DNA from: Cognaticolwellia beringensis
GTDB taxonomy: Bacteria; Pseudomonadota; Gammaproteobacteria; Enterobacterales; Alteromonadaceae
Direction of reading: 5' to 3'
Length of the DNA: 64,000 nt
Assembly (NCBI RefSeq): GCF_002076895.1
Contig: NZ_CP020465.1
Span: 248,001-312,000 of the forward strand
Position 1 is the stretch's first letter, and each line of letters starts with the position of its first letter. Of the stretch, positions 1 to 64,000 are shown one piece after another. The notes below the pieces were generated by a model. That model saw nothing but the letters and a program-made list of their open reading frames with translations, was not told the DNA's origin and made no database searches. The translations under genes and the position numbers were made by a program.

Positions 1-87
1 TAAAAGCGCGAAAAGTGCATTTTTTCGCCAAATGGCAATGATAATAGCCACAAGTGGGGGAAGTAAGCTAAAAACACTGTCTTGCAT
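1..87 (-). CDS. Na+/H+ antiporter, NhaC-like (5' fragment)
   Basis: Only the first 29 codons lie in the window; the gene runs off the left edge. The reading begins MQDSVFSLLPPLVAIIIAIW, a short polar start followed by a hydrophobic SLLPPLVAI segment. That resembles the first membrane helix of NhaC-family sodium/proton antiporters. An AAGG stretch lies just upstream of the ATG on the minus strand. The assignment rests on one short motif, so another membrane transporter remains possible. The gene is divergent from gshA. Confidence 0.5.
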   Translation of the reverse strand, partial: MQDSVFSLLPPLVAIIIAIWRKNALFALL

Positions 88-472
88 AGTAAACCTTTTT
101 TATTATTTTATGTCAGAGGGCTTTCATTTTTTGGATATAATTTAGAAGCCCCTAACTTTACCGCAAGCTCATGTAATAAGAAACTGAATGCTAGCTGACA
201 TCATGATAAAAAATCTAAAGAAAAAGAAATATACATTGAATAAGTCGGGTCAATGCCTGTGTCGATAAAGATAAATATTACAATATAGCGTATATTTTAA
301 CAGTGTATGATAGTAAGTTTAAAGTGAGTTATCTAATATTAACTCACGGCTTCTTCCTTTATTATGCGTTCTAGCTCATATTTAGATAATAATAAATCAC
401 TGCAGCCATTGAAAATTGACATTTCACCCTTAAATAACAGTTACTCGCTGGCGTAACGCATCAGGAATCATT
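88..472. other. Intergenic region between the antiporter fragment and gshA
   Basis: No gene was found here. A perfect 8-bp inverted repeat (GTGAGTTA at 324-331, TAACTCAC at 340-347) lies about 125 bases before gshA and could be an operator. A looser GGGCTT/AAGCCC pair at 118-151 encloses a TATAAT. No complete promoter could be assigned to either divergent gene. Confidence 0.4.
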
Positions 473-2053
473 TTGACATTATCATTAAACGAATATATCT
501 CGGCTTTTACTGAAAAAAAGCATCAAACTTCTTTGAGCCAATTTGGTCGAGGTATAGAACGTGAAGCACTTCGAGTGCTGCCAGAAGGGCGCTTGTCTGA
601 ACGCGGGCACAGTAAACTATTAGGTTCAGCGTTAACGCATCCTAACATTACCACTGATTACTCCGAAACACTGATGGAATTTATTACGCCTGTTAGTCAT
701 AAACCCGAAACGGTGATTGCCCAACTCGAAGATGTACAGAAATTTACCTTAAGTCAGCTTGATGGCGAGCTATTGTGGCCGATGAGTATGCCGTGTTTTG
801 TTGATGACGACGATAAAATACCCTTGGCTCAATTTGGTAAATCTAACATTGGTCGAATGAAAACTGTTTATCGCCAGGGCCTGAAAAACCGCTATGGCAG
901 CATGATGCAAGTTATTTCTGGGATACACTTTAACTTTTCATTTCCAAAAAGTTTTTTTCAATCGTTACAAGAAATTGAACAAAATACTGATGCACTTGAT
1001 GATTATATTTCTGATAAATATTTTGCTCTACTAAGAAATTATAAGCGATTTTGTTGGCTTATCCCTTATCTATACGGAAGTTCACCAGCTATTTGTGGTT
1101 CGTTTTTAAAAAACAAACCTACTGCTTTACCGTTTAAAAAAACCGGTAAAGGCTATCTGTACCTTGAACATGCAACGTCTTTACGTATGAGTGATTTAGG
1201 TTATACCAATAGCGAACAGTCATCGTTGCAAATTTGCTATAACAATTTATCGGGATATTTAGATGGGGTTAAAAACGCCATAAATTTACCATCGAAAAAA
1301 TTTGAAAAAATTGGTATCAAAGTTGATGGTAAATATCAGCAGCTTAACAGTAATGTTTTACAAATAGAAAATGAATTATACGCGCCAGTTCGACCTAAAT
1401 GTGTAGCTAAAGCGGGCGAAAAGCCATCTGAAGCTTTAAGAAATAGAGGCGTTGAATATATTGAAGTTAGGGCACTTGATGTCAACCCTTTATCAGCCAC
1501 AGGTATTACGGTTGAACAAGTCCGATTCTTAGACACTTTTCTTACTTTTTGTATGCTCGAACCTAGCCCAATACTTGATTGTAATGCACAAGCAACCAGT
1601 GAAGAAAATATGGGTGCTGTTGTTGTACGAGGACGGGATCCGACATTATTGTTACGTGATATCTCAGGAGAAAATTCAGAAGATAAGTCAGTACCGCAAT
1701 GGGGCGGAGAGATCTTTGCAAAAATGGCCGATATTGCAACATTATTAGATAAAGCCAACGATAGTGAGTTATACAGCCAAGTACTTGCAACAGAAGCAGC
1801 CAAAGTTAACGATGCGAGTTTAACGCCTTCAGCACAAGTGTTAACAGCTGTAGTTAAAGAAAACAAATCGTTAACAACGTTGGCATTGAATAGAGCTGTT
1901 GATTACCGTGAACAGCTTTTAGCCAGTAATTATCAAGAGTTTAATGAAGCGTACTTTAAAACAACAGTGGCTGAATCGTTGCAAAAACAGTCGGCTATCG
2001 AAGAAAGTGATACTGTTGACTTTGATACTTTTCTCCAGGAATATTTCTCCTGA
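473..2053 (+). CDS. gshA: Glutamate-cysteine ligase
   Basis: Catalyses the ATP-dependent joining of glutamate and cysteine, the first step of glutathione synthesis, in the cytoplasm. The 526-residue length fits the proteobacterial GshA family (about 520). Family-like segments include FGRGIEREALRV near residue 25, the acidic/metal-binding TDYSETLMEFITP near 61-73, and GIHFNFSFP near 150. The start is a TTG at 473, preceded by AGGA at about 463-466; no ATG gives a full N-terminus. The gene appears monocistronic. The hairpin just downstream has its T-tract on the opposite strand, so its own terminator is unclear. Confidence 0.95.
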   Translation: MTLSLNEYISAFTEKKHQTSLSQFGRGIEREALRVLPEGRLSERGHSKLLGSALTHPNITTDYSETLMEFITPVSHKPETVIAQLEDVQKFTLSQLDGELLWPMSMPCFVDDDDKIPLAQFGKSNIGRMKTVYRQGLKNRYGSMMQVISGIHFNFSFPKSFFQSLQEIEQNTDALDDYISDKYFALLRNYKRFCWLIPYLYGSSPAICGSFLKNKPTALPFKKTGKGYLYLEHATSLRMSDLGYTNSEQSSLQICYNNLSGYLDGVKNAINLPSKKFEKIGIKVDGKYQQLNSNVLQIENELYAPVRPKCVAKAGEKPSEALRNRGVEYIEVRALDVNPLSATGITVEQVRFLDTFLTFCMLEPSPILDCNAQATSEENMGAVVVRGRDPTLLLRDISGENSEDKSVPQWGGEIFAKMADIATLLDKANDSELYSQVLATEAAKVNDASLTPSAQVLTAVVKENKSLTTLALNRAVDYREQLLASNYQEFNEAYFKTTVAESLQKQSAIEESDTVDFDTFLQEYFS

Positions 2054-2089
2054 TTACCGTTTAGTTTTATTTCTTAATTTGCAGACAAA

Positions 2090-2185
2090 AAAAAGCGCGT
2101 TAATCTAACGCGCTGTTAAAGTTAAGAAAGCAATCCAGGGAGGTTTTACTTCCATGTTATATGACCGATGAACTTATCAGTAGTT
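2090..2185 (-). ncRNA. Candidate small RNA or micro-ORF transcript antisense to the gshA-slt spacer
   Basis: A terminator whose T-tract faces the minus strand (2094-2114) has no minus-strand gene behind it. Upstream on that strand are a plausible promoter (2191-2218) and a 7-bp hairpin (ATGAACT at 2168-2174 with AGTTCAT at 2182-2188). The implied transcript is about 95 nt. It contains a possible 16-codon frame (2155 down to 2105, MEVKPPWIAFLTLTAR) whose stop codon lies inside the terminator stem. That frame has no clear ribosome binding site. Inferred from signals only; no known RNA family was recognised. Confidence 0.3.
2094..2114 (-). terminator. Terminator hairpin oriented leftward
   Basis: AGCGCGTTA (2094-2102) pairs perfectly with TAACGCGCT (2106-2114) across a 3-base loop. 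The plus-strand A-run just before 2094 reads as a run of T after the hairpin on the minus strand. There is no T-run on the plus side, so it does not look like the gshA terminator. Confidence 0.65.
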
Positions 2186-2190
2186 CATTT

Positions 2191-2218
2191 ATTGTACAGG
2201 TAAATATTTTAATGCCTA
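2191..2218 (-). promoter_or_regulatory. Candidate sigma-70 promoter for the small RNA
   Basis: On the minus strand TAGGCA (2218-2213) and TACAAT (2196-2191) are separated by 16 bases. The -10 matches at 5 of 6 positions and the -35 at 4 of 6. Start of transcription would be near 2185. Confidence 0.3.
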
Positions 2219-2438
2219 CTTTCTAGATATTTTCGGGATAAACTTTATATCAAATTGGTTTTACTTAAATGAACAAACCTGCCCAAAATTTCTTCGCGCA
2301 TGTTCATTTTCAGCACACTAAGTTTCAGCTGAACAAAAGCACGACAAATATAAAAACACTACCGGGAAATAATGTTCTATCAACTGTGAGTAGTAAAATG
2401 AAAAGTAGCTCCCAAGCAAAAGTGTATTTTATAGGTCT

Positions 2439-2467
2439 TTGACAAAAAAGTTAAAATTGGGTTTACT
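2439..2467 (+). promoter_or_regulatory. Candidate promoter of the lipoprotein gene
   Basis: A perfect TTGACA (2439-2444) is followed after 17 bases by TTTACT (2462-2467), a 4-of-6 match to the -10 consensus. It would give a leader of about 120 bases before the gene at 2598. Confidence 0.35.
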
Positions 2468-2597
2468 TTTGGCTTATGCATTTAAATGAACCAGTGCAAG
2501 CCTGCGAGATAAAAGTGAAATATATGATGATTTTAAACTGAAAAACAGCAAATATTCTGGCATTATATTAACCACTCAATACTCAGTAACAGCGTAC

Positions 2598-3221
2598 ATG
2601 ACTTTTTTTAAAACCTTAATTACTTCTGCCTTAGCCTGCTTAACCTTATCGAGTTGTGCGACGAGCCCGCCAAAAAATCCTGAAAACCTTTGTGAAATAT
2701 TTCGTGAACACAGAAGTTGGTATTTTGCCGCAAAAGATATGCGTGAACGCTGGGGGGTACCTATTCATGTGCCTATGAGTATGATGTATCAGGAAAGCTC
2801 CTTTAAAGCCGGTGCATTACCTCCTAGAGATTACCTGCTAGGGTTTATTCCCTGGGGGCGTGTTAGTACTGCCTATGGTTATTCACAGGCAAAAACCATG
2901 ACCTGGGAAGACTACACCAGAGAAACTGATAACTCTGGTGCCGATCGCGATGATTTTGAAGATGCGATCGACTTTATGGGTTGGTTCATTTTCAAAACTC
3001 AAAAAATCAATAAAGTGTCGAAGTGGGACGCCTACAACCAGTATTTAAATTATCATGAAGGATGGGGCGGCTTTAAGCGTAAAACCTACAAGAAAAAAGC
3101 TTGGTTAAGCCAGGTGGCTCGAAAAGTAGATAGTCGCGCTAAACGCTACTCTAGTCAGCTTAAAAGTTGTGAAGAAGAACTTAATCATGGTTGGCTATGG
3201 CGCTTATTCTTTGGTGATTAG
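2598..3221 (+). CDS. Lipoprotein with SLT-type transglycosylase fold
   Basis: Predicted to be an outer- or inner-membrane lipoprotein acting on peptidoglycan in the periplasm. The N-terminus is a lipoprotein signal ending in LSSC (lipidated Cys near residue 20). The stretch MMYQESSFKAGA near residues 61-72 resembles the catalytic-glutamate motif (ESSF) of soluble lytic transglycosylases, and TAYGYSQAKTMTW matches the following GxxQ-type motif. At 207 residues it is essentially one small catalytic domain with a basic tail. The gene stands alone. Whether it cleaves glycan or only binds it cannot be told from sequence. Confidence 0.75.
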   Translation: MTFFKTLITSALACLTLSSCATSPPKNPENLCEIFREHRSWYFAAKDMRERWGVPIHVPMSMMYQESSFKAGALPPRDYLLGFIPWGRVSTAYGYSQAKTMTWEDYTRETDNSGADRDDFEDAIDFMGWFIFKTQKINKVSKWDAYNQYLNYHEGWGGFKRKTYKKKAWLSQVARKVDSRAKRYSSQLKSCEEELNHGWLWRLFFGD

Positions 3222-3232
3222 CTAGTACCGTT

Positions 3233-3270
3233 AGCTAGAGATTAACTGGCTTTAATCTCTAGCTTTGTTG
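3233..3270 (+). terminator. Terminator of the lipoprotein gene
   Basis: A 12-bp perfect stem (AGCTAGAGATTA at 3233-3244 with TAATCTCTAGCT at 3253-3264) and an 8-base loop are followed by TTGTTGTTTGTT. It begins 12 bases after the stop codon. Confidence 0.65.
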
Positions 3271-4197
3271 TTTGTTCAATACCGACCTTATCTAATGTTT
3301 TATTCTTTTGTGCAAGCTTTGTAGACCTAGTAAAGCTAAACATAGCTAAGCTATGTTTTATACTTCTAAAATAGCTAATTAACAGCGCGATATGCATATT
3401 TATTACGATCTTAATAACGTTGTTTAATGAGCAAACTTTCATATTTAGCTTAGTAAGCTGCCCCTCTTTTTTATGGCTCAACATTCTACTGGGCTAAGAC
3501 TTTAAAAATACACGAAATAAATTTCTAGCAATATTAATAGGCAATAACTGTTCCTAAATTAGTATTTTCTTCCCTTATTCATTGACTGACTTTTCAACTG
3601 ACTTTTCAGAAGATATTGTTAGCATAGTTCTTGCCAACATGAATAAAATTTTCATTATTTTTTAGCAATTCAGTCTGTGTAAGGGCTAGGAAATAAACAA
3701 GCAATATTTTTAAAAAAAAGTGCATTATTTCAAGATAAATTGATTGCAAAATACAAAGTCTAATTTCAATAGGGCTTGCATTTGTTATCCACAGAAATTG
3801 TGGAAACTTGTACCTGAGATCTAATGCTGTGTATAACTTTGTTATTAACTTTAAGTGAGGATTGTTCTATCCACAAAATGGTCGTGGAGGTGGCTGAAAT
3901 GTCGTTTAAGTAAATGTTCATACTCCGTAATAATCTAAATTTTAGAGAAGTCACTTTATTATAAGGTCATTTGTATCAGTATCATTAATTATCAGAAAAT
4001 TTCAACGGATTAAAGTCGCTAACGACTACTTTCGCATTTGATGACTATCGCAGTTTGAATCCCGCTTATTAGGCACTGTAGGAGATATTAACTTGAATAA
4101 CGAGTGATTAACTGATGTACCTTATGTTTGAACGTTTCTATCGGTGTAACGTAGGTCAGTTATAGACTCGGTTGTTACTATTACCGAAGGCTATAAT
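3271..4197. other. Gene-poor kilobase
   Basis: No convincing gene. Two minus-strand open frames (80 and 62 codons) lack ribosome binding sites and any recognisable composition. The stretch does hold small repeats: a palindrome AAACATAGCT/AGCTATGTTT at 3338-3358, two perfect tandem copies of ACTGACTTTTCA at 3585-3608, and a short AGTCG/CGACT pair near 4014-4027. Nothing identifies a transposon remnant or structured RNA. Confidence 0.4.
3585..3608. repeat. Two tandem 12-bp repeats
   Basis: ACTGACTTTTCA occurs twice head to tail without mismatch. No function is apparent. Confidence 0.7.
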
Positions 4198-4238
4198 GCA
4201 AAAGGCACCGTTAATATATTATTAACGGTGCCTTTTGC
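4198..4238 (-). terminator. Very long terminator hairpin downstream of corB
   Basis: A perfect 19-bp stem (4198-4216 with 4220-4238) and a 3-base loop contain the core AAAAGGCACCG/CGGTGCCTTTT. The A and T tracts lie within the stem, so it can act on both strands. It sits just beyond the stop codon of the minus-strand corB-like gene. Confidence 0.75.
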
Positions 4239-4264
4239 AGAAATAATCTCTAACCGTTACATTG

Positions 4265-5542
4265 TTATGTTTTTATACCATCATAAAAATCGGGTAATAT
4301 TCTAACTGTTTTGATCATGTTGTCTTTTACTTCGATAATTTCAAGTGGATAGCCGGATATTCTAACGCTTAAGTTCGCCTCTGGAATATCTTCAAGGTAC
4401 TCCAATATTAAACCATTGATAGTTTTAGGGCCGTCGGTTGGAAAGTTCCAGGTCATTTCTTTATTAACGTCACGAACGGTTGCGCTACCATCAACTAAAT
4501 AGCTGCCGTCGGGCTGAATATTTACTTCGTCACTGGTTGTTGGTGTCATTGTGGTAGTGAAATCGCCAACAATTTCTTCAAGGATATCTTCTAATGTAAC
4601 TAAACCTTGAATATCACCATATTCATCAACCACTAAACCTAAACGTTCTTTAGCGTGTTGAAACTTAAGTAGCTGTACATTGAGGGGGGTGCCCTCAGGA
4701 ATAAAATATATTTCCCGCACAGCACGTAACAAAGTTGCTTTGGTGAATTGTTCTTTCGACACTAGCCTCAACGCGTCACGAACATGAACATAGCCCACAA
4801 CATCATCGATATTATCACGATATAATAAGACTCGAGTATGGTTTGATTGTGTCAGTTGTTTTTGTATGCGCTTCCACTCGTTATTGATATCAATACCTAC
4901 AAGTTCATTACGCGGGATCATAATATCTTCTACGGTGACATTTTCTAGATCGAGAATACCCACCAGCATGTCTTGATCCTGAGCTTTTAATAACGCACCA
5001 GACTCATTTACCACGGTGCGTAATTCTTCAGAGCTTAAGCTGTGTTGCTCTCGTTGTTCTGAACTAATACCTAAGATGGCTAATATACCATTGGTGATCC
5101 AATTTACCGCAATAACGAAAGGATAAAGCAGTTTTAACAGTAAAGTGAGGATTAATGAACTAGGGAAAGCTACTTTTTCTGGATACAGCGCCGCTAAGGT
5201 TTTTGGCGTTATTTCAGCAAAAATTAATATAACTAGCGTTAACAACAAACCTGAATAAAAGACACCCGCGTCGCCATAGAGTCTTTGCGCTATTATTCCG
5301 GTAATAAGCGTCGCAAAAATATTGACTAAGTTATTGCCTATTAGGATCAAGCCGATTAATTTATCTGGTTTTGCCAGTAATTTACTGACCCGTTTAGCGC
5401 CACGATGATTCTGTTTTTCTAAGTGCTTTAACCGATATCGGTTGATCGACATCATGCCAGTTTCAGAGCCAGAGAAATAGGCTGATATGAATATGAGAAT
5501 GCCAAGCACGACAAACAGCATATCGGTAGAGATGTTATCCAA
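4265..5542 (-). CDS. corB: CNNM/CorB-type magnesium-cobalt transporter
   Basis: An inner-membrane protein of the HlyC/CorC (CNNM) family, linked to Mg2+/Co2+ transport or resistance. Residues about 1-180 hold the hydrophobic DUF21 core, beginning with FVVLGILIFISAYFSGSETG. A CBS pair follows (about 200-320, with VEDIMIPRNELVGID at its start), then a C-terminal CorC_HlyC domain containing DGSYLVDGSATVRDVN. The length of 425 is typical. It lies immediately downstream of ypjD on the same strand, the arrangement seen beside ffh in many gammaproteobacteria. The symbol follows the E. coli YfjD/CorB homologue. Confidence 0.9.
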   Translation of the reverse strand: MDNISTDMLFVVLGILIFISAYFSGSETGMMSINRYRLKHLEKQNHRGAKRVSKLLAKPDKLIGLILIGNNLVNIFATLITGIIAQRLYGDAGVFYSGLLLTLVILIFAEITPKTLAALYPEKVAFPSSLILTLLLKLLYPFVIAVNWITNGILAILGISSEQREQHSLSSEELRTVVNESGALLKAQDQDMLVGILDLENVTVEDIMIPRNELVGIDINNEWKRIQKQLTQSNHTRVLLYRDNIDDVVGYVHVRDALRLVSKEQFTKATLLRAVREIYFIPEGTPLNVQLLKFQHAKERLGLVVDEYGDIQGLVTLEDILEEIVGDFTTTMTPTTSDEVNIQPDGSYLVDGSATVRDVNKEMTWNFPTDGPKTINGLILEYLEDIPEANLSVRISGYPLEIIEVKDNMIKTVRILPDFYDGIKT

Positions 5543-5626
5543 AAAAGGGATCCTATATATTAATTGCGAGTGGTATTACTTCGCCAAGTTGGAAAAGTAA
5601 TACAAAGTTAACTTATACGCTAAAAT

Positions 5627-6427
5627 TTATAATAAGAGAAATTCTTTCACAAATCGACTACCAAAATAAGCCAATGTAAGTATAAATGTCGCAATTACCG
5701 TTAATGTCAGCACACGTTGGCCACGCCAACCTTGTTTATAGTGACCCCATAGCGTGACGAAATAAATTGTACAGGCAATTAAAGATAAAATTGTTTTATG
5801 AGCATTTTCTTTTGAGATCATACCATCAAGAAACAAAAAACCTAATACTTGGCTGAACAATAAGCAGACGCTACCAAATAGCAGGATAATATATAGCTGC
5901 TGCTCTACTTGCATTAAAGGTGGTAAGTGGTGGACGGCCTGGAGGTTTTTACTCTTTAACTTGGTATTTATATAAGCTACTTGGAAGGCATAAAGCGTCG
6001 CAATAACTAAGATGCAATAGGCGATAATGGCAAATGTAATATGGCTTAACATCGCAATTTTATCTGAAACAATTTCCATATTACCGACGGGAGAAATAAA
6101 AATCATAGCGAGCTGCCAAAGACCAGCAAAACCGTAGATTCCGGGTAATAACAAATTAACTTTAAAGCGTAAAGCGATCGCTGAAATAACTAGAGTAATA
6201 ATTAGACTAACCAATGAAACGACATTAGGTAGAGAAAAGTTAAGGTGGTTATGTGTATTTAAAAATTGTGAGCTGCTTAACACATGAAAAATTATTGCCA
6301 AGCAGGCAAAAATTAAAGTAATAATTAAATTCGGCCCTTTAGGGTGAAACAAGCGAGATAAAATTGATATTGTCGCCACGCTGTAACAGACAAAGGCAGT
6401 AAATGAAGTGATACTTGAAAATTCCAC
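5627..6427 (-). CDS. ypjD: Cytochrome c assembly-like inner-membrane protein YpjD
   Basis: A 266-residue polytopic membrane protein with about eight hydrophobic helices, of the CcsA/CcmC-like family named YpjD (also CorE). SHITFAIIAYCILVIATLYA and LWGHYKQGWRGQR resemble the conserved C-terminal heme-handling region of the family. It is divergent from ffh and lies 84 bases upstream of the CorB-like gene on the same strand. That neighbourhood is conserved and supports the assignment. A role in metal-ion resistance with CorB has been proposed for the family; heme binding here is not shown. Confidence 0.85.
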   Translation of the reverse strand: MEFSSITSFTAFVCYSVATISILSRLFHPKGPNLIITLIFACLAIIFHVLSSSQFLNTHNHLNFSLPNVVSLVSLIITLVISAIALRFKVNLLLPGIYGFAGLWQLAMIFISPVGNMEIVSDKIAMLSHITFAIIAYCILVIATLYAFQVAYINTKLKSKNLQAVHHLPPLMQVEQQLYIILLFGSVCLLFSQVLGFLFLDGMISKENAHKTILSLIACTIYFVTLWGHYKQGWRGQRVLTLTVIATFILTLAYFGSRFVKEFLLL

Positions 6428-6775
6428 AAAGAGCTCCGAAAAAATTAAAAACTGTTCATAAGCTTGCTAATATTGAGATTCTAGCAGAATAGCCATCAGA
6501 CTCCATAACTATTGTTTATTTTATATCAACAGTTTACGCGCAGGTTGAAGGGCTATAAGCGTTAGAATATAAGCGCAGATTAAGCAAAGGCCAAATTGGC
6601 ATAGTTACAACAGTTTACCATAAAGTATTATCCTCTTATTGAACTGTATGCCTGCTTTTTATTTTCTTTATTAAGGTATGTCATTAGCTTAAAAGCATAA
6701 CTTATACTTTCGCTAATTAATTGTACGGGTATAATAGAGCTAATTTTTTGCGCAAAGTTAATATTTGAGTCCTTT
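6428..6775. promoter_or_regulatory. Divergent ypjD-ffh promoter region
   Basis: No gene lies in these 348 bases. A TATAAT at 6730-6735, about 40 bases before the ffh start, is the likely ffh -10 element; no good -35 was seen at the right spacing. Nothing else structured was noticed. Confidence 0.4.
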
Positions 6776-8158
6776 ATGTTTGAGAATCTTTCCGATCGTT
6801 TAACGAAATCACTAAAAAATATCAGTGGCCGTGGTCGTCTAACTGACGACAATATAAAAGACACTTTACGTGAAGTGCGAATGGCATTGCTAGAAGCTGA
6901 TGTCGCCTTACCTGTCATTCGCGAGTTTATTGCTAAAGTCAAAGAGAGTGCTGTTGGGCAAGACGTTTCTAAAAGTTTAACGCCTGGGCAAGTTTTCGTA
7001 AAAATAGTTCAAAAAGAACTTGAATCGGCGATGGGTGAAGTTAATGAAGCCCTTAATTTAAAAGCAACGCCGCCAGCTGTTGTCTTAATGGCGGGTTTAC
7101 AAGGGGCGGGTAAAACTACCTCTGTTGCTAAGTTAGCTAAGTTTTTAACTGAGCGCGAAAAGAAGAAAGTATTAGTGGTGAGTGCCGATGTTTATCGACC
7201 TGCCGCGATAAAACAACTAGAAATGTTGGCCACTGAAATTAACGTGGGCTTTTTCCCAAGTGACATTAAACAAAAACCTATCGATATTGCCAATAGTGCA
7301 ATTGACCACGCGAAGAAAAACTTTTTTGATGTCGTGATTGTCGATACTGCCGGCCGTTTGCATATTGACGGTGAGATGATGGCTGAAATCCAGCAGCTTC
7401 ATGCCGCCATTAAACCGATTGAAACCTTGTTCACCGTTGACGCCATGACAGGTCAAGATGCTGCCAATACAGCAAAAGCATTTAATGATGCTTTACCGCT
7501 AACGGGTATTATCTTAACTAAAACTGATGGTGATGCCCGCGGCGGTGCCGCATTGTCTATTCGCCATATTACTGGCAAGCCAATCAAGTTTATGGGGGTT
7601 GGTGAGAAAATTGAGGCCTTAGAGCCATTTCATCCAGATAGAATAGCTTCACGTATCTTAGGTATGGGTGATGTACTCTCTTTAATTGAAGAAGTAGAGC
7701 AAAAAGTTGACCGTAAGCAAGCCGAAAAACTCGCTAAAAAAGTAAAAAGTGGTAAAGGTTTTGACTTAGAAGATTTCCGAGACCAACTCGTACAAATGAA
7801 AAGTATGGGTGGCATGATGGGTCTAATGGATAAGTTGCCAGGTATGGGGAATATGTCAGAGCAAGTTAAAGGCCAAATGGATGATAAAGTCACCATTCGT
7901 ATGGAAGCGATGATCAACTCCATGACAAAAGCTGAACGTCAACGTCCTGATATAATTAAAGGCTCACGCAAGCGTCGTATTGCTGCTGGTTCTGGTACAC
8001 AAATACAAGATGTAAATAAACTGCTAAAACAATTTACTCAAATGCAAAAAATGATGAAAAAAATGTCTGGTAAAGGCGGCATGCAAAAAATGATGCGCTC
8101 AATGAAAGGTATGATGCCTCCAGGCGGCGGCATGGGCGGCGGTCCTTTTGGTCGTTAA
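6776..8158 (+). CDS. ffh: Signal recognition particle GTPase Ffh
   Basis: Binds 4.5S RNA and signal sequences and delivers ribosomes to FtsY at the inner membrane. The N domain comes first. The G domain carries the P-loop GLQGAGKTT at residues 107-115, DTAGRLHIDGEMM and TKTDGDARGGAAL. A methionine-rich M domain (about 330-460) ends in a Gly/Met tail. The length of 460 is standard. The ATG at 6776 preserves the full N domain (MFENLSDRLTKSLKNISG). Followed by a strong bidirectional terminator. Confidence 0.98.
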   Translation: MFENLSDRLTKSLKNISGRGRLTDDNIKDTLREVRMALLEADVALPVIREFIAKVKESAVGQDVSKSLTPGQVFVKIVQKELESAMGEVNEALNLKATPPAVVLMAGLQGAGKTTSVAKLAKFLTEREKKKVLVVSADVYRPAAIKQLEMLATEINVGFFPSDIKQKPIDIANSAIDHAKKNFFDVVIVDTAGRLHIDGEMMAEIQQLHAAIKPIETLFTVDAMTGQDAANTAKAFNDALPLTGIILTKTDGDARGGAALSIRHITGKPIKFMGVGEKIEALEPFHPDRIASRILGMGDVLSLIEEVEQKVDRKQAEKLAKKVKSGKGFDLEDFRDQLVQMKSMGGMMGLMDKLPGMGNMSEQVKGQMDDKVTIRMEAMINSMTKAERQRPDIIKGSRKRRIAAGSGTQIQDVNKLLKQFTQMQKMMKKMSGKGGMQKMMRSMKGMMPPGGGMGGGPFGR

Positions 8159-8187
8159 TTTTTATCTCTACAGCATTCTATAGAACT

Positions 8188-8216
8188 AAAAAAGGTAGCA
8201 TATCGCTACCTTTTTT
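8188..8216 (+). terminator. Bidirectional terminator between ffh and the EamA gene
   Basis: AAAAAAGGTAGC (8188-8199) pairs with GCTACCTTTTTT (8205-8216) across a 5-base loop. A and T tracts on both sides serve the two convergent genes. Confidence 0.85.
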
Positions 8217-8303
8217 GTCTTCAAAAAAAAGTGAAGAAAATTCAGTTAAATCAATTGGTAAATTCGCATTTTATAGGTAATAGATATTCCCATAAAGAAG
8301 ATG

Positions 8304-9284
8304 TTAAGCGCTTTTGTTTTTTAAGCCTAAGTACGCTTTAACTGAATTTATATTCTTTTTGTTCAGTATTCTTTCACCGAGGGCGGTTAGCATTGAACCT
8401 AAAACCACGAACCCAGCACCTATATAAGCTAGAGTATTTAAATGTTGTGCTTGGAATGTTTGTGGCCAAACTTGTTCAGCTAAAGTGGCAAAAACCACGG
8501 TTAATAATGGTGTTATAGCCAGTGTTGCGCTTACTTTAGCCGTTGATAAGTACTCTAATGACTTAGCAAAAGTGCCGTAGGCAATAAGTGTGTTTGCACA
8601 GCAAAAAAACAATAACAGTAAAGCGGTATCATCTAATGTTGTTATTTGCTGTGGGCTTGCTAGCGGTAAAAAAAACAGTGCGCTCAATAGATAGATACAC
8701 CACATTACTTGATTAGAGCTGTAATAACGTAACATTTGTTTTTGAATGATGGCATAGGCTGCCCATGTTACCGCAGCACCAAACATAATGATAAAGCCAA
8801 GTAAAAATGCGTGGTTATCAATACCACTATTCTTTATAAACTGTTGATTAAAAAATAATATTAAACCTAAGATAAGCACAAATGACCCCACCATTTGGCC
8901 GCGGCTAAAGTGCTCTTTCATTACAATTACACTACCCAACAACATGAAAAAAGGGCCCATCTGAATGAGCATTTGTGCTGTTTCTGCCGGTATGTAATGC
9001 AACGAAACTAAGTAAAGTATGTAATTTAGGCTTAAAAGTATGGCAGCAAAAAAGAGTTGTTTCATTATGCTGGCACTTTGTAACACTGAGCTGGGTATCT
9101 TTCTTTTGGTAGACAGTAATAACGTCACGAAAAATGCTGCGAAGAAAAATCGATACCAAGTAATAGTATAAGCGTCCATTAATACTAAAACAGATTTTAA
9201 CGCCAAAGGCAGTATTCCCCACATAATTGCTGTGGTCATTGCCAGTATTAATCCTTTTACACTATTATTTGCGAGTTGAGTCAT
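8304..9284 (-). CDS. EamA-family (DMT) exporter
   Basis: A 326-residue inner-membrane transporter of the drug/metabolite superfamily with two EamA halves of about five helices each. The first starts at LILAMTTAIMWGILPLALKS; the second starts near GFIIMFGAAVTWAAYAIIQK. The substrate is unknown; related proteins export amino acids or metabolites. The gene is convergent with ffh and divergent from rpsP. The ATG at 9284 gives a short polar start before the first helix. Confidence 0.85.
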   Translation of the reverse strand: MTQLANNSVKGLILAMTTAIMWGILPLALKSVLVLMDAYTITWYRFFFAAFFVTLLLSTKRKIPSSVLQSASIMKQLFFAAILLSLNYILYLVSLHYIPAETAQMLIQMGPFFMLLGSVIVMKEHFSRGQMVGSFVLILGLILFFNQQFIKNSGIDNHAFLLGFIIMFGAAVTWAAYAIIQKQMLRYYSSNQVMWCIYLLSALFFLPLASPQQITTLDDTALLLLFFCCANTLIAYGTFAKSLEYLSTAKVSATLAITPLLTVVFATLAEQVWPQTFQAQHLNTLAYIGAGFVVLGSMLTALGERILNKKNINSVKAYLGLKNKSA

Positions 9285-9420
9285 AGTTTATCCAGCCAGA
9301 ATGGGCTAATTTATCGCGCAGCTGCTATGGCGCTTAGTTTTGCAGGCGTGGATTATACCCGTTATATTAATATTAGCAGTAACTAATTTACGAAATAATT
9401 AATCTAACACTAGCTTTAGG

Positions 9421-9448
9421 TTGCTTTATCAGCAGGAAAGCGTAAAAT
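9421..9448 (+). promoter_or_regulatory. Promoter of the rpsP-rimM-trmD-rplS operon
   Basis: TTGCTT (9421-9426), 16 bases, then TAAAAT (9443-9448). A G+C-rich discriminator (ACGCGAG) follows, as is common at stringently controlled ribosomal promoters. It lies about 78 bases before rpsP. Confidence 0.55.
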
Positions 9449-9526
9449 ACGCGAGCTTTTCTGTCGCTGAGGCGATAGAAATGTCTGGAAAATTCGTTTT
9501 AACACTTAAATTATATAGAGGACGAT

Positions 9527-9775
9527 ATGGTTACCATTCGTTTAGCTCGTGGCGGCGCAAAGAAGCGTCCATTCTATCAGGTTGTTGTTGCAGATAGCCG
9601 TAACTCTCGCGATGGTCGTTTCATCGAGAAAGTTGGTTTCTTCAACCCTACAGCGCAAGGTCAAGCGGAAAAATTACGTTTAGACCTAGACCGTGTCAAC
9701 CATTGGGTTGGTCAAGGTGCAACTGTATCTGATCGTGTGGCCAAATTAGTTAAAGATGCTCAAAAAGCAGCTTAA
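9527..9775 (+). CDS. rpsP: 30S ribosomal protein S16
   Basis: A component of the small ribosomal subunit. The N-terminus [20 protein letters not shown] is the family signature, and the 82-residue length is standard. GAGGACGAT just upstream supplies the ribosome binding site. It heads the four-gene operon with rimM, trmD and rplS, spaced 29 bases from rimM. Confidence 0.98.
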
Positions 9776-9804
9776 ATTAAATTGGTAGGTTTTAGGAGTT
9801 TGTT

Positions 9805-10335
9805 GTGGAAGTAATTGGTAAAGATGTCACTTTAGGTAAAGTAGGCGCAGTCTACGGTATCAAGGGTTGGTTGAAAATTCATTCATTCACAGATGACCAA
9901 GAAGCCATACTAGACTATTTTCCTTGGTCTTTAAAATTAGGGAATAAGATTCAATCAGTAGAAATTACCGATTGGCGCAAACATAACAATGGTCTTGTTG
10001 TTAAAGTTGCAGGAATTGATGACCGTGATATAGCCCAAAAGCTTGTTGGTTCTGAAATTTTTGTCAGCGAAGACGCGTTATCAGACTTACCAGAAGGTGA
10101 GTTTTATTGGCGTGATCTAATCGGCATGGCGGTAGTTACTGATAAAGGTTACGACCTTGGTCAGGTTTCCGACATAATGGAAACGGGCGCTAACGACGTA
10201 CTGGTTGTTAAAGCTAATCTGAAAGATGGCTTTGGGAAGAAAGAAAGGTTAATACCTTACTTAATGGACCAAGTTATACTTTCGATAAGCGCTGAAGATA
10301 AACAAATTTGTGTTGACTGGGACCCAGGTTTCTAA
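9805..10335 (+). CDS. rimM: Ribosome maturation factor RimM
   Basis: Helps mature the 30S head by acting with S19 and 16S rRNA. The N-terminal RimM beta-barrel begins with [22 protein letters not shown]-terminal PRC-barrel (from about residue 98) contains [11 protein letters not shown] and ends [10 protein letters not shown], the typical family ending. The length of 176 is normal. The ATG lies in GTGGAAGT context: the codon used at 9805 is GTG, preceded by TAGGAG. Second gene of the S16 operon. Confidence 0.97.
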
Positions 10336-10336
10336 C

Positions 10337-11188
10337 TTGAGTAATAGTGTATCAACAAACAAGCTTAGCAATAAGAAAATCTGGATTGGGGTGATAAGCC
10401 TTTTTCCTGAGATGTTTGACGCAATTACTGAGTATGGGGTGACAGGCCGAGCGATTCGTAATGGCTTAATTGAGTTCCACAAGTGGAACCCAAGAGACTT
10501 TACTCATGATAAACATCGTACAGTGGACGACCGACCTTACGGCGGCGGACCTGGGATGCTTATGATGGTGCAACCATTACGTGATGCTATTCAAGCTGCA
10601 AGAAAAGCTGCAGATGAAGATAGCAGCCCTGATCTTATTAAAGAAAAGGGAAGAGCGAAGGTTATTTATTTGTCGCCGCAAGGACGGAAATTGGACCAAG
10701 CTGGTGTACGTGAATTAGCACAACATGACCGACTGATATTTATAGCAGGACGTTATGAAGGTATAGACGAACGACTAATTGAGTCTGAAATTGACGAAGA
10801 ATGGTCGGTCGGCGATTACGTGTTGAGTGGTGGGGAATTACCTGCTATGAACGTAATCGATGCCGTAGCACGCTTTGTGCCCGGAGTATTAGGACATCAA
10901 CAATCGGCTGAGCAGGATTCATTTTCTGACGGTTTATTGGATTGTCCACATTACACTAGGCCAGAGGTTATGGACGTTTCGGCTAACGAAGCTAAGTCTG
11001 TTCCAAAAGTGTTATTAAGTGGTAATCACGAGCATATTAGGCAATGGCGCCAATATCAGTCGTTAGAAAGAACGTGGACTAGAAGACCAGAATTATTAAC
11101 TAACCTAGCTCTGACAGCAGAGCAGCAAAAAATGTTAACAGCCATTAAAGCTGATAACAAAAATGCTACTGATGACTGTGAACCCTAG
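10337..11188 (+). CDS. trmD: tRNA (guanine-N1)-methyltransferase TrmD
   Basis: Methylates G37 of several tRNAs with S-adenosylmethionine. [20 protein letters not shown] is the family N-terminus; [25 protein letters not shown] and [12 protein letters not shown] form the trefoil-knot SAM site. I chose the TTG at 10337, two bases past the rimM stop, with AGG about 8 bases upstream. A GTG at 10310 in the same frame would add nine residues overlapping rimM. Both starts leave an N-terminal extension of at least 15 residues before the conserved block. Confidence 0.93.
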
Positions 11189-11200
11189 GAAGAAGGTATT

Positions 11201-11554
11201 ATGAGTAATATTATTAAGCAGCTTGAAGCTGAGCAAATGAAAAAAGATGTACCAGCGTATTGCCCAGGCGATACTGTTGTTGTACAAGTAAAAGTTACAG
11301 AAGGTGATAAATCACGTCTTCAAGCATTTGAAGGTGTTGTAATTGCTATTAAAAACCGCGGCATCAATTCTGCATTCACTGTTCGTAAAATCTCGAACGG
11401 TGTTGGTGTAGAGCGTGTATTCCAGACACATAGCCCAATCGTTGATTCAATTGAAATCAAACGTCGCGGTGATGTACGTCAAGCTAAGCTTTACTATCTT
11501 CGTGAGCGTTCAGGTAAATCTGCACGTATCAAAGAGAAATTGGGCAAAAGATAA
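11201..11554 (+). CDS. rplS: 50S ribosomal protein L19
   Basis: A large-subunit ribosomal protein at the 30S interface. [20 protein letters not shown] and [20 protein letters not shown] are family signatures; 117 residues is standard. GAAGAAGG lies before the ATG. It is the last gene of the operon, with the terminator at 11611. Confidence 0.98.
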
Positions 11555-11610
11555 TTCCTCTTTAACTAGAGCAATATCTGCTAATTTTTTAGTAAAGAAA
11601 GATGATGAGA

Positions 11611-11643
11611 AAAACCTGTTTGGGAAACCAAACAGGTTTTTTT
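11611..11643 (+). terminator. Terminator of the rpsP-rplS operon
   Basis: AAAACCTGTTTGG pairs with CCAAACAGGTTTT around a short loop and is followed by further T residues. It lies 57 bases after rplS. Confidence 0.9.
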
Positions 11644-11893
11644 GTGACATTTTTTCGATAATAGTGATTAAACAACTGGGTATTACAATAAATAGACACT
11701 CGTATCGCTGGTTTTACCAGAGAGTAAATCAATGTAACTTATGGCTTTTACTTATAAAAAATCGAATAATAATTGCATGTGTAACTAAAGATGTGTAAGT
11801 TTGTAACCGAAATGTTAATGGATTAAGTGTTTCTCAACGTTGTATTTTTTATAAAAATAAAAATAATATAAATATATTCGAGGAAGAAAATCC

Positions 11894-12601
11894 ATGCGCG
11901 GCCCTTTTTTACTCAAGTTACTACTTATTACCTTTTTTTGGTCCTCAATCGTCTCTGCTACGTTAATCGAACGTGATTATGAAGGTGTTTCAGGTGGTAT
12001 TACTTATGATAGTAAAACAAATATAGAGTGGCTTGATCTGTCATTTACGCGGTCAATGAATTTAGTTCAATATCAACATTACCTTGCTAATTTAAATGCT
12101 AATTGGCTGTTCGCTGATGGTGAAATGGTAAGTGACTTACTCACGAACTTCGAGTTTTACTTCAACCCCGACTCTGCTGGTAACGATATCTATGGTCGTG
12201 CTATTAATGTTAAAGAAAATTATACTTATAACAACCCTAAAGATATTTACTTTAAACATGTTGACGAAATGAAAGTGTTAGGGGAGTTTACAACAGAAGG
12301 CGGCAAATGGACCGGTGTGAAGGGATTTACTAGCGATTACTCAGGGAATTACTACAAGCAATATATGGCTTATTATTCCAGCAACAAAAATACCGGAGTT
12401 GTTTCCGCAGGTAAATTTTACCGAGCACCCAAAGCTAGAAGTGATGAATCATTTTTTACCTATAGAGTATCAACTTTTGAAGAACCTGCAGTAAAAGCAA
12501 CAGTTGCGGTGCAATCAGCCGTGCAATTGCCAGAGCCTTCAACTTTAGGTTTATTTTCTTTAATCTTATGTTTTATGGGCCTTCGCAAGTACAAGAGTTA
12601 A
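11894..12601 (+). CDS. Secreted PEP-CTERM anchor protein
   Basis: A 235-residue exported protein of unknown function. It has an N-terminal signal peptide (LLKLLLITFFWSSIVSA). The C-terminus carries the PEP-CTERM sorting signal: LPEPST near residue 214, a hydrophobic stretch GLFSLILCFMGL and a basic RKYK tail. An exosortase elsewhere in the genome is expected to process it. The middle region (ITYDSKTNIEWLDLSFTRSM) resembles the short DUF-type modules often found in such proteins. AGGAAG lies 8 bases before the ATG. Single-gene unit, with 250 gene-free bases between the rplS terminator and its start. Confidence 0.8.
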   Translation: MRGPFLLKLLLITFFWSSIVSATLIERDYEGVSGGITYDSKTNIEWLDLSFTRSMNLVQYQHYLANLNANWLFADGEMVSDLLTNFEFYFNPDSAGNDIYGRAINVKENYTYNNPKDIYFKHVDEMKVLGEFTTEGGKWTGVKGFTSDYSGNYYKQYMAYYSSNKNTGVVSAGKFYRAPKARSDESFFTYRVSTFEEPAVKATVAVQSAVQLPEPSTLGLFSLILCFMGLRKYKS

Positions 12602-12890
12602 AAAGTATTATAGTTGCCCCCTCAACCTTTCGTTTGAGGCATCTTTCTATCCTATTAATTTAAATATTTTGTTTATTTTCAAACGTTATATTTTCGTGTC
12701 TGCAATATCCATAGAATGTTAATTTCTAGCACATTAAGCTCACAAATTCTGAAATATTCGACTTTAGTGGTGTGTTACAGCACCCAAACTTAGGCTATGA
12801 TGTTGGGAAGTAAAACAGCATGATAGTTAGGCTCAGTCAATAATTATACGTGTGTTTAGCCATTCAATATTTAGATTTCAAGGATTAAGC

Positions 12891-14834
12891 ATGAAAGAAC
12901 TCAAAAGCAGTTATCCCGTATTAGAGCAGGCAAAAGCTCACACTTACATTAATTCAGATAAATATGACGCTATGTATAAGCAGTCTATTGAGCAACCTGA
13001 TATTTTTTGGGCTGAGCAAGCAGAAGAGTTTCTTGATTGGTATAAACCTTGGGATAGCGTATCAGATGTCGACCTGAAAACTGCTGATATTAAATGGTTT
13101 TCAGGTGGTAAATTAAATGTTAGTTATAACTGTATTGACCGTCACTTAGTCAGTAAAGCCAACGATACCGCCATTATTTGGGAAGGTGACGACCCTAGCG
13201 ATGATAAAAAAATAACTTATCAAGAGTTACATGATCATGTTTGTCGTTTTGCTAATTTATTAAAAGCACGTGGCGTGAAAAAAGGTGATCGTGTTTGTAT
13301 TTATATGCCGATGATCCCAGAAATTGGTTACGCTATGCTAGCCTGCGCCCGAATAGGTGCTGTGCATTCAGTGGTGTTTGGTGGCTTCTCTACTGAAGCG
13401 ATACGTTCACGTATTATTGATGCTGACTGTAAAGTTGTAGTGACTTCAGATGAAAGTCTCCGTGGTGGCCGTGTTATACCGTTAAAGGTTAATGTTGATG
13501 CCGCTGTTGCCGATTGCCCAGGTGTTCATTCTGTTATCGTTGTGCAACGTACTGGTGGCGATGTGGCATGGAATGATAAAATAGATGTTAATTACCAAGA
13601 AGAAGTAGCCAAACTGCCTGCCGCATGTGAGCCTGAGGTAATGGATGCAGAAGATCCTCTGTTTATTTTATATACTTCAGGATCGACAGGTACACCAAAA
13701 GGTGTTCTGCATACTTGTGGCGGTTATTTACTTTACGCTGCCATGACCCATAAATATGTATTCGATTATAAAGAAGGCGAAATTTATTGGTGTACAGCCG
13801 ATGCCGGTTGGATCACCGGTCATTCTTATATTTTTTACGGACCATTAGCTAACGGCGCTACAACGCTTGTTTTTGAAGGTGTTCCTACTTATCCAGATGC
13901 TGGTCGATTTTGGCAAGTGTGTGATAAACATCAAGTTAATGTGTTTTATACAGCACCAACAGCGATACGCGCACTCATGAGTGTGGGTGATAGCTTTGTT
14001 GAAAAAGCAGACTTATCATCGTTACGTCTTTTAGGCACAGTTGGTGAGCCGATAAATCCTGAGGCGTGGCATTGGTATTATGAAGTTGTGGGTAAAAATA
14101 ATTGTCCTATAGTTGATACATGGTGGCAAACTGAAACTGGCGGTATATTAATTACATCCCTGCCAGGAGCGGTTGATATGAAACCAGGTGCGGCTGGCAA
14201 ACCATTTTTCGGTGTTAAGCCAGCACTTTTTGATAAAGACGGCAATACTCTAGAAGGCGAAGACCAAGGCTTATTAATGATAACAGGCAGCTGGCCGGGC
14301 CAATTACGCAGTGTTTATGGTGATCATGAACGTTTCTATCAAACATATTTAAGCCAATATCCAGGAAATTACTTTACCGGTGACGGTGCGAGACGAGATG
14401 AAGATGGCTTTTATTGGATTACCGGCCGTGTTGATGATGTTTTAAATGTCTCAGGTCATCGATTAGGCACTGCTGAAATCGAAAGTGCGTTAGTATTGCA
14501 TCCGGCAGTTGCTGAAGCTGCTGTAGTCGGTTATCCGCATGAAATTAAAGGTCAAGGTGTTTACGCATACGTGACCCTAATGAATAATGCGACTGAGTCT
14601 GATGAGCTGCTAAAAGAATTAACTGAATTTGTTGCGAAAGAATTAGGTCGTTTTGCTAAGCCGGATTACATTCAATATGCACCAGGCTTACCTAAAACGC
14701 GTTCAGGAAAAATTATGCGTCGAATTCTGCGTAAAATTGCCGAGAATGATCTCGATACTTTAGGTGATACTTCTACCTTGGCAGACCCTGCGGTAGTTGA
14801 TAACCTAGTCAGTAATCGTATCGTTCATGGCTAA
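12891..14834 (+). CDS. acs: Acetyl-CoA synthetase
   Basis: Converts acetate, ATP and CoA to acetyl-CoA via acetyl-AMP. The adenylation core carries [11 protein letters not shown] near residues 261-271; WWQTETGG and [20 protein letters not shown] follow. The C-terminal [12 protein letters not shown] contains the lysine that family members acetylate for control. The 647 residues match E. coli Acs (652). I chose the ATG at 12891 because AAGGA lies 8 bases upstream; a GTG at 12852 would add 13 residues. With aceA and glcB in the same window it supports growth on acetate or fatty acids. Confidence 0.97.
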
Positions 14835-14853
14835 ACTTTAATGCTATTAAGAC

Positions 14854-14879
14854 AAAAGCGCCGAAAGGCGCTTTTTTTT
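14854..14879 (+). terminator. Terminator of acs
   Basis: AAAAGCGCC (14854-14862) pairs with GGCGCTTTT (14867-14875) across a GAAA tetraloop, with a T-run after it. Confidence 0.92.
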
Positions 14880-14946
14880 ATCCACTATTATTCGAAATAG
14901 GGCTGTACGTGAGTAAATTATAGTGTAATATAAATGATACGAATTA

Positions 14947-14964
14947 AGTAAACTTAAATTTACA
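14947..14964 (+). promoter_or_regulatory. TyrR box upstream of aroF-tyrA
   Basis: AGTAAA-CTTAAA-TTTACA matches the TyrR consensus TGTAAA-N6-TTTACA at all but the first base. It lies 167 bases before aroF. It predicts tyrosine-dependent repression by TyrR, as known for E. coli aroF-tyrA. Confidence 0.65.
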
Positions 14965-14983
14965 GTTGAAAGGTCATAAAAAG

Positions 14984-15012
14984 TGTACAAACTGCTATAT
15001 CAATATTATTAC
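14984..15012 (+). promoter_or_regulatory. Candidate aroF promoter overlapping a weak TyrR half-site
   Basis: TGTACA (14984-14989), 17 bases, TATTAC (15007-15012); each hexamer matches consensus at 4 of 6. TGTACA also resembles a TyrR half-box, so a regulator bound at the strong box and here would block the -35. Confidence 0.35.
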
Positions 15013-15130
15013 CTCCCATACTTTATCTAGTCGCATTTCTAGCGACCTAGTTATTAGCAGACAATAGCTGCTAGCCAAAAATACTTTACTTAACTACTTA
15101 CATTAATTGCTCTAAATTCAGGAAAGAATC

Positions 15131-16240
15131 ATGTCAAACTCAACCTTAACTGCGCCTGTCGCAACTGAAATGCCTAAAAGCAGATTAAATGATATTCACG
15201 TAAACGCCGAGGAAGTACTCATTACTCCTAATGCTTTGCGAGAAGAGTTACCCCTACCGGAAGCGGGACGTGTTTTTGTTAAAAACGCTCGAAACATCAT
15301 CGCTAATATTATTCACAAACAAGATCATCGTTTATTAGTTATCGCTGGTCCCTGTTCTGTTCATGATCTTGAAGCCGCAAAAGCTTATGCAAGAAAATTG
15401 AAAGTATTACACGATAAGTACCAAGATAGTTTGTACATAGTTATGCGAGTTTATTTTGAAAAGCCTCGCACTACTGTTGGTTGGAAAGGCCTTATTAATG
15501 ACCCGCATATGGATGGTTCATTTGATGTAGAAAGTGGTCTTCGTAAAGCACGTGAATTATTAATTTATTTAACTGAATTAGGACTGCCTTTGGCGACTGA
15601 AGCGCTCGATCCTATCAGCCCACAATATTTGGCAGAGTTATTTAGTTGGTCGGCCATTGGTGCTCGCACTACAGAGTCACAAACGCACCGAGAAATGGCT
15701 AGTGGTTTATCAATGCCTATTGGTTTTAAAAATGGTACGAGTGGAGGTCTTGGCGTTGCTATTAATGCCTTACAGTCAGCGGCGTCGTCACATCGTTTTA
15801 TGGGTATTAATCGCTTAGGGCAAGTAGCCTTAATTAAAACGTCAGGTAACCCTGATGGGCATGTTATTTTGCGAGGCGGGAAAAAACCAAACTATGATGC
15901 AGAAAATGTTGCTTTATGTGAAGAAGAATTAGCAAAACAAAATTTAGAACCTGGTATCGTAGTCGACTGCTCTCATGGTAACTCTAATAAAGATTACCGC
16001 CGCCAACCCATTGTGGCCGACAATGTTTTCGATCAAATTTGTGCAGGCAACAAGACAATTATTGGTATCATGTTAGAAAGTAATATTAACTCAGGAAATC
16101 AAAGTTCTGATCTACCATTTGAACAACTTCAATATGGTGTTTCTGTCACTGATGCTTGTATTGATTTTGATACGACTGAACAGCTTATCTCAGCGGCTAG
16201 TGCTAAACTTGAAGTTGCTTTAAAGAAGCGTATTAATTAA
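15131..16240 (+). CDS. aroF: DAHP synthase, class I (probably tyrosine-regulated)
   Basis: Condenses phosphoenolpyruvate and erythrose 4-phosphate, the first step of the shikimate pathway. The TIM barrel shows LVIAGPCSVHD near residue 72, RVYFEKPRTTVGWKGL near 114-129 and VVDCSHGNSNKDY near 277. The 369 residues fit the AroF/G/H family. The AroF rather than AroG label rests on the operon with tyrA (29-base gap) and the TyrR box, not on effector-site residues. AGGAAAG precedes the ATG. Confidence 0.92.
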   Translation: MSNSTLTAPVATEMPKSRLNDIHVNAEEVLITPNALREELPLPEAGRVFVKNARNIIANIIHKQDHRLLVIAGPCSVHDLEAAKAYARKLKVLHDKYQDSLYIVMRVYFEKPRTTVGWKGLINDPHMDGSFDVESGLRKARELLIYLTELGLPLATEALDPISPQYLAELFSWSAIGARTTESQTHREMASGLSMPIGFKNGTSGGLGVAINALQSAASSHRFMGINRLGQVALIKTSGNPDGHVILRGGKKPNYDAENVALCEEELAKQNLEPGIVVDCSHGNSNKDYRRQPIVADNVFDQICAGNKTIIGIMLESNINSGNQSSDLPFEQLQYGVSVTDACIDFDTTEQLISAASAKLEVALKKRIN

Positions 16241-16269
16241 CTGTTCTTTAATAGGAAGAATCGCTAGTA

Positions 16270-17412
16270 ATGAATAACGAACTTACATTTGAGCAACAAT
16301 TAGGTGAATTACGTGATGAAATTGATGATATCGATAGTCAACTCGTTGCGTTATTAGCTCGGCGTCGTGCTGTTACCACGAAAGTTGGTTTATTGAAAAG
16401 CGAAGCTGGAATACCGATTTTTGCTCCCGAACGAGAAGCTAATTTATTAAAGATTCGTCGACAACAAGCCATAGAGGTTGGGCTGTCACCAGAGTTAATT
16501 GAAGATATTCTCCGCCGCTTGATGCAAGACTCTTATATTAGTCAAGATGCAAGTGGCTACCGATGTGTTCACCCAGATTGTAAAAAAGTTGTTGTTATTG
16601 GTGGAGAAGGTCAATTAGGGCGAATTTTTGTTGATTTATTTAACCGTTCTCATTATCAAGTTCAGTCTTTAGAGCAAGCAGACTGGCCAAATAGTGATGA
16701 AATTTTAGCTGATGTGAGTTTGGTCATCGTTGCTGTACCTATTCGATTAACCGCTATGGTGATCCAAAAATTAGGTTCATTGCCTGAAGATTGTATTTTG
16801 GCCGATGTTACTAGTATTAAAGAAGCGCCGCTGTATGAAATGATGAAAGTGCATGCCGGCCCTGTTGTTGGCTTACACCCAATGTTTGGGCCTGATGTTA
16901 CCGGTTTAGTTAAACAAACTATTATTGCTTGTGAAGGGCGTTTTCCTCAAGAATATAATTGGCTACTAGAGCAATTTCGTGTGTGGGGTGCAAAAATTCA
17001 TCCTGTTGCAGCACACACTCATGATCAAGCGATGTCTATGGTACAAGTTATGAGACATTTCTCGACTATTGCCTATGGTTACCATTTAATGTCTGAAGGC
17101 GCTGATATAGCACAGTTAGTTGAGATGAGTTCACCCATTTATCGCCTAGAGTTGATTATGGTAGGACGTTTATTTGCGCAAAACCCAATACTCTATACCG
17201 ATATTATTTTTGCCAATCAGGATAACATTGCTATGATGAAGCGCTTTGCTTATCGGTTTTTAGAATTGCTCGAAGACGTGCAATTAAATGAGAAAGAAGC
17301 TTTTACAAAAATGTTTACACAAGTTGCTGATTGGTTTGGTGACTATGCCGATATTTTCATGCAGGAAAGCAAAGAGATGTTAATAAAAGCAGATCAGCTA
17401 AAGAAGCACTAA
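16270..17412 (+). CDS. tyrA: Chorismate mutase / prephenate dehydrogenase (T-protein)
   Basis: A bifunctional tyrosine-branch enzyme turning chorismate to prephenate and then to 4-hydroxyphenylpyruvate with NAD+. Residues 1-90 are an AroQ-type chorismate mutase (LRDEIDDIDSQLVALLARRR). The dehydrogenase starts with the nucleotide-binding VVVIGGEGQLGRIF (GGEGQLG at 111-117), followed by VGLHPMFGPDV. The 380-residue length matches E. coli TyrA. Second gene of the aroF operon. Confidence 0.96.
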   Translation: MNNELTFEQQLGELRDEIDDIDSQLVALLARRRAVTTKVGLLKSEAGIPIFAPEREANLLKIRRQQAIEVGLSPELIEDILRRLMQDSYISQDASGYRCVHPDCKKVVVIGGEGQLGRIFVDLFNRSHYQVQSLEQADWPNSDEILADVSLVIVAVPIRLTAMVIQKLGSLPEDCILADVTSIKEAPLYEMMKVHAGPVVGLHPMFGPDVTGLVKQTIIACEGRFPQEYNWLLEQFRVWGAKIHPVAAHTHDQAMSMVQVMRHFSTIAYGYHLMSEGADIAQLVEMSSPIYRLELIMVGRLFAQNPILYTDIIFANQDNIAMMKRFAYRFLELLEDVQLNEKEAFTKMFTQVADWFGDYADIFMQESKEMLIKADQLKKH

Positions 17413-17437
17413 ATAAGTAATTCAAACAAGGGCAGCA

Positions 17438-17911
17438 ATGAACAAGTTTTCAGCTATTTTAATAGGTATTATTTTGGTTTTTGTTTCTGCTTGCGCTTAT
17501 AGTCCTGCAGAGAAAAATAGTATGGCTATTGGTGAAATAAGCCAACAGCAATTATTGCGGGATCATCAATCTTTCCAGCAAAGTTACCAAATTGTTAAGT
17601 TGTCTGGTGCTGAAGTTACTGAAATTCATACTTGGCCAAGAGATTTACAGGTAGAAGTTTACTTTGGCACTTGGTGCCATGACAGTCAGCGAGAAGTACC
17701 TAAGTTTTTAAAGATTTTGGCTGAAAGTTCTAATATATCCACTCGCTTATTTGGTCTCGACTATGCCAAGTCAGAGCCAAGTGGCACAGCAAAAAGTCAC
17801 GATATTAAATACACGCCAACTTTTATTGTTTATCAAAATAATAAAGAAATTGGTCGTATTATCGAGCGCCCTAAGGTGTCTTTAATAGCCGATATTTCAG
17901 CTATGTTATAG
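17438..17911 (+). CDS. Thioredoxin-like lipoprotein with a CxxS site
   Basis: A 157-residue exported protein with a lipoprotein signal ending in VSAC (Cys near residue 19). It has a thioredoxin fold, shown by VEVYFGTWCHDSQREVPKF and the cis-proline region IKYTPTFIVYQNNKEIGR. The usual CxxC is CHDS, so the resolving cysteine is replaced by serine and only one redox-capable cysteine remains. That suggests a binding or monothiol role instead of disulfide reduction. It starts 25 bases after tyrA and may share its transcript, but a link to tyrosine synthesis is not evident. Confidence 0.75.
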   Translation: MNKFSAILIGIILVFVSACAYSPAEKNSMAIGEISQQQLLRDHQSFQQSYQIVKLSGAEVTEIHTWPRDLQVEVYFGTWCHDSQREVPKFLKILAESSNISTRLFGLDYAKSEPSGTAKSHDIKYTPTFIVYQNNKEIGRIIERPKVSLIADISAML

Positions 17912-18065
17912 CGATAGTGATAGTGATTTTAAGCTAACCAAGGTTGATGTTGTAAATTTTACGTTTTTGAATAGTAAACCATTACTGTGTTAAGCACTTT
18001 CATTGATAAAATAATGGTTTTAAGATAATTCAGACTGATATTGATAGATGAACTCAGTAAATGAT

Positions 18066-18662
18066 CTAAAATTTAACAGCAATACCAACAGTAATTGAAC
18101 TATCTATCCATAATGAATCGGTAAAATTTGCACCACAAATATCTTGTAAGCAAAAAATGGCGTCATCTTCGTCAATTAAGGTCGCGTAGGCACGTAATTC
18201 TGTCACTAAAGCTACTCGTTCCGAAAACTCGTAACGAGTACCAAAGGCAATGCTTGCTGAAGGATACAACTCATCACTGCCTTGTTCTGCATCAAAATAA
18301 GCACCACCGAATCCTAAGCTCATGGTCGTTACATATTTCTGCTGGCGAAATAAAGCTACGCCATTGAAGTGAGCATAAGTAATATCTAATGTATTTTTAG
18401 TTTCATTTTGGTCGGTAAAGTCATGGCTAACACGGTTCAGTAGTATCTGTCCTAGACCGTTAACATTCTCTTGCCATGCCAACCCAATAGAAATATTGCT
18501 ACCTGAATCAACATTAATGTCACTATCATCATTGGCAACCAAATCAGAACCGTACATTTGTCCAACCATAACGCTAATTTCGTATTGCTCTGCTAGTGCA
18601 GCGTTTGAGCATAACAAAGTGCAGAGAATTGCTAGTGGTTTTAATGGATTTTTTACTTTCAT
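18066..18662 (-). CDS. Small outer-membrane beta-barrel protein
   Basis: A 198-residue exported protein with a signal peptide ending SNAALA near residue 24. Alternating polar/hydrophobic strands run to a terminal phenylalanine (VGIAVKF), the usual mark of a BAM-inserted barrel. Segments such as SIAFGTRYEFSERVALVTEL read as paired strands with a turn. The family was not recognised and no ligand is implied. Two cysteines in CLQDICGANF may form a disulfide. It is convergent with the thioredoxin-like gene and downstream of the AsmA-like gene on the same strand. Confidence 0.65.
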   Translation of the reverse strand: MKVKNPLKPLAILCTLLCSNAALAEQYEISVMVGQMYGSDLVANDDSDINVDSGSNISIGLAWQENVNGLGQILLNRVSHDFTDQNETKNTLDITYAHFNGVALFRQQKYVTTMSLGFGGAYFDAEQGSDELYPSASIAFGTRYEFSERVALVTELRAYATLIDEDDAIFCLQDICGANFTDSLWIDSSITVGIAVKF

Positions 18663-18693
18663 TACAACGTGTCCTATGATTTGTTATTGTTAT

Positions 18694-18730
18694 AAACCTA
18701 GCCAAAGGTAGCGGGTAACTTTAGCTAGGT
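18694..18730 (-). terminator. Hairpin between the AsmA-like and barrel genes
   Basis: AAACCTAGC (18694-18702) pairs with GCTAGGTTT (18724-18732 region), with an inner AAAG/CTTT pairing. The T-run is stronger on the plus side, but the only gene it can serve ends just right of it on the minus strand. Orientation is therefore uncertain. Confidence 0.45.
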
Positions 18731-18752
18731 TTTTATAGCACTAAAAGTAAGC

Positions 18753-19487
18753 TTAACCAAATAAGTCAGTTAATTTCTTCTTGGCTTTTTCTTTTAGTTT
18801 TTCTTTAACATCATCTGTTAATTGTTTCTTTTGTGTTGCCTTAGCTTGTTGCCAAATTTTAGATAATGCTTGTTTTACAATCTCACTACCCAGTTGACTT
18901 GCAGGTAAACCAGTATCACCGCCCACATTATTTAACGTAATGTCAGGTAATGTTGCGCTGTGCTCTTTATTACCAAATGCACTTAAATCAAGTGTTAGCG
19001 CGGTACCCGCAAGAATAATTTTACTGACTTTAATTTTTGGCTCATCAGCACTCGTTTTATCAGCTGAGTTGGCATCAGCTTTAGGTGCGTTACGTTCGAT
19101 GGCATCTAAAATATCTTGAATATTAGAACCGCCAGTTTGGGTAAACTGCACAAAAGCTTGTGGAGACTTGATGACGATGGCATCGATAATAATGGGTGAT
19201 GAGGTTAAACTTTCTAAATTAATATCAAGTGTTATTTCTTCTAAAGCAAAGGCGTTAGGTTGGCTATAAGTTTTGGGATTAGCTAAGTTAACGCCTAAAA
19301 TACTACCCGCACCGCTAGTAAGCTTAATATCCACAGCTTTAACTGTCACCGACTGTTCAGTTACTTGAGTACCAACAGTTTCAATTTGGTTTTTAATGTA
19401 GTCATTTAATGAGCCGTTAGCTAAAAACCAAAGGGCTCCACCACTGAGCAATAACAAAACGACAATAATTGAGGCAATAATTTTCAC
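18753..19487 (-). CDS. AsmA-like membrane-anchored protein
   Basis: A 244-residue protein with one N-terminal transmembrane segment (IIASIIVVLLLLSGGALWFL) and a periplasmic part resembling the N-terminal repeat of AsmA-type lipid-transport proteins. It contains GSILGVNLANPKTYSQPNAF and IIIDAIVIKSPQAFVQF. The C-terminus is lysine-rich and helical (LTDDVKEKLKEKAKKKLTDLF). Many gammaproteobacteria carry this short form without assigned function. It is divergent from the RND operon. Confidence 0.6.
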   Translation of the reverse strand: MKIIASIIVVLLLLSGGALWFLANGSLNDYIKNQIETVGTQVTEQSVTVKAVDIKLTSGAGSILGVNLANPKTYSQPNAFALEEITLDINLESLTSSPIIIDAIVIKSPQAFVQFTQTGGSNIQDILDAIERNAPKADANSADKTSADEPKIKVSKIILAGTALTLDLSAFGNKEHSATLPDITLNNVGGDTGLPASQLGSEIVKQALSKIWQQAKATQKKQLTDDVKEKLKEKAKKKLTDLFG

Positions 19488-19711
19488 GAGTTCAATCCTT
19501 AAAATGTAAAATATGAAGTAATGGCGAATACAAGCTATTCTTCATTTAGCGTAGGTATAATTAAATTATATCTTAATAATCACAAAGTTAATTATTTTTT
19601 ATAATTTGCGACCAAAGCCTTAAATCTTAGGCTAAGTTGTATCGAGCGTTCTTAGTAACTAAGTTATAGTAATACTACTGTAATTTTTCGTAAATTTAGA
19701 GAATTTTGTTT

Positions 19712-20764
19712 ATGTTTGCTGCTATTAGTCGCCGTTTACCTTTGTTATTGCTCGTTGGAGTATTAATTGCCTTAGTGATTTATTTGCAATGGCCCGAAAA
19801 TACCACTACTAAAAAACAACATCAACGAGTTGTATCTGTTAAAACTACCCAAATAGCCTTAGCTGAGTTTAAAGACTCCGTGGAGGCCGTTGGTACTTCT
19901 AGGGCGAATGAGCAAGTATTCATTACCAGTAAATATTCAGATTTAGTAGATGAAGTGTTATTTCAAGATGGTGAAACTGTTGAAAAAGGTGATATTTTAG
20001 TCCGCCTTAATAGCCGGGAAGAAGCGGCTAAGGTTAAAGAGCTTCAGGCTAATCTTGCTGAGTCAGTAGCACAACTCAATCGCTTCCAAGATTTGTATAA
20101 ACAAAAAGCAACATCCCAGTCACTGGTTGATCAACAAGAAGCAAAAACTAAAGCCATTTCAGCACAGCTCTTAAGTGCCAAAATAAAACTCGCTGAATTT
20201 ACGATTAAAGCACCATTTTCCGGAATATTGGGTTTTCGTGAAATTAGCCTCGGTGCGTTGATAAATGTTGGAGATGTTATTACCAGTTTAGATGATCTTA
20301 GTACTATTAAAGTCGACTTTTCAATTCCAGAGCGTTACTTAACGACAGTTTCTATTGGCCAACGCATAGAAGCGACAAATACGGCTTATAAAGAAAAAGT
20401 ATTTATTGGCAAAATTTCTTCAATAGATTCTCGTATTGATAGCGTAACTCGTACCTTAAAAGTAAGAGCCGAAATCCCTAATGCTGACCATAAATTACGC
20501 GCGGGTATGTTGTTAAATCTGCAAGTGGTTCGCAAAGTTGAGCAAATACTACAAGTACCTGAAAGTGCGGTTATTCCAATTGAAGATCAACATTTTATTT
20601 TTATTGTAGAAGCAGATAAAGCCATAAAGAAAAAATTAGAAATTGGCCGTCGTCACCGAGGTTTTGTTGAGGTTATTGCTGGTGTTGAAGTTGGCACTGA
20701 AGTTGTAGTTGAGGGTGCCTTAAAATTACGAGATGGTACAACTGTAAGTGCGCAGGAGAAATAA
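19712..20764 (+). CDS. RND efflux periplasmic adaptor (membrane fusion protein)
   Basis: Links an inner-membrane RND pump to an outer-membrane channel. An N-terminal hydrophobic anchor (LPLLLLVGVLIALVIYLQW) is followed by a lipoyl half (DEVLFQDGETVEKGDILVRL), a coiled-coil hairpin (about 105-155), the second lipoyl half ending FTIKAPFSGILGFREISLG, and beta-barrel and membrane-proximal domains. At 350 residues it is typical. I prefer the ATG at 19712, which is 10 bases after AGAGA; a TTG at 19706 would add two residues. It is 3 bases from the pump gene. Confidence 0.92.
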   Translation: MFAAISRRLPLLLLVGVLIALVIYLQWPENTTTKKQHQRVVSVKTTQIALAEFKDSVEAVGTSRANEQVFITSKYSDLVDEVLFQDGETVEKGDILVRLNSREEAAKVKELQANLAESVAQLNRFQDLYKQKATSQSLVDQQEAKTKAISAQLLSAKIKLAEFTIKAPFSGILGFREISLGALINVGDVITSLDDLSTIKVDFSIPERYLTTVSIGQRIEATNTAYKEKVFIGKISSIDSRIDSVTRTLKVRAEIPNADHKLRAGMLLNLQVVRKVEQILQVPESAVIPIEDQHFIFIVEADKAIKKKLEIGRRHRGFVEVIAGVEVGTEVVVEGALKLRDGTTVSAQEK

Positions 20765-20767
20765 GTC

Positions 20768-23700
20768 GTGATTTTATCTGACCTATCAGTTAAACGTCCA
20801 GTTTTTGCAACAGTAATAAATTTACTGCTGATCACTTTTGGTATTGTCGCATTCTTAACCTTACCACTTCGAGAATATCCAGATATTGATCCTCCTGTAG
20901 TGAGTATTAATACTTCTTATCCTGGGGCATCGGCTGCTATTGTCGAGAGTAAAATAACGCAAATCCTTGAAGATAGAATTAGTGGTGTAGAAGGGGTTAA
21001 ATCAATAAACTCAACTAGCCGCGTTGGTCGTTCTAGCATCTCGATTGAATTTGAACTCGACCGCGATATTGACGCAGCCACAAACGATGTGCGAGATAGA
21101 ATTTCACGCGCGTTGAATAACTTGCCTGATCAAGCTGATCCGCCAGAAGTTTTTAAAGCCAATGATGATGAAAGTACTATTGTCTGGTTTGTTTTACAAA
21201 GTGAAGCAATGAGTACCTTGCAGCTTACTGATTATGCAGAACGTTATATTGTTGACCGTTTTTCTGTGGTTGATGGTGTAGCGCGGGTTCAGGTCGGCGG
21301 TGGCAGAACTTATGCGATGAACGTTTTGCTAAACCGAAAAGCAATGGCAGCAAGAGGCGTAACTGTTAATGACATAGAGCAAACTTTACGTGCGGAAAAT
21401 GTTGAGTTGCCGGCAGGACAAGTTGAATCAATTGATCGTGATTTTTCAATTCGAGTTGAACGAAGTTATTTAACCGAAAACGATTTTGCTACGATGGTTA
21501 TTGCGCGCAATAATAATAAATCATTGGTCTACCTTGGCGATGTAGCCAAAATCTCTTTATCGGCTGAAGATGAAGAAAACATGTTCCGTGGTAATGGCAA
21601 AAACATGGTTGGCTTAGGTATTATTAAACAGTCAAAAGCCAATACCTTAGAAGTTGTTAAAGCTGCCCGAAAAGAAATGATGTCGATTCGTGGCGGTTTA
21701 CCCTTAGGTACAACAATTACCAATAGTTATGACTCGTCAGTATTTATTCAAGGCTCAATTGACGAAGTATATAGCACATTGGGTATTGCCATGTTGATGG
21801 TGGTATTAGTTATATTTTTGTTCCTGGGTAATGTTAGAGCAACACTTATTCCAGCCGTTACGGTACCTGTAGCGTTAACCGGCTCTATGATGGTGTTGTC
21901 GTGGCTCGGCTTTTCGATAAATTTACTGACCTTACTTGCCATGGTTTTAGCGATAGGTTTGGTTGTTGACGATGCTATTGTGGTACTGGAAAATATTTAT
22001 CGCCGAATTGAGCGAGGACAAACTCCATTACTTGCAGCATATGAAGGTGGTCGGGAAGTTGCGTTTGCAGTTATTGCTACCACGCTAGTCTTGGTCGCAG
22101 TATTTGTACCTTTGATCTTTCTATCGGGTAACGTAGGACAATTGTTTACAGAGTTTGCCATTGCGATAGCCGCCGCGGTAATTTTCTCCAGTTTAACTGC
22201 ACTTTCTCTCACGCCGATGATGTGCTCGAAAATGTTAAAGCATAAAAAGCGTAGTTCGTCATTTGGCCAAAAATTAGATAAGGGTTTTGCTAAGCTAGAA
22301 GCCGCTTATGGTCGCTCATTAAAAGCCAGTATTCATCAACCCGTGATGATACTCATTGTTATTATTTTATCCTTATTTGCTGTTTACGGCTTATTTAATC
22401 AGCTGCCTTCGGAATATACCCCAAAAGAAGATAGAGGAAACTTCTTTGTTATGATGCGTGGTGCGGAAGGGGCAAGTTATGAAAATAACGTTAAAAATAT
22501 GCAGCAAATAGAAGAGAAATTACTGGTGCATCAACAAAGTGGTGAACTCGATCGCGTTATTGTCAGAGTACCTGGTTTTGGTGGTTCAGGTGGTATTGCG
22601 ATTGTAGGCATGCCAGCTTGGGAAGATCGCATAAGTAATACTTTTGAATTTATTAATAAAATGAATGGTGAACTAGCACAAGTAACTGATGTTAGGGCTT
22701 TTGCAATGATGCGCCGAGGCTTGGGTGGTGGTGGCTCTTCATCGCCGGTTGAGTTTGTATTACAAGGTAATACTTATGAAGAATTAGCAAAATGGCGCGA
22801 TATTATTATTGCTAAAGCACAAGAAAATCCAAACTTAAGCGGTATTGATAGTGACTACAAAGAAACCTACCCGCAATTACTGGTAAAAATTGATCACAAT
22901 CGAGCCTTTGACTTAGGCGTTTCTGTTGGCGATATTGGCCGTACCCTTGAGACTATGCTTGGACAACGCCGCGTGACTAACTTTGTCGAACGCGGTGAAG
23001 AGTATTATGTGGTGGTACGAGGTGAAAAAACCGATTTCTCTAACCCTAAAGACATTGATAATATTTTTGTTCGTTCCACTGTTAGTCAGAAATTAGTGCC
23101 ACTATCGAACATGATCACGATTGAAGAAAGTGCGACATCATCACAGCTCAATCGTTTTAATCGGCTGCGCAGTGTCACGATTAGCGCCAATTTAGCTGAC
23201 GGCTATGCGCTTGGCGATGCTTTAAGCTTTCTAAATAATGCGGTTGCTGAACACTTACCTGAAGAAGCACAAGTGGCTTACAAAGGGCAATCACAATTAT
23301 TACAAGAGTCTGGTAACTCTATCGCCTTTATTTTTATTTTAGCTTTAGTCATCACCTATTTGGTTTTGTCTGCTCAATTTGAAAGCTTCATTCATCCATT
23401 TGTTATTATGTTAACCGTACCTTTAGCGTTAGTCGGCGCTTTAGCTGGTCTTAAATTGATGGGAATGAGTTTAAATATATACAGTCAAATTGGTATTGTA
23501 ATGCTGATTGGTTTAGCGGCTAAAAATGGCATCTTGATTGTTGAATTTGCCAACCAACTGCGTGACAAAGGTATTGCTTTTGAAGAGGCATTAATTGCTG
23601 CTGCTACCCAACGGCTAAGACCTATTGTTATGACCACCTTTACAACGGTAACCACAGCAATACCATTGGTCTTCGCTGTAGGTCCAGGCGCCGAAAGTCG

Positions 23701-23869
23701 AATGGTTATCGGTGTGGTGATCTTTGCTGGTGTTTCTATGGCAAGTATTTTTACCTTGTTTATAGTGCCCGGCGCTTATTATTGGCTTTGTCGCAATACA
23801 GGCTCACCGCAAGTTATTGCTCAAGAGATTGAAAGGCAACAAGCACAGGTTACGGCAAATAAAGTGTAG
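20768..23869 (+). CDS. RND efflux pump, HAE1 family inner-membrane subunit
   Basis: A proton-driven exporter of hydrophobic compounds; the substrate is not evident. The protein has 1033 residues, 12 expected membrane helices and two large periplasmic loops. It begins LSDLSVKRPVFATVINLLLI. Helix 4 carries the proton-relay pair Asp401-Asp402 in AIGLVVDDAIVVLEN. The start codon is GTG at 20768, directly after the adaptor stop. No outer-membrane TolC gene is nearby, so a channel encoded elsewhere must be shared. A terminator follows. Confidence 0.95.
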   Translation: MILSDLSVKRPVFATVINLLLITFGIVAFLTLPLREYPDIDPPVVSINTSYPGASAAIVESKITQILEDRISGVEGVKSINSTSRVGRSSISIEFELDRDIDAATNDVRDRISRALNNLPDQADPPEVFKANDDESTIVWFVLQSEAMSTLQLTDYAERYIVDRFSVVDGVARVQVGGGRTYAMNVLLNRKAMAARGVTVNDIEQTLRAENVELPAGQVESIDRDFSIRVERSYLTENDFATMVIARNNNKSLVYLGDVAKISLSAEDEENMFRGNGKNMVGLGIIKQSKANTLEVVKAARKEMMSIRGGLPLGTTITNSYDSSVFIQGSIDEVYSTLGIAMLMVVLVIFLFLGNVRATLIPAVTVPVALTGSMMVLSWLGFSINLLTLLAMVLAIGLVVDDAIVVLENIYRRIERGQTPLLAAYEGGREVAFAVIATTLVLVAVFVPLIFLSGNVGQLFTEFAIAIAAAVIFSSLTALSLTPMMCSKMLKHKKRSSSFGQKLDKGFAKLEAAYGRSLKASIHQPVMILIVIILSLFAVYGLFNQLPSEYTPKEDRGNFFVMMRGAEGASYENNVKNMQQIEEKLLVHQQSGELDRVIVRVPGFGGSGGIAIVGMPAWEDRISNTFEFINKMNGELAQVTDVRAFAMMRRGLGGGGSSSPVEFVLQGNTYEELAKWRDIIIAKAQENPNLSGIDSDYKETYPQLLVKIDHNRAFDLGVSVGDIGRTLETMLGQRRVTNFVERGEEYYVVVRGEKTDFSNPKDIDNIFVRSTVSQKLVPLSNMITIEESATSSQLNRFNRLRSVTISANLADGYALGDALSFLNNAVAEHLPEEAQVAYKGQSQLLQESGNSIAFIFILALVITYLVLSAQFESFIHPFVIMLTVPLALVGALAGLKLMGMSLNIYSQIGIVMLIGLAAKNGILIVEFANQLRDKGIAFEEALIAAATQRLRPIVMTTFTTVTTAIPLVFAVGPGAESRMVIGVVIFAGVSMASIFTLFIVPGAYYWLCRNTGSPQVIAQEIERQQAQVTANKV

Positions 23870-23886
23870 ACAAAGAATAACGTTAT

Positions 23887-23923
23887 AAAGCCCAATTAAC
23901 AGCGATGTTCATTGGGCTTTTTT
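23887..23923 (+). terminator. Terminator of the RND operon
   Basis: AAAGCCCAAT (23887-23896) pairs with ATTGGGCTTT (23911-23920), and more T residues follow. It ends three bases before the tandem array. Confidence 0.88.
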
Positions 23924-23925
23924 AT

Positions 23926-24213
23926 GTACAGGATGTACGGTATGCCGTGGTGACAGGACGTCAATGAACGGCGGTACAGGATGTACGGTATGCCGTGGTG
24001 ACAGGACGTCAAAGAACGGCGGTACAGGATGTACGGTATGCCGTGGTGACAGGACGTCAATGAACGGCGGAACAGGATGTAAGGTATGCCGTGGTGACAG
24101 GACGTCAATGAACGGCGGAACAGGATGTACGGTATGCCGTGGTGACAGGACGTCAATGAACGGCGGAACAGGATGTACGGTATGCCGTGGTGACAGGACG
24201 TCAATGAGCGGGG
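23926..24213. repeat. Six-copy 48-bp tandem repeat
   Basis: Units start at 23926, 23974, 24022, 24070, 24118 and 24166. Each begins GTACAGGATGTACGG or GAACAGGATGTACGG and ends with CAATGAACGGCG; the last unit decays at its 3' end. Units 1-3 start GTAC and units 4-6 start GAAC; only a few other substitutions occur. Each unit contains two related submotifs (ACAGGATGTAC and ACAGGACGTCA). It is about 56% G+C in an A+T-rich surround. Because 48 is a multiple of three, open frames run through it on both strands, but these are not convincing genes. Confidence 0.95.
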
Positions 24214-24239
24214 GAATATTTAAAAGCGGTCTTTGATTA

Positions 24240-24274
24240 ATACCAAGTCGATTAATTAACTAAATCGGTTTTAA
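24240..24274. repeat. Degenerate ATACCAA-type inverted repeat
   Basis: ATACCAAGTCGATTAATTAA followed by AAATCGGTTTT forms an imperfect inverted repeat like those at 34129-34176 and 42972-43026. Confidence 0.35.
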
Positions 24275-24370
24275 AATTCTAATCTAAATAGTATGAAATT
24301 ACAGCATCTTGATTAAAAAGCATACATAAGATATAAAGGAGGGAAATAATAATAATAAGCTTGGAAAATA

Positions 24371-24775
24371 ATGATGTTTAAGGTAAACAAAAAACTCTGG
24401 TCATTTAATTTTGGCTGTTTAATCGCGGGCTCATTAGTTTGGTTAGTGCATATCGGAAATTTAGCACCCGTTCCAAGTATCCTACATCCTCATACTGACT
24501 TTATTCTTGATTACTACCCTGGCTCAATTACCGCTATTAGCGCCAGCATTGTTAGCTTATTCATGCTGTTTTTTATGCATAAAGGTTTTAAATTATGTGC
24601 CAGTGAACATACATTTTGGTTGCTATTACCGACTCTGTGCTTTATCACCTTAACCTTGTTAATTGGTCAGTTTATGTTTTCGTCGATTATGTTTGCTGCG
24701 GTTCCTATATTGTTTGTGCTAAGCGTGAGTGCTGTGATTTTTCGATTAAGAAATCGTCATCAGTCAGTTGCATAA
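24371..24775 (+). CDS. Small four-helix membrane protein, unknown function
   Basis: A 134-residue protein with about four hydrophobic helices (for example LIAGSLVWLVHIGNLAPV and LLPTLCFITLTLLIGQFMF) and a basic tail RLRNRHQ. I do not recognise a family. Two adjacent ATG codons at 24371 and 24374 are possible starts; the strong AGGAGG near 24337 is too far upstream to serve them directly. It stands alone between the tandem repeat and pheA, convergent with pheA through a shared terminator. Confidence 0.6.
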   Translation: MMFKVNKKLWSFNFGCLIAGSLVWLVHIGNLAPVPSILHPHTDFILDYYPGSITAISASIVSLFMLFFMHKGFKLCASEHTFWLLLPTLCFITLTLLIGQFMFSSIMFAAVPILFVLSVSAVIFRLRNRHQSVA

Positions 24776-24800
24776 GTTGATTTGAGAATAAACAGATATA

Positions 24801-24832
24801 ATTAAGGGCAGTACAACTGCCCTTAATTATTT
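24801..24832. terminator. Bidirectional terminator for the small membrane protein and pheA
   Basis: ATTAAGGGCAGT (24801-24812) pairs perfectly with ACTGCCCTTAAT (24816-24827) across a 3-base loop and is followed by TATTTTTA. It lies between two convergent genes. Confidence 0.8.
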
Positions 24833-24846
24833 TTAAGAATCAGTAT

Positions 24847-26025
24847 TTATAGCAATGCGCTACTCGGTACATTAGTAGGGCTAATGTGCTCGATAGGGTA
24901 ACAGCCTAAAATTTTAATGAAATTTGTTTGTTCAGTGATTTGGCTTATCGCTTCTTGTAACGCTAAGTGTTTCAAGTTTGCTTCGACATCTACATAGAAC
25001 ATTTCTTCCCAAGGACGACCTTGAATGGGGCGCGACTCAAGTTTACACATATTAATACCTTTATTCTTCAATACTAATAAGCATTCAACTAATGCGCCAG
25101 GCTTTTGCCCCGTTGCTATAATTAGGGTGGTTTTTGCTGGGATTTGTTCAGCAACATCAATAGGTTTACGTGCGACTAAAATAAAACGGCTGTGGTTTTC
25201 AGTTTGGTTGGCGATAGATTTCTCCAAAGCATGTAATTGATATAAATTACCGCCTTCTTCACTGCCAATTACAGCCACACTATCATCTTGTAATTCATAG
25301 ACCTTTGCCATGGCATCGGCCGTACTTTCACAGTATTCAATACGAATATCGCTTTGTTTATCAAGAAAGTTACTACATTGGGCGAACGGCTGTCCATGAG
25401 CATAAATAGTTTTAATTTTATTAAGCTTAGTGTTCACGGCCGTCAGTAAACAGTGCTCAATGGGTTGCGTTATTTCACCAACAATCGACAAATTAGTATG
25501 TTGGAGTATGTCATAAACTTCATTAATACTACCTGAACTGGTGTTCTCTATTGGCAACATGCCATAGTCAACCGAGCCAGATTCAACTTGCTGCATAATT
25601 TCAGCAAAACTTTGGCAACCGCTTTCAATAATTTTCTCTGCACGGCGAGAAAAATAGCGATGGCTTGCTAAGTAGCTGTAACTACCTTTATCACCTAAAA
25701 AGGCCACACTCACTGCGGGCTCTTGCATATTAGGGTTGGCTAAAGTTTGTAAGTAAGCTTGCTGATTGAGCACCGAATCTTCAATAATAGTTTGAAAAAC
25801 ACTAGTAACATAATGCGCATCTAATCCTAGAGTTTTACCTTGTGTGATTAAGCGGATCAATAACTCTTGTTCGCGTTGTTGGTCTCGAACGGGTCGAATA
25901 AGGTGAGCTTTGCTTTTCGCAACATTTAAAGTGAGGGCGCGGCGCTCAGCAAATAGTGCCAGTAACTGCTGATCGAGATGGGTAATTTTTTCACGTATTT
26001 TATTTAAATCTAATGCTTCGTTCAC
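24847..26025 (-). CDS. pheA: Chorismate mutase / prephenate dehydratase (P-protein)
   Basis: A bifunctional phenylalanine-branch enzyme. Residues 1-95 are an AroQ chorismate mutase (KIREKITHLDQQLLALFAER). The prephenate dehydratase starts near 106 with VAFLGDKGSYSYLASHRYF, and an ACT regulatory domain (about 300-385) holds GALVECL and ESRP, the motifs that bind phenylalanine in the family. The length of 392 is normal. The start is GTG at 26025 with AGGA about 10 bases upstream. Expression is predicted to be controlled by the attenuator at 26124-26230. Confidence 0.96.
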   Translation of the reverse strand: MNEALDLNKIREKITHLDQQLLALFAERRALTLNVAKSKAHLIRPVRDQQREQELLIRLITQGKTLGLDAHYVTSVFQTIIEDSVLNQQAYLQTLANPNMQEPAVSVAFLGDKGSYSYLASHRYFSRRAEKIIESGCQSFAEIMQQVESGSVDYGMLPIENTSSGSINEVYDILQHTNLSIVGEITQPIEHCLLTAVNTKLNKIKTIYAHGQPFAQCSNFLDKQSDIRIEYCESTADAMAKVYELQDDSVAVIGSEEGGNLYQLHALEKSIANQTENHSRFILVARKPIDVAEQIPAKTTLIIATGQKPGALVECLLVLKNKGINMCKLESRPIQGRPWEEMFYVDVEANLKHLALQEAISQITEQTNFIKILGCYPIEHISPTNVPSSALL

Positions 26026-26123
26026 CGCGTTTTCCTAATAAGTAGTTATGAGTTTAATTACTGCAATTCTGATATTTTAGTGTTGCCTGTTATTCATTTT
26101 GTTTATTGCTATCACTAAAAATA

Positions 26124-26147
26124 AAAAACCTCCGTGTGGAGGTTTTT
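26124..26147 (-). terminator. pheA attenuator terminator
   Basis: On the minus strand AAAAACCTCC pairs with GGAGGTTTTT across ACAC, followed by T residues. It lies 98 bases upstream of pheA and 26 bases after the leader-peptide stop. Its 5' arm AAAACCT (26146-26140) can pair instead with AGGTTTT (26164-26158), which would form a 7-bp antiterminator. Confidence 0.85.
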
Positions 26148-26173
26148 ATTGAATGCCAAAACCTAAAGCGCGC

Positions 26174-26230
26174 TCAGATAACTGAGAAAAAGAAAGCGTT
26201 AAAGAAAAAAAGTGGTTTTGTCATTTGCAT
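26174..26230 (-). CDS. pheL: pheA leader peptide PheL
   Basis: An 18-codon frame reading MQMTKPLFFFNAFFFSVI then TGA, with six phenylalanines in two runs of three. It starts at the ATG at 26230 or the in-frame ATG at 26224; neither has a strong ribosome binding site. A hairpin CTCAG/CTGAG (26173-26186) overlaps its stop codon, and the antiterminator and terminator follow. The layout matches the E. coli pheL attenuator: ribosome stalling at Phe codons when Phe-tRNA is scarce would favour the antiterminator and let pheA be transcribed. Confidence 0.88.
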   Translation of the reverse strand: MQMTKPLFFFNAFFFSVI

Positions 26231-26395
26231 AGCATTACTTTAGCCACCATCACGCAAGAGTACAACTGTTTCTTTATGCCTATTTCTCTCTAAACCTATA
26301 AAAAAGGCTTATAGCGTGAATTTAGCTACAAGTAACTCAATAACTTTAGCCTTTATATCGGAGTGAGGCCTTACTTATCGTTTGCTTGGCCTAAT

Positions 26396-26785
26396 TTAGA
26401 TACACAAGTAGATAATAGCCAAAGCACTTATAATACCCACGGCCCATATTAAGCTGCGAATAACGCCAATATTGATTAAATAGGCAATGTGATAAAGCAC
26501 GCGTGCGACAACATGCGTAATAGCAAGCTGTTCGATAAAAGCGCCAGTATTTTGTGTTGCTATGGCTAACAAAACTGCAGGGGCAAATATAATGAGTGAT
26601 TCGAAGGCATTTTGATGTGCTGCAAAAGCCCTCGCGCCAAAGCCTGTCAGCTTGGCTTGTTGTGCACGTGGATGATTATTATCGTAACCACCCAATTTAT
26701 TCATGGCAATGGCAACCGGGATTTTGGCAATATAAGGCAGTATTGCGGCGATAAATAAACAAATAATCAAAGTGGTCATCATCAT
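26396..26785 (-). CDS. MAPEG-family membrane protein
   Basis: A 129-residue, four-helix inner-membrane protein of the MAPEG family (eicosanoid/glutathione metabolism; the bacterial role is usually unknown). Diagnostic segments are YDNNHPRAQQAKLTGFGARA and AAHQNAFESLIIFAPAVLLA, whose HQN and ESL residues are conserved. Three Met codons at the start leave the exact initiation open. It lies upstream of pheL on the same strand, but the 165-base gap suggests separate transcription. Confidence 0.85.
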   Translation of the reverse strand: MMMTTLIICLFIAAILPYIAKIPVAIAMNKLGGYDNNHPRAQQAKLTGFGARAFAAHQNAFESLIIFAPAVLLAIATQNTGAFIEQLAITHVVARVLYHIAYLINIGVIRSLIWAVGIISALAIIYLCI

Positions 26786-26816
26786 TCCTTAGTCTATAAA
26801 GTGTTAGGTTGATTCG

Positions 26817-29252
26817 CTAGTAAGTTAGTAAAGTAAGCTTATATTTGCTTGGACCAGGTAAGAATGAAGAAGCTTCACCTTTCATCCAACTTTCATGGCC
26901 TAAACCATAGTATGGGCTCCAAGGGTGACCAGACTGACTAGTTGGCATATGAAAAATACCACTTTCTTCATGGCCAGGAGAAACCGACATCCGCTGTGAT
27001 GCACCAAATGCTTGTCCTTGAACTCTTGGCATATAGCTATCGCCGGGTAATGCTACTTCAGGCATATCGAGCCATTGGCCAATAAATGGTACGGCACGGC
27101 TCAAAGGGTGCTGTATTTTGCTGATATTTTGTTGACCCCAAGTTGCATTTTCCAGCGTGGTTAATTCGGTCATTTCTGAAAGTGTTTTCTCTAGGCTGAC
27201 TTCGAATAAAATAGCCCAACTATCGTGACTGCGCCAGAGAAAGTTTTCTGGCTGTTGGTTAATCAACTGCCATAAAGGTGTTTCTATTTGGTGTCTTATG
27301 GTATTAAAACTATAGTTGTGATCAAGCTTGGCCATATTTTCATTAAAGATATCGAAAACTTGATCTCTAATATTTAGTCTGAAATTTCTAATTAAGCGGT
27401 AGGCGACAGAATCTGTACTCGCGGATAAGTTATTATCCTTGATAATATTTTTCACTTCATGCCATTCCTGATGCTTAGCTAACATAGTATCAGTAAGTAC
27501 TTCAGACAAAATAAAATTTTGCCAACGTAGTAAAAATTTGGCGCTGTCATCAAGGGCAATATTGAGTAAAGCTTGTTCATCAAACGAAGTTTTAGCTTCG
27601 AGGTTTTGCTTTATTTGAGCAGACCGTGCGCCAATAGCATAGCCACCATTACCTATTTTTTTTAGCATGTTGGCACCAACAACGCGTGAGTTGGCGGTCC
27701 ATAAGCGCGAATTTTTTGGGTTGATAACTTGTGGGTAATCTTCAGGTGGTAACAAATCTAGCCATTTATTTTCGCCATTGGACCAAGAGGTTGGAGTTTC
27801 ACCAAACATTGCGCTGCGTTGTGGTATCGGCCCCATAATGGTCCAGCCAATATTACCTTGTTTATCGCCCACCATTAAGTTTTGTGCTGGCATGCCTGCA
27901 CGTGCTGCAATAGTAATGGCTTGTTGAACACTTTCTGCGGTTTCAAATTCAGTGATCACCATGTTAACCGCCGCTTTGTCATGAGCAACCCAGCGGTATG
28001 CCAGTAAATTCCCTTGAGCGTTTTCACCAATAACGGGGCCCCAAATAGTGTCCGTAACGGTAATGTCGACAGCTTCTTGACCTTTTACCGCGATAATTTG
28101 TTTGCGTTTAATAAAGCTTTGATAACCATCAGGCGTTAAGTATTGGCTTTTATCGGCATTGGTTTCAAGCACAATCACATCGCTCCAGTCTCCATAGCTG
28201 TTGGTAAAGCCCCAAGCGATATGACCATTGCTGCCAATAATAATGTTAGGTGTGCCTGGTAGCGTTGCGCCAGTCACTTTTACACTCTTATTATCAGCAC
28301 TTTTATATTCGAAAGAAGCTCTAAACCAAGTGTTTGGTACGCGAATCCCTAAATGCATGTCGTTTGCAACTATCGCACTGCCCGTGGCACTTATAGCACC
28401 ACCTACGGCCCAGTTGTTAGAACCGGGAAACTCTTCACTTTGTGCTGACTTTGTTCTGATTAGTGACGATGGAGTTAGGTTAGTTAGAGCTTTGTCGAGT
28501 GATTGATGATTTAACAGCGCTGCCATTTTTTCGCTAGAAGCAGATGGCCAAGGGGCTCGGGGTAATGGTGATGAAGGCAGCTCTGTGCCATCAATCGCGG
28601 CATCCCAACGGCTGCCTTTAGGGTTTAGAAACGAAAATACTTCAGGGCTTAATACCGAGTGTAATAAACCTAAGGTGCGTTCTCGTTTACCGTCTTGATA
28701 TTGTAAGTCTATATACATACTGAGCACTGTTAATATAGTATCTTCTTCTTGCCATTCAACGGGGGCTTGGCGCAGCAGTAAATACTCAAAAGGTGCGGCC
28801 TTGAGATACTTTAATCCTTGATTTACGCCGCGGGTGTAGGACTTTAAAAGGGCTGAGTCAGTTGCAGATAATTGTGAGACTATTGTTGTAGCACGCTCAC
28901 GAAAACGATGGCGGCGGATTTCACTGTCATAGTCTATTGCGGCTGCTCCAAATAAGCTGGCAAGTTCTCCTGCTGAATTTCTACGTAATAAATCCATTTG
29001 AAAAAAGCGTTCTTGGGCATGAACAAAGCCTGTTGCCAGCGCTATATCTAGGCGATTACTTGCTTTAATGGTGGCAATGCCTTGTTTGTCACGCTCTATG
29101 ATGGCGCTGTCAGATAAGCCATAGAGCGTTTGTTTACCGTCTAATTGCGGTAATGCACTATCGATTTGGCTGTATATCCATGTACTTAAAGTTGCCAATA
29201 CTAAGAAGAGAATAAACAATATGCTGATCAAAGTAGTTTTTAAAGATTTCAT
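26817..29252 (-). CDS. Penicillin-acylase family Ntn hydrolase
   Basis: A periplasmic N-terminal-nucleophile amidase that is expected to self-cleave into two chains. A signal/anchor segment (LISILFILFLVLATLSTW) is followed by the alpha-chain motif GFVHAQERFFQMDLLRR. The scissile Gly-Ser lies in FPGSNNWAVGG, Ser about residue 278 from this start. HIAWGFTNSYGDWSDV comes after. Substrate unknown: beta-lactams, acyl-homoserine lactones or other amides are family options. The 811-residue start at 29252 gives a clean signal sequence; an ATG at 29327 would add 25 residues. The gene is divergent from the mocA-like gene. Confidence 0.88.
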   Translation of the reverse strand: MKSLKTTLISILFILFLVLATLSTWIYSQIDSALPQLDGKQTLYGLSDSAIIERDKQGIATIKASNRLDIALATGFVHAQERFFQMDLLRRNSAGELASLFGAAAIDYDSEIRRHRFRERATTIVSQLSATDSALLKSYTRGVNQGLKYLKAAPFEYLLLRQAPVEWQEEDTILTVLSMYIDLQYQDGKRERTLGLLHSVLSPEVFSFLNPKGSRWDAAIDGTELPSSPLPRAPWPSASSEKMAALLNHQSLDKALTNLTPSSLIRTKSAQSEEFPGSNNWAVGGAISATGSAIVANDMHLGIRVPNTWFRASFEYKSADNKSVKVTGATLPGTPNIIIGSNGHIAWGFTNSYGDWSDVIVLETNADKSQYLTPDGYQSFIKRKQIIAVKGQEAVDITVTDTIWGPVIGENAQGNLLAYRWVAHDKAAVNMVITEFETAESVQQAITIAARAGMPAQNLMVGDKQGNIGWTIMGPIPQRSAMFGETPTSWSNGENKWLDLLPPEDYPQVINPKNSRLWTANSRVVGANMLKKIGNGGYAIGARSAQIKQNLEAKTSFDEQALLNIALDDSAKFLLRWQNFILSEVLTDTMLAKHQEWHEVKNIIKDNNLSASTDSVAYRLIRNFRLNIRDQVFDIFNENMAKLDHNYSFNTIRHQIETPLWQLINQQPENFLWRSHDSWAILFEVSLEKTLSEMTELTTLENATWGQQNISKIQHPLSRAVPFIGQWLDMPEVALPGDSYMPRVQGQAFGASQRMSVSPGHEESGIFHMPTSQSGHPWSPYYGLGHESWMKGEASSFLPGPSKYKLTLLTY

Positions 29253-29477
29253 TAAGGTAAGCAAAGTAACAATTATAGATAAGTTAGAGTACCTTAAAAC
29301 AAAAGAAGTTTGAATCTTGAAGTTCATCCTAATAATATCAATATTTTTATCGTCATATTTTATTGATACTATTTGTTATGGTTGGTATCAATTGAAATCA
29401 CCTGATTGGATCAATAGGCTGTTACACTTTAGACTGTTTATAATCAGCAGGTTAAGTTGATGTTAGAGGGAGGGCCA

Positions 29478-30134
29478 ATGACAAGTCACTTAAATAACAA
29501 TGTTGCTATCATCGTGTTGGCCGCAGGGCAGTCCTCTCGCTTAGGACAAATGAAACAGTTAATCAATATCAAAGATAAAAGCTTGGTTGAATGGCAGTTA
29601 GAGGAAGCGTTAAAGGTGTCTAGCAAGGTTTATTGTGTGTTAGGTTTTAAAGCGAATGAAGTCAAAGCCCGAATTGACCATTTACCCATAAATACTATTA
29701 TTAATCACAAATTCTCAGATGGTATGGCTTCATCAATTGCTGCAGGTGTTGCAGCGCTAGCACCTGATATAAAAGCGGTTATGATCGTGTTAGTTGACCA
29801 ATGGCAGTTAACCTCTGCAGATTTGATTCGTCATCAAATCTTTTGGCAAGAATCACCTCATGCTATTGTTGTTTCACAAGACATAAATTTGGCAGGGTCA
29901 AGTGGCAAAGAAAAAGTTGGCCCGCCGGTGATATTTTCACAAAATTATTTTACAGAATTAAAACAATTAACCGGTAAACAAGGCGCAAAGCCGTTACTAG
30001 AAAAACACCAAGATAATGTATTAAAAGTTCCACTGGCACATGCGTTTTTCGATATAGATACACCTGAACAATTAAACAATATGTATAAAAACTCGGTATT
30101 AAAGCATAACGTAACTAGCATGAAAAAAGGTTAA
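29478..30134 (+). CDS. MocA/MobA-like molybdenum-cofactor nucleotidyltransferase
   Basis: Probably attaches CMP to molybdopterin (cytidylyltransferase), which xanthine-oxidase-type enzymes need. The nucleotide-binding signature VLAAGQSSRLGQMKQLI lies near residues 14-30; the metal-binding region VLVDQWQL corresponds to the family V-D-Q-P segment, with Trp in place of Pro. I chose the ATG at 29478 because GAGGGAGGG stands just upstream; an earlier in-frame TTG/ATG would add six or seven residues. It precedes the IorAB pair by 53 bases, so it most likely matures that enzyme. Confidence 0.82.
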   Translation: MTSHLNNNVAIIVLAAGQSSRLGQMKQLINIKDKSLVEWQLEEALKVSSKVYCVLGFKANEVKARIDHLPINTIINHKFSDGMASSIAAGVAALAPDIKAVMIVLVDQWQLTSADLIRHQIFWQESPHAIVVSQDINLAGSSGKEKVGPPVIFSQNYFTELKQLTGKQGAKPLLEKHQDNVLKVPLAHAFFDIDTPEQLNNMYKNSVLKHNVTSMKKG

Positions 30135-30187
30135 TTTAAAACAGTGCTAACGAAAGTGACGTTAAATAAACTAAAGGAAACGATTGC

Positions 30188-30658
30188 ATGATCACCTTAA
30201 CTATCAACGGTAAAGAACATCAATTTAATGATGATGGCGACATGCCATTGTTGTGGGCTCTGAGAGATATTTTAAAGTATGCCGGTACTAAATATGGTTG
30301 TGGTAAAGGCTTATGTGGTGCTTGCACTGTGCATGTTGATGGCCAACCTGTTCGCTCATGCGTTATGCCAGTATCAGCTGTCGCTAACCAGAAAATAACG
30401 ACTATTGAGGGGCTTTCAGAGCTAGGTGACCATCCTGTTCAGCAAGCTTGGCAAGATTTAAATGTGCCTCAATGTGGTTATTGTCAGTCAGGTCAAATTA
30501 TGTCAGCAGTCGCCTTATTAGATCGCGAGCCTAATCCAAACGATAAAGATATCGAACTTGCCATGAGTGGTAATATTTGTCGCTGCGGTACTTATCAACG
30601 AATCAAAGAAGCGATTCACCTAGCCGCAGACTTAGCCACTGAAGTAAAAGGACGCTAA
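30188..30658 (+). CDS. [2Fe-2S] subunit of IorAB-type hydroxylase (copy 1)
   Basis: A 156-residue electron-transfer subunit of a xanthine-oxidase-family molybdoenzyme. The plant-type cluster motif [16 protein letters not shown] lies near residues 36-51. The second cluster has [12 protein letters not shown] near 98 and CRCGTYQRI near 137. It is 2 bases from the large subunit. Isoquinoline 1-oxidoreductase and related aldehyde dehydrogenases share this layout. No FAD subunit is present. Confidence 0.92.
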
Positions 30659-30660
30659 TC

Positions 30661-32916
30661 ATGAAACACATTGAAAATGTTAGCCGTCGCGGCTTCTTAA
30701 AAAAATTGGGTATCAGTTCTACGGCGCTAGTGCTTGGAGTTCAATTACCTGCAATGCTCACTATTCCAAAAGCTTTGGCTGGTGTTACCGGCTCAGATAA
30801 GTTTTCACCCAGTGTTTATGTGCAAATAGGTGCTGATAACATTGTTAGCATTGTGGTGCATCGTTCGGAAATGGGTCAAGGGATCAGAACCAGTATTCCT
30901 ATGATTGTTGCCGACGAACTCGGTGCTGATTGGCAACAAATAGCGGTTGTTCAAGGCTTAGGTGATAAAAAGTATGGCAGTCAAAATACTGATGGTTCCC
31001 GATCAGTCAGACGTTTTTATCAACCACTGCGTGAAGCTGGCGCAGCGGCGCGTATGATGTTGCAAGAGGCTGCAGCACAGCAGTGGCAAGTTAACGTTAG
31101 TGAAACAATCGCGGTAAATAGCACGATTGTTCATGAAAAAACTGGCCGAGAATTATCCTTTGGTAGCTTAGTTTCAGCAGCGAGTAAATTAGCATTACCA
31201 GCCCAATCAGCATTGTTCTTAAAAGATAAAAAAGATTTTAACCTTATTGGTAAGTCTGATGTGGCATTAGTTGACGGTGTAAAAATCGCTACCGGTGCTA
31301 CCACTTATGGCTTTGATGTTGAATTAGACAACATGCAATATGCTGTTATTGCCAGACCACCAGTACTAGGTGCAAAAGTTAAATCATTCAATGGTGATGC
31401 CGCAAAAGCAATTAAGGGTGTTATTGACGTTGTGCAATTGCCTGACCTAGAAGAGCCTGCCGTATTTAAACCTTTAGGAGGTATTGCGGTTATCGCGAAA
31501 AATACTTGGGCAGCAATAAAAGGTCGCGAAGCACTAGCCATACAATGGCATGAAAGTGAGCATAAAATTTACAACAGTACTGAATATAAACAAGCATTAG
31601 CGGACAGTTGTGATAATCCTGCGAAAGTATTACGCAGTAAGGGCGATGTAAGTAAAGCGTTAGTTGATGCTAAACAAGTGCTCACTGCATCATATTACGT
31701 ACCAGAGTTAATCCATGTACCTATGGAGCCGCCCGCAGCAGCAGCGCACTTTCATGATGGCGTTTTTGACATTTGGGCTTGTACCCAAACACCACAGTCA
31801 GCACAAGCCACTGTGGCACAAATCACCGGTGTAGCACCAGAAAGTGTCAATATTAATGTCACTTTGCTTGGAGGGGGCTTTGGTCGTAAATCTAAGCCTG
31901 ACTTTATTGTTGAAGCCGCTATATTATCGAAGCAGTTACATGTACCGATTAAAGTGATGTGGACCCGAGAAGACGAAATTCAAAATGGCTATTATCATGC
32001 CGTAAGCTATCAAAAACTAACAGCAGGTATTGACCAAGCGGGCAATGTTACAGCTTGGCAACACCATGTTGCAGAGCCCACTATCGGCTCTACCTTTAGT
32101 AAAGGTGCTGATTTAATTGGCTCAGAAGCGAGTTTAGGTTTTATTGATATGCCTTACGATATTGCTAATGTTAGTTGTGCTATCGGTAAAGCACCTGCAC
32201 ATACCCGTATCGGTTGGATGCGCTCAGTAACCAATATAAATCATGCCTTTGCAGTGAGTTCATTTATTGATGAGCTTGCTCAGGCAAAAGGCTTGGACAG
32301 TAAAGATAACTTATTAACCATGCTCGGCGCCAATCGAAAAATTGATTTTTCTAAAGAGCATGCAGAGTACGGAAATTATGGTGAAACACTAGAGAAGTTC
32401 CCCGTTGATACTGCACGCATGAAAACTGTAATAGAAAAAGTGAGTACGATGGCAAAATGGGGCAGGAAACTCCCTAAAGGCCGTGGTCTTGGTATTGCGA
32501 TGCACCGAAGCTTTGTTAGCTATGTTGCCTGTGTTGTTGAAGTATCGGAAAATAGTGACGGAAAAATTAAAGTAGAAGATGTATGGATGGCGGTAGATTG
32601 TGGTTTAGTAGTAAATCCTGAACGTATTCGCTCACAAATGGAAGGCGCGGCTATTTTTGCTTTATCGCTAACATTCTTTAGTGAACTGACTGCGAAAAAC
32701 GGCGTTATTGAGCAAAATAACTTTGATAGTTATCAAGTCGCTCGAATTGGCGATGCCCCAACCACGCATGTAGAAATAATTGACAGTGACGCACCTCCTG
32801 GAGGTGTGGGTGAGCCAGGTGTTCCACCTATTGCGCCCGCAATTTGTAATGCTATTTTTAATGCCACAGGTAAACGTTATCGAGAGCTACCATTAAAGCA
32901 ATATGGGATTGTTTAA
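30661..32916 (+). CDS. Molybdopterin-binding subunit of IorAB-type hydroxylase (copy 1)
   Basis: A 751-residue catalytic subunit, exported by the Tat route: [10 protein letters not shown] is followed by a hydrophobic stretch ending PKALA near residue 40. Molybdopterin-binding segments include [12 protein letters not shown] near 403 and [20 protein letters not shown] near 715, whose Glu is the expected catalytic base. The natural substrate is unknown (an N-heterocycle or aldehyde, by family). The periplasmic electron acceptor, usually a cytochrome c subunit, is absent from this operon. Confidence 0.92.
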
Positions 32917-32974
32917 TGACGCACAAGATAAATGTCATGGTTATAGCACGTAGATAATCATTGTTAAATACTTT

Positions 32975-33003
32975 AAAAAGCAGCAATTTATGCTGCTTTT
33001 TTA
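32975..33003 (+). terminator. Terminator of the mocA-ior operon
   Basis: AAAAAGCAGCA (32975-32985) pairs with TGCTGCTTTTT (32991-33001) across a 5-base loop. Confidence 0.88.
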
Positions 33004-33086
33004 TTGAATGGTGTTAAATAGCAAATGAACTGATAAAATAGCACCAATATAGATACTTAATTAGCATTCTACAGCAGGAAATTTAG

Positions 33087-33638
33087 ATGGCTTCTTTACA
33101 AGATCAGTTGCTAAAAGCAGGTTTAACCACCAAGCAAAAAGCACGACAAGCAAACAGTGATAAACGCAAAACCGGCAAACAAAAGCGCAGTGGAGTTAAA
33201 GTTGATGCCAGTTTACAAGAGCAAGTAAAGCAAGAGCTTGAGTTGGCGAAAAAAGAAAAGCTAGCGCGTGATACCGCTTTGAATAATGAGAAAAAATCAG
33301 CATTAATTGCAAAAGAGCAACAGCTGAGAATCTTACAAATTTTGCAACATCATCAAGTGACTAATGTTAATGGTGAAGCAGAGTATAATTACACCTTTAA
33401 CAGTAAAATTAAGAAGTTATTTGTTGATGGTGTAACGCATAAAGCCTTAGTTAATGGTCGTTTAGCGTTATGTGGTATTGACGATACTACTTATATTGTT
33501 ACCTCAGAAACAGCAGAAAAAGTCGCGAGTTTAGATAAAACCGTTATTTTGGTGCAAAACACTAAAGTTGCTGAAGAAATTATCGCTGAAGATGACCCTT
33601 ATGCAGAATTTCAAATTCCTGATGATATGATGTGGTAA
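33087..33638 (+). CDS. DUF2058 protein (YaiL-like)
   Basis: A 183-residue cytoplasmic protein of the DUF2058 family (E. coli YaiL). The N-terminus MASLQDQLLKAGLTTKQKA is the family signature, followed by a lysine-rich basic stretch and a long charged helix. The C-terminal part contains YNYTFNSKIKKLFVDGVTHK and an acidic tail ending DPYAEFQIPDDMMW. Nucleic-acid association has been suggested for the family; the function is not known. Confidence 0.88.
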   Translation: MASLQDQLLKAGLTTKQKARQANSDKRKTGKQKRSGVKVDASLQEQVKQELELAKKEKLARDTALNNEKKSALIAKEQQLRILQILQHHQVTNVNGEAEYNYTFNSKIKKLFVDGVTHKALVNGRLALCGIDDTTYIVTSETAEKVASLDKTVILVQNTKVAEEIIAEDDPYAEFQIPDDMMW

Positions 33639-33691
33639 TTCAATCATTTTATTTTTAGTTTATTTACTTAACCGTGAGCACAAACCCTACT

Positions 33692-34054
33692 ATGTTTTTA
33701 ATTCGTTGGCCGATTGGCCGTTTAATTTTGTTATTAAACTTTATATTTTCTCCAAGTGCACCAAAGCGCACACCACAGCTACAAAAAGAAGTGGATGCAA
33801 GTACAGCACACTTAAGCTTGTATCAACTACCGGCTTGTCCATTTTGTGTAAAAACTCGCCGCGCTATGAAGCGATTAGGCTTGAATATTGAATTACGAAA
33901 TATCAATCAAAATGAGCAATATCGCGAAGAGTTAATTCGCGAGGGTGGTAAAAGAACTGTGCCTTGTTTAAAAATTACTAATGAAGATCAATCCATTACT
34001 TGGATGTATGAATCAAGTGAGATTATTAACTACTTAAATAAATTTTCTAGTTAA
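33692..34054 (+). CDS. Membrane-anchored glutaredoxin-like protein
   Basis: A glutaredoxin domain with the dithiol site CPFC (LYQLPACPFCVKTRRAMKRL) and the cis-proline TVPCLKI. It has an unusual N-terminal hydrophobic segment (IRWPIGRLILLLNFIFSP) that may anchor it to the inner membrane. The ATG at 33692 is preferred because it starts directly at that segment; a GTG at 33674 would add six residues. It precedes msrPQ on the same strand with a 145-base gap, so a thiol-repair link is only possible. Confidence 0.85.
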   Translation: MFLIRWPIGRLILLLNFIFSPSAPKRTPQLQKEVDASTAHLSLYQLPACPFCVKTRRAMKRLGLNIELRNINQNEQYREELIREGGKRTVPCLKITNEDQSITWMYESSEIINYLNKFSS

Positions 34055-34128
34055 GCTACGCTTTATTTTATTGATTTGGTTTTCTTAAGAATTTTTTTAC
34101 CTCTTTATGGGTCTTCTTATCATAAGTT

Positions 34129-34176
34129 ATACCAAATCAATTAAGTAAGTGATCTATTATTTAATCCGATTAGTAT
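34129..34176. repeat. ATACCAA-type imperfect inverted repeat
   Basis: ATACCAAATCAATTAA and TTTAATCCGATTAGTAT are imperfect reverse complements (about 11 of 17 positions) separated by 15 bases. Similar sequences lie at 24240 and 42972. Confidence 0.45.
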
Positions 34177-34199
34177 AATTATCCCTATAAGAGGTAAAT

Positions 34200-35210
34200 A
34201 TGTTAATCAAAACTAAAAAAAATCATCAACTGTCTGAACAGCAAGTTACCGATGAAAGCGTTTATCATTCTAGGCGTGATCTTTTAAAAAAACTTGGTTA
34301 CTTAGGGGCCGGAAGTTTACTGGCGCAATCGGTTTCGGCCAATGCAGGCGCACTAGATTTTTTTAACAGTGAAAAAGCAGTATTGTTTCAGCGCCAAGCC
34401 TTAAAGTATGTGCAAGCTAGCGAGTCGTCTCAAATATTAACCCCAGAAGCTAAAGTTACCTCGCATAATAATTTTTATGAATTTGGTACCAACAAGGGCG
34501 ATCCTTTAGAAAATGCCCAAGAATTTAACGTTAATCCTTGGCAATTAAGTATTTCTGGTGAAGTCGATAAACCTTTTACCCTAGGTTACGATGATCTATT
34601 CAAACGCTTTCCCTTAGAAGAACGTATATATCGCCTGCGCTGTGTTGAAGCATGGTCAATGGTTATTCCATGGGTAGGTTTTGGGTTAGCAGAGTTAATC
34701 AAAAAAGCTGCGCCTAACTCACGAGCAAAATATGTTGCCTTTGAAACCTTATATGATCCAAAACAGATGCCAGGACAAGATAGTCGCCGTATTGGTGGCG
34801 GTGTTGAATACCCTTATGTCGAAGGTTTACGTATTGATGAAGCCATGAATCCACTCACCTTTATGAGTGTCGGTTTATATGGTAAAACCCTACCGGCGCA
34901 AAATGGTGCGCCTATTCGATTAGTCGTGCCATGGAAATATGGCTTTAAAAGTATCAAATCAATTGTTGGCATTAAATTAGTTGAACACAAACCACCGACT
35001 ACATGGAATAGATTAGCCGATAATGAATACGGCTTTTATGCCAATGTAAATCCTGAAGTCGATCATCCTCGTTGGAGTCAAGCCAGTGAAAGGCGAATCA
35101 CAACCGGTGGATTATTTGCGCGTAACCGCATTGCCACTTTACCATTTAATGGTTATGGCGAAGAAGTTTCAGCTATGTATAAAGGCATGGATTTAAGGAA
35201 AAACTATTAG
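34200..35210 (+). CDS. msrP: Periplasmic methionine-sulfoxide reductase catalytic subunit MsrP
   Basis: A Tat-exported molybdoenzyme that reduces methionine sulfoxide in periplasmic proteins. The Tat motif [10 protein letters not shown] lies near residue 25 with a hydrophobic stretch after it. The sulfite-oxidase fold has Cys148 in [17 protein letters not shown] as the molybdenum ligand, and [14 protein letters not shown] and [13 protein letters not shown] are family segments. The 336-residue length is normal. GAGGTAA precedes the ATG. It overlaps msrQ by one base (TAGTG). Confidence 0.95.
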
Positions 35211-35851
35211 TGCAAGCAAGTGTAAACACCGCAAATAAAGTGTCTTTTAAAAGTGTTTTTTTAGGTAATCGCGTATTGTTACTGAAAATCACTATTCACA
35301 TGATGGCTTTTTTACCGTTACTGGCACTTTATTTATTGGCATTTACTGAGCAACTTGGCGCTGATCCTGTAGAAGACGTTATTCATTTTACCGGTATTGG
35401 CGCCTTTAATTTATTACTTATTTCGCTTCTAATAACACCTATTGCGAAAAAATATCGCCAAGGCTATTTATTACAAACCAGGCGATTAGTTGGCTTGTAT
35501 AGTTTTACCTATGCATTATTTCACTTACTGAATTTTTTAGCTTTTGAAGTACAGTTTGATCTTGCACTATTTTTTGATGAGATAATCGATAGGCCATATA
35601 TTACCGTAGGAATGGCCGCATTAATTATTCTTTTGTCTTTAGCGGTAACATCAATAACCGCAATCAGACGGAAAATGGGTAAAAAGTGGCAAAAATTACA
35701 TAACGGGGTTTATCTTGCCGTGTTACTGATTTCATTGCACTTTTTTTGGTCAGTCAAGTCTGACATTGTCGAACCGCTGATTTATGTTGCTATGGCCGTA
35801 TTTTTATTAAGCTTGCGAAAAGATAAAATTAAGCGATGGTTTAAAAGGTAA
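35210..35851 (+). CDS. msrQ: Heme-binding membrane subunit MsrQ
   Basis: Passes electrons from the quinone pool or cytoplasmic flavins to MsrP. A 213-residue polytopic membrane protein with about six helices; histidines in FHLLNFLAF, WQKLHNGVYLAVL and LISLHFFWSVK fit heme ligation. The start is GTG at 35210, sharing a base with the msrP stop codon. Together the pair forms the usual MsrPQ operon. Confidence 0.93.
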   Translation: MQASVNTANKVSFKSVFLGNRVLLLKITIHMMAFLPLLALYLLAFTEQLGADPVEDVIHFTGIGAFNLLLISLLITPIAKKYRQGYLLQTRRLVGLYSFTYALFHLLNFLAFEVQFDLALFFDEIIDRPYITVGMAALIILLSLAVTSITAIRRKMGKKWQKLHNGVYLAVLLISLHFFWSVKSDIVEPLIYVAMAVFLLSLRKDKIKRWFKR

Positions 35852-35872
35852 CATTTTGCCAATAGGTACAAA

Positions 35873-35905
35873 AAAAGCGAAGGTTTGAATCTTCGCTTTT
35901 ATTTT
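35873..35905. terminator. Bidirectional terminator between msrQ and ppiC
   Basis: AAAAGCGAAG (35873-35882) pairs with CTTCGCTTTT (35891-35900) across an 8-base loop. The A and T tracts suit both convergent genes. Confidence 0.85.
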
Positions 35906-35937
35906 AACTATCACAGTCGTTATTAACCTATTAGGTA

Positions 35938-36219
35938 TTATTCGTCTCGAGAAGTTACTTCAAGTAAGTGATAACCAAATTGAGTTTTAACAGGTCCTTG
36001 CACTTGATTTAATGGCGCTGTAAATACAACCTCATCAAACTCTTGTACCATTTGGCCGCGACCAAAAGAACCTAATGCCCCACCTTGCGCTTTTGAAGGG
36101 CAATTTGAGTGTGCTTGTGCGATTGCTGTAAAATCTTCACCCGCTGCGATTTGTTGCTTTAATGTTAGACATTGCTCTTCAGTATCTACCAGTATATGAC
36201 GTGCTGACGCTCTTAACAT
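35938..36219 (-). CDS. ppiC: Parvulin-type peptidyl-prolyl isomerase
   Basis: A cytoplasmic 93-residue single-domain parvulin, the size of E. coli PpiC. Signature segments are ASARHILVDTEEQC, CPSKAQGGALGSFGRGQMV and VKTQFGYHLLEVTSRDE. It has no signal peptide. It is divergent from the OxyR-like gene, so the 286-base gap between them holds both promoters. Confidence 0.93.
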   Translation of the reverse strand: MLRASARHILVDTEEQCLTLKQQIAAGEDFTAIAQAHSNCPSKAQGGALGSFGRGQMVQEFDEVVFTAPLNQVQGPVKTQFGYHLLEVTSRDE

Positions 36220-36400
36220 TTTATTACCTCTGATTTATTTTTACATCCTGAAGGACTTTAACGTATTTTTTTTGAGAATAACACAGTCATTACAATTTAA
36301 TATATTACATAGCTTTACAAATCGTACAGGTAATACTTGCATAAAAACCGGCTTTAAATCTCGTCTTCAACTGGCGATGTATTAATTTTGATTGCTTATC

Positions 36401-36448
36401 GGTTTAATTAATTGAAGTTTACCTTCTTGATAGGTTAAATTAATTGAG
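36401..36448. promoter_or_regulatory. Direct repeats upstream of the OxyR-like gene
   Basis: GGTTTAATTAATTGA (36401-36415) and GGTTAAATTAATTGA (36433-36447) repeat with a 32-bp period, about three helical turns. They could be operator sites for the regulator 58 bases downstream. Confidence 0.35.
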
Positions 36449-36505
36449 TGGGCTAATAACCCCATGAAAATACATCCTTCAATCTAATAAATTAATGAGC
36501 CTGGC

Positions 36506-37399
36506 ATGTACTTACCTAATTTAAAACATTTGCGCTATTTAGTAGCGCTACATCAACATCAACACTTCCATAAAGCCGCACAAGCTTGTTTTGTTAGTCA
36601 GTCAACCTTGAGTAGTGCAATTTTAAAGCTTGAGCAACAACTGGGTTGTCAATTAATTGAACGTGATAATAAGTCATTTTTATTTACTAGCCAGGGAAAT
36701 GAATTTGTTGAAAAAGCCCGAAAATTACTCGTTGATACTAATGACCTAGTCAATAGTGCTAGACAGCAAGGTCAAAGCGATGGAGGTGTATTTAACATTG
36801 GTTGTATACCGACCATAGCACCATATTTATTGACTGATTTGGTGCCAGCATGCCAGCAAGCGTTAAAAAATTTACGGATTTATTTTCGAGAAGACACCAC
36901 AGATAATTTATTACATATGCTTAAAAATGGGGAACTAGATGTCGTTATTCTTGCTTTGCCTATTGCACAAAGAGGCTTTGAGAGTTTAGTGGTTGGCAAA
37001 GATCACTTCTTCGCTGCTGGTGATCCTAAATTAATGGCAAAGTTTAGTGAGAAACAAGATTACCAATGCTTACCTGAGCATAGTGTTTTTCTGCTCTCAA
37101 ATGAACATTGTTTAACTAAGCATGCATTATCTGCCTGTAAATTAGCGGATACCAGCCGCATTAACCCTTTTTCTGCATCGAGTTTGGCAACTTTGGTACA
37201 GATGACAGCCTATCATCAAGGTTTCACTTTTTTACCTGAAATGGCGATTAAAAAAGGTTTTTCTATAGCTGAGGGGTTAACGATAGAGAAACTATCAGGC
37301 AATGTTTATCGAGAAATTGCCTTGATGCGGCGTTCAACAAGTACAGAAACGCCGATACACCAAAAGCTATCAGCGATATTAATAAATTTATTAAAATAA
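36506..37399 (+). CDS. oxyR: OxyR-family LysR-type peroxide sensor
   Basis: A 297-residue LysR regulator with an N-terminal winged helix-turn-helix (FHKAAQACFVSQSTLSSAIL, residues 21-40). The effector domain contains Cys202 and Cys211 in HCLTKHALSAC, the nine-residue spacing of the OxyR redox pair (Cys199/Cys208 in E. coli). GCIPTIAPYLL and GELDVVILAL also match OxyR. It is predicted to activate antioxidant genes when oxidised. Extra cysteines (for example Cys28 and Cys48) are unusual for OxyR. It is divergent from ppiC. Confidence 0.82.
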   Translation: MYLPNLKHLRYLVALHQHQHFHKAAQACFVSQSTLSSAILKLEQQLGCQLIERDNKSFLFTSQGNEFVEKARKLLVDTNDLVNSARQQGQSDGGVFNIGCIPTIAPYLLTDLVPACQQALKNLRIYFREDTTDNLLHMLKNGELDVVILALPIAQRGFESLVVGKDHFFAAGDPKLMAKFSEKQDYQCLPEHSVFLLSNEHCLTKHALSACKLADTSRINPFSASSLATLVQMTAYHQGFTFLPEMAIKKGFSIAEGLTIEKLSGNVYREIALMRRSTSTETPIHQKLSAILINLLK

Positions 37400-37424
37400 T
37401 TTGAAAATTTCAAACTATTTTAAT
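37390..37424. repeat. Near-perfect 35-bp palindrome across the oxyR stop codon
   Basis: ATTAAAATAATTTGAAA (37390-37406) and TTTCAAACTATTTTAAT (37408-37424) are reverse complements with one mismatch. The palindrome covers the last codons of the OxyR-like gene and lies 48 bases before the sigma-factor start. It may be a terminator stem or an operator. Confidence 0.7.
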
Positions 37425-37471
37425 CTTCAACTCTACCTTTAATATAAGACAGTAAATTAATAGGAAAATGC

Positions 37472-38023
37472 GTGTTTGAACGAAGCGATGAAACGCTAGT
37501 AAAACAAGCGCTGAAAGGAAAGAAGTCAGCTTGGGTTACCTTAGTAAAACGGTATGAGAAAAACTTATACAACTACACTCTGCGTATGGTGAGTAATCCT
37601 GATGACGCCTTAGATTTGATGCAAGATGTTTTTATGGCGGTTTTTCGTAACTTAGCGTCATTTCGTGGCGACAGCCCTTTTAAAGGTTGGATGTTTAAAA
37701 TTGCTCATTATCGGTGTATTGAATTTTATCGCCGTAAAAAACCGACGCAATCACTAGACGATACACCTGAGCAAGAAGAGCAAAGTAGCGATGCCTGCCC
37801 TGAAGCTCATTTATTTTCCGGACAGCAAGCTAGCCTGCTACAAAAAGCGATGCAGACTTTACCCATTAATCAAAAATTAGTCGTGGAATTAAAGTTTTTT
37901 CAGCACTGCACTTTTGATGATATTGCGAAACAGTTAGGCATATCAGTGAACACGGTTAAATCTCGCTTATACAGTGCTTTAGATAAATTAAAAGATCATT
38001 TGGAGTTAGACCATGTCAAATAA
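37472..38023 (+). CDS. ECF-type RNA polymerase sigma factor
   Basis: A 183-residue sigma-70-family factor with only regions 2 and 4. Region 2 holds NPDDALDLMQDVFMAVFRNL and the -10-reading FKGWMFKIAHYRCIEFYRR; region 4 is the helix-turn-helix FDDIAKQLGISVNTVKSRLY near residues 149-168. The start is GTG at 37472 with AGGAAAA upstream, since the nearby ATG is closed by a stop. It overlaps the next gene by 11 bases, an arrangement typical of a sigma/anti-sigma pair. Confidence 0.9.
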   Translation: MFERSDETLVKQALKGKKSAWVTLVKRYEKNLYNYTLRMVSNPDDALDLMQDVFMAVFRNLASFRGDSPFKGWMFKIAHYRCIEFYRRKKPTQSLDDTPEQEEQSSDACPEAHLFSGQQASLLQKAMQTLPINQKLVVELKFFQHCTFDDIAKQLGISVNTVKSRLYSALDKLKDHLELDHVK

Positions 38024-38717
38024 AGATGAGTCAGGCCATGAGCAAGCCTTTGCCGATTGGCTAGATGGCAAATCAGATGATTGTCAGTTAGATGATGAAA
38101 GGCAATGGCAACAACGTAAAAATACCGTCAACGCTATTGAACATCAAGTAGCAATGACTTGTGACGAAAAAGTGCCTGCATGGGACCGTGCTAGCGGCTT
38201 TGAAAGTGACAAAATAGCCTTTTGGCAATGGCGTGGCTTACCGGCATTATCGATGGCGTTTTCTGTTTTTGCTGTGGCATTAGTGTTGTTTAAAGTCGAG
38301 CTAGTGATGCAAGACAATGGCGTGTTACTGAGTTTTGCCGGCAGTAATACGCAACTGCAAGAACACAAGTTAGCTAAGTTAGTCGATGAGCGGCTGCAAA
38401 GTTTTGCACAAGAGCAGCAAGTGGTTTTAGCAAATTATGCTGCTGATATTAAAGTGAAACAGCAAGACAATAACTTACAGCTTGCCAGTTATATAATGGG
38501 CGCCTCACGACAAGAGCGCAAAGAAGATATCAGTGACTTTATACAATATATAAATGCACAAAGAAAAGACGAGTTGTTAGAACAAAAAATTAAATATCAA
38601 GCGCTTGAACAAGCGATTAAATACAGTGAAGCTTATAGACAAGAAGATGTTAAGGGCTTTGGATTGAAACAAGGTGATTTTAAAAGTACACCGGCTAATT
38701 GGACTGCTGAGGAGTAG
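38013..38717 (+). CDS. Putative anti-sigma factor, single membrane span
   Basis: A 234-residue protein whose start overlaps the sigma gene. The first 72 or so residues are polar and acidic (probably cytoplasmic), then comes one transmembrane segment (LPALSMAFSVFAVALVLFKV), then a glutamine/lysine-rich, helical periplasmic part. The zinc motif HxxxCxxC of many anti-sigma factors is absent. Its role is inferred from position and topology only. It lies 3 bases before the next gene. Confidence 0.6.
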   Translation: MSNKDESGHEQAFADWLDGKSDDCQLDDERQWQQRKNTVNAIEHQVAMTCDEKVPAWDRASGFESDKIAFWQWRGLPALSMAFSVFAVALVLFKVELVMQDNGVLLSFAGSNTQLQEHKLAKLVDERLQSFAQEQQVVLANYAADIKVKQQDNNLQLASYIMGASRQERKEDISDFIQYINAQRKDELLEQKIKYQALEQAIKYSEAYRQEDVKGFGLKQGDFKSTPANWTAEE

Positions 38718-38720
38718 AAA

Positions 38721-39656
38721 ATGAAAAAATTAAGTTTAATGACATCAACGTTAATATTACCCTGTTTATTAATGTCAGGCACTGCAATTGCTGCTGAATC
38801 AAACAGTGAACAATACTCAGGTATACACAAACAGTTAACGATTATGAATGACATAATTAAGTCTTCTGTTTCAGGTAAATCAGCTGGCCGTGCGTCAGAG
38901 ATTAATAGTATTCAAAGTACTTATTTACGTGGCCAAGGTGTGGTGTTTACCATTAGCTCGGTAGCAAGAAGCCGTGAGTGGGGTAATTATAACTTTAATT
39001 TTTCAATGCCTGAAATGCCAGCTGCTCCAATTGCACCAGAGGTGAACCATGAGTTTCTGGAAAAATTTGATATTGATGTGAATGAAACTGTGACTCGGGC
39101 ATTGGATTCTGCGGCCGAGGACTACGAAAGAGTTGTTGAGGTATTTGAAGAAAACCAAGATAGATCAAGAGAGTTAAGAGATGAACAACGTGAAATAGCC
39201 TATAAGTTAAGGGAAGTCGAACGCGAAAAACGTGATGTAAGCTACCAGCTTTCACGGACAAGTGACGACCGAAAAGCTGAGCTAAAGCAAGCGTTAGCCC
39301 AGCTGACTGAGCAAGAAGAAAGCTTTAGAACACATCAAAGTAAAATTATCGAACTTAGTAATAAATTTGCGTTAGAGCAGAAAGAAAAGCAGAAGCAAAG
39401 AGCAAAAGAGCGCTCTAATTATTATCAACAACTAACGGTAAACTTAACCCAAACACTATGTTTATATGGCAATGGTTTAAAATCTTTACCAAAAAATGAA
39501 CATGTAAATGTTATTTTAAAATCGGCTGGAGAAAAGTCAGCTAACAGCTATAAAGATAGTATTCTGGTATTTACCAAGGAAGATATCGCGAGTTGTTCGG
39601 CAGATAAAATAACGGCTGAAACATTATTGAGTAAAGGTCAGTCTTACCAATTTTAA
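38721..39656 (+). CDS. Exported coiled-coil protein of the sigma operon
   Basis: A 311-residue protein with a signal peptide ending GTAIAA near residue 25. The middle (about 130-225) is a long charged coiled coil rich in Glu, Arg and Lys (for example ELRDEQREIAYKLREVER). The C-terminal part contains LTQTLCLYGNGLKSLP and VNVILKSAGEKSANSYKDSI. The family was not recognised. It is co-transcribed with the sigma and anti-sigma-like genes, so it is probably a sensor partner or a target in the cell envelope. Confidence 0.6.
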   Translation: MKKLSLMTSTLILPCLLMSGTAIAAESNSEQYSGIHKQLTIMNDIIKSSVSGKSAGRASEINSIQSTYLRGQGVVFTISSVARSREWGNYNFNFSMPEMPAAPIAPEVNHEFLEKFDIDVNETVTRALDSAAEDYERVVEVFEENQDRSRELRDEQREIAYKLREVEREKRDVSYQLSRTSDDRKAELKQALAQLTEQEESFRTHQSKIIELSNKFALEQKEKQKQRAKERSNYYQQLTVNLTQTLCLYGNGLKSLPKNEHVNVILKSAGEKSANSYKDSILVFTKEDIASCSADKITAETLLSKGQSYQF

Positions 39657-39750
39657 GCTAAATGATTAAAGCCTTTGTAATATTTCACGTCAGCTATGGG
39701 CGAGTTATTCTAGGCTAGATTCGTAAGGATTTAAAACGTATTGCAGATAA

Positions 39751-39778
39751 AAAACCGCTAATAAGCGGTTTTTTTTTC
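39751..39778 (+). terminator. Terminator of the sigma operon
   Basis: AAAACCGCT (39751-39759) pairs with AGCGGTTTT (39764-39772) across AATA, followed by more T residues. Confidence 0.88.
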
Positions 39779-39810
39779 GACTAATATAAAGCGGTATTAA
39801 ATATAAATAA

Positions 39811-40323
39811 TCAGCTTTTAATTTTACTACAATTCGACTTTATCGATTTGTTGTCATGTTTAACAATTAAGCTGACTTTACTTTTTTGATCTTTTTCGCT
39901 GATATTTTCAACTTTACTTTTAGTGCTTGTCGATGAAAAATCAAAATAGGTGAGTATTTGCTGAAGTTTGTCATTAAATTTTGCCGCAAACTCAAAGATA
40001 GAATTTTTGTTATCAAATTTACGTGGCACTATATTTACAAAATCTGCGACTTCAATACCGAGCAATGGTTGCCGAGATTTTAAAGTTAGTGTACGTGAAT
40101 TATTTTGATGGTAAACATTGAATACTTCGCTGGTAATACTAGGGTAGGCGTAGTTGTTAGTTATATTAATTGCAGGTGATTTCATCTTAATAACGACGAT
40201 ATCGCTAGTAAAAGCTAATTGAGCATTTGCTTTTACTTTGGTCTCTGCTTGAATCGTCGAGCAAAATAAACTAACGATAACAAAAGCAGAGCCTAAAAAA
40301 TAAGGTTTAGTTTGTCTTGTCAT
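39811..40323 (-). CDS. Exported protein of unknown function
   Basis: A 170-residue protein with a signal peptide ending TIQAE near residue 27. The remainder is polar, with the lysine-rich C-terminus KVSLIVKHDNKSIKSNCSKI. No family was recognised. It is convergent with the sigma operon and separated from it by a terminator. Confidence 0.5.
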   Translation of the reverse strand: MTRQTKPYFLGSAFVIVSLFCSTIQAETKVKANAQLAFTSDIVVIKMKSPAINITNNYAYPSITSEVFNVYHQNNSRTLTLKSRQPLLGIEVADFVNIVPRKFDNKNSIFEFAAKFNDKLQQILTYFDFSSTSTKSKVENISEKDQKSKVSLIVKHDNKSIKSNCSKIKS

Positions 40324-40767
40324 GTTGTATTTCTCATCAAATATCTATCCTAGATCTTTCCCTGATATCGCCATAATACCATTATGATATAAATTAATAT
40401 AGATAAGTGCTTGCATTTACGCGAGAGTAATAAGTCGAACTGTGCATTTTTTCCGACCAATAGCCTAATTAAATTAACCCGCACTTTAACTAAAGTAACG
40501 CCGTCATTATTAATTTTAACCATTAAAAATGAGCAGTTAATTAATCAACTGGGTATAAGTGGCTATTTTTTGGCATATAGCTTCGAGGCTATAGTGACTA
40601 AGTGACTATATAAGATAAGCTATTTACTATATTAATGCTGTAATGTTAAATAAATATCACAGTTTTTAGTTTTTACGAAGAAAAAATAGGCCTGTGTTCA
40701 TAAATCTAATGACTCATGAACACAGAGCCTTAATGGCCAAAATATTTATATCGCTGTAACGCTAGAT
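40324..40767. other. Gap holding the glcB terminator
   Basis: No gene is supported; a 64-codon plus-strand frame at 40411 starts with TTG and lacks a ribosome binding site. Near the right end CTGTGTTCAT (40692-40701) pairs with ATGAACACAG (40716-40725). On the minus strand this hairpin is followed by TATTTTTTC, as expected for a terminator of malate synthase. Confidence 0.55.
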
Positions 40768-42942
40768 TTATTTAGCTTGGGCTTTAAATATAATTCTATT
40801 TTTATGTAATAAAGGCTCAGTATAGCCATTGGGTTGGTTATGGCCTTGCAGTACTAGCTCTACTGCGGTTTGAAAAGCGATGCTGGTATCAAAATTACTC
40901 GACATTGCTTGGTATTGAGCGTCATTTTGATTTTGTTTATCCACAACAGTAGCCATTTTTTTCAAGCTTGCAAGCACTTGTGCTTCAGTACAAATGTCAT
41001 GTTGTAACCAATTTGCCATATGTTGACTTGAAATTCGTAGTGTTGCGCGATCTTCCATTAAGCCAACATTATTAATATCAGGTACTTTTGAACAACCAAC
41101 ACCTTGATCTATCCATCGCACCACGTAACCTAATATGCCTTGTGAATTATTGTCTAATTCATCAGAAACCTCTTGCGCAGACCACTGCGTGTTTTCTGCC
41201 AAAGGTATCGTTAAAATATCGTCGACGTTAGCTGAAACACGGTTTTTTAGTTGTTGCTGTAATTGTAAAACATTGACTTTATGGTAATGCAAAGCATGTA
41301 AAGTAGCTGCAGTTGGCGATGGTACCCAGGCAGTATTTGCGCCCGCTTCAACATGGTTTATTTTTGTTGCTAGCATATTAGCCATTTGATCAGGTATCGG
41401 CCACATGCCTTTACCTATTTGTGCTCTACCACTAAATCCACAAGCTAAGCCAACATCAACATTATTATCTTCATAAGCAGAAATCCATTTTGTTAACTTG
41501 ATATCAGCTTTTCTTGCCATAACACCTGCTGCCATTGAGGTATGAATTTCATCACCGGTTCGGTCGAGGAATCCAGTGTTGATAAATACTACTCGCTCTT
41601 TTGCCTCATAAATACAAGCTTTTAGGTTAACACTCGTTCGGCGTTCTTCATCCATGATACCCATTTTTAGGGTATTACGAGGCAGTGTTAATAGGTCTTC
41701 TACACGGTCAAATAATTCATTAGCAAAGGCAACTTCTTCCGGACCATGCATTTTGGGTTTAACAATATAAACTGAACCTGTTTCACTGTTTCGTAAGGTA
41801 TTCTTCTTATTAACGTCATAAGTTGAGATTAATGAAGTGATCACAGCATCCATGATGCCCTCAGGGACTTCATTATTTTGTTGGTCAATAATGGCATTGT
41901 TAGTCATTAAATGGCCAACGTTACGAACAAACATCAAGCTGCGCGCTTTTAGTTTACCTTGCGTACCATCAAGGTTTTGATAACTTTTATCAGGGTGCAT
42001 TAAACGTGTTTGTTGCTTACCTGATTTTTCAAATGTTTCAGATAACGTACCTTGATTTAAACCAAGCCAATTTTGATAAGCAATAACTTTGTCTTCTGCG
42101 TCAACTGCGGCAACAGAGTCTTCACAATCCATAATGGTAGTTAGCGCTGACTCCATAGATATATCACTAACACCTGCGGTGTCGCTTTTTGCAATCGTAC
42201 TGTTTTGGTCAAATTCAATAATAAAATGCAAATCGTGCTGTTTAAAAACTAGCTCACTTGGCGCGGATTTATCACCATTGAAGCCTATAAACAGTTCCGG
42301 CTGTGCCAAGTTTGACGTTTTACCGTTATTCAGTTCAATAACTAATGAACCGTCAATAACTTGGTAACGCTGGGCATTATGATGTGAACCATCAATCATA
42401 GGTATCGTTTGATCTAAAAAGTCACGTGCAAAAGCAACAACCTTAGCACCCCGTTTTGGGTTATAAGATTTTGTCTTTTCTGCTCCATCAACATCAGAAA
42501 TAACATCTGAGCCATATAATGCATCGTATAAGCTACCCCAGCGAGCGTTTACCGCATTTAAGGCAAAGCGGGCGTTCATTACTGGCACGACAAGTTGCGG
42601 ACCCGCTATTGTGGCTAATTCAGCATCAACATTTTTTGTTGAGATAGTAAAGTCTGCTACTGGTTTAGCGAGATAGCCAATATTTGTTAAAAAGCTTTTA
42701 TAGTCAGAAAAAACAAAATTATCAGCGGGGTGTTCTTGATGATAAGCCGTAATTTGTTGTTGCAGTGAAGTGCGCTTTGACAATAGGGCTTTATTCTTTG
42801 GGCTTAAATCAGCGATAAGCTTTGAAAAACCATCCCAAAACGTATTTGAAGCGATTGCAGTGCCAGGGAGAACTTGCTCGTTAACAAAGTTATATAACGC
42901 TGCTGCTACCTGTAAATTTGAGATGGAAATTCTTTTTGTCAT
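40768..42942 (-). CDS. glcB: Malate synthase G
   Basis: Condenses glyoxylate with acetyl-CoA to malate, completing the glyoxylate shunt. The 724-residue single-chain form is the G isoform. Family segments include [56 protein letters not shown] and [16 protein letters not shown]; the aspartate-rich and arginine residues of the active site lie there. It is on the same strand as lrgB, lrgA and the LysR gene but separated from them by 460 bases, so it is probably its own unit. Confidence 0.97.
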
Positions 42943-43404
42943 GGGACACCTTTCTTGAAAGTTTGGAAGTAATACCCATTTGACGGATTAAATAGTGAAT
43001 AGATAATTAATGAGTCAAATTGGGATAAATTTTTCTTATTTAAGACATTGAGGAAAAACTAATACCTGCAATGTAGAAATATTGTCTACTTGATGCAATA
43101 GCCGCGAAAAAAAAATAACTATCTTTTAGCCATGATTTTTGTATTTCAAGTAGCTAAAATTTATTTAACTACTTGCTTTTTAATAGATAAGTGCTTTTTT
43201 ATTTGCCTTTATTATCGCTATATTCATATTATTGTTTGTTGTTATCCTTGCTATTCATGCTGAGAATGAATCATAAATAAAGTCTGTATTATTTTTATAT
43301 AGTTAAGCTAACTCATTGAGATAAATGATACAGACATATCGTTTTTATAATATATGACCAAGCTATTAACGCAAATTTTCCATAAAACTTCGCTTTTAAA
43401 AATG
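42943..43404. promoter_or_regulatory. Upstream region of glcB
   Basis: No gene. Two structures stand out. ATACCCATTTGAC (42972-42984) and GTCAAATTGGGAT (43014-43026) form an inverted repeat of the ATACCAA type. ATTCAT (43253-43258) and ATGAAT (43266-43271) form a dyad like those upstream of aceA. Confidence 0.4.
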
Positions 43405-44121
43405 CTAGAACAGCGTAGCTAAAAAGCTGATGATAAATGGACTAATAAATGCTGTGATTACTGCAGAAGCAATCAACGCCAATGAACTATAAGCGGCATG
43501 CTCGTAACTAATGTTACTGACAGTTGCCGTGCCGATAGCGTGGCTCGCAGCGCCAATAGCCAATCCCTGTGCTTTTGGTGATTTCACCTTAATATACCTT
43601 AACCAAGGAGGGCCAACCAAAGCGCCAAAAAATCCTGCGAGAATAATGGCAAAAGCTGTTATCGCTGTATTACCGTCTAACTGTCCCGCTATGGCAATGG
43701 CAATAGGTGTGGTAACCGACTTTAGAGAAAGTGCAACGGCTATAGTATAATCCCCGATCAACAACATAGTGATAACAAAGCTGCTAATAATGGCAATTAA
43801 TGCCCCAATCAATAGCACGAAAATAATACTTTTCCACTGCTTCTTTATGGTTTCTAAGTGTTGATAAAGTGGAAAGCCTAATGCCACAACCGCCGGCTCA
43901 AGCAAGGCATTAAGCATCCAAGAACTTGAAAAATAACGTTCAAAGCTAATATCTTGCCAAAGTAAAATAACAATAATGACTAAAATACTTACTAGCATTG
44001 GCTGCAGCCAAATTGCGTTTAATTTACGTTGAAATACAGCCGTAAATTGAAATAGTGCAATGGTTCCAACAATAGTAAAAAGCGAAGAGAGCATATGTGT
44101 GCTTAATAGTTCAGGTAACAT
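43405..44121 (-). CDS. lrgB: LrgB-family membrane protein
   Basis: A 238-residue polytopic inner-membrane protein. The family segments LLEPAVVALGFPLYQHL, ALSLKSVTTPIAIAIA and GLAIGAASHAIGTATV identify LrgB (CidB/YohK). LrgA/LrgB pairs are known as small monocarboxylate carriers: pyruvate in Bacillus and Streptococcus, and a plant fusion that carries glycolate and glycerate. It starts 5 bases after lrgA. Its position between aceA and glcB suggests a substrate near glyoxylate or acetate, which is inference. Confidence 0.87.
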   Translation of the reverse strand: MLPELLSTHMLSSLFTIVGTIALFQFTAVFQRKLNAIWLQPMLVSILVIIVILLWQDISFERYFSSSWMLNALLEPAVVALGFPLYQHLETIKKQWKSIIFVLLIGALIAIISSFVITMLLIGDYTIAVALSLKSVTTPIAIAIAGQLDGNTAITAFAIILAGFFGALVGPPWLRYIKVKSPKAQGLAIGAASHAIGTATVSNISYEHAAYSSLALIASAVITAFISPFIISFLATLF

Positions 44122-44126
44122 CTATG

Positions 44127-44501
44127 TCACTCGTCATCGACAGCGAATCGCTGATAATGTAAGCCGACAACAGTTAATAATAAAAAGGTGGTTACAAAAG
44201 TAATAGCGACTATCGCGATGCCAAATTGTTTGATTAATTCAAAGTGGTTCATAATGCCAACGCCAGCAGGAACAAAACATACTCCCATATGTTTTAAGCA
44301 CCAAACTACACTGCTTTTAATATGATCAGCGTTAAAAATGCGAAAATGTAGTGTTAAGGTAAAAATAATCAACCCGTATAAGCTACTCGGCAATATAGGG
44401 GCCACATGCGAGCACAACTTACCAAGCGCAAGACAACTAAAAATGGCAAATATGCTATACAAAGCATTGAATGTTTTTTTCTTAAATGTGATCACACTCA
44501 C
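44127..44501 (-). CDS. lrgA: LrgA-family membrane protein
   Basis: A 124-residue, four-helix inner-membrane partner of LrgB. Diagnostic segments are LPSSLYGLIIFTLTLHFRIF and LKHMGVCFVPAGVGIMNHF, where FVPAGVG is conserved in CidA/LrgA. It starts 18 bases after the LysR gene and 5 bases before lrgB, so the three form one minus-strand operon. Confidence 0.85.
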   Translation of the reverse strand: MSVITFKKKTFNALYSIFAIFSCLALGKLCSHVAPILPSSLYGLIIFTLTLHFRIFNADHIKSSVVWCLKHMGVCFVPAGVGIMNHFELIKQFGIAIVAITFVTTFLLLTVVGLHYQRFAVDDE

Positions 44502-44519
44502 TACGTCCTTATTGCTTTA

Positions 44520-45455
44520 TTAGCCTTCTTTGGCCGCTTCTATAACCAACTGTCTAAACCATATATGGCTAGCATCATGATGCAACAGAGGGCTCCATAT
44601 CATTTTAAGTTCAATATCTGGAATATCGAATGGCGGTTTGAGCACTGTATAATTCGCATCGTTTTTATGAATTAATGCCGCTCGTGTAGGCAAGGTTGCA
44701 ACTAATTCATCTTCAAGTGCTAGTTGCATTGCCACGTGATAATTTCGTGTAAAGACTTTAATATCACGCTGTTTACCTATGCGCGCTAATGCTTCATCAA
44801 CCCATCCTAATTTTTGCACATCTTTCGGATCCATACCAACACCGACACCAAAGCCTGTTTTAGATACCCAAACATGTTTAGCACTCAGATAAGTATTTAG
44901 GTTAAATTTTTCAACAACTGGATTATCGGCACTTAATAAACATGAGAATGAATCTCGCCAAATAGTTTTTTGATGAAATGATTGTGGCAACTCATCAAAA
45001 CGGTTGATGGCCATATCAATTTTACCGGCCTCAACATCATGAAAGTTAACATCACTAGGCGTCATTATGTCAATGGTAACATTAGGTGCTATCTGGTTGA
45101 TACGCTTCAATAATTTTGGTAATAGCGTAGAGGCTGCATAGTCACTTGCCATCAGACGAAAAACCCGTTGGCTATTTTTTTCGTTGAATTCCTCTTCACC
45201 TTGGAGTGCTTCTTCTAGCTCCAATAAAATTTTTCTAATAGCAGGCGCTAAAGCTCGAGCTCGTTCGGTAGGCACCATGCCATCAGAAGTTCTCACTAAA
45301 ATAGGGTCGTTAAAAAGTGTTCGCAGCCTTTTTAAACCATTGCTCATCGCCGGTTGAGTAATATTTAACTGGCCAGCAGCGCGAGTAACATTCTTCTCTC
45401 TGAGTAAGACATCAAGATAAATCAGCAGATTTAAATCAATTTTTGAGATATTCAT
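44520..45455 (-). CDS. LysR-family regulator beside aceA
   Basis: A 311-residue LysR-type regulator. The N-terminal helix-turn-helix reads VTRAAGQLNITQPAMSNGLK (near residues 24-43), followed by a periplasmic-binding-like effector domain. It is divergent from aceA across 342 bases and heads an operon with lrgA and lrgB. An inverted repeat just before its start (45472-45498) is a likely autoregulatory site. It is predicted to control aceA and lrgAB; the effector may be a small acid of the pathway. Confidence 0.85.
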   Translation of the reverse strand: MNISKIDLNLLIYLDVLLREKNVTRAAGQLNITQPAMSNGLKRLRTLFNDPILVRTSDGMVPTERARALAPAIRKILLELEEALQGEEEFNEKNSQRVFRLMASDYAASTLLPKLLKRINQIAPNVTIDIMTPSDVNFHDVEAGKIDMAINRFDELPQSFHQKTIWRDSFSCLLSADNPVVEKFNLNTYLSAKHVWVSKTGFGVGVGMDPKDVQKLGWVDEALARIGKQRDIKVFTRNYHVAMQLALEDELVATLPTRAALIHKNDANYTVLKPPFDIPDIELKMIWSPLLHHDASHIWFRQLVIEAAKEG

Positions 45456-45471
45456 AACATTAATAATCTAG

Positions 45472-45498
45472 GACATAAACATAACTTAGATTTATGTC
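45472..45498. promoter_or_regulatory. Candidate LysR operator
   Basis: GACATAAA (45472-45479) and TTTATGTC (45491-45498) are perfect reverse complements with an 11-base spacer, the usual LysR binding geometry. It lies 17 bases upstream of the LysR start. Confidence 0.5.
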
Positions 45499-45560
45499 AT
45501 GGCTTATGGTGAGAATCAAGTAAATTTCATGGGAAAATTAAATTAATTTCAGCGTGATTT

Positions 45561-45577
45561 TTATGAATAATTCATAA
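45561..45577. promoter_or_regulatory. 17-bp perfect palindrome upstream of aceA
   Basis: TTATGAAT-A-ATTCATAA is perfectly symmetric. ATTCATGAAT recurs at 45688-45697, and an ATTCAT/ATGAAT dyad lies upstream of glcB at 43253-43271. It may be a shared operator. Confidence 0.45.
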
Positions 45578-45797
45578 GATGAGTTAGAACTATTTGAATA
45601 TATTAGATTATTTACATTTATATTTTAGAGTTATTACACCACTATTCATGGCAGAAATGGTAGGGATGCTAATTATATATTTTGTTTATTCATGAATGTT
45701 GGTTTAGTATTTATGTTGTCCGGTGTGATTGCTTACATAAGCAGTTACATCATCAAACATATAAATACTGTCAGTTAAAACTTTTGGAGAAAGTGAT

Positions 45798-47381
45798 ATG
45801 TCTAATTATCAAAGTGCAATAGAAGCAGTTAAAGAAATTAAAGAAAAAGCTGGCAGTTCTTGGGATGCCATCAATCCAGAGTCTGTAGCCCGTATGAGAG
45901 TACAGAATAGATTTAAAACTGGTTTAGACATTGCACAATACACTGCAGATATCATGCGTCGCGATATGGCTGCTTTCGACGCTGATAGTACTAAGTACAC
46001 TCAATCTTTAGGTTGCTGGCACGGGTTTATTGGCCAACAAAAAATGATTTCTATTAAGAAACATTTTGATGGTCAAACAGATCGTCGTTACTTGTATCTT
46101 TCAGGCTGGATGGTTGCTGCTCTTCGTAGTGAGTTTGGTCCGCTTCCTGACCAATCTATGCACGAAAAAACCTCAGTAGCTTCTTTAGTTGCAGAGCTTT
46201 ACACTTTCTTACGTCAAGCAGATGCCCGTGAATTAGGTGGTCTTTTCCGTGAATTAGACGCAGCATCTGAAAGCGATAAAGCGGCTATTCAGCACAAAAT
46301 CGATAACCACGTTACTCACGTAGTTCCAATTATTGCTGACATCGATGCAGGTTTCGGTAATGCTGAAGCCACTTACCTAATGGCGAAGCAAATGATTGAA
46401 GCTGGTGCTTGTGCTTTGCAAATTGAGAACCAAGTTGCTGATGAAAAGCAATGTGGACACCAAGACGGTAAAGTAACGGTTCCTCATGCTGATTTCCATT
46501 CTAAAATCCGTGCATTACGTCACGCTTTCTTAGAATTAGGTATCGATAACGGTATTATCGTTTCACGCACAGACTCTGAAGGTGCTGGCCTTACAAAAGA
46601 AATTGCGGTTGTTAAAGAGCCTGGCGATCAAGGCGATATTTATAACTCATTCCTAGATGTTGAAGAAATTGACGTTGCTGATATGGCTGAAGGCGATGTA
46701 TGTTTCAATCGTAACGGTAAGCTTGTTCGTCCTAAACGCCTACCTTCTGGTTTATACCAATTCCGTCAAGGTACGGGTGAAGAGCGTTGTGTATTTGACA
46801 GCATTGAAGCTATTAAAGCGGGCGCAGACCTACTTTGGATTGAAACGGCAACACCAAACGTTGCTGACATCACTGCAATGATGAATGAGGTACGCAAAGA
46901 AATTCCAAATGCTAAGCTTGTTTACAACAACAGCCCATCATTTAACTGGACGCTTAACTTCCGTCAACAAGCATACGACACTATGGTTGAAGCCGGTGAA
47001 GACGTATCTAGCTATGTTCGCTCAGATTTAATGAATGTTGATTACGATACTACTGAGCTTGCTGTAGCTGCAGATGACAAAATCCGTAGCTTCCAATCAG
47101 ATACAGCGCGTGAAGCTGGTATTTTCCATCACCTAATTACATTGCCTACTTACCATACGGCTGCGTTATCGACCGATAACCTTGCTAAAGAATACTTTGG
47201 CGATGCGGCTATGTTGGGTTATGTTGAAGGTGTACAACGTAAAGAAATTCGTCAAGGTATTGCCTGTGTTAAACATCAAAACATGTCAGGTTCAGACATG
47301 GGTGATGATCACAAAGAATACTTTGCAGGTGAAAACGCACTTAAAGCCGGTGGAGCGAAAAACACCTCTAACCAGTTTTAA
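45798..47381 (+). CDS. aceA: Isocitrate lyase
   Basis: Splits isocitrate into succinate and glyoxylate, opening the glyoxylate shunt. The 527-residue long form is common in marine gammaproteobacteria. The active-site loop KQCGHQDGK lies near residue 217 (KxCGH signature), with IADIDAGFGNAEATYLMAKQ before it. GGAGA precedes the ATG by about 8 bases. It is divergent from the LysR gene. Confidence 0.97.
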   Translation: MSNYQSAIEAVKEIKEKAGSSWDAINPESVARMRVQNRFKTGLDIAQYTADIMRRDMAAFDADSTKYTQSLGCWHGFIGQQKMISIKKHFDGQTDRRYLYLSGWMVAALRSEFGPLPDQSMHEKTSVASLVAELYTFLRQADARELGGLFRELDAASESDKAAIQHKIDNHVTHVVPIIADIDAGFGNAEATYLMAKQMIEAGACALQIENQVADEKQCGHQDGKVTVPHADFHSKIRALRHAFLELGIDNGIIVSRTDSEGAGLTKEIAVVKEPGDQGDIYNSFLDVEEIDVADMAEGDVCFNRNGKLVRPKRLPSGLYQFRQGTGEERCVFDSIEAIKAGADLLWIETATPNVADITAMMNEVRKEIPNAKLVYNNSPSFNWTLNFRQQAYDTMVEAGEDVSSYVRSDLMNVDYDTTELAVAADDKIRSFQSDTAREAGIFHHLITLPTYHTAALSTDNLAKEYFGDAAMLGYVEGVQRKEIRQGIACVKHQNMSGSDMGDDHKEYFAGENALKAGGAKNTSNQF

Positions 47382-47499
47382 TAACATATCAACTTCATTG
47401 TTGGTTTGTAAAAGAGACCCCAACCGAAGAAAAGTACTGTGTTAAAGCAGTAATGCCGATAAGTTAAAAATATTTAGCTTATAAATTGGCAATAAAACC

Positions 47500-47535
47500 A
47501 AAATCCGATGAAACTTATTCATCGGATTTTTTTTT
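47500..47535 (+). terminator. Terminator of aceA
   Basis: AAAATCCGATGAA (47500-47512) pairs with TTCATCGGATTTT (47518-47530), with a long T-run. It lies about 120 bases after the stop codon. Confidence 0.9.
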
Positions 47536-47734
47536 GGGAACATGCCTAGTACCTCATTATTTAGAACTGTTTTTGGTGGTTAATTAAAATAAAATCCGAA
47601 GTTTTTCGTAGTCAAATTTTAATTGGTTAACATAACTTTACATATTAGGTGGATGATATCAGTGGTTAACCTGTTAAATCTGTAGTTTTTTTGTTATAAA
47701 ACCTATTGATTTATTTTAGTTAAATCGTATTTCA

Positions 47735-47764
47735 TTGACACTAAGTAACATATGTTCATATAAA
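47735..47764 (+). promoter_or_regulatory. Promoter of the TonB-dependent receptor gene
   Basis: A perfect TTGACA (47735-47740), 18 bases, then TATAAA (47759-47764). The start of transcription would lie about 45 bases before the gene. Confidence 0.55.
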
Positions 47765-47816
47765 AACAAATAACTGTAAAATCAAGTAACTATAAAAGCA
47801 TAAAAGGAAGTTAAAC

Positions 47817-50438
47817 ATGAAACTCTTAAATAGTCGTAAACACACGCTAGCCCTTAGTATTACCGCGGCACTGTTCGCCTCGCAAAGTCATCTTGCCATA
47901 GCAGCAGAAAAACAAAGCGTAGAAAGAATAGAAGTTACCGGTTCTCATATCAAGAGAACAGACATGGAAGGTCCGTCGCCTTTAACCTCATTAAGTGCTG
48001 AAGATATCGCCAATAGCGGGGTTACTGATCTGATCGGTCTTTTTACTAAGTTACCTATGGCGGGACAAGGTACTTTTTCAACGCAAGGCAACAGTAGTGA
48101 CAATACCAGTAATGGTGGTTCAAGTGTCTCATTACGTGGTTTGGGTGCTGACTCAACGTTAATCTTAGTTAACGGCCGACGCGTATCAGTTTCGCCATTT
48201 GCGAATAATATTGATACCGCATTTGTAGATATCAACAATATTCCTTTAGCGGCTATCAAACGTGTTGATATTCTAAAAGACGGTGCGTCAGCAACTTATG
48301 GTTCTGATGCCGTTGCCGGTGTTATTAATATCGTTTTACGTGACGATGTTGAAGGCGCAGAAGTTGCCGTAAAATTCGGAGATACTGCTGACGGTGGTGG
48401 TGAAGAAAAAAATATCAGCATTGTTTGGGGTAACTCAACAGAAAAAAGCAGCCATACATTTGCACTAGATTACTTTGAACGTGAAGAAATTCTTTATGCT
48501 GATCGCGACTATTCAAAATCGGCTAACCAACAAGCATTAAGACCTAATGACCCATTTGCTACTGACTTTAGAAGTTCATCAGGGTTTCCCGGCACTATAG
48601 CATTAGCAAGTGATTCAACAAATCGTATGCCTGATACCTTTGGTAATGATGTTTGTGCTGAGCAAGATATTGTCGGTAACCTTTGTCGTTATGATTATGC
48701 TCCAGTCATGACTTCTGTTCCTGCAACTGAACGCGCTAGTTTTATTTACTTAGGTAAATACGAAATTAATGACCATTTACGTGGTTTTGCGGAATTAAAT
48801 GGTCAACATTCTAAAACGACAATCCGTGGTGCAGGTAGCCCAAGCTTTAATGAATTATTTATGTCTGGTGATAATGTAAATCACCCGTTTGCAATGATGC
48901 CTACGCATGAGTTTTATCAGCAAGACTTAACCATGCGCCGACGCATGCTTGATATTGGCAACCGTGAAAAGCGCGTTACCTCTGACTACTATCGCTCAAT
49001 TATTGGCTTACAAGGTGAGATCAAAGATTGGAGCTGGGAAGTCGCTTATAACTATATTAAGAGCACATCGACTGAGCGTGGCGTAAATGGTTTCCCTAAT
49101 TCACGTCGCACACAAGAAGCGATTGATAGTGGTTTATGGAACCCATTTGAACCCTCTAGCAACAGTCAAGAATCATTAGATTTTATTGAAACGACTACGA
49201 CACGTATTGGTAAATCAACCAGTAAATCTTTTGATGGTAAAATCAGCGGTTCAGTCATGGAAATGGAGCATGGTGACCTTGGTTTAGCGGTTGGTGTTGA
49301 ATACAGAGAAGAGAGTATTAGCGATAACCCTGATGATCAATTCTTACGCGGTGAAGTATTTGGCACAGAAGCCACCCAAGCGAATGGTTCGCGTGATAAT
49401 ACTTCTGTTTTTGCAGAATTGGCCATTCCTGTACTTGATACCTTAGAAGTACAGGTTGCCGTTCGTCATGAAGACTACAGTGATTTTGGTACTACAACGG
49501 ATCCAAAAGTTGCTTTTATCTGGCAACCTACAGAGTCTTTATCTTTACGTGGTTCATACGGTACGGCGTTTAGAGCTCCGTCATTACACCAAATTGGTTT
49601 AGGTAATACTGATGAGTCACCTAATTTGGTTGATACGGTACGTTGTGCTGCGGTTGGTAATATTAACAAAGCCTGTGAGCCACAAGAGTATACTGCTGTG
49701 CTTTCAGGTAATGACGATTTGGGTCCTGAAGAATCGACTAGCTATAACTTAGGCTTAATCTATGAAATCGCAGATAACATGGATTTTTCAATAGATTATT
49801 ATGATTATGATATTGAAAATGTCATTACTAAAGATACCCAGTTTAAATTCAGTACTTTAGGGAATGACCCTTCGGTAGTTGAACGTTTACCATCGACTAT
49901 TGCTGGCGATCCAGGTGAAGTTGTTCGTATCTTCGATCAATATGAAAACATTGGGAATATCACTACTTCTGGTTTAGATATCGAAGCTAATTACGGCTTG
50001 GAAACTGATATCGGTGAATTTAAATTTACTTATGTAGTCAATTACGTTTTATCTTATGAAGATGCTCGCCCGAATGCTGATGGTTCTATGCGTATTGATA
50101 CCCAAGAAGGTGACTTTGAACAACCGGAAGTTCGTTGGACGTTCAACACGACTTGGATACAAGGTGATTGGAACGCAAGTATGGCGATAAACTATATTGG
50201 CGAATTCAAGCAAGACGCCTCAGTTGCGACCGAAGGTATGAGTGATATAGATTCATGGACAACGGTTGATACCACAGTGAATTATATCGGTATTGAAAAT
50301 ACTACCTTGAGTATTGGTGCCACTAACTTGTTTAATGAAGAGCCACCGTTTGCTTATCATGATTTTATGGGTTTTGCGAATAGCACTCACAATAGCCAAG
50401 GTCGCTTTTTGTACGTTAAAGCAAGCTACAAGTTTTAA
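47817..50438 (+). CDS. TonB-dependent receptor
   Basis: An 873-residue outer-membrane active transporter. The signal peptide ends near residue 30 (SHLAIAAE). The plug follows with RIEVTGSHIKRTDMEGPSPL and SLRGLGADSTLILVNGRR, then ILKDGASATYGSDAVAGVIN. The large beta-barrel ends FLYVKASYKF with the terminal Phe. Such plugs are common in receptors for peptides, carbohydrates or plant/algal compounds; no substrate is visible here. AAGGAAG precedes the ATG. It is a single-gene unit next to the AraC regulator. Confidence 0.93.
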   Translation: MKLLNSRKHTLALSITAALFASQSHLAIAAEKQSVERIEVTGSHIKRTDMEGPSPLTSLSAEDIANSGVTDLIGLFTKLPMAGQGTFSTQGNSSDNTSNGGSSVSLRGLGADSTLILVNGRRVSVSPFANNIDTAFVDINNIPLAAIKRVDILKDGASATYGSDAVAGVINIVLRDDVEGAEVAVKFGDTADGGGEEKNISIVWGNSTEKSSHTFALDYFEREEILYADRDYSKSANQQALRPNDPFATDFRSSSGFPGTIALASDSTNRMPDTFGNDVCAEQDIVGNLCRYDYAPVMTSVPATERASFIYLGKYEINDHLRGFAELNGQHSKTTIRGAGSPSFNELFMSGDNVNHPFAMMPTHEFYQQDLTMRRRMLDIGNREKRVTSDYYRSIIGLQGEIKDWSWEVAYNYIKSTSTERGVNGFPNSRRTQEAIDSGLWNPFEPSSNSQESLDFIETTTTRIGKSTSKSFDGKISGSVMEMEHGDLGLAVGVEYREESISDNPDDQFLRGEVFGTEATQANGSRDNTSVFAELAIPVLDTLEVQVAVRHEDYSDFGTTTDPKVAFIWQPTESLSLRGSYGTAFRAPSLHQIGLGNTDESPNLVDTVRCAAVGNINKACEPQEYTAVLSGNDDLGPEESTSYNLGLIYEIADNMDFSIDYYDYDIENVITKDTQFKFSTLGNDPSVVERLPSTIAGDPGEVVRIFDQYENIGNITTSGLDIEANYGLETDIGEFKFTYVVNYVLSYEDARPNADGSMRIDTQEGDFEQPEVRWTFNTTWIQGDWNASMAINYIGEFKQDASVATEGMSDIDSWTTVDTTVNYIGIENTTLSIGATNLFNEEPPFAYHDFMGFANSTHNSQGRFLYVKASYKF

Positions 50439-50466
50439 ATAACGGCTAGTATTTAACAATATTAAT

Positions 50467-50497
50467 AAGCTCTTACTTAGGTAAGAGCTTTTTTTTG
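50467..50497 (+). terminator. Terminator of the TonB receptor gene
   Basis: AAGCTCTTAC (50467-50476) pairs with GTAAGAGCTT (50481-50490) across TTAG, followed by T residues. Confidence 0.9.
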
Positions 50498-50546
50498 CTA
50501 TTTTTAGACTAAATAGGTTGGTATATAAATGATTTGGCTGTGTTGC

Positions 50547-51380
50547 TTATGCCGAGTCAGCTGTCAGTGCAGTGCCTTGATGTTTAATCATTTGTCTAAA
50601 AGCGCCAGGTGTAATGCCATAGCGGCGCTTAAAGTGTCGATAAAAATGACTTAAATTACTAAAACCGGTCGCAAAAGCAACTTCTGTTATATCGGTGTTT
50701 GAGCTGGCAAGTAGTTTAGCTACAGCATCGCAGCGTACTTTGAGGAGGTATTCAATAACACTAAACCCAGTATGTTGACGAAATTGACGAGCAAAATGAC
50801 TTCTTGAAATATTCACTTGTTTTGCCACCATTTCTAGTGTGATGTCCATGGCATAGTTGTCATGAATCCAGTTCTGGGCCTTGGTCATTTTTAATGATGC
50901 TTGTGCATTTGTTTGTTGCTCATAACCTGCACTACTGACATGGATTAGTAATAACCTTAAGTATAAGTTCTCTTTTAAACTGGCCTGCAAAGGTGAGTTA
51001 GAATCTGGTGAAGCTTCAATATCACTGGCAACTTTAAGCATTTCCTGTGTGCTGACATCTGTGTCTAAAAGACGATTGTTTATTAAAAAGTCGCCTTTAG
51101 ATAGCGAATTTAAAAATAGCCGGTTGCTAGGGTTTGACAACGTATCGAATGAGGGCGGATCAATGCAGGAAAAAAGTAATCGAGTCTCGATTTGTTGATC
51201 AATACAAATTGCATGTGAGTATTGAATCGGGATAAAAGCAGAGTGCCCAGCCGATAACGTATGTAATTCACCATTAATGCAGATGTTGACACTTCCTTGT
51301 AAACAAACCACCAACTCATGCAAGTTGTGGTGGTGTTGCTTGATGTCTTGTTCAAGCAGAACACTGGAAGTCCAAAGCAT
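50547..51380 (-). CDS. AraC-family transcription regulator
   Basis: A 277-residue regulator with an N-terminal cupin-like sensor (LHTLSAGHSAFIPIQYSHAI) and a C-terminal AraC DNA-binding domain with two helix-turn-helix units: LEMVAKQVNISRSHFARQFR and TEVAFATGFSNLSHFYRHFK near residues 230-250. The ligand is unknown. It is divergent from the glutathione transferase gene, so it may control that gene and the IorAB pair beyond it. Confidence 0.9.
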   Translation of the reverse strand: MLWTSSVLLEQDIKQHHHNLHELVVCLQGSVNICINGELHTLSAGHSAFIPIQYSHAICIDQQIETRLLFSCIDPPSFDTLSNPSNRLFLNSLSKGDFLINNRLLDTDVSTQEMLKVASDIEASPDSNSPLQASLKENLYLRLLLIHVSSAGYEQQTNAQASLKMTKAQNWIHDNYAMDITLEMVAKQVNISRSHFARQFRQHTGFSVIEYLLKVRCDAVAKLLASSNTDITEVAFATGFSNLSHFYRHFKRRYGITPGAFRQMIKHQGTALTADSA

Positions 51381-51574
51381 TAAAATAGTCCGATAGTATA
51401 GTTATAGGGTTCAATGCTATGCGACACTAGGCAATAAAGATACTAAAATAATGTAAACTTAGCACTATTGTACTTTTGGCTGTATTTCTAGCCGTGTGTT
51501 GTAAAGCAAATGGTCTGCTTTGGCAATTTAATGGCAATAGCTCAGCAAAATATTTTACTTTATTGGAGAAAACT

Positions 51575-52243
51575 ATGATTGTTGTACATCATCTGAATAA
51601 CTCACGCTCTCAACGAGTGCTTTGGGCTTTAGAAGAGCTTGGCGTTCCTTATGAAATAAAACATTATAAACGTGATCTCAAAACTAACTTAGCACCTGCT
51701 AGCCTTAAAAAAGTGCATCCTCTAGGTAAATCTCCCGTGATAACCGATGGTGATATTACTGTTGCAGAGTCTGGCGCGATTATTGAGTATCTTGCGCAAA
51801 CTTATGGCCAAGATCATTTTATCCCTGAGGTAAAAACTGAAGCACATCGTCAGTATTTATATTGGCTACATTTTGCTGAAGGAACACTGATGCAACAATT
51901 GTTGTTAAAACTCATTTTAGAGAAAGCAGTGGATCGTTCAATGCCTTTTCTGATTAAACCTATAGCAAAAGGCATCATGAAAAAAATAATGGCTGGATAC
52001 GTTGGGCCAAACATGAAAGCTAACTTAGATTTAATTGAAAACCATTTAAAAAATAATGAATGGTTTGCCGGAAATGAACTTTCAGGCGCTGATATTCAAA
52101 TGAGTTTTCCCTTAGAGGCATGGGCGGCAAGGAAACCAGCGGATCAAAACTATCCGACAATCGTAGCGTTCGTTAAGCGCTTTCAAGCTCGTGAAGCTTA
52201 TCAAAAAGCCTTGAAATCGGGCGGAACTTACGATTTTGCTTAA
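51575..52243 (+). CDS. Glutathione S-transferase
   Basis: A cytoplasmic 222-residue enzyme with an N-terminal thioredoxin-like domain (HHLNNSRSQRVLWALEELGV, with the Ser-Arg pair as the likely glutathione site), VHPLGKSPVITDGDITVAES as the glutathione-binding loop, and an all-helical C-terminal domain. I chose the ATG at 51575 because TGGAGAA lies just upstream; an earlier frame opening at 51476 only adds a non-conserved extension. It is divergent from the AraC gene and 371 bases before iorA copy 2. Confidence 0.9.
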   Translation: MIVVHHLNNSRSQRVLWALEELGVPYEIKHYKRDLKTNLAPASLKKVHPLGKSPVITDGDITVAESGAIIEYLAQTYGQDHFIPEVKTEAHRQYLYWLHFAEGTLMQQLLLKLILEKAVDRSMPFLIKPIAKGIMKKIMAGYVGPNMKANLDLIENHLKNNEWFAGNELSGADIQMSFPLEAWAARKPADQNYPTIVAFVKRFQAREAYQKALKSGGTYDFA

Positions 52244-52614
52244 TCCTTTGCTTAAAATTAAAGTCCCAATTGAAAAAGGCTAAATCAAAAATAATAAAGA
52301 GAATACGGCAAACTTAGTCTATAAATAAGTAGATATAAAGGCGTTGCTATTTTTACTTTAATTTATGACTGTGTTTGATCCTAGTCAACGGAAATAGAGT
52401 ATTGGAAATAAGAAACTTGAAGAATAAACGCCAGAGATACTCTTGTCGGTCTAGCCGTTCTTATTTTAGGCCTTTGCTTTCCAGAAAGTAATGCGTTATC
52501 AATTGGTCGTGAATGATAAATAAATTTAGATAAAATTCAACCACTTCGTTAAGTGGTGTACTTAATAATTGTATGAGTTGTTAATGTTTCAACTCAGTTT
52601 TGAGAGACAAAACT
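52244..52614. other. Gap between the GST gene and IorAB copy 2
   Basis: No gene. One small hairpin (ACCACTT at 52540-52546 with AAGTGGT at 52551-52557) lies 57 bases before the iorA copy 2 start and may be an operator. No clear terminator was seen after the GST gene, so read-through into IorAB is possible. Confidence 0.4.
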
Positions 52615-53109
52615 ATGATTGAATTCAAGTTAAATGGAAACAAAGTTTCCTCTGCTGCAGATGTAAACACACCGTTGTTATGGGTTATCCGTGATGAATT
52701 CGGTTTTAAAGGCACAAAATTTGGTTGTGGTATTGGCATGTGTGGTGCCTGTACTGTGCACATGGACGGAGCCCCTGTTAGAACATGTTCTTTTCCATTA
52801 TTAGCCGCTGCAAATAAGAATATAACCACGATTGAAGGTTTGGAAGGCAAACATCCTTTACAAAAAACATGGATTGAAGAACAAGTACCACAATGTGGCT
52901 ACTGTCAGTCGGGACAAATTATGCAGGCCGCCACCTTGTTGGCAAACAACCCGTCACCGAGTGACCAAGAAATTGTTGATCATATGAGTGGAAACTTATG
53001 TCGCTGCATGGCTTATGTTCGTATTAAAAGTGCTATTAAAAATGCGGCAGATGTTATGTCAGCCGATGTGCAAACTTTTGATCCTCGTGCTTCAACGCAA
53101 CAATCATAA
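52615..53109 (+). CDS. [2Fe-2S] subunit of IorAB-type hydroxylase (copy 2)
   Basis: A 164-residue electron-transfer subunit of a second xanthine-oxidase-family enzyme. The plant-type motif GCGIGMCGACTVHMDG lies near residue 38, and the second cluster [12 protein letters not shown] with CRCMAYVRI near 138. I chose the ATG at 52615; a TTG at 52600 would add five residues without conservation. It is 6 bases from the large subunit. Confidence 0.92.
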   Translation: MIEFKLNGNKVSSAADVNTPLLWVIRDEFGFKGTKFGCGIGMCGACTVHMDGAPVRTCSFPLLAAANKNITTIEGLEGKHPLQKTWIEEQVPQCGYCQSGQIMQAATLLANNPSPSDQEIVDHMSGNLCRCMAYVRIKSAIKNAADVMSADVQTFDPRASTQQS

Positions 53110-53115
53110 AGGCGA

Positions 53116-55401
53116 ATGACAATGAAAAATATTAAAGATGCAAAAAATAATGTCAGCTTATCTCGACGTCGCTTTTTAGTTGGTACGGTTAGCGGTTCAC
53201 TGTTAATGGCATTTGCGCCATTGGTTAGTGCGGCGGGCTTAAGTAAAAGTCCGCAAGAAACATTGAAAAATAAACTATTTTCCCCAACGGTTTGGTTTGA
53301 AATTAACCCACTGGGCGAAATTAACATTAATATTGCTAAAGCGGAAATGGGTCAACATGTTGGTACGGCGCTAGCACGCGTTGTTGCTGATGAGTTGGGC
53401 GCTGATTGGTCAAAGGTGTCGATCACTCATGTAGATACCGACCCTAAATGGGGTTATATGGTCACGGGTGGCTCTTGGTCTGTATTCCAATCATTTAAGC
53501 CACTTTCTCAAGCCGGCGCGGCAGGACGTATTGCTTTAATTGAAGCGGCAGCAAAAATATTAAATTGCCCAGTGGAAGAGTGTAGCGTTGAGAACGGTGC
53601 TGTACTTTGTAAAGAAAGCTCAATTAGCTTTGGCGATATTGTTGCTAAAGGTACATTTAATCGTACTTTTACACCAGAAGAAATCAACGCTTTGCCGTTA
53701 AAACCCGCAAGCAAAAGAACCTTAGTGGGCAAACCCAGTTCAGCACTAGATATACCTGCTAAAACTAATGGTTCAGCTGTTTATGGTATTGATATTGAAT
53801 TGAAAGGCATGGTTTATGCGCGCCCGATTATTCCACCGACACGATATGGCAGTAAAGTAACGAATGTTGATGATAGCGCTGCACAGAAAGTTAAAGGTTA
53901 TCTTGGATACCATATTTTACAAGACCCAAGCGATAATATTCAAGGCTGGGTTGCTGTTGAGGCAGACACTTATTATGGCGCGATTAAAGCGGCTGATGCT
54001 TTAGAGGTTAGCTATAAAGCGGGTAAAACAGCTAAGGTTAGTGAGGACGATATCCTCAAAGAAGGCGCACGTTTAGTTGCCGATGAGAGTGAAGGCGGCT
54101 TGTTTGTTGACGATGGTGATTTTGTCGCAGCAAGTGATAAAGCAGCAAACACCATTGATGCGGTTTATCGCACTCATACAGCTTTGCATTTTGCATTAGA
54201 GCCCGTAAATGCCACGGTTGAAGAAAAAGATGGCCATTGGCATGTTTATACCGGTAACCAATGGCAATCGTTAACGTTACCTGCGATAGCTAAAGCGCTG
54301 CAAGTATCTGACGAAAATGTTGTTATGCACCAGCAATATTTGGGCGGTGGTTTCGGTCGACGTTTATTCGGTGATTACGCTATACCAGCGGTATTAACGG
54401 CTAAAGCGATTGGTAAGCCGGTAAAAATGGTCTTTACCAGGGAAGATGACTCACGATTTGATCAACCAAGATCACCATCAGTTGTTTCATTTAAAGCGCT
54501 ATTTGATCAAAATAACAAATTTACGGGTATGGAGCATGCTCTCGCGGCAGGTTGGCCAACTTTAACAATGGCACCAGGTTTTATGCCTGAAAGTTTAGAT
54601 AAAAAAATTCGGGTAGATCTGCTTTCAACCAGTGGCGCTGACCATTGGTACAGTATGGAAAATCACCGAATACGAGCGATTAATAATAAGCTAGCACAAC
54701 AAACTATTTTACCGGGCTGGTTAAGATCAGTAGGGCAAGGTTGGATTATTTGGGGCCTAGAATCATTTATTGATGAAATTGCTCATCAGGTAAAAGCGGA
54801 TCCTATTGATTTTCGTTTATCAATGCTCGATGGATTAGGTAAACAAGCAGGTAAAGCACCGGAAAGTGTTGGCGGTGCCAAGCGATTAGCAAACGTACTC
54901 ACCATATTGAAGCAAAAAACCAAAAACGTTAAATTAGCAGAAAATGAAGCTATTGGTGTTGCCGTAAGTGCTGGACAAGAAAGAACGATGCCGGCTTGGA
55001 TGGCTTGTGCAGCGCAGGTTCATGTAGAACCTAGTTCTGGAAAAATAACGGTTAAAAAGCTTACTATGATTGTTGATGCGGGAGTTATTGTTCATCCTGA
55101 TGGTGCCTTAGCACAAGTGCAAGGTTCGATGTTATGGGGAACAAGTTTAGCATTACACGAGCAAAGTCCGATTGAAAATGGTCAGGTGAGTAATCTTAAC
55201 CTAAATACATACTCTCCTTTACGAATGAACGATGTGCCTGAGTTAGACATTGAATTTGTTGAAAGCGAGGAATTCCCTGTTGGCTTAGGCGAACCTGGCG
55301 TGGTGTCTATAGCGCCAGCTATTGCCAATGCTATTTTCCAAATAACAGGCGTTAGAGTGCGAGACTTACCTATTACTTCAGCGGCAATAAAAAATGCTTA
55401 A
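53116..55401 (+). CDS. Molybdopterin-binding subunit of IorAB-type hydroxylase (copy 2)
   Basis: A 761-residue catalytic subunit exported by the Tat pathway (SRRRFLVGTVSGSLLMAFAP, then a cleavage region near residue 36). Molybdopterin segments are GGGFGRRLFGDYAIPA near 412 and VGLGEPGVVSIAPAIANAIF near 725, with the catalytic Glu. It is a clear paralogue of the copy at 30661 but divergent in sequence. Unlike copy 1 it has no mocA-like gene beside it, no cytochrome subunit and no FAD subunit. Confidence 0.92.
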   Translation: MTMKNIKDAKNNVSLSRRRFLVGTVSGSLLMAFAPLVSAAGLSKSPQETLKNKLFSPTVWFEINPLGEININIAKAEMGQHVGTALARVVADELGADWSKVSITHVDTDPKWGYMVTGGSWSVFQSFKPLSQAGAAGRIALIEAAAKILNCPVEECSVENGAVLCKESSISFGDIVAKGTFNRTFTPEEINALPLKPASKRTLVGKPSSALDIPAKTNGSAVYGIDIELKGMVYARPIIPPTRYGSKVTNVDDSAAQKVKGYLGYHILQDPSDNIQGWVAVEADTYYGAIKAADALEVSYKAGKTAKVSEDDILKEGARLVADESEGGLFVDDGDFVAASDKAANTIDAVYRTHTALHFALEPVNATVEEKDGHWHVYTGNQWQSLTLPAIAKALQVSDENVVMHQQYLGGGFGRRLFGDYAIPAVLTAKAIGKPVKMVFTREDDSRFDQPRSPSVVSFKALFDQNNKFTGMEHALAAGWPTLTMAPGFMPESLDKKIRVDLLSTSGADHWYSMENHRIRAINNKLAQQTILPGWLRSVGQGWIIWGLESFIDEIAHQVKADPIDFRLSMLDGLGKQAGKAPESVGGAKRLANVLTILKQKTKNVKLAENEAIGVAVSAGQERTMPAWMACAAQVHVEPSSGKITVKKLTMIVDAGVIVHPDGALAQVQGSMLWGTSLALHEQSPIENGQVSNLNLNTYSPLRMNDVPELDIEFVESEEFPVGLGEPGVVSIAPAIANAIFQITGVRVRDLPITSAAIKNA

Positions 55402-55460
55402 GTAAATAACATAGTCTTGTGACTTGAACGCTCAATATTTGAGTAACGAGTGTAAGTTTT

Positions 55461-55500
55461 AAAACCCTTAGTTTTGGCATTATGCTACTAAGGGTTTTTT
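55461..55500 (+). terminator. Terminator of IorAB copy 2
   Basis: AAAACCCTTAG (55461-55471) pairs with CTAAGGGTTTT (55488-55498), and T residues continue. The loop is 16 bases. Confidence 0.8.
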
Positions 55501-55613
55501 ATTGCCTTAACATCTGTTGATAATAAGATGTAACCTAGATTAAAGCAGACGAAAGATGATTTTGATATTCGTCTAATTAGCTCAAGCGGATGTTTTTAAG
55601 TGGATAATTAACT

Positions 55614-55622
55614 TGGTATAAT
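55614..55622 (+). promoter_or_regulatory. Extended -10 promoter of the ABC transporter gene
   Basis: TGGTATAAT is a perfect TATAAT with the TG extension. No clear -35 is needed with this form. It lies 44 bases before the ATG at 55666 and supports that start. Confidence 0.5.
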
Positions 55623-55665
55623 ACTTATGAGAACCGTTTTATTAAGGCTCAGGTCCAATTAATAA

Positions 55666-57558
55666 ATGGCGTATTCACTTGAATTATCGCTTTTTATAAC
55701 CATCTCTAGTAAAAGATTAACATCACAAGAGCCCATCGTGATCGACAATAGCAAAACCATCAATCAACCTATTTCAGATGAGGGCTCCTCAACAAACAAG
55801 CCCAAAGCTTTCACCAGCTTGCTACCTATTTTTGCCTTTATAAAGCCATACAAGCTGATGTTAGCGTTGGCATTATTAGCGTTGTTAATTACCGCGGCGG
55901 TTAACTTATCTTTAGGGCAAGGGGTAAAGTTTGTTATTGATAGCGGCTTTATTGCCGGTTCAGTTGAACAATTACAATCGGCTATTTTAGTCTTAATAGG
56001 CTTAATTAGTCTGCTCGCCATAGGCACCTTTAGCCGGTTTTATTTAATGTCTTGGTTAGGTGAACGCGTCAGTGCAGATATTCGAAAAGCTGTTTTTAAC
56101 CGCATTGTTACTCTGCATCCAAGCTATTTCGAAGAAAACCGCAGCGGTGAATTAATGTCGCGTTTAACCACTGATACTGCTTTGTTACAGTCAATTATTG
56201 GTTCGTCATTCTCGATGGCATTGCGCAGTGTCTTAATGCTCATTGGTGGATTAGTGATGTTAATGGTGACTAATTTCAAATTAACCCTTTTTGTTATTCT
56301 CTCTGTGCCAATTATTTTAATACCCATGATGATTTATGGCCGTAAAGTCAGAAAATTAGCCGAAAGCTCACAAGCCGCAATCGCCGATGTCGGCACCTAT
56401 GCTGGTGAGATTATTCAAAATATTAAAGTGGTGCAAAGTTATACCCATGAAGTAAAAGAGCAACACGCTTTTGCTGATGAAGTAGAGAAGGCATTTTCTG
56501 TCGCCAAACGACGCGTTAAACAACGATCAACCTTAATTGCTATTGTTATTTTTCTCACCTTCGGGGCGATTAGCGGTATGTTATGGGTTGGTGGTATGGA
56601 TGTGTTAAAAGGTGAAATGAGTGGCGGTGAATTAGGCGCCTTTGTTTTTTACGCCGTCATGGTAGCTATGTCGGTGGCAACGGTTGCTGAAGTCTATGGT
56701 GAATTACAACGAGCTGCCGGCTCGGCAACTCGACTGTTAGCATTACTTGAAATTGAAAGTGATATTAAAGAATTAGTTTCTCCCAAAGTGCTAACAAATA
56801 GTGCTCAATCGGTGATCACATTTAGAAATGTTGATTTTTGTTATCCATCTCGACCAGACAGTGCTGCACTTAGTCAGATCAATTTAGCTATTCCAACTGG
56901 AAAAATTGTCGCTTTAGTCGGGCCTTCAGGGGCGGGGAAAACAACGTTATTTGAATTATTACAACGTTTTTATGACCCTCAAAAAGGCTGTATTAGCTTT
57001 AATGATATTGATATTACCCAACTAAAATTAACCGATTTACGTCAAGCAATGGGTATGGTGCCGCAACACCCAATACTGTTTAGCTCTGATGTGTGGCATA
57101 ACATACGCTATGGCAAGCCCGATGCGAGTGATGCAGACGTTATTAGTGCCGCAAAAAAAGCCCATGCTCATGAGTTTATTGAGCAATTACCTCAAGGCTA
57201 CGGCAGCTTTTTAGGCGAACAAGGTGTGCGCTTATCCGGCGGACAAAAGCAGCGCATTGCTATAGCACGAGCAATATTAAAAGACCCTGCTGTTTTATTG
57301 CTTGACGAAGCAACTAGTGCTTTAGATGCCCAAAGTGAATACCACGTACAAGCCGCATTAGATGAGTTAATGACGAATAGAACCACACTAATTATAGCCC
57401 ACCGACTTGCTACCGTCATTCATGCGGATTTAATTGTTGTTATGGATCAAGGTAAAATTATTGATAGTGGAAATCATAAGTCATTGTTAAAAAGCTCTAA
57501 ACTTTATCAAAGGCTTTGTGAGTTGCAGTTCGATAAAGCTAATGACGATAATGATTGA
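55666..57558 (+). CDS. ABC exporter, fused membrane and ATPase domains
   Basis: A 630-residue half-transporter of the lipid/multidrug export type; it should act as a homodimer in the inner membrane. The membrane domain (about residues 55-330) begins KPYKLMLALALLALLITAA. The ATPase domain has Walker A GPSGAGKTT at 419-427, signature LSGGQKQRIAIARA near 523 and Walker B AVLLLDEATSALDAQ near 546. A GTG at 55738 would give a 606-residue form without the poorly conserved leader; the promoter position favours 55666. Substrate unknown. Confidence 0.92.
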   Translation: MAYSLELSLFITISSKRLTSQEPIVIDNSKTINQPISDEGSSTNKPKAFTSLLPIFAFIKPYKLMLALALLALLITAAVNLSLGQGVKFVIDSGFIAGSVEQLQSAILVLIGLISLLAIGTFSRFYLMSWLGERVSADIRKAVFNRIVTLHPSYFEENRSGELMSRLTTDTALLQSIIGSSFSMALRSVLMLIGGLVMLMVTNFKLTLFVILSVPIILIPMMIYGRKVRKLAESSQAAIADVGTYAGEIIQNIKVVQSYTHEVKEQHAFADEVEKAFSVAKRRVKQRSTLIAIVIFLTFGAISGMLWVGGMDVLKGEMSGGELGAFVFYAVMVAMSVATVAEVYGELQRAAGSATRLLALLEIESDIKELVSPKVLTNSAQSVITFRNVDFCYPSRPDSAALSQINLAIPTGKIVALVGPSGAGKTTLFELLQRFYDPQKGCISFNDIDITQLKLTDLRQAMGMVPQHPILFSSDVWHNIRYGKPDASDADVISAAKKAHAHEFIEQLPQGYGSFLGEQGVRLSGGQKQRIAIARAILKDPAVLLLDEATSALDAQSEYHVQAALDELMTNRTTLIIAHRLATVIHADLIVVMDQGKIIDSGNHKSLLKSSKLYQRLCELQFDKANDDND

Positions 57559-57603
57559 TCTATGTTGAGGTTAGCTGATTTTTAATCAATTTTAGCGGCA
57601 GAG

Positions 57604-57632
57604 TTATTGATAGAATTATTGATAGAGTTATT
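57604..57632. repeat. Short tandem 12-bp repeats
   Basis: TTATTGATAGAA and TTATTGATAGAG lie in tandem, followed by a partial third copy. No function is apparent. Confidence 0.7.
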
Positions 57633-57772
57633 AACTTTTCCGCTTACGATGCTTAATGTAATCCCCTTTTAAATATTTATTTTTAATGCCTATTATTCAA
57701 TATATTCCTAGAACTATTTATTTCAAGAAGCTATTACACATCAGTCATCAATAGGGCTAAATATTATTAAGT

Positions 57773-58546
57773 TCAATGATAATATGTTGGATGTTTTATT
57801 TTAAAATCACTGATAACTTTATAAAATTCATTATTCTTATACATTTTTTCTGATAAATCAGTGAATTTTGGCGCAAGGTGGGCAACTTTAGATGTTTTTG
57901 ACAACGCGATAAACAATAAAGAAGTACCATCTAAATTGACTGTAAACTCTTTAAATTCTTGAGTCATGTTTTTTTTGTAATTTTCCAGGTCGTTAAAGTC
58001 AGTTGAAATGACAACATCAACTTTGCCTGCTGCCAATACTCGAAAGGCAGCAGACATGTCATTAACATATACTTTTTCAAAATAGCCATTAGGGGCATTG
58101 TCAAATTGTTTAAACTGTTTAACTCCCTTAAGTACCGCTACTTTCAGGCCTTTAAGATCAGAAAATTCATTGATATTTGGCCCATTTTTTTTAACATAAA
58201 ACGACTTTTTATCCAATGAACCATAAACAAATAAGTGGGAGAACTTACGTCTTGCTGGCGCATCTAACAGACCTGACATAATATCCACTTTTCCTGCTTT
58301 TAACATACCTAAACAACGCCAAAAAGAATTGTTCTGTGTAAAGTGAATTGTAAAGCCTAGTTTATTAAAGAAATAAGTTGTAGCAGCAATATTTTCGCCT
58401 ATTGGTGTTTGACCGGGCAATATTATTTGATATGGAGGGAAATGTGTAACACACATGGTCAGCGTTTTATTTTCAGCACTATTCGCAATATTAGCTTGTG
58501 TTGTTAACAATATGACGAGTAAAACTAAAATATATTTTGTTAACAA
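57773..58546 (-). CDS. Orphan periplasmic solute-binding protein (family 3)
   Basis: A 257-residue exported protein of the amino-acid-type solute-binding family. The signal peptide ends near NSAE (residue 24). The binding-protein core shows MLKAGKVDIMSGLLDAPARR and LKGLKVAVLKGVKQFKQFDN, and the second lobe contains VLAAGKVDVVISTDFNDLEN. No permease or ATPase gene adjoins it. Such orphans in marine gammaproteobacteria may serve sensing or uptake by an unlinked transporter. Confidence 0.82.
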   Translation of the reverse strand: MLTKYILVLLVILLTTQANIANSAENKTLTMCVTHFPPYQIILPGQTPIGENIAATTYFFNKLGFTIHFTQNNSFWRCLGMLKAGKVDIMSGLLDAPARRKFSHLFVYGSLDKKSFYVKKNGPNINEFSDLKGLKVAVLKGVKQFKQFDNAPNGYFEKVYVNDMSAAFRVLAAGKVDVVISTDFNDLENYKKNMTQEFKEFTVNLDGTSLLFIALSKTSKVAHLAPKFTDLSEKMYKNNEFYKVISDFKIKHPTYYH

Positions 58547-59027
58547 TAGTATCTCCTCAGATATACACTGAAATTGTTATGAATTGCGCATGGTATGCTA
58601 AAAATAATTAACCAGAATAAATGATTATTTCTTACAAAAATACGAATGGCAGCAGTGTCTCAGTAGTTAGCTTTTCAACAAAGGCAGTAAATTCGTGTTT
58701 TAGCGATAACTGAAAAGTTGAAATTCCCACTTCACTTCTGATTATACGAGATAAGAAAACACATCATAGTATAGAGTTGTAAGCTTAAAAATAAAACATA
58801 ACTCGGACACCCAACGCTGTTTAGTAGCTTATTCATACTCAGCAACCTCCTATTCTACACGTGCTTAAACGCTTATCTATAACTCATTCAATAAATGAGA
58901 GTATAAATAAGCTATCAAGTCTCATTTGGCATGTCATTATTGCTTCATGTTATTATGGGTGGCATAGTTAAATCGCATTGTTAATTGTTATTAACTCATT
59001 GAATAAAAATTTTACCAAGAGAAATAA
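58547..59027. other. Upstream region of selO and the solute-binding gene
   Basis: No gene in these 481 bases. CTCATT (58883-58888) and AATGAG (58894-58899) form a short inverted repeat. The two flanking genes are divergent, so both promoters lie here, but no convincing hexamer pair was found. Confidence 0.35.
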
Positions 59028-60533
59028 ATGTCCCTAAACCTGTCTAATAACTACCAAGCACTTGGCTCTAGCTTTTCAGAGCAAACATTGCCTGCACCAG
59101 TGGCACAGCCTTCATTATTATTGTGGAACGAAACGTTAGCAAAAACGTTAACTATCCCTTTTAGTCAAGACAATGACGCAGAACTCATCGCACAATACTT
59201 CTCAGGTAATAAACTCATTGATGGAAGTAAACCCATTGCTCAAGCTTATTCTGGCCATCAGTTTGGTCATTTTAATCCGCAGCTTGGCGATGGTCGGGCG
59301 CATTTATTAGGTGATATTGCTGATATTCAGGGACAACGTTGGGATATTCAGCTTAAAGGCTCAGGCGTAAGTTCTTTTTCACGTCAAGGAGATGGTCGTT
59401 GTGCGCTTGGCCCAGCCCTGCGTGAATATATTATGAGTGAAGCTATGTTCGCTCTTGGTGTGCCTACTACGCGCTGTTTAGCTGTGGTTACTACCGGTGA
59501 ATGTGTATATCGCGAGCGACCTTACGAAGGGGCTGTGGTTACACGTGTTGCGGCAAGTCATATAAGAGTGGGCACTTTTCAATATTTCGCGTCACGTGGC
59601 GATACTGACTCGCTTAAAAGATTGATAAATTATGCCATAAATCGTCATTTTCCAGAATTGCGGGTTGAAGAAAAAACACCAACAACGGTAGATCTTGTTG
59701 ATAAAGCAACGGCTAATGAGATTAGTAGCGAACAAGTGCTTAAATTTTTCTCTGCGGTGTTGTCAAAGCAAGTCCCTTTAGTACTGTCATGGTCAAGGGT
59801 TGGTTTTATTCATGGTGTAATGAATACAGACAATACGACTATTTCAGGAGAAACCATAGATTACGGCCCTTGTGCCATGATGAATAGTTATGATGCAGAC
59901 ACTGTTTTTAGCTCAATTGATCGTAATGGTCGTTATGCTTTTGGTAAACAGATAGGCATTATGCAGTGGAATATGACACGACTAGCCGAAACATTATTAC
60001 CGTTAGTTGCTAGCGATGAAGATGATGCAGTAGAGAAGATAGAGCCCTTATTAACGCAATTTCATCAAGACCTTCAACAAGGAAACTTGATTATGATGGC
60101 GGCTAAAATAGGTATTGATGAACCAGAGCAAGGCGATGCTCAGTTGATTAATGACTTATTGGGCATTATGCAAAAGCAAAAGTTAGATTACACGCAAACT
60201 TTTGCTGCTTTAACTGGTTCACTGAACAAAAATAAGATTGACGAAACCATCATTGCTGCGCTCAATGAATGGTTACCGCGTTGGAATACACGTATTGAGC
60301 CATTTAAAGCGGCAGCACACCAGTTAATGGTAAAGACTAATCCTATGGTGATTCCAAGAAATCATCATGTTGAAGCGTTATTAGACGCTTGCCAAGAAAC
60401 CGGTGATTTAACGGCGCTAAATAAATTTTTAGCCGTTTTGCGACAACCTTATACAGAAACCCAAGAGACTAAACACTATCAAGATTCACCCGTTGATGGC
60501 GATAAAAATTATCATACCTATTGCGGTACTTGA
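59028..60533 (+). CDS. selO: Protein adenylyltransferase SelO
   Basis: A pseudokinase-fold enzyme that transfers AMP from ATP to Ser, Thr or Tyr of target proteins and is linked to oxidative-stress control. Family segments include [59 protein letters not shown] and [23 protein letters not shown] (split as read). It ends YHTYCGT, with cysteine at the position where eukaryotic forms carry selenocysteine. The 501 residues are near the usual 480. Transcribed alone. Confidence 0.93.
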
Positions 60534-60686
60534 TTTGGCATTAAGCTTTACATTAGGCATAAATAACAGGGTAAGTAACTGAGGTAAACAGAATTGCATT
60601 GACACCCAAGATTACTTAGGCAGATTAACAGCTAGCTAATATTGCCTTTTGTTTTTTGCATATTTGCTGCAGGGTGTCATTGTCAG

Positions 60687-62024
60687 TTATTGAATTCGAT
60701 ATAAAGGTATTTGTAATAGCTGCTCGTCGATATGGCTCAACATAGCAATGTAATGTGGAGATTGTATATCTTGGTAGTATTTTTGAAATGCTTGTTGCGT
60801 AATCCCTTCAGGTAATTTTGCTAATGCTGGGATGATAGCCGACTCAGTATTGGTTTGCGCTAAACTCGCCTGTAATAATAAAGCACTTTTATTTGACTGG
60901 GTTGATATCATGGCGAATCTTGTTCCTGCGCGATCCGCCATTAAATCAGCAAAGCTAAAGCCACTGCCGCCTTTATTTGAATCTAAAAATTCTTTTAGTT
61001 CACCAATAGCATCACTGGCATTACTACTACCAAATAACTGTAATGCAATGGAATAAATAAAGTGCTTTTGAATGTCAACACGATTTCTTAAGGTGACACT
61101 CCTTTGCAATTTTAATCGCTGTAAAGCTTGTTCTGATGAATAATGCGAAATGTCACCAATCAATAATTCAAAGGTATCCGTACCAAAGTACAACACTAAT
61201 GCCGTTAATGCGGCTTTATTTTCTAAAGCGGCTTGTGCTCCTAAACGGGCACTACGTTTTGTGGCGACTGAAAATACATGAGCTATATAAGGGGCTAGCG
61301 ATTTTTTATCTTCGTTGTTTGAAATGAAGTTGAGTAATGCTTGGTGATAAAAGCGTATATCGTCAACATTTCCAAATAATGCAAATTTGTCACGTAATGC
61401 AAATAAAGATGCTTTAGCGGTTTTATTGTTGTTATGCAGACTGTTGGGAATTTCAATATTAATGTGCAGACTTGAAGGCGAAATATCAACCTTAGAAATA
61501 ATGTTGATTAAAGAAATACCAAACTCTTTTTTAATATAGTTTTCGCTGACTACGTCAGCTAGCACCATTAACAATTTACCGGGTATTGGAATGCTGCCTA
61601 TATATGCTGTGTCGAGGTCTAATCCTGTTTGTGAAGCATTTAAGGTAAGTTCTATATTTAAAAAACGAATAAGCTGAGGTAAGGGTAACTCAAGGGAAAA
61701 GCGAAAAAATCCTTGGCCTTTTATCAAGATAATGTTTGAAATAAGCTGCGGAATCGCACGGTGACCTAAAGCACTGAGGCCGTCAATTTCATTTTGAGAA
61801 ACGCTTAATAATACCGGTTGATTGTTTGACTCACCCGTTTGCACTGATTTAATGGTTTGTACAATGCGCTGTAATGTTTTTTTATTTTCAGCAGCAAAAT
61901 TAGCATCAATTTGATGAACCGCCTTTATATGTGGCGATGACTGTAAGGCTAGAAATATTAGCGCAAAGATTAAGAGGCTCAAGGATAATAAAATATAAAA
62001 TGTGCGTTTTACGATAACTTTCAA
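60687..62024 (-). CDS. Membrane-anchored protein of unknown function
   Basis: A 445-residue protein with one N-terminal transmembrane segment (YILLSLSLLIFALIFLAL) and a large periplasmic part. The first half contains SVSQNEIDGLSALGHRAIPQ and strand-rich lipid-binding-like segments (FFRFSLELPLPQLIRFLNIE). The second half is helical and includes LLQASLAQTNTESAIIPALA and QKYYQDIQSPHYIAMLSHID. I do not recognise a family. It is convergent with selO and has no operon partner. Confidence 0.65.
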   Translation of the reverse strand: MKVIVKRTFYILLSLSLLIFALIFLALQSSPHIKAVHQIDANFAAENKKTLQRIVQTIKSVQTGESNNQPVLLSVSQNEIDGLSALGHRAIPQLISNIILIKGQGFFRFSLELPLPQLIRFLNIELTLNASQTGLDLDTAYIGSIPIPGKLLMVLADVVSENYIKKEFGISLINIISKVDISPSSLHINIEIPNSLHNNNKTAKASLFALRDKFALFGNVDDIRFYHQALLNFISNNEDKKSLAPYIAHVFSVATKRSARLGAQAALENKAALTALVLYFGTDTFELLIGDISHYSSEQALQRLKLQRSVTLRNRVDIQKHFIYSIALQLFGSSNASDAIGELKEFLDSNKGGSGFSFADLMADRAGTRFAMISTQSNKSALLLQASLAQTNTESAIIPALAKLPEGITQQAFQKYYQDIQSPHYIAMLSHIDEQLLQIPLYRIQ

Positions 62025-62444
62025 ACTTCGGCCTTAGCTAAATTTTATAAAAAATTGTGATGTTATCACTTTATAACAAGCTAATAAGGGCGAGTTTAAA
62101 AGTTATAAATATGTTGAAAACAACTGGAGTAGCCATTATAAGTAATTGAAAGATGACTACAAGTTATTAGCTTCTAAAAGCCATCAGGCAGTAATGCTCA
62201 ATGTTAACTATGGCTAAATATCACTGACAATAAATCTACTAAAGTTAAGTATAAATTAAGCATAAATTAAGCGAGTTTATTGTATTAAGGGTTTATAAGA
62301 ACACTCAAACCTCGTCGATTGAGGTAATGTCTTATCGGGGATTATTGAGTTGTGATCATTGTTAAATTATTTAAGTGGATCTGAGCTAATTATTATTAAG
62401 GTTTTTCTCATATGAGAACAGCTACAGTATTGCGTAAAAAGCGA
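62025..62444. other. Gap between the unknown protein and the diguanylate cyclase
   Basis: No gene. Two direct repeats of ATAAATTAAGC lie near 62250-62272. Nothing else structured was noticed. Confidence 0.4.
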
Positions 62445-63722
62445 TTACAAACACACTTTATTTCGTCCAGAGTCTTTAGCTTGATATAAGTATTTGTCTG
62501 CCTGCTTGAGCATAGCGTCTAAGTTATATGCTGAATTTTTATCACTTTCAGTCAACCCTACGCTAATGGTGAATTTTATTGGATGCTCGTCCTCTATGTT
62601 TATAGTACTTTTCTCTATAGTATCCCGAAATATATCTAGCTTTTCTTTTGCACTTAGCAGGTTTGAATCAGTTAATAATACACAAAACTCCTCACCACCT
62701 AATCGACCAATAATGTCGCTATCTCTGAAACACTCGCACATTATTGTCGCGAATTCCTTTAACACCTCGTCGCCAGTTTGGTGGCCATAATTATCATTGA
62801 TAGCTTTAAATAAGTCGATATCAATCATCGCTAAACTGACTGATTTTATGTTCCTTTTAGCGTAGGAAAGTGACGCTTTCGCTGCCTCAAAAAAGCCTCT
62901 TCTGTTGAGAAGCGAAGTGAGTGGGTCACGAACGCTGAGTTCTTTTAATACCTTTTCTCGCTCTATTTGTTCGGTTACATCACGCTCAACTGCTGCAAAA
63001 TAAAATACGTCATTAAACTCATTTTTCATTGGCACAATATTCATATCTAGCCAATATTCTTTTCCTGACTTTGAGTAATTTAATATTTGCGCTTTTACGG
63101 GGAGTTGTTGGGCTAATGCTGTACGGATTTTGTAAGTGGTTTCATTACTTGTTTTAGGGCCTTGTAAAATTCGAGGTGTTTTGCCTAATACTTCTTCTTT
63201 TGTATAACCTGTTAAAGCGGTAAAAGCTTGGTTCACATAAACAATTTTAGGTCCTTTATCTTGATATGGTGCGGCTTCAGTTACCACAATAACGTCATTC
63301 GCTAGCTCGACAATATCTTCAAAGGGAATAACTTTTTTTTGTCGAGTAATATCTAAAAAGCTAACCACAATTTGTGTGATCTGATGCAGTTCATCGAACT
63401 CAGGAAAAGCATTACAAATAACCCAAGTAACTTTCTCACTAGAACTATCTAAAATACCCACTTCTAAATTAGTGATCGGTGCTTTGGTTTTAATAACGCG
63501 GTTTACTGGGAAAGTATCTACACCCATAACCTGGCTGTGCTTATCAACAAAGCGCCAGTTAGGATCAAGCGCGTCTTTACCTAATGCTTGGCTGCTAGTT
63601 AATCGTAATAACTCTAATGCTTTAGGGTTAGCATAACTTATCTTAGTGTCATTACTGTGCACAACCACGCCAGTATGGAGGTTCTCTAGCAAGGCAGCAG
63701 AATCAATTTGTGATAAATTCAA
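62445..63722 (-). CDS. PAS-PAS-GGDEF diguanylate cyclase
   Basis: A 425-residue soluble signalling protein that makes cyclic di-GMP. Two PAS sensor domains (about 10-115 and 130-250, the second with KIVYVNQAFTALTGYTKEEV) precede the GGDEF domain. The active site is RLGGEEFCVLL, and RDSD five residues upstream is a product-binding I-site (RxxD). No transmembrane segment is visible, so it senses a cytoplasmic signal; a flavin or heme in PAS is possible but not shown. Confidence 0.93.
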   Translation of the reverse strand: MNLSQIDSAALLENLHTGVVVHSNDTKISYANPKALELLRLTSSQALGKDALDPNWRFVDKHSQVMGVDTFPVNRVIKTKAPITNLEVGILDSSSEKVTWVICNAFPEFDELHQITQIVVSFLDITRQKKVIPFEDIVELANDVIVVTEAAPYQDKGPKIVYVNQAFTALTGYTKEEVLGKTPRILQGPKTSNETTYKIRTALAQQLPVKAQILNYSKSGKEYWLDMNIVPMKNEFNDVFYFAAVERDVTEQIEREKVLKELSVRDPLTSLLNRRGFFEAAKASLSYAKRNIKSVSLAMIDIDLFKAINDNYGHQTGDEVLKEFATIMCECFRDSDIIGRLGGEEFCVLLTDSNLLSAKEKLDIFRDTIEKSTINIEDEHPIKFTISVGLTESDKNSAYNLDAMLKQADKYLYQAKDSGRNKVCL

Positions 63723-64000
63723 TTATTTTCCGTAAATACAGACGTCTATAGCTTTAGAGTAAAAGAGCTGTATCTAAGAGTCAATTCCAATAACCAAATG
63801 CCCTGCCTGTTTGGCGTATAAGCGCTTAAAAATAGTTATTTCTTTGGCAAAAATTGAGTTTTAAAATAGCGTATTAAACACGGCGTTGTTATACAGAGAG
63901 TGTTCATCATTATTGAGCTATAACGTTCAATAATGGATCGAACCAAAGTGAACTTGCTCTCCTCGCCAATCTGCTAATTTACCACTACAGTTATTTTAGT
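63723..64000. other. Right-hand end without a gene
   Basis: No gene was found in the last 278 bases. A 9-bp inverted repeat (CATTATTGA at 63908-63916 with TCAATAATG at 63927-63935) has no T-run, so it is more likely an operator than a terminator. It may belong to a gene beyond the window. Confidence 0.4.

Follow-up and report, generated by a model that had tools for sequence, protein, structure and literature searches.

A phenylalanine attenuator upstream of pheA in Cognaticolwellia beringensis with a leader peptide probably translated from a leaderless transcript

The region upstream of pheA in Cognaticolwellia beringensis probably encodes a ribosome-mediated attenuator in which ribosomes translate the sensor open reading frame (ORF), pheL, on a leaderless transcript; we infer the transcription start, the ribosome stalling, and the regulation by phenylalanine. 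All coordinates refer to the window, the whole 64,000-nt stretch of DNA that was analyzed. On the minus strand, the elements follow one another as a -35 element TTGTAC (26260..26265), 17 nt, a -10 element TAAAGT (26237..26242), 6 nt, the ATG at 26230, the MQMTKPLFFFNAFFFSVI ORF, a hairpin at its stop codon, AGGTTTTGGCAT, AAAAACCTCC, GGAGGTTTTTT, and pheA. The pheL frame, read directly from the sequence, occupies 57 nt (26230-26174) and consists of MQMTKPLFFFNAFFFSVI plus the stop, with 18 codons, six of them for Phe, and a TGA at 26176-26174. The original prediction had described an 18-codon minus-strand frame ending in TGA, a hairpin over the stop codon, an AGGTTTT/AAAACCT antiterminator, and a CCTCC/GGAGG terminator with a T-run before pheA, and had compared them with E. 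coli pheL-pheA attenuation. All of these were found in place, and the comparison is borne out by the runs of codons for the pathway product, the intrinsic terminator, the mutually exclusive antiterminator, and their conservation in close relatives. The attenuator had also been called complete, which was true of the ORF, stop hairpin, antiterminator, and terminator, but two elements had been missed, a competing RNA strand within the coding part (strand 1) and a promoter that ends 6 nt ahead of the ATG.

The downstream gene pheA (24847..26025, minus strand) encodes a bifunctional chorismate mutase/prephenate dehydratase and begins with GTG, preceded by an AGGA Shine-Dalgarno sequence at 26036-26033. 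Among NCBIfam models, the PheA protein matched PRK10622.1 best, at 556.5 bits just short of the cut-off of 577, and it passed the cut-offs for prephenate dehydratase (PRK11898.1, 224.4/219) and CM_P_1 (95.3/73.7). Among the best 80 records, the nearest named one was Colwellia sp. BRX10-3 (98% identity in PheA); another genome reached 99%. Approximately 9 kb from pheA, on the plus strand (15131-17412), an aroF-like DAHP synthase gene (assigned by eye) is followed by a tyrA gene that resembles those for bifunctional chorismate mutase/prephenate dehydrogenase (also by eye). Additionally, a 48-bp tandem repeat in six copies (23928-24216, 97% matches) lies directly after an RND efflux pump gene; its translation gives short peptide repeats on either strand.

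An ORF of the pheL plan was present upstream of pheA in each of the 17 genomes examined from the genus (this genome and 16 others), in one of them (G005, locus L003) without a stop codon. Among the 16 ungapped rows of the alignment, codons 10 and 13 were Phe in every one, and codons 8, 9, and 14 were Phe in 14, 13, and 15 rows, respectively; codon 15 was Phe in 3 rows and Leu in 12. The ratio pN/pS was 0.49 in the pheL frame versus 0.77 and 0.97 in the two alternative frames (16 of the 17 rows, given without a significance test). The ATG at 26230 was invariant in the 17 genomes, whereas the second ATG, at 26224, was replaced by ACG or AAT in four of them, and we therefore take 26230 as the pheL start; a start at 26224 was disfavored because four genomes lack that codon. 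These results bear on two statements of the original prediction. It had held that chance was a very unlikely source of the Phe codons, and indeed 17/17 genomes share the leader with its Phe runs and pairings, and pN/pS is lowest in the coding frame. It had also noted a weak ribosome binding site and an uncertain start; the sequence is weak as described, but the start is no longer uncertain, given that the first ATG is invariant and that the conserved sequence before it is a promoter. In L003 (positions 1306-1430), a pheA upstream region identical to L054 from Colwellia sp. BRX10-3, 9 nt including the pheL stop are deleted in one assembly only. As a result of this loss, the ORF would read through strands 2 to 4 and end in the T-run, and this leader is possibly a decaying attenuator.

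The RNA of the leader can be divided into four strands that pair in alternative ways. Strand 1 (ATGACAAAACC, 26214..26224, minus strand) corresponds to codons 3-6, nt 7-17 of the RNA, and its segment AUGACAAAACC pairs with GGUUUUGGCAU of strand 2. Strand 2 (AGGTTTTGGCAT, 26153..26164, minus strand) includes AGGTTTT (26164-26158) and pairs with either strand 1 or strand 3. Strand 3 (AAAAACCTCC, 26138..26147, minus strand) is at once a partner of strand 2 and the 5' arm of the intrinsic terminator, the 3' arm of which is strand 4 (GGAGGTTTTTT, 26123..26133, minus strand), with a T-run. Between strands 1 and 2, a CTCAG/CTGAG hairpin (26173..26186, minus strand) spans the pheL stop codon. The leader thus combines a Phe-run ORF directly before pheA, an intrinsic terminator between this ORF and pheA, and an antiterminator that excludes the terminator and is itself opposed by strand 1.

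The pairings were well conserved within the genus. Across the 17 sequences, the proportion of paired cells was 94.1% for 1:2 (the pair A6-U79 included), 96.3% for the stop hairpin, 98.8% for 3:4, and 100% for 2:3, whereas control structures with the partners slid by 1-3 columns reached at most 63% for the whole terminated structure and at most 75% for 2:3. The stop hairpin was absent in L003 owing to its 9-nt deletion, and six of the seven base pairs of the 2:3 antiterminator (AGGUUUU/AAAACCU) were invariant. There was one compensatory cell in the terminated structure, compared with 0 to 2 in the slid controls, and none in the 2:3 pairing among the 17 sequences. Covariation was consequently dropped as proof, since the variation was too small and the slid controls did equally well; the pairings are supported by conservation. 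The original prediction had stated that it would fail if the Phe codons and pairings were not conserved in close relatives; we ran this comparison and found both conserved in the leaders of the genus, although the Colwellia psychrerythraea group, described below, shows no visible leader.

The calculated energies were -7.35 kcal/mol for 1:2, -5.2 for the stop hairpin, -5.2 for 2:3, and -12.8 for 3:4. Because the antiterminator is weak compared with the terminator, it must win by forming first. The folding energy of the leader as a whole was modestly unusual (z -2.0; 7 of 200 shuffles folded equally well). When strand 4 was omitted from the fold, 7 nt of strand 3 were paired in 17/17 leaders of the genus, at -5.1 to -13.1 kcal/mol. 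The corresponding range for 72 leaders of other genera was -10.3 to -23.7 kcal/mol, and strand 3 was wholly unpaired in four of these. By a rough measure of pairing between the coding part and the stretch from the stop to strand 3, which scored nothing in G005, pairing began at nt 1-7 in 16/17 folds of the genus versus 18/72 of the others. The leader of the genus therefore seems to follow the family plan in a shortened and displaced form.

The promoter is the second feature that the original prediction had missed. The sigma70-type sequence TTGTAC-N17-TAAAGT ends 6 nt upstream of the ATG at 26230, and from this distance the mRNA should begin at the AUG itself, with the A of the ATG at 26230 as the predicted transcription start (minus strand) and a leaderless leader peptide as the outcome. 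In the own genome the site scored 4.9 bits, tied with another 62 nt upstream, and would not stand out alone; the sigma70 scoring weights were E. coli values. The case for the -10 element rests on conservation, and that for the -35 element on its sequence, on one-per-genus profiles, and on its identical position in 17/17 genomes of the genus. The consensus TTG(A/T)A(C/G)-N17-TA(A/C)AGT-N6-ATG was found in 16/17 of these, the remaining one (L015) having TTGACT with a 16-nt spacer; the variants of TTGTAC in the genus were TTGAAC, TTGAAG, and TTGACT.

The same geometry extends over the family. The family sample comprised 147 genomes, 136 with a match, and the 136 regions together with those of 11 further genomes of the genus gave 147 pheA upstream regions, among which the genus is over-represented because of this addition. 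A Phe-rich leader (at least 4 Phe in 10 codons) was called in 91 regions, at least one of which (G050) looks spurious. In 74/91 leaders, the best sigma70 site within 150 nt ended 4-9 nt before an in-frame ATG, with a gap of 6 nt in 55, 7 nt in 18, and 8 nt in 1; an alternative choice of start gave 76/91. Outside the genus the geometry was found in 63 of 74 leaders, and it was present in 32 of the 35 genera with a called leader, nearly always with a gap of 6-7 nt. The promoter would thus be placed for transcription to begin at the start codon in these 32 genera. Among the 17 leaders that missed the promoter test were that of this genome and five more of the genus, all six of which have the same promoter site by sequence, tied or outscored by another. 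In genus g30 the geometry was absent in G090 and G045 and present in G151 and G123. Additionally, four loci of genus g17 (L167, L173, L176, and L177, from G081, G142, G165, and G115) carry a TTGACA/TAGATT promoter with the -10 ending 124-133 nt before pheA; no Phe-rich ORF was called there, and no ATG at 6-7 nt was seen by eye.

In a profile with one leader for each of the 32 passing genera, the information outside the ATG and codon 2 peaked at -35 to -33, -12, -11, -8, and -7 (0.68-1.48 bits), followed by -3 to -1 (0.47-0.65 bits). This profile is partly circular, since its rows were chosen by the promoter test, and an unconditioned profile of all 35 genera was therefore made; outside the ATG and codon 2, positions -35 (1.17), -12 (0.73), and -11 (0.63) lead it, followed by -2 (0.58), -33 (0.55), and -7 (0.49). 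As genomes with only 3 Phe codons in the leader escape the calling rule, which consequently undercounts, we added a count that starts from the motif and dispenses with scores: TTG-N16-18-[TC]AnnnT-N5-8-ATG, where the ATG begins an ORF that has three or more Phe among 8 codons. This motif was found in 97/147 regions, 95 of the 97 with a gap of 6 or 7, whereas the same promoter motif stood before 18 of 715 other ATGs of those regions. A shuffle control gave 209/4500 shuffled versus 68/90 real sequences; single letters were shuffled, not dinucleotides, and the leaders of other operons in those genomes provide a better control.

For these controls, the regions upstream of trpE, hisG, leuA, thrA, and ilvG were taken from 30 hand-chosen genomes of 25 genera, all with a pheL leader. 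Under the same rule, a promoter abutted the leader ATG in 25/30 cases for pheL and 22/25 for thrL, compared with 2/23 for trpL, 4/27 for hisL, 0/24 for leuL, and 0/13 for ilvL among the leaders found. Two of the six attenuators, pheL and thrL, are thus built with a promoter that abuts the ATG. Eighteen of the 22 thrL matches were exactly TTGACA-N17-CAnnnT, and all 22 had gaps of 6 or 7 nt. Among the regions upstream of thrA (L330-L359, of which L342 is from the window's own genome), the first base of the thrL -10 was C in 21/22. Between the -35 and -10 of thrL, AGACGTCT occurred in L335, L337, L344, and L353, and GGACGTCT in L345; these sequences resemble a MetJ box.

The anti-Shine-Dalgarno energy near pheL had a median of -2.4 over the 91 leaders and was -4 or below in 25 of them; the medians for trpL (-0.9), leuL (0.35), and ilvL (0.7) were weaker, and that at the pheA start was stronger (-5.55, from the 28/30 genomes in which the start was found). 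A missing Shine-Dalgarno sequence was therefore dropped as proof of leaderlessness, as trpL, leuL, and ilvL are weaker still and these energies do not separate the groups of leaders. What supports the proposed leaderless start is instead the fixed distance across many genera, together with the contrast to the remaining leaders in these genomes.

The sample of the order contained a match in 101/119 genomes, 94 of them outside the family, and 67 of the 94 were examined (60 fetched plus 7). A Phe-rich ORF was found in 35/67, one of which (in family f16, with a TTG start) is probably spurious. The promoter lay at a gap of 6-8 nt in 4/4 leaders of f6, 2/2 of f20, and 5/6 of f9, and at 27-36 nt in 4/4 of f18 and 6/6 of f21; from their leader peptides, f18 would correspond to Enterobacteria-like and f21 to Vibrio-like leaders. 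In f10 (2), f15 (5), and f25 (5), the best promoter site was outside 6-8 nt. Within the 67 genomes, the leaderless layout thus appears restricted to a portion of the order.

At 18 named loci of the Colwellia psychrerythraea group, the calling rule yielded no Phe-rich leader. Nevertheless, 13 of these 18 loci without the leader peptide (L068-L071, L074-L076, L078-L080, L082, L083, and L100) keep the promoter as TTGACA-N18-TAGAGT, 41-57 nt before the GTG of pheA and with no ATG within 15 nt of it. Their spacer measures 18 nt, and a version of the motif with a 17-nt spacer matched none of them. The promoter was not kept at L065, L067, L072, L081, and L084; at L072, a separate and weaker Phe leader can be made out by eye. 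Since the promoter outlives the leader at 13/18 loci, it is a promoter independently of pheL, and its conservation is not owed to translation of the leader.

The main competitor to a leaderless pheL is a conventional attenuator, in which the main transcript would start further upstream, the leader would be translated from an ordinary weak ribosome site, and the ATG-adjacent promoter would be minor or a chance likeness. The low promoter score in this genome and the tie with the upstream site speak for it, as do trpL, leuL, and ilvL, which are also without a strong Shine-Dalgarno sequence and yet have room for a 5'UTR, and E. coli pheL, with its gap of 25 nt and AAGGA. Such a transcript would leave unexplained why the -35 and -10 profile is fixed relative to the ATG over many genera, why the other leaders of the same genomes, thrL excepted, rarely show this geometry, and why the Colwellia group mostly kept the promoter without pheL; we regard it as unlikely. 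Considerably less probable is that the attenuator works as described with a peptide starting at the second ATG (26224), which would give a 6-nt leader that is not strictly leaderless and which overlaps the preferred reading in everything except the start. That ATG is present in 13/17 genomes of the genus, but only the first one occurs in all of them, and in the rest of the family a distance of 6-7 nt separates the -10 from the promoter-nearest ATG.

It is least probable of all, to the point of being hardly credible, that the region holds merely an intergenic intrinsic terminator and that a T-rich stretch yielded the Phe-rich ORF by chance. The region is indeed T-rich, its fold beats shuffled sequences only modestly, and the Rfam model discussed below stays under its cut-off and scores slightly better on the opposite strand. 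These points are outweighed by the leader in 17/17 genomes with its Phe runs and frame kept, by specific pairings that are 94-100% kept, and by Phe-rich leaders before pheA in other families; we reject a chance ORF on the conservation of leader and frame across the genus.

The Rfam model Phe_leader (RF01859) gave 24.3 bits on the leader strand, against a gathering cut-off of 55, and no match at the cut-off in the whole 64-kb window; its better score of 27.8 bits, also below the cut-off, was on the plus strand (26056-26152). The inverted repeat of the terminator probably drives both scores, and the model was dropped as evidence because its best match is below the cut-off and on the wrong strand. 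The low score of 24 bits may reflect the shortened and moved leader of the genus. The cut-off was reached by one of 15 loci (L037) of the family and its close named kin, and by 5/5 others, namely two Photobacterium, Vibrio, Oceanimonas, and E. coli, the last with 132.3 bits. The model thus missed 14 of the 15 tested loci of the clade.

The leader shares with E. coli pheL-pheA (RF01859, K-12 record) the two runs of Phe codons, the intrinsic terminator, and pheA downstream, and its antiterminator resembles that of the standard E. coli model. In E. coli K-12, however, the pheL promoter is TTGACA-N18-TACTGT, with 25 nt including AAGGA to the ATG, compared with the gap of 6 nt in Cognaticolwellia. 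By our own reading of the K-12 sequence, its antiterminator is long, of the type GGGAGGCG...CGTC / GACG...CCTCCC, whereas Cognaticolwellia has the 7-bp AGGUUUU/AAAACCU and a strand 1 that precedes the Phe codons.

Leaderless leader peptides have been described in other bacteria. In Sinorhizobium meliloti, PMC7298713 places the 5' end of the trpL attenuator RNA (rnTrpL) at the ATG of the leader ORF; the layout is shared with pheL, but the organism is an Alphaproteobacterium and the operon is trp. According to PMC8079986 and PMC11857589, the leuL, trpL, ilvL, and thrL leaders of Streptomyces lividans and the ilvBNC leader of Corynebacterium glutamicum lack a 5'UTR, and the C. glutamicum ilvBNC hairpin H1, essentially an antiantiterminator, is said to block translation initiation. 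Those leaders belong to another phylum, Actinobacteria, in which leaderless mRNAs are common, as stated in PMC3896937, and thrL of S. lividans precedes thrS, not thrA. The same paper calls leaderless mRNAs rarely found in Proteobacteria. For Shewanella, PMC2659441 predicted a regulatory RNA ahead of pheA and interpreted it as leader-peptide attenuation; it matched the Trp_leader model there, and mRNA 5' ends were lacking for most genes. For Alteromonas macleodii Te101, PMC5864184 reports a primary transcriptome. A pheL attenuator as such is therefore ordinary, pheA leaders being known from the Rfam family and from the Shewanella prediction in PMC2659441. No report of a leaderless pheL or thrL in Gammaproteobacteria was found among the literature matches listed, and the apparent leaderless layout common to pheL and thrL in the family would be new relative to those matches.

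Ribosome-mediated attenuation is the established model for E. coli trp, phe, and his. For the leaderless pheL proposed here, RNA polymerase would initiate at the A of the ATG at 26230, as its promoter geometry suggests, and a 70S ribosome, or a 30S subunit with initiator tRNA, would bind the 5'-terminal AUG. As the RNA would start at nt 1, the ribosome could not use a Shine-Dalgarno sequence and would have to take the bare 5' AUG. When Phe-tRNA is scarce, the ribosome may stall at codons 8-10 or 13-15 and cover strand 1; strand 2 would then be free to join strand 3 ahead of the synthesis of strand 4, allowing transcription of pheA. When Phe-tRNA is plentiful, the ribosome would reach the stop codon, where its footprint would mask strand 2, strands 3 and 4 would form the terminator, and transcription would end near 26123. 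If no ribosome loads, strand 1 would pair with strand 2 and block the antiterminator, making termination the default. The loading step, which would resemble that of S. meliloti trpL and the actinobacterial leaders cited above, would be the new part of the mechanism. The leaderless layout would also account for the weak appearance of the pheL ribosome site.

Since strand 1 (nt 7-17) lies inside the footprint of a ribosome on the 5' AUG, loading and the 1:2 hairpin would be mutually exclusive. It is conceivable, though we hold this only tentatively and consider it rather improbable, that the leaderless start is itself part of the switch, which would report initiation competence (the 70S pool, initiation factors, or stress-altered ribosomes) in addition to Phe-tRNA. 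The pheL and thrL leaders might then constitute a distinct family of attenuators that respond to initiation and occur throughout a clade of marine Gammaproteobacteria, unlike the trp, his, leu, and ilv attenuators in those cells. With two of six attenuators putatively leaderless and four controls in each genome, these bacteria would provide a natural experiment on the cost and gain of loading ribosomes on a bare 5' AUG.
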